From an uncultured Bacillota bacterium (GTDB lineage: Bacteria > Bacillota > Clostridia > Peptostreptococcales > Anaerovoracaceae): a DNA stretch of 11,769 nt. The stretch covers positions 1 to 11,769 of the forward strand of contig CAMYWZ010000010.1 in the NCBI GenBank assembly GCA_947302945.1, in the 5' to 3' direction. How positions within the stretch are numbered: the first letter of the stretch is position 1; each line of letters begins with the position of its first letter. The notes under the pieces were generated by a model. It searched no databases. It had not been told where the DNA came from and saw only the letters and a program-made list of their open reading frames with translations. Shown here piece by piece: positions 1 through 11,769 of this stretch. The position numbers were made by a program, and so were the translations under genes.

Positions 1-193
1 CCATGCTTATGAACACGTCCGCGTTCTCCGCTACCTGACGGCAGCTTTCGCATGGAACTGCTCCGAGCGCCGCAAGCTTATCGATCTTCGCCTGCTTGTG
101 ATCGTAGACGAAGACCTTATCGTCATGCTTTTTTATGATGTTTTCGCACATGGACTCACCCATGATGCCGAGGCCGACAAAACCTATCTTCAC
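1..193 (-). CDS. Beta-hydroxyacid dehydrogenase, YihU/3-hydroxyisobutyrate dehydrogenase fold (N-terminal part only)
   Basis: Only the first 64 codons lie in the window; the gene runs off the left edge. I chose the GTG at 191-193, which gives MKIGFVGLGIMGESM, the GxGxxG dinucleotide-binding turn at the extreme N-terminus that marks the 3-hydroxyisobutyrate dehydrogenase family. The second strand ends in VFVYDHKQAK, and the acidic Asp there suggests NAD(H) rather than NADP(H). The catalytic lysine and the C-terminal helical domain are outside the window. The gene starts 9 nt after the transaldolase stop, with AAGGA inside the end of that gene as a possible ribosome binding site, so the two are co-transcribed. 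Next to a sulfoquinovosidase and a transaldolase, the likely role is reduction of 3-sulfolactaldehyde to dihydroxypropanesulfonate, as YihU does in E. coli. The fold is well supported; the substrate is inferred from context. Tartronate semialdehyde reductase or 3-hydroxyisobutyrate dehydrogenase remain possible. Confidence 0.85.
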   Translation of the reverse strand, partial: MKIGFVGLGIMGESMCENIIKKHDDKVFVYDHKQAKIDKLAALGAVPCESCRQVAENADVFISM

Positions 194-202
194 CTTAAGT
201 AC

Positions 203-889
203 CTATTCCTTTGCAGTGTTGTCCCAGGCATTCTGGAAGGTCTCCATGCCCTGCCTGGTGAAGGGGTGGGCTATGGAATCCTTGTAGACCGAAAGCCCTG
301 CGGTGACTATGTCCGCTCCGGCCACCGCGCAGTCCACGATCTGCTTCGGAGTCCTTATAGCGGCGCAGATTATCTGAGTTTTGCCGTAGTATCCATAATT
401 CCTGTATATGTCAACTATGTCTTTTATGTACTGTCTGCAGTCCTCGCCGTTGGTCTCCTTCCATCCGATGAAGGGCGAAACGAAGAGTGAGCCGTTCTTT
501 GCCGGGAGTATGGCCTGAGCCGCCGAGAACACCAGCGTGAGATTGGTGCGTATGCCCTCTTTCTCGAGCTTTCTTGCCGCAGCAACGCCCGCTTCGGTGG
601 ACGGGATCTTGATGACGAAGTTGCTGCAGATCGCGGATATCTCCCTGGCCGCTTTGATCATCTCATCCGTGTCGTCTATGTGCGGGTTTATCTCAACTGA
701 CACCGGGAACTTTTCGTACCCTTCTATGCCCTCTTCCTTTATCCATGCCGCGATGTCCTTTATCGCGGTAAGGAAGGGCTTGCCGGAATTCATGATGTGC
801 TTGGGATTGGTGGTGACGCCGTCTATGCCGAAGGTATAGTAGGCCTCCTTTATCTCATCCATCTTGGCGCTGTCCAGAAAATACTTCAT
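203..889 (-). CDS. Transaldolase / fructose-6-phosphate aldolase family protein, probable 6-deoxy-6-sulfofructose transaldolase
   Basis: This 228-residue protein has the length of the small TalC/FSA group of class I aldolases. It opens with MKYFLDSAKMDEI, the family's D...E N-terminus, followed by GVTTNPKHI near residues 24-32. The Schiff-base lysine is K94 in FVIKIPSTEAG, and further conserved strands are IRTNLTLVFS and ADIVTAGLSVY. The enzyme would cleave a ketose phosphate or sulfonate, handing on or releasing dihydroxyacetone. An excellent AGGAGG lies 8 nt before the ATG. The gene follows the sulfoquinovosidase by 16 nt and precedes the YihU-like dehydrogenase by 9 nt. That neighbourhood is the signature of the Firmicutes sulfofructose-transaldolase route, in which this enzyme releases 3-sulfolactaldehyde. 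Family assignment is firm. The sulfofructose substrate is inferred from neighbours; a plain fructose-6-phosphate aldolase or transaldolase cannot be excluded from sequence alone. The reading frame looks complete. Confidence 0.9.
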   Translation of the reverse strand: MKYFLDSAKMDEIKEAYYTFGIDGVTTNPKHIMNSGKPFLTAIKDIAAWIKEEGIEGYEKFPVSVEINPHIDDTDEMIKAAREISAICSNFVIKIPSTEAGVAAARKLEKEGIRTNLTLVFSAAQAILPAKNGSLFVSPFIGWKETNGEDCRQYIKDIVDIYRNYGYYGKTQIICAAIRTPKQIVDCAVAGADIVTAGLSVYKDSIAHPFTRQGMETFQNAWDNTAKE

Positions 890-896
890 CTGACGT

Positions 897-904
897 TCCT
901 CCTC
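897..904 (-). promoter_or_regulatory. Ribosome binding site of the transaldolase gene
   Basis: GAGGAGGA on the minus strand, with an 8-nt spacer to the ATG at 887-889. It sits between the sulfoquinovosidase stop (TAA, 906-908) and the transaldolase start, fixing that start. It is the strongest site in the left-hand operon, so the transaldolase should be translated well even though the upstream gene is broken. Confidence 0.8.
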
Positions 905-905
905 A

Positions 906-2860
906 TTATCTGATCTTTCCTGTTGACATCAAAAGCTCGTAGTCCGGGCTGTTTTTCCTGACGAATACCGGAGGCATACCCATGGGCGCGTCCACGTCCT
1001 GCACGCCTCCGAAATACTGCCTTCCGCTGAATATGTGCACCCAGTTGTCCTCCGGAAGGTATACGCTGCGCGATGCCGCTCCCTCTTTGATGATGGGTGC
1101 AACCAGAACGTCCCTTCCCAGAAGGTACTCGGTCTTTTCCGTGTAAGCTTCGTCCTCTTCGTAGTGGTAGAAAAGAGGCCTCATGACCGGTACGGCCTTC
1201 TCCGCATTCTCCTTTACCAGCTTCTTAAGATAAGGCTTAAGCGCCGCGTGCATGCGGCTGGTCCTTGAAAGCTGCGCAAGAAGCTCTTCGTCCGCGTCGA
1301 ACTGGACGTTCCTTGAAGGCTGATTGCCCTCGTGGCTCCTGAAGAGAGGCGAGAAGGCGTTCATCTCCTCCCAGCGCATCAGAAGCTCCTTGCTCCTTGT
1401 CATGCTCATGATCGTGGTGTAGCCGCCAACGTCGGAATGCGTAAGTCCGAAGCCGCTCATCGCAAGCGAGAGCGTGGCCGGTATTACCGAAGGAAGGCCG
1501 TCGTCCACTGACCAGTCCACGTGCTGGTCCCCGGTCCACATCATGGCGGACTGAGACACGGTGCCGGTGTAGCCGGCCCTGGTGAAGAAGAACACGTCAT
1601 CCTGCACGCCGCACTCTTCTATGGCTTCCCTGTTGAGCCTTGCCCAGACCGCGGGCCAGCTGTTGTGCCAGTCCTCGGGGCTTTCTCCGTTCGAAAGGAC
1701 GCAGTCCATGGGCAGATACTCGCCGAAATCGGCCATCCAGCCGCCCATGCCGAGGTCTATCATGTTCTTTTTTATGATGCCCTTGATCCATTCGCAGGCA
1801 TCCGGGTTCGTGAAGTCCAGCATGGCCGCCGGGAAGGTGGTGATCTTGACGAGGTAGTCTTTGCCGGCCTTGTCCTTTACGCAGTAGCCCTTCTCCGAAG
1901 CCTCCTTGTAGAGGTCCTTTTCTATGGCCAGGAACGGGACTTCCACTGCGCGATCTTTTCCTTAAGATCCGGGTAGAGCTCCCTGTCCTGCTCCCAGTTC
2001 CACATGACCTGGTAGCCAAAGTCCGTGCGCCTGCAGCCGCACCAGTCCTGGGACCATACGCCGCAGACTTTGGCGCCTGCCGCAAGAGCTTTGTTTATCT
2101 TTTCGTCTATTACTTCAGGCCCCTGCTGGATGCCGAGGATGGCGCCGTCATATACCCAGTCCGGAAGCTCCCTCTGGCGGCCTAAAAGCTCCGACAGCTT
2201 ATATGAGATGTCCTCGTAGCTTTCGCCCTGGTAGAAGTACAGCGCGGGGAGTTCCTGCAGATACAGCTTTATCTGCCCCGGGGCCATGAAATCGAACTCC
2301 GAAAACTGCTTCGAATCCGCGTGCATGAAGTACTTCTTGCTTGAAACGAATGTGGGCTGAGCGTAGTAGGATTCGTACCTGTCGAAAGGCATGGTCTTGC
2401 CCGGGAATTTGCCGAAGAGCTTCTGAAGCACGATCTTCTTTCCTATGCGCTTCGCGTTCTGATGTTCCGCGACAAAGATGCGCACTATGCGCTCGCCCTT
2501 AAGATCGAATTTGGAGTAGGTCTCTCCGCAGCCGTACACGTGCTCTCCGAGCGGGTTCATGAAGCCTATCCAGAAGCGGTTCCAGCCCTCAAGATTCTGC
2601 ATCTCGGTAAAGCGCACAGTGATGAGGCCGCCTTCGTCCCGGCTTACAGAGACCATGAGCCTCAGCGAGTTTTTGGGCTCCATGAATTCGATCTCGAAGC
2701 TGTTTTCGGCTTCCCTGAAGGCTATGCGCTTGAGCTCCGCCCTCTGCTTCATGGATCTGGTATATTTGAAGCTGCCGCGGTCCATGGTGAAGTTGTTCTT
2801 CCCCTTCGTGGCCCACTTCTCCATTTCCTTCAGCCTGTCGTAGATGTTCTCTTTGATCAT
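906..2860 (-). pseudogene. yihQ: Sulfoquinovosidase (GH31, YihQ type), reading frame broken by an internal deletion
   Basis: Intact relatives cleave sulfoquinovosyl glycerol or sulfolipid to free sulfoquinovose. Two frames together cover the whole family. The N-terminal half (2860 to 1922, 312 codons) carries VYGCGE, ELPDWVYDG, LGIQQG and VWSQDW. The C-terminal half (about 1946 to 906) carries GGWMADFGEYLP (nucleophile Asp, codon 1728-1730), WTGDQHVDWS (acid/base Asp, codon 1527-1529), HSDVGGYTT and LPEDNWVH. Compared with E. coli YihQ as I remember it, the text jumps from IAQWKSR to FLAIEKDL near 1935. About 31 nt are missing, including the conserved YINP strand, which puts the second half out of frame. 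Restoring 31 nt gives about 661 codons, close to the 678 of YihQ. All catalytic residues survive, so the break is probably recent. YihQ Arg301 is Gln here (codon 2009-2011). A strong promoter precedes it. Translation of the C-terminal half from GTG 1946 is conceivable but would not give a working barrel. Confidence 0.87.
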
Positions 2861-2907
2861 GCGTATACCCTGCCCTGCGGAATTTATTAAAAGCCTTAAT
2901 CAAATTT

Positions 2908-2939
2908 ATTATAACACTAACAAAGGTCTGTTCAAGACC
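2908..2939 (-). promoter_or_regulatory. Promoter of the sulfoquinovose operon with a dyad over the -35 box
   Basis: On the minus strand TTGAAC (2930-2935) and a perfect TATAAT (2908-2913) are separated by 16 nt, and the sulfoquinovosidase ATG follows about 48 nt downstream. A 15-nt dyad, GGTCT-tgaac-AGACC (2925-2939), covers the -35 box and is placed where a repressor would block polymerase. The sequence does not reveal the regulator. A sugar-responsive repressor encoded outside the window is plausible. Nothing else is seen in the gap between 2861 and the SDR terminator except a second TATAAT at about 2951-2956 without a good -35. Confidence 0.7.
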
Positions 2940-2962
2940 ATATGTATATTATACCATGTTTT

Positions 2963-3652
2963 TTAATAAAAAACCCGGGATCCTCGCAGGACCCCGGGCA
3001 ATTCGTCAGGCTGTCCGCATCTCTTGACCGGGCAATTGTCGATCATGCCCTGCAGGACTGCCGGGCCGCCGATGCTGTCGACCATTGCGGTGTGGATGAG
3101 TCCCGGAGCGATGGCGTTGACCCTGATCTCAGGACCAAGCTCCCAGGCCATGGACTTGGAGAGTCCTGCCATAGCGTGCTTGGAGGAGATGTAAGGAGCG
3201 AAGCCGTGGTGAGCTGCGAAGGAAGCAACGGAAGCGACGTTGACGATGACGCCCTTGCCCTTGGCCTTCATGATGGGAGCTACGAGCTGGCAAAGCTTGA
3301 GAGCGGAGTCTACGTTTACTCTGAAGACCTTGTCCCACTCTTCGATGGTAACGTTCTGCAGAGAAGACATGCTGAGCATTCCGGCGTTGTTGATGAGGAT
3401 GTCTACAGTGCCGTAAGCTTCTACGGTCTTGTTTACGATCTCATCGCAGAAAGCCAGGTCAGCAGCGTCGCCGAGGACATAGATGGCTTCCTTGCCTTCA
3501 GCCTTGATCTGATCTACTACTTCCTTAGCGCGCTTTTCGTTTCTGCCTACGACTACGACCTTTGCGCCTTCACGTGCGAAGAGGACTGCTGTTGCTCTGC
3601 CCATACCGGAGGTTGCGCCGGTAACGATAGCTACCTTGTTTTCTAATCTCAT
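2963..3652 (-). CDS. Short-chain dehydrogenase/reductase, C-terminally truncated
   Basis: A classical SDR of 229 codons, read from the ATG at 3650-3652, which has AGGA 7 nt upstream; a longer start at 3685 is not supported. Visible motifs are the TGATSGMG cofactor loop (residues 11-18), NNAG (88-91), active-site Asn113, Ser141, and Tyr154/Lys158 in YISSK, so the catalytic tetrad is complete. GRN after the second strand suggests NADP(H). The region RVNAIAPG is present, but after GQPDEL the frame turns into LPGVLRGSRVFY, which is simply the translated terminator hairpin. The usual ending of the family (a helix, LFLASD, then VDGG, about 25-30 residues) is missing. That segment forms the last sheet strand and the oligomer contact, so activity is doubtful. 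Substrate is unknown. It is not part of the sulfoquinovose operon transcript, because a terminator and a new promoter separate them. Confidence 0.87.
   Translation of the reverse strand: MRLENKVAIVTGATSGMGRATAVLFAREGAKVVVVGRNEKRAKEVVDQIKAEGKEAIYVLGDAADLAFCDEIVNKTVEAYGTVDILINNAGMLSMSSLQNVTIEEWDKVFRVNVDSALKLCQLVAPIMKAKGKGVIVNVASVASFAAHHGFAPYISSKHAMAGLSKSMAWELGPEIRVNAIAPGLIHTAMVDSIGGPAVLQGMIDNCPVKRCGQPDELPGVLRGSRVFY
2968..2998 (-). terminator. Rho-independent terminator at the end of the SDR gene
   Basis: On the minus strand CCCGGGGTCCT-gcg-AGGATCCCGGG forms an 11-bp stem with one G-U pair and a 3-nt loop, followed by six T (2973-2968). It is very strong by composition. The SDR reading frame runs through the hairpin, and its stop codon (2963-2965) lies after the T tract. 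Confidence 0.93.
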
Positions 3653-3708
3653 GTTGTGATCCTTTCTTAAAATAGATGACTGCAATAACCTTTTTTGCGA
3701 TTGAAATT

Positions 3709-3738
3709 ATTATATCCGCATCCCCGATGCCGCGTCAA
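3709..3738 (-). promoter_or_regulatory. Promoter of the SDR gene with a dyad in the spacer
   Basis: TTGACG (3733-3738) and TATAAT (3709-3714) on the minus strand, with an 18-nt spacer and about 57 nt to the SDR start. The spacer contains the dyad GCATC-ggg-GATGC (3718-3730). A palindrome between -35 and -10 with a slightly long spacer recalls promoters remodelled by MerR-type activators, but a simple repressor site is equally possible. No regulator gene is in view. Confidence 0.72.
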
Positions 3739-3751
3739 TGTCATATCTGAC

Positions 3752-3781
3752 AAATCGACAAAATAAAAAATTGGTCGATTT
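3752..3781. repeat. Perfect 8-bp inverted repeat with AT-rich centre at the end of the membrane-protein gene
   Basis: AAATCGAC (3752-3759) and GTCGATTT (3774-3781) are exact complements around a 14-nt A/T-rich loop. The right arm overlaps the stop codon of the membrane-protein gene (3780-3782). Neither side is followed by a T run, so it is a poor intrinsic terminator. It lies 14 nt upstream of the SDR -35 box, where an operator or activator site would fit. Confidence 0.5.
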
Positions 3782-4358
3782 ACAAAAGCCAGAGGATGAA
3801 GCTGATGATGATCGCTGCGATGAGCATGGCCGCGAAGGCAACAGGCCACTTCCCGCCCCTGTTGAAGGTGTAGAAATCCTCCCACCTGCTGCTTTCAGGG
3901 GCAAAGAGCACCTTGTACATGTAGAGGATGCCGTACAGGAGCACAGGCAGCGCTCCGAGAAGAGCGTACGCCGCGCCCATGCGCACCCTGTCGAAGAAGC
4001 AGTAAGAAATGATGGCAAGAAGCGGGCAGATCAGGTGAAGAAACAGATCCTGCCCCTTAAGAAGCTCCCCGACGCCGCCGTACGCGCGCCCCAGGAACAG
4101 GAATACCGTCAGCAGCGTGACAGTTACCGCGCAGGTGGCGACGAACTTGAAGAGCGAGGCGCCGAAAGCTATCCCTTCCGCCGTGCGGCATGCCGCGGCA
4201 GTAAGCGACGCCAGCGCGCACAGCAGGTTCGAGAGCACCGTAAAATACCGGAGCACTACCCTCTTTTTCTTCTGCTCCGACTCCGCCTTCCTGCAGGCGG
4301 CAATGACAGCCCCGATGATAAGGACTGCGTTTATGACGTTCAGAATGACAGCTGCCAT
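3780..4358 (-). CDS. Six-helix integral membrane protein, possibly Pr6Pr family, function unknown
   Basis: A 192-residue, very hydrophobic protein with about six membrane segments, near residues 3-21, 37-57, 70-90, 104-121, 128-149 and 172-192. A basic stretch (KAESEQKKKR) follows the first segment. RYFTVLSNLL (37-46), a His before a Pro-Leu pair in the fourth segment (HLICPLL) and NRGGKWP (166-172) near the C-terminus resemble the uncharacterised Pr6Pr group of membrane proteins, including an FT..SNLL motif in the second helix. I recognise the resemblance but cannot confirm it. The ATG at 4356-4358 has only a weak AAGGG 12 nt upstream; the next in-frame Met would remove several helices, so this start is preferred. 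It is transcribed away from the tRNA gene, and no neighbour explains its role. Confidence 0.72.
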   Translation of the reverse strand: MAAVILNVINAVLIIGAVIAACRKAESEQKKKRVVLRYFTVLSNLLCALASLTAAACRTAEGIAFGASLFKFVATCAVTVTLLTVFLFLGRAYGGVGELLKGQDLFLHLICPLLAIISYCFFDRVRMGAAYALLGALPVLLYGILYMYKVLFAPESSRWEDFYTFNRGGKWPVAFAAMLIAAIIISFILWLL

Positions 4359-4374
4359 GGCTTACTTTTTTCCC

Positions 4375-4406
4375 TTGCGAATGAGCTTCTGTTGTGTTAT
4401 TATACT
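4375..4406 (+). promoter_or_regulatory. Promoter of tRNA-Thr, overlapping a divergent -10 box for the membrane-protein gene
   Basis: For the tRNA, TTGCGA (4375-4380) and TATTAT (4398-4403) are spaced by 17 nt, about 40 nt before the mature 5' end. On the minus strand TATAAT occupies 4399-4404, pointing at the membrane-protein gene whose start is at 4358; its -35 is poor. The two -10 boxes share five base pairs, so polymerase can occupy only one at a time. Confidence 0.55.
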
Positions 4407-4444
4407 ATGGTGCCTGAAAAAAAGCCACAAAAACCATATGCCGC

Positions 4445-4520
4445 GCTACTGTGGCTCAGTCGGTAGAGCAGCTGATTCGTAATCAGCAGGTCGTCGGTTC
4501 GAATCCGACCAGTAGCTCCA
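4445..4520 (+). tRNA. tRNA-Thr (anticodon CGU)
   Basis: The full cloverleaf folds by eye. Acceptor stem GCTACTG/CAGTAGC; D arm GCTC..GAGC; anticodon stem GCTGA/TCAGC with loop TTCGTAA; 5-nt variable loop AGGTC; T arm GTCGG-TTCGAAT-CCGAC. The discriminator is T and CCA is encoded (4518-4520), making 76 nt. Anticodon CGU at positions 34-36 reads the threonine codon ACG, which is useful in a GC-rich genome. It has its own promoter and terminator and appears to be a single-gene transcript. Confidence 0.96.
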
Positions 4521-4524
4521 ATGC

Positions 4525-4550
4525 AAAAGGACGGGATCACCGTCCTTTTT
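4525..4550 (+). terminator. Rho-independent terminator after tRNA-Thr
   Basis: AAAAGGACGG-gatca-CCGTCCTTTT gives a 10-bp perfect stem with a 5-nt loop, ending in a run of five T, starting only 4 nt after the tRNA CCA end. Confidence 0.92.
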
Positions 4551-4580
4551 GCTTTCAGGTTTGAATCGACAGATATTGAT

Positions 4581-4610
4581 TTGAAAAGCCTGCGGGTTTC
4601 ATAGTATAAT
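4581..4610 (+). promoter_or_regulatory. Promoter of the TIR / YidC-fusion operon
   Basis: TTGAAA (4581-4586) and a perfect TATAAT (4605-4610) with an 18-nt spacer, followed by an AT-rich start region and a leader of about 48 nt. It is the only clear promoter before the four co-directional genes at 4666-11351. I see no operator-like dyad in it. Confidence 0.75.
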
Positions 4611-4665
4611 ATAAAATTGCAATAATATATTCTCAAACCCTTAATGGAGAGCGAATCATAAGGCT

Positions 4666-4980
4666 ATGAAAAACGTCAGGATAACAGTTATGAGGACCGC
4701 ATGCTACAAAGACCTCATGGAAAAGTATGAGAATCCTATCGAGCATGCGTGCGGCATGACCCTCGGGCAGGTGTTCGTTTCGGAAAGCATGACGAAGCCA
4801 GAAGGCTTCTGCGACAGCGCGTGGGAAACTGTCTCCCCTTTCGTGATGGCGCTCGCCCACGGCGCAGGAAACTTTTACGATGGCTGGATGAAGGACCCGA
4901 AGTCGGCCATGATCTCCTGCAACGACGGATTCAGGCCGGTCAGCTTTCTGCTTGAAGCCATAGAGGATCAGAAGTCTTAA
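4666..4980 (+). CDS. TIGR04076-family small protein, function unknown
   Basis: A 104-residue soluble protein. It begins MKNVRITVMRTACY and carries the features I associate with the TIGR04076 family: an early Cys-containing segment then GQVFVSE (about residues 34-40), KPEGFCDSAW (44-53), a helix ending in ALAHGAG, and CNDGFRPVSF followed by an acidic end. The family commonly has a CC pair in the last motif; here it is SC. Conserved cysteines could bind metal, but this is speculation. The only possible start is the ATG at 4666, since a stop lies in frame 8 codons upstream. The ribosome binding site is poor (GGAGAG about 14 nt away), so translation may be weak. It is the first gene of the operon, 12 nt before the TIR gene. 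No biochemical role is known to me. Confidence 0.8.
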   Translation: MKNVRITVMRTACYKDLMEKYENPIEHACGMTLGQVFVSESMTKPEGFCDSAWETVSPFVMALAHGAGNFYDGWMKDPKSAMISCNDGFRPVSFLLEAIEDQKS

Positions 4981-4992
4981 CAGAGGACCAGC

Positions 4993-7491
4993 ATGGAATC
5001 TTACCAGTATAAAGCTTTCATTTCATACCGGCACGTAAGTCCGGATCAGGACGCGGCTAAAAAGCTCCATACTCTCATAGAAAACTACCCTGTCCCGGCG
5101 GATCTTAAGAAGTCCCTGGGGATAAGCAGGATGGGACGCGTTTTCAGGGATCAGGAGGAGCTTCCGCTGTCCAAGGACCTTGGCGCAGACATACGCACGG
5201 CTCTGGACCATTCGGAGTGGCTCATCGTCATGTGCTCCCCGAGGTATCTGGAATCGAAATGGTGCAACGCGGAGCTGGACCACTTCATCGAGACCGGCAA
5301 GCGCGACCACATCCTCCCCATACTTGTCGAAGGCGAGCCGGACGAGGCATTTCCCCCTCAGCTTCGCTATGAGGAAGTGAACGGGAGGGTCGTTGAGATA
5401 GAGCCCCTTGCCGCGGATATAAGGGCGGACAGCACCGCAGGATCGCTCAAAAAGCTCAAAAATGAAAAGCTGCGCGTGCTTGCCCCGATGCTCGGTGTAA
5501 ACTACGACCACCTGAGGCAGCGCGCAAGAAGGCGCAGGACACGCATAGCAGCCGGCGCCGCAGCAGCCGTTATCGCCCTGCTTTCGGGCATCGTCGTCTA
5601 CACAGTCATCAAAAACCGCCAGGTGACCGCACAGCGCAACATAGCCATGGACAACCAGATGAAGCTCCTTCTTGAGCAGGCGGACATCTCGTCGTCGAGG
5701 GGCAACAAACTGGCCGCGGCGCGTCAGCTGCTCGAGGCCGGAGAGATACGCGAAACTGTCGGGACCCAAAACGACAGCAGCTTTAAAGCCGCTCTCGAGT
5801 ACGCCCTTTACAACACGGACTTCGAGACCGTGCTTACGATAGACAACGACAACCGGCACTTCACGTCGCTGGTGTTTTCGCATAACGACAGGTACCTTCT
5901 GGGCATCACGAATATAAACTCGGCCGCGCTCATAGACGCGGGCACCGGCAAGATCCTTTACACAGTCTCAAGGAGCGACCTGGGCCAGCTTGACAGCGTC
6001 GGCTTCACAGAAGACGACAAATACTTCTACATGGTGGACTCCTGGAACGGATACGTCACCATGTTCGAGACCGGGACCGGCAGCTTCTACCGCCAGTACG
6101 ACGACCCCGGGACGTACACGTGGAGCATCGCCGGCAAGGTCTTCACGACGGACGGCCATATCATAATACCCAGGGAAAAGGTCATGACCCTCTGGGATTA
6201 CAAGGCCGACAAGTATACGGAGATACTCGCGGCGAGCGACACGAACACCTACAACCGCAGCAGCGAGATCCTGGCTCTTTCTCCCGATAAAAAAAACATG
6301 GCCATAGGCGCTGCGTACACGGGAGCCGGCATGAAAATATGCTCCCTGGACGGAAAGACCGTCATTCCTCTTGAGAGAGACAGCAGAGGATACCGCGGCC
6401 TGGTCTGGTCCGGAGACGGAAAGTACCTTGCTGCAGTCTCCGGCAACATGTACTGCGTCTGGGAGACCGCGGGAGGAAAAAGCGTCCTCACAGGGACCTA
6501 CAGCGGCCCTGCGGGCGCTAGTCTCAGCGTCATGATAAACTATGACGGCAGTATACTTCTCGTGATGAGCTCCACCTACCTCGGCGCCGTAGACACCCGG
6601 ACCGGGAAGACGCTCTGGGAGATGGAAAACGAAAAGAACACCGTCACCGAGGCTCAGATCTCCGGAAACGGCAAGTACGTTGCCGCGTCGGGAGGCATCA
6701 ACGGGATATTCGACATAATGACAGGCGAGGTCCTGAGCAAGCAGTCCGGCACCATTTTCTCGCACGACTCCCGCAAAGTCATGGTCAATGCCTACGCGGA
6801 GGACCCTGCCCTTCTGGCCACGCCGGAACTGTCTACTGTCAGCAGAGTCGATGCGTTTACAGGCGAAATATACGAAGCCGCCCGCTACACCGCGCCGGGC
6901 AGGACGCTCTATCTGCCTTTGGACCACAACGTCGGAGATTTCTACAAGACCTTCCCCGGCAACGTCAACCGGCAGGCAAGGGCTTATACCAGCCCGGATC
7001 TGAAATACGCAGTGCAGACCCACGAAGACGGCTACGTCGAAGTCTTCGACATAGACGGCAAGGAACAGGGCGTGCGCATCTACACGATAGCGGAGCACTG
7101 CTGGTATTCAGTTTCCGACGTCGTATTCAGCGGCGACCTTATGGCAAGCTCCGGAGGCTACGACCCGCGCTGCGTTCTGTTCGACCTTAAAACGGGCCGT
7201 ATCACCCACGTTCTGCAGGGCAAGGAGTACTGCTACGGTTCCGAGTTCTCAAAAGACGGCACTAAGATAATAGTTTTCTGCGGCTTTTCGAGAGACAAAG
7301 CCTACGTCTACTCCACAGAGACCGGCAACCTCCTGTACGAATTCACCGCAGGAGAAAACGAGCACTTCAGCAAAATGGGATTTACGGAAGACGGGACCAA
7401 AGTCGTTGTCATGATAGAAGAAGGCGGCGCTGTGATCGGAGAGCTCTACCCGAGCATAGACGAGCTTCTGAAACAGGCCGGGGAGAGATAG
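4993..7491 (+). CDS. TIR domain - transmembrane helix - WD40-like beta-propeller protein
   Basis: The 832-residue protein has three parts. Residues 5-120 are a TIR domain: YKAFISYRH, the BB-loop-like VFRDQEELPLSKDLG, WLIVMCSPRYLESKWCNAEL and HILPILVEGEP. Trp90 and Glu94 form the WxxxE in which bacterial TIR NADases keep the catalytic glutamate. After a basic stretch (about 175-184, RQRARRRRTR) comes one hydrophobic helix (about 185-206). By the positive-inside rule the TIR domain is cytoplasmic and the rest extracytoplasmic. A helical linker (207-275) resembles the segment preceding propellers in caspase/STAND-type WD40 proteins. Residues 278-825 hold roughly a dozen beta repeats, many with a D-x-x-TG turn (DAGTGK, DTRTGK, DIMTGE, DAFTGE, DLKTGR). 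AGAGGA lies 5 nt before the ATG. The next gene starts at the base after its stop, so it is coupled to an envelope-polymer gene. Role inferred: a transmembrane sensor with an NAD-cleaving or scaffolding TIR. No substrate or partner can be read from the sequence. Confidence 0.9.
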   Translation: MESYQYKAFISYRHVSPDQDAAKKLHTLIENYPVPADLKKSLGISRMGRVFRDQEELPLSKDLGADIRTALDHSEWLIVMCSPRYLESKWCNAELDHFIETGKRDHILPILVEGEPDEAFPPQLRYEEVNGRVVEIEPLAADIRADSTAGSLKKLKNEKLRVLAPMLGVNYDHLRQRARRRRTRIAAGAAAAVIALLSGIVVYTVIKNRQVTAQRNIAMDNQMKLLLEQADISSSRGNKLAAARQLLEAGEIRETVGTQNDSSFKAALEYALYNTDFETVLTIDNDNRHFTSLVFSHNDRYLLGITNINSAALIDAGTGKILYTVSRSDLGQLDSVGFTEDDKYFYMVDSWNGYVTMFETGTGSFYRQYDDPGTYTWSIAGKVFTTDGHIIIPREKVMTLWDYKADKYTEILAASDTNTYNRSSEILALSPDKKNMAIGAAYTGAGMKICSLDGKTVIPLERDSRGYRGLVWSGDGKYLAAVSGNMYCVWETAGGKSVLTGTYSGPAGASLSVMINYDGSILLVMSSTYLGAVDTRTGKTLWEMENEKNTVTEAQISGNGKYVAASGGINGIFDIMTGEVLSKQSGTIFSHDSRKVMVNAYAEDPALLATPELSTVSRVDAFTGEIYEAARYTAPGRTLYLPLDHNVGDFYKTFPGNVNRQARAYTSPDLKYAVQTHEDGYVEVFDIDGKEQGVRIYTIAEHCWYSVSDVVFSGDLMASSGGYDPRCVLFDLKTGRITHVLQGKEYCYGSEFSKDGTKIIVFCGFSRDKAYVYSTETGNLLYEFTAGENEHFSKMGFTEDGTKVVVMIEEGGAVIGELYPSIDELLKQAGER

Positions 7492-8739
7492 ATGCTGCCG
7501 AAACTCCTTTACATAGATCCGGGTACCGGCAGCATGCTCTTTACCGTCCTGCTGAGCGTCATAGGCGCCGCGGTGTATTCCGTGAGGGTGCTTGCAAACA
7601 AGCTCAGCGCAGGCGGCGGGAGAAGGAAACGTCCGCGCGAAGGCGGCGCTTCTATTGCTGTCTTTTCCGACAACAAAAGGTACTGGAACGTCTTCGAGCC
7701 GGTATGCCGCGAGCTTGGAAAACGCGGCCGTGAAGTGGCTTATTACACCGCGTCGAAAGACGACCCGGTGTTTTCCTGCGGCCTGCCGTACGTAAAGCCG
7801 GAGTATCTCGGTCCGGGGAACAAAGCCTACCGAAAACTCAACAGCATCAGCGCGTCGGTCCTTCTTTCCACGACCCCCGGTCTTGACGTCTACCAGTGGA
7901 AGCGCTCCCCCGGAGTAGGCTGCTACGTGCACATCCCCCACGCGGCGAGCGAAGTGGTGCTCTACCGCATGTTCGGCCTTGACTATTACGATACGGTCCT
8001 CCTCTCCGGAGAGTACCAGGCCGAGGGGATCAGGGCCCTGGAAAAGCTTCGCTCCCTGCCGGCAAAGGACCTGAGGATGGTGGGCATCCCCTACATGGAC
8101 GAAATGGTCAGACGCCTTGAAAACGCAGGGCCCGCGCCGGATCATCCCCTCACTGTGCTGCTGGCTCCGTCATGGGGAAAAGGAGCCATCTTCGGCAAGT
8201 ACGGCGGGAAGGTGCTGGACGCGCTGCTTTCTACAGGGTACCACGTCATAGTCCGCCCTCACCCGCAGAACATGACTGTGGAAAAGGACATGATGGACAG
8301 GATCATTGCGGATCATCCCGCCTCCGACCGGCTCGAATGGAACTTCGACGTGGACAATTTTGAAGTGCTGCGCCGCAGCGACATACTCATCTCGGACTTT
8401 TCCGGGATCATCTTCGACTTCACGCTGGTGTACGACAAGCCTGTCATCTATACCGAACCTGAACTGGATCTTTCACCCTACGACGCGTGGTGGCTCAAAG
8501 ACATGCCGCTCTGGACGTTTTCCGCCCTGCCCCGCCTTGGAATGAGGCTCGGCGAGGACAACATGCAAGACGTCAAAAGCATCATCGACAGCTGCCTTAC
8601 CGACCCGCGCTTCGCGGAGGGCCGCAGGCAGGTAAAGGCTGAGACATGGGCTCACTTCGGGGAAGGCGCGGCATGCGCCGCAGACGTCCTGGAGGAAAAG
8701 TACGCTCAGGTATGCGGAAAGGAGGACGGAAAAGCATGA
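7492..8739 (+). CDS. Membrane-anchored CDP-glycerol:glycerophosphotransferase-like protein (TagB/TagF family)
   Basis: 415 residues. An N-terminal anchor contains YIDPGTGSM (7-15), a motif I know from membrane proteins in surface-polysaccharide clusters, followed by one hydrophobic helix (about 15-37) and a basic linker. The rest is a GT-B-like domain with family marks: LLAPSWGKG (223-231), HVIVRPHPQ (251-259) and DILISDFSGIIFDF (297-310), then DKPVIY. These are the nucleotide-sugar-alcohol-binding elements of teichoic-acid glycerol-phosphate polymerases and primases. The first catalytic motif, usually HGTxLK, is replaced by CYVHIPHAASE (144-154), so it is a divergent subfamily and the transferred group may not be glycerol phosphate. 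It starts with ATG directly after the TIR stop (TAG|ATG) and ends in an ATGA overlap with the YidC fusion. The likely task is adding polyol-phosphate or similar units to a membrane-bound glycopolymer at the cytoplasmic face. Confidence 0.85.
   Translation: MLPKLLYIDPGTGSMLFTVLLSVIGAAVYSVRVLANKLSAGGGRRKRPREGGASIAVFSDNKRYWNVFEPVCRELGKRGREVAYYTASKDDPVFSCGLPYVKPEYLGPGNKAYRKLNSISASVLLSTTPGLDVYQWKRSPGVGCYVHIPHAASEVVLYRMFGLDYYDTVLLSGEYQAEGIRALEKLRSLPAKDLRMVGIPYMDEMVRRLENAGPAPDHPLTVLLAPSWGKGAIFGKYGGKVLDALLSTGYHVIVRPHPQNMTVEKDMMDRIIADHPASDRLEWNFDVDNFEVLRRSDILISDFSGIIFDFTLVYDKPVIYTEPELDLSPYDAWWLKDMPLWTFSALPRLGMRLGEDNMQDVKSIIDSCLTDPRFAEGRRQVKAETWAHFGEGAACAADVLEEKYAQVCGKEDGKA
8718..8738 (+). promoter_or_regulatory. 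Ribosome binding site and start overlap fixing the YidC-fusion start
   Basis: AAAGGAGG (8718-8725) lies 10 nt before the ATG at 8736-8738, which overlaps the TGA of the upstream gene (8737-8739) in a classic ATGA. The frame is open back to 8646, but those extra 30 codons encode an arginine-rich stretch that overlaps the upstream gene and lacks a ribosome binding site, so the 871-residue form is chosen. Confidence 0.85.
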
Positions 8740-11351
8740 CGTTTTTCGGGATCCTCGGTTCCGTTATAATAGGCCCGCTCAAGCTGGTCTTCGAGATAAT
8801 ATTCCAGACAGCCTACGAGATCACCGCAAACCCGGGAGTATCGATAATCTTCCTCAGCCTGGCCATGAACTTCCTCGTGCTGCCGCTCTACAGGAGGGCC
8901 GACGCCATGCAGGAAGCCGCAAGGGATACCGAAGCCAGGCTCGCCGGAGGCATCTCCCACATCAAAAAGACTTTTTCGGGCAGCGAACGCTTCATGATGC
9001 TGCAGACCTATTACCGCCAGAACGGCTATTCGCCTCTGAACGCGCTGAAAGGCTCTGTTTCGCTGCTTCTTGAGATACCTTTCTTCATGGCGGCCTACCA
9101 GTTCCTGGCGCATCTGGACGTGCTGCAGGGCGTAAAGTTCGGGCTCATCTCCGACCTGGCGCTGCCGGACGGCATGCTTGCCATAGGCGGCCTTAACGTA
9201 AACCTGCTGCCTGTGCTGATGACACTTATCAACTTCATATCAGCCGCGATATACCTCAAGGGCTTCCCCCTCAAGACCAAGGTGCAGCTCTACGCGCTGG
9301 CGGTCTTTTTCCTGGTGTTCCTGTATTCGTCCCCTTCCGGGCTCGTGTTCTACTGGACCCTTAACAACGTGTTCTCGCTGTGCAAGAACATATTCTTCAA
9401 GATCATACAAAAGGACAAAAAGCCCGAAAAAGAGCTGAAAACGCAGGCTCCGGCCGAACCGGACAGGAGGCTCTTCATTGCTGCGGCTGTCTTCCTGACG
9501 ATACTGACGGGGCTCCTGATACCGACCGCGTATCTTGCGGCATCACCCCAGGAATACATGCTGACCGGGACTTCGTTCAGCCCGGTGTGGTACGCGGTCA
9601 GGGCTCTGTGCCTTGCGGCAGGCACCTTCCTGCTGTGGTTCGGGGTGTTCTACTGGCTCGCGAGCCCCCGGGGCAAAGTGCGGTTCGAAAGGTCCATGTG
9701 GGTCTTCTGCGGGATAGCCGCGGTGGATTACATGTGCTTCGGGACCGGTCTGGGCATAGTGTCGTCGACCCTGCAGTTTGAAGGGAGCATGGATTTCACT
9801 GTCCCCGAGAGGATACTGAACCCTCTCATACTCATAGCTTTGGGCTTCCTGATGGTCTTCATCGCAAGGAAGCTTCGAAACGTTCCGCGCATCGTCCTGC
9901 TCGCTGCAGCCTGCGCCATGCTTCTCATGTCCTTTCTGAACATCCGCACCATAAGCGGCTCGCTTTCAGGCGCGGCATCTTCGGAAAACAGAAAAGGCCC
10001 GCATTTCGAGCTCAGCAAAAACGGCCGGAACGTAGTGGTGCTCTTCATGGACAGGGCAATGGCAGAATACATGCCGTACATTCTGAATGAAAGACCGGAG
10101 CTTACGAAGATCTACGACGGCTTCACTTTCTACAGCAACACCATCTCCTTCGGAGGGCACACCAACATGGCAGCGCCCGCGCTTATGGGCGGCTACGAGT
10201 ACACCCCGGTGGAGCTGAACAAGCGCGGCTCGGAGTCGCTGAAGGAAAAGCACAACGAATCGCTCAAGGTCATGCCTGTGCTCTTCCTTGAGAACGGATT
10301 CAACGTTACGGTCTGCGACGCGCCCTACGCAAACTACGAGTGGATCCCTGACATGTCGATCTACGACGAGTGGCCCGGGATCGACACCTACATCACCGAA
10401 GGCTATTTCGGGGACGTTCAGGACAAGGAAGAGGTCATAGACCGCAACCTCAGGAACTTCTACTGCTTTGCGCTGATGAAGACACTGCCTGTGGAGATCC
10501 AGCCCCTGTTCTACGACGGCGGCCACTACCTTGCGGCGGGTTCCGCGGGCACAGGCATCTACCAGACTGTCGAAAACATGTCGGTGTCAACAGGCATCAG
10601 CGAGGCATTCATGGATTCCTACGAAGTCCTTGAAAACCTCAGCAACATGACGGTCATAACGGAAGGGTCGGACGACAATTTCCTCTTCCTCTACAACGAC
10701 ACGCCCCACGAGGCCATGCTCCTTCAGGAACCGGAGTACGTACCGGCGCTCTCCGTGGACAACACCGAATACGACAAAGAACACGCCGGGCGATTTACCG
10801 TCGGCGGGAAGACCATAAGGATAAACTATGCCGAGCAGATGATGCACTACCAGAGCAACATGGCAGTGCTTCTCAAGGTCGGGGAATGGCTGGACTTCCT
10901 CAGGGAAAGCGGCGTCTATGACAACACGAGGATCATTATCGTTTCCGACCACGGATACTACCTGTACCAGACTCCCCAGCTGCAGTTCTCTGCCGGCGGA
11001 AAGAGCGTAGACGGTGCGAATTACTATCCCCTGCTGATGGTCAAGGAATTCGGGCGCGAGGGCTTCATGACCTCGAACGAGTTAATGACCAATGCGGACG
11101 TGCCGACTCTTGCGTTCAAAGACGTGATAAAAGACCCGGTGAATCCATTCACCGGAAAGACGATAGACAGCAGCGAGAAGACTGCCCACGACCAGTACAT
11201 CCTTCTGTCCAAAGACTGGGGAGTGGACAGCAACAACGGAAACGTTTTCCATGCCGGGACCTGGGCTGCCGTGAAAAACGACATCTGGAACAGGAACAAC
11301 TGGAGCTTCATCAATGAGGAAGTGGTCCTGACAGAGCACGCCAGGCCCTGA
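8736..11351 (+). CDS. YidC/Oxa1-like domain fused to a membrane block and an LtaS/sulfatase-like alkaline-phosphatase-superfamily domain
   Basis: 871 residues from the ATGA start. Residues 1-225 follow the YidC/Oxa1 insertase core: a hydrophobic N-terminus, GVSIIFLSLAMNFLVLPLY, a basic/acidic hairpin (53-95), NALKGSVSLLLEIPFFMAAYQFL, and SSPSGLVFYWTLNNVFSL. The arginine of the insertase groove (E. coli YidC R366) aligns with Asn45. A charged linker (225-244) leads to about four to five more membrane helices (245-405). Residues about 430-871 resemble the extracytoplasmic domain of LtaS-type phosphoglycerol transferases and sulfatases: NVVVLFMD (metal Asp439), GGHTNMAAPALMGG (possible nucleophile Thr476), NDTPHEAMLL, and RIIIVSDHG (metal Asp738/His739). 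There is no Cys/Ser-x-Pro-x-Arg formylglycine signature, so true sulfatase activity is unlikely. Last gene of the operon, coupled to the CDP-glycerol-transferase-like gene. Inference: an envelope enzyme that transfers or removes a phosphorylated polyol outside the cell, with the YidC part as specialised scaffold. Domain calls are firm; catalytic details tentative. Confidence 0.88.
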   Translation: MTFFGILGSVIIGPLKLVFEIIFQTAYEITANPGVSIIFLSLAMNFLVLPLYRRADAMQEAARDTEARLAGGISHIKKTFSGSERFMMLQTYYRQNGYSPLNALKGSVSLLLEIPFFMAAYQFLAHLDVLQGVKFGLISDLALPDGMLAIGGLNVNLLPVLMTLINFISAAIYLKGFPLKTKVQLYALAVFFLVFLYSSPSGLVFYWTLNNVFSLCKNIFFKIIQKDKKPEKELKTQAPAEPDRRLFIAAAVFLTILTGLLIPTAYLAASPQEYMLTGTSFSPVWYAVRALCLAAGTFLLWFGVFYWLASPRGKVRFERSMWVFCGIAAVDYMCFGTGLGIVSSTLQFEGSMDFTVPERILNPLILIALGFLMVFIARKLRNVPRIVLLAAACAMLLMSFLNIRTISGSLSGAASSENRKGPHFELSKNGRNVVVLFMDRAMAEYMPYILNERPELTKIYDGFTFYSNTISFGGHTNMAAPALMGGYEYTPVELNKRGSESLKEKHNESLKVMPVLFLENGFNVTVCDAPYANYEWIPDMSIYDEWPGIDTYITEGYFGDVQDKEEVIDRNLRNFYCFALMKTLPVEIQPLFYDGGHYLAAGSAGTGIYQTVENMSVSTGISEAFMDSYEVLENLSNMTVITEGSDDNFLFLYNDTPHEAMLLQEPEYVPALSVDNTEYDKEHAGRFTVGGKTIRINYAEQMMHYQSNMAVLLKVGEWLDFLRESGVYDNTRIIIVSDHGYYLYQTPQLQFSAGGKSVDGANYYPLLMVKEFGREGFMTSNELMTNADVPTLAFKDVIKDPVNPFTGKTIDSSEKTAHDQYILLSKDWGVDSNNGNVFHAGTWAAVKNDIWNRNNWSFINEEVVLTEHARP

Positions 11352-11395
11352 TCGGAGATCGAACAGCTGTCACATCCGTATTATTTCCGCACATA

Positions 11396-11439
11396 GAAAG
11401 CGCCCTGCTTCGTCCAAAAGACTGAAACAGGGCTCTTTC
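11396..11439. terminator. Imperfect hairpin between convergent genes, possible bidirectional terminator
   Basis: GAAAGcGCCCTG (11396-11407) pairs with CAGGGCtCTTTC (11428-11439), one mismatch, around a 20-nt loop that contains a small inner GTC/GAC pairing. It stands 44 nt after the YidC-fusion stop and 30 nt after the hydrogenase stop, the right place for a shared terminator. The T run is interrupted on the plus side and weak on the minus side, so efficiency is uncertain. The rest of the 11352-11469 gap shows nothing else. Confidence 0.5.
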
Positions 11440-11469
11440 TCTGGTTATTGCAATCGGTTCGGAGTGTTT

Positions 11470-11769
11470 TTACTTAAGATCCGGGTTCATCGGAACAGAC
11501 CATTCGGTTAGATCGGTGTGCAGAAGCTTGTGCGACCTGTGGCCGAGAGGCTTTTCCAAGTACTCCTTGTACAGCGCGATGACGTCCGGGTTCTCGTGGG
11601 AGTAGCGGATCTCGCTGTTTTTGTCCAGATTCCAGAGTATCTGACCGCGGGTGTCGGCAAGCTCTTCGCCTTCGTGGATGGGCTGTCCGCCGCCGCCGGA
11701 GCATCCGCCTGGACATGCCATGATCTCAACGAAGTCGTACTCTACCTCGCCTTTTTTGACTGCCTCCAT
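11470..11769 (-). CDS. [FeFe] hydrogenase catalytic subunit, C-terminal end (partial)
   Basis: The last 99 codons and stop of a gene that enters from the right edge; the Met at the edge is most likely internal. FVEIMACPGGCSGGGGQP is the third H-cluster signature, whose two cysteines ligate the cubane and bridge to the di-iron site (C499 and C503 in clostridial hydrogenase I). After it comes the small-subunit-like tail typical of these enzymes: ILWNLDKNSEIRYSHENPDVIALYKEYL, then KPLGHRSHKLLHT, ending shortly after. The protein would evolve or consume hydrogen with ferredoxin and/or NAD(P)H, as in clostridial fermentation. Which group it belongs to (monomeric or electron-bifurcating HydA/HndD type) cannot be told, because the N-terminal iron-sulfur domains lie outside the window. 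It converges on the YidC-fusion gene and is unrelated to that operon. Confidence 0.95.
   Translation of the reverse strand: MEAVKKGEVEYDFVEIMACPGGCSGGGGQPIHEGEELADTRGQILWNLDKNSEIRYSHENPDVIALYKEYLEKPLGHRSHKLLHTDLTEWSVPMNPDLK

Follow-up and report, generated by a model that had tools for sequence, protein, structure and literature searches.

A YidC-like module fused to an alkaline-phosphatase-superfamily domain: a candidate head-group transferase at the surface of gut and rumen Clostridia

Modules of the YidC type normally serve membrane-protein insertion, and a TM1 groove bearing a positive charge is one criterion of the YidC/Oxa1 family. LtaS/LtaP and PbgA/YejM have glycerol-phosphate or lipid roles, and we know of no YidC module in them; the phospho-form transferases PptA, EptA and MCR-1 have, to our knowledge, neither a YidC module nor a partner enzyme like the one described below. 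Phosphonate hydrolases belong to the alkaline-phosphatase superfamily, so this superfamily can handle phosphonates. LicD is a known choline-phosphate transferase, and enzymes of the PF04464 family use CDP-activated alcohol phosphates. Lipid scrambling in vitro has been reported for YidC (PMC10491306). PptA modifies proteins with phosphorylcholine; the article in question saw no sign that Lic-1 and PptA occur together in any of its 26 species, and it described the pathway supplying the PptA donor as yet to be identified (PMC10434233). In the Pnt pathway, activation of choline phosphate and aminoethylphosphonate (AEP) by LicC/PntC has been shown, and the later tailoring steps were called enigmatic, LicD-like phosphotransferases or glycosyltransferases being named in the gene neighbourhoods (PMC6697681). 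The words YidC and sulfatase are absent from the text of PMC6697681 and PMC10434233. The preliminary description of the present locus knew of no experimental account of a YidC-transferase fusion, and none was found in the open-licence literature of PMC.

The window, that is the whole stretch of 11,769 nucleotides that was analysed, lies on contig C10 of a 1.38 Mb genome (G000; 72% complete). It carries on the plus strand an intact frame of 871 aa (8736-11351), the YidC-AP fusion gene, here called YS. The YidC-like core (8736-9410, residues 1-225) comprised an N-terminal helix, TM1, C1 and TM2-TM5, with TM1 continuing into the basic C1 region (residues 53-112). It was followed, on the same strand, by a basic linker predicted to be cytoplasmic (9411-9464, residues 226-243; mean of 9.2 Lys plus Arg across the family), by a second membrane block (9465-9974) with five predicted helices (residues 244-269, 284-308, 311-336, 356-379, and 383-413) and by an alkaline-phosphatase-superfamily domain predicted to be extracytoplasmic (10020-11348, residues 429-871). 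Pfam matches above the cut-offs were obtained for 60KD_IMP (YidC; residues 34-221) and Sulfatase (residues 431-768), the former, PF02096, with 75.6 bits vs. a curated cut-off of 35. The preliminary description had read here one polypeptide joining a YidC/Oxa1 domain to a sulfatase-like domain, with a second set of helices between a YidC-like core and the catalytic domain; profiles, relatives and the predicted structural model all agreed with that reading, the model giving both folds and, for the YidC part, a five-helix core with the C1 region.

A search of 5.8 billion proteins returned at least 4886 matches at E ≤ 1e-5 among 8000 candidates scored, a total that may take in other YidC proteins. 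Among the best 120 listed, PF02096 was present in all and length was 871-943 aa in 117; identity to the window protein was 50-76% (119 relatives, the window's own entry excluded), and the precomputed Sulfatase label was absent from 23 of the 120. An assembly fusion of two genes, which the preliminary description had named as a refutation, was ruled out by the occurrence of the same architecture in relatives from many assemblies; the fusion is thus real and common. A name given by the source accompanied 15 of the 120 proteins, always 'YidC/Oxa1 family membrane protein insertase' and in some cases partial; this naming hides a system by which Clostridia of the gut and the rumen likely decorate their surface. 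Searches for stand-alone forms, with YS residues 425-871 and 1-235 as queries, returned mainly full fusions or short pieces among the best 120 of each. Six short YidC pieces were inspected, and since four extended beyond the YidC core before ending and two broke off in odd tails, they resemble truncated or disrupted copies of YS. In the alignment, family members of about 920 aa have an insert of some 40 mainly hydrophobic residues after window residue 225, where the YidC core meets the linker; the window protein lacks this insert.

As compared to YidC/Oxa1 insertases such as B. halodurans YidC2 and E. coli YidC, YS shares PF02096 over the cut-off and the predicted five-helix core fold with its C1 region, and differs by the transferase fusion and by its score with the canonical YidC model TIGR03592 (73.3 bits, below the cut-off of 84.3). 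The TM1 groove position, mostly Arg in eight canonical YidCs encoded by YS-bearing genomes (Arg in five, Lys in one, Asn in two), was mostly Asn in YS (N45 in the window; Asn in 98/100, Ser in 2/100), whereas three YS copies further removed had Gln or Thr. The two canonical YidCs with Asn (L107 and L108) indicated that the groove Arg is not universal among insertases, and the argument that a lost groove Arg means no insertase was withdrawn, given Asn in 2/8 and Lys in 1/8 canonical proteins. Other polar residues of the YS core were more informative. When 102 near-related YS were set against the eight diverse canonical YidCs, T163, N166, and N210 were invariant in 102/102 YS and varied in the canonical proteins, which suggests a constant ligand; Q184 was kept in 101/102 YS.

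These residues bear on the reading in which the YidC part is still an insertase that inserts a membrane protein and passes it to the outer domain for choline-phosphate or phosphonate modification. We regard this as very unlikely. The predicted YidC fold is intact, basic C1 region included, PptA of the same superfamily decorates proteins with phosphorylcholine (PMC10434233), and the lack of the groove Arg, shared with 2/8 canonical YidCs, is compatible with insertion; however, the fixed T163, N166, N210, and Q184 look more like contacts of a constant ligand than of varied nascent chains, the TIGR03592 score lies below its cut-off, and no substrate-like protein appeared among the neighbour clusters found in at least four loci. 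A separate canonical YidC is encoded elsewhere in the window genome, and all 13 YS-positive genomes checked contained, besides YS, a frame of 244-456 aa with a stronger PF02096 match, which rules out YS as the sole YidC of the cell and answers a point that the preliminary description had raised. One of these genomes (G314) also has a PF02096 domain (C57:6857-7426; 110.7 bits) within a 660-aa frame, in addition to YS and a YidC of 456 aa; this frame may encode a different type of YidC fusion.

In the outer domain, D439 (10050-10052), T476 (10161-10163), H658 (10707-10709), and D738-H739 (10947-10952), all on the plus strand, were invariant in 102/102 YS. We take them to be a metal ligand, the nucleophile, a metal or substrate ligand, and metal ligands, respectively, roles assigned by family motif and not by superposition. 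The modelled domain displayed an alkaline-phosphatase-superfamily fold matching those of LtaP, LtaS, and PbgA, and positive-inside counts agreed with a catalytic domain on the outer face, the topology we infer for YS. With transferases of the LtaS/EptA/PptA type YS shares the superfamily fold, the preceding membrane helices (five), and a presumed Thr nucleophile with Asp/His ligands. PF04991 (LicD) was absent from the Pfam matches of YS and of its partner at E ≤ 1. We file YS as an alkaline-phosphatase-superfamily surface transferase with a YidC-superfamily module, neither a canonical YidC nor an LtaS.

The partner gene, here called GT (7492-8739, plus strand), encodes a PF04464-like CDP-alcohol phosphotransferase of 415 aa with a single N-terminal hydrophobic segment; the Pfam match (39.1 bits vs. 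a cut-off of 22.1) covers model positions 158-297 of 367 only. Its stop codon overlaps the YS start in an ATGA (8736-8739, plus strand) preceded by the ribosome-binding site AGGAGG at 8720-8725, in line with the coupling proposed in the preliminary description. A scan of species genomes gave at least 592 stretches matching a search pattern, at least 562 of them confirmed, and the best 80 yielded the 78 loci considered below; these represent the top scores and not a random draw, and are biased to near relatives. Cultured strains were among the carriers of the family (Schwartzia succinivorans DSM 10502, Butyrivibrio sp. MB2005, and [Clostridium] aminophilum DSM 10710). Within this set, a GT homologue was present in 65/78 loci, in 62 of them on the same strand and within 400 nt of YS (59 upstream, 3 downstream); the spacing was 30 nt or less in 56/78 and a 4-base overlap occurred in 13/78. 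Between two and eight YS frames were found in 16/78 loci, mostly with one GT; a single GT for several YS would make sense if the donor were common to them and the acceptors were not. At the extreme, eight YS frames lay in a row with a single GT (L071, 3-20591), one of them cut by the locus end and two being adjacent and part-length.

This close and often translationally coupled pairing can also be read with the YidC module as a structural scaffold only, its role being to keep GT in place or to support the second membrane block, with the donor lipid flipping unaided or through another flippase. The basic C1 region and the linker could dock GT, and the relay proposed below would accommodate such a role in its steps 1, 2, and 4. 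We consider it improbable, in that the polar residues within the membrane vary less than those of the eight canonical YidCs, beyond what docking at the cytoplasmic face would need. The preliminary description had suggested that the YidC fold was recruited as a membrane scaffold or lipid-substrate groove, an interpretation that the present results support in part.

Genes for small head groups recurred beside GT-YS. When neighbours were clustered (81 sequences), 31 loci had a LicC/LicA-like cluster and 12 a LicB-like permease. Separate queries against the 78 loci found LicC in 25, LicA in 20, LicB in 12, and LicA or LicB in 22; PEP mutase or Ppd was present in 4 loci and a CobD-like match in 3. 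At least one head-group gene was present in 35/78 loci (26 of the 41 that are flanked by 5 kb or more in each direction), and none was recognised within the available flanks in the remaining 43 or in the window's own locus. The LicC of one locus (L007) matched the CTP:phosphocholine cytidylyltransferase 1jyk (E 7e-41), and LicA matched the choline/ethanolamine kinase family protein 3dxq (E 1e-43) and the choline kinase 4r77 (E 3e-39). A LicC-LicA fusion (L077) scored 32.4 with Pfam Choline_kinase (cut-off 29) and passed no NCBIfam cut-off; the LicA-like proteins could phosphorylate ethanolamine instead.

A genome of the window's genus (G125; 98% complete) has GT-YS-LicC-LicA on one strand and with overlapping ends. 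In the window genome a LicC-LicA fusion lies at C156:1-1065, cut by the contig start. G143 displayed LicB, LicA, a LicC-LicA fusion, four choline-binding-repeat proteins (Choline_bind_3, E 1.7e-42 to 1.1e-13) and then GT-YS-YS, the cluster being flanked by two further PF04464 genes. Four consecutive choline-binding-repeat proteins were observed between lic genes and GT-YS-YS in L084 (6112-13362); in the first set of loci, phmmer matched such repeats in L029 and L060, and a poor repeat-pattern scan gave none.

Phosphonate genes were seen in other genomes. The first copy in G241 is ordered YS-GT-LicC/PntC-like-AEP transaminase-PEP mutase-Ppd (transaminase 447 bits vs. a cut-off of 361), followed by a LicD-like gene; this is the gene set of Pnt phosphonate tailoring (Ppm, Ppd, AEP transaminase, and PntC; PMC6697681). 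Near the second YS-GT of this genome, BCCT-, LicC-, and LicC-LicA-like genes were located on the opposite strand at distances of 0-8 kb. The YS-positive genomes that lack LicA (G261, G401, G386, G344, and G279) were informative. G261 carried PEP mutase and Ppd, both above the cut-off, a LicC-like domain and an iron alcohol dehydrogenase-like protein (below the cut-off) beside YS and GT, and in G401 PEP mutase and Ppd exceeded their cut-offs. A dehydrogenase-like gene and a LicC-like protein adjoined GT-YS in G386, with PEP mutase elsewhere; G344 had no head-group gene beside YS and a PEP mutase on another contig; in G279 a LicC-like domain was fused to a CobD-like domain (below the cut-off). 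A LicC-like nucleotidyltransferase with a CobD-like domain (below the cut-off) was also seen near GT and two YS in L089 (2092-4008), where it may supply a further head group, e.g., ethanolamine or aminopropanol phosphate. Between YS-GT and lic-like genes of L095 (10372-14464), BCCT-, MtaA/MtbA-, and trimethylamine-methyltransferase-like genes, all below cut-offs, suggested quaternary-amine metabolism.

Co-occurrence was counted in genome samples that overlap with the loci: L004 comes from G125, and the contigs suggest that L044 belongs to G314 and L060 to G143. In the order sample YS was present in 3/148 genomes, all three with LicA, which occurred in 27/148. The class sample of 293 genomes contained 11 with YS, 24 with LicA (E ≤ 1e-15), and 24 with PEP mutase above the cut-off, a cut-off passed by 0/14 control genomes. 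LicA or PEP mutase was found in 10/11 YS-positive vs. 28/282 YS-negative class genomes (Fisher 4e-9, a value that overstates independence because 8 of the 11 belong to one genus); LicA was absent from 5/11. In the eight sampled genomes with both genes, YS and LicA lay on one contig within about 13 kb in four (G125, G143, G218, and G241) and were not linked in the other four (G000, G195, G314, and G359). LicA was present in 28 of 50 YS genomes reached through the loci and chosen by us from the 78, a rate not strictly comparable with that of the class sample because the make-up of the samples differs.

In a tree of 117 YS the window fell within a clade of 38 rows (support 98), of which 17 bore the choline label (LicA, LicB or choline-binding repeats no more than 10.5 kb away), 2 had LicC only, 19 were unlabelled and none bore the phosphonate label. 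Across the tree the choline label was weakly clustered (21 changes vs. 25.1 when shuffled) and the phosphonate label was not (6 changes for 6 rows vs. a shuffled mean of 5.9). Head-group specialisation by clade was accordingly left unsupported for phosphonate, its label being scattered.

All these arrangements can be put together in a relay. In step 1, a small head group would be activated with CMP by cytoplasmic enzymes; the product is most likely CDP-choline in the window's clade (LicA, LicC) and, in some relatives (PEP mutase, Ppd, PntC-like), CMP-AEP or a phosphonate akin to it. In step 2, the membrane-anchored GT would move the phospho- or phosphono-head group onto a lipid; GT could use CDP-choline or CMP-AEP, as these undergo the same kind of cleavage as CDP-alcohol phosphates. 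In step 3, the polar groove of the YidC module would let that lipid, or its acceptor, cross or be held, and in step 4 the outer domain would take the head group on Thr476 and hand it over to a surface acceptor. Steps 2-4, the donor lipid and the acceptor are our inference. On balance we favour YS as an extracytoplasmic head-group transferase working with GT (steps 1, 2, and 4), and advance step 3 as translocation of a lipid or head group only tentatively. The fusion would become intelligible in this way, since translocation between the membrane faces is needed and YidC was reported to scramble lipids in vitro (PMC10491306). Taken to its full extent, the YidC fold would be a dedicated translocator of the head-group lipid, fused to the enzyme that works outside and forming with GT a relay for various CMP-activated zwitterionic groups (choline phosphate, AEP, perhaps others), an outer-face counterpart of LicD and a candidate for the missing phosphonate-tailoring transferase; this combined reading is rather doubtful.

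The distribution of LicD cuts both ways. The LicA, LicC, and LicB homologues of the Lic-1 pathway adjoin GT-YS, and LicD was not found in G000 (72% complete), G125 (98% complete) or G261, where GT-YS could replace it. It was found in 10/13 YS genomes. G143 has it at a distance of about 3 kb from LicB-LicA, G241 within its AEP cluster and G195 next to PEP mutase; since it stands within the same clusters, LicD may do the head-group transfer in these three genomes, YS doing something else. YS would then be an LtaS/OpgB-like glycerol-phosphate transferase or polymerase using phosphatidylglycerol, GT would be a TagF-like glycerophosphotransferase, and the choline and phosphonate genes would be mere surface-glycan neighbours. 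The fold matches of the outer domain to LtaP, LtaS, and PbgA, the match of GT to the CDP-glycerol family, and the two additional PF04464 genes around the G143 cluster point the same way as the frequent LicD. We nevertheless hold this to be unlikely, because Lic or phosphonate genes recur in overlapping GT-YS operons, also in the absence of LicD (G125 and G261); TagD-like matches occurred in 2/78 loci, a weak test in that the query was the cytidylyltransferase segment of a PEP mutase fusion. If the relay is the right reading, it would offer a candidate route for CMP-activated phosphonates to the bacterial surface, the later steps of which are 'enigmatic' in PMC6697681, and a candidate answer to how an alkaline-phosphatase-superfamily enzyme on the outside obtains its choline-phosphate donor (PMC10434233); it would also provide a YidC-fold protein with a lipid job in the cell after the scrambling reported in vitro (PMC10491306).

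Other genes were observed around GT-YS. Directly upstream in the window (4993-7491) lies a frame for an 832-aa protein with a TIR domain and a beta-propeller, whose TAG stop abuts the GT ATG; this TIR-WD40 neighbour was left out as a part of the system, being in no neighbour cluster of at least four loci. A promoter-like site occurred at 4581-4610, and the scan for promoters and terminators in total gave sites at about the level of shuffled sequences (4 vs. 2.8 and 8 vs. 6.8, respectively). A gene for a CAAX-type (Rce1-like) membrane protease was present in six clustered loci (e.g., L034, 3675-4385), in several directly before GT-YS. On the minus strand of the window (906-2860), two adjacent frames matched consecutive parts of the alpha-glucosidase model PRK10426, so this gene looks frameshifted or mis-sequenced.
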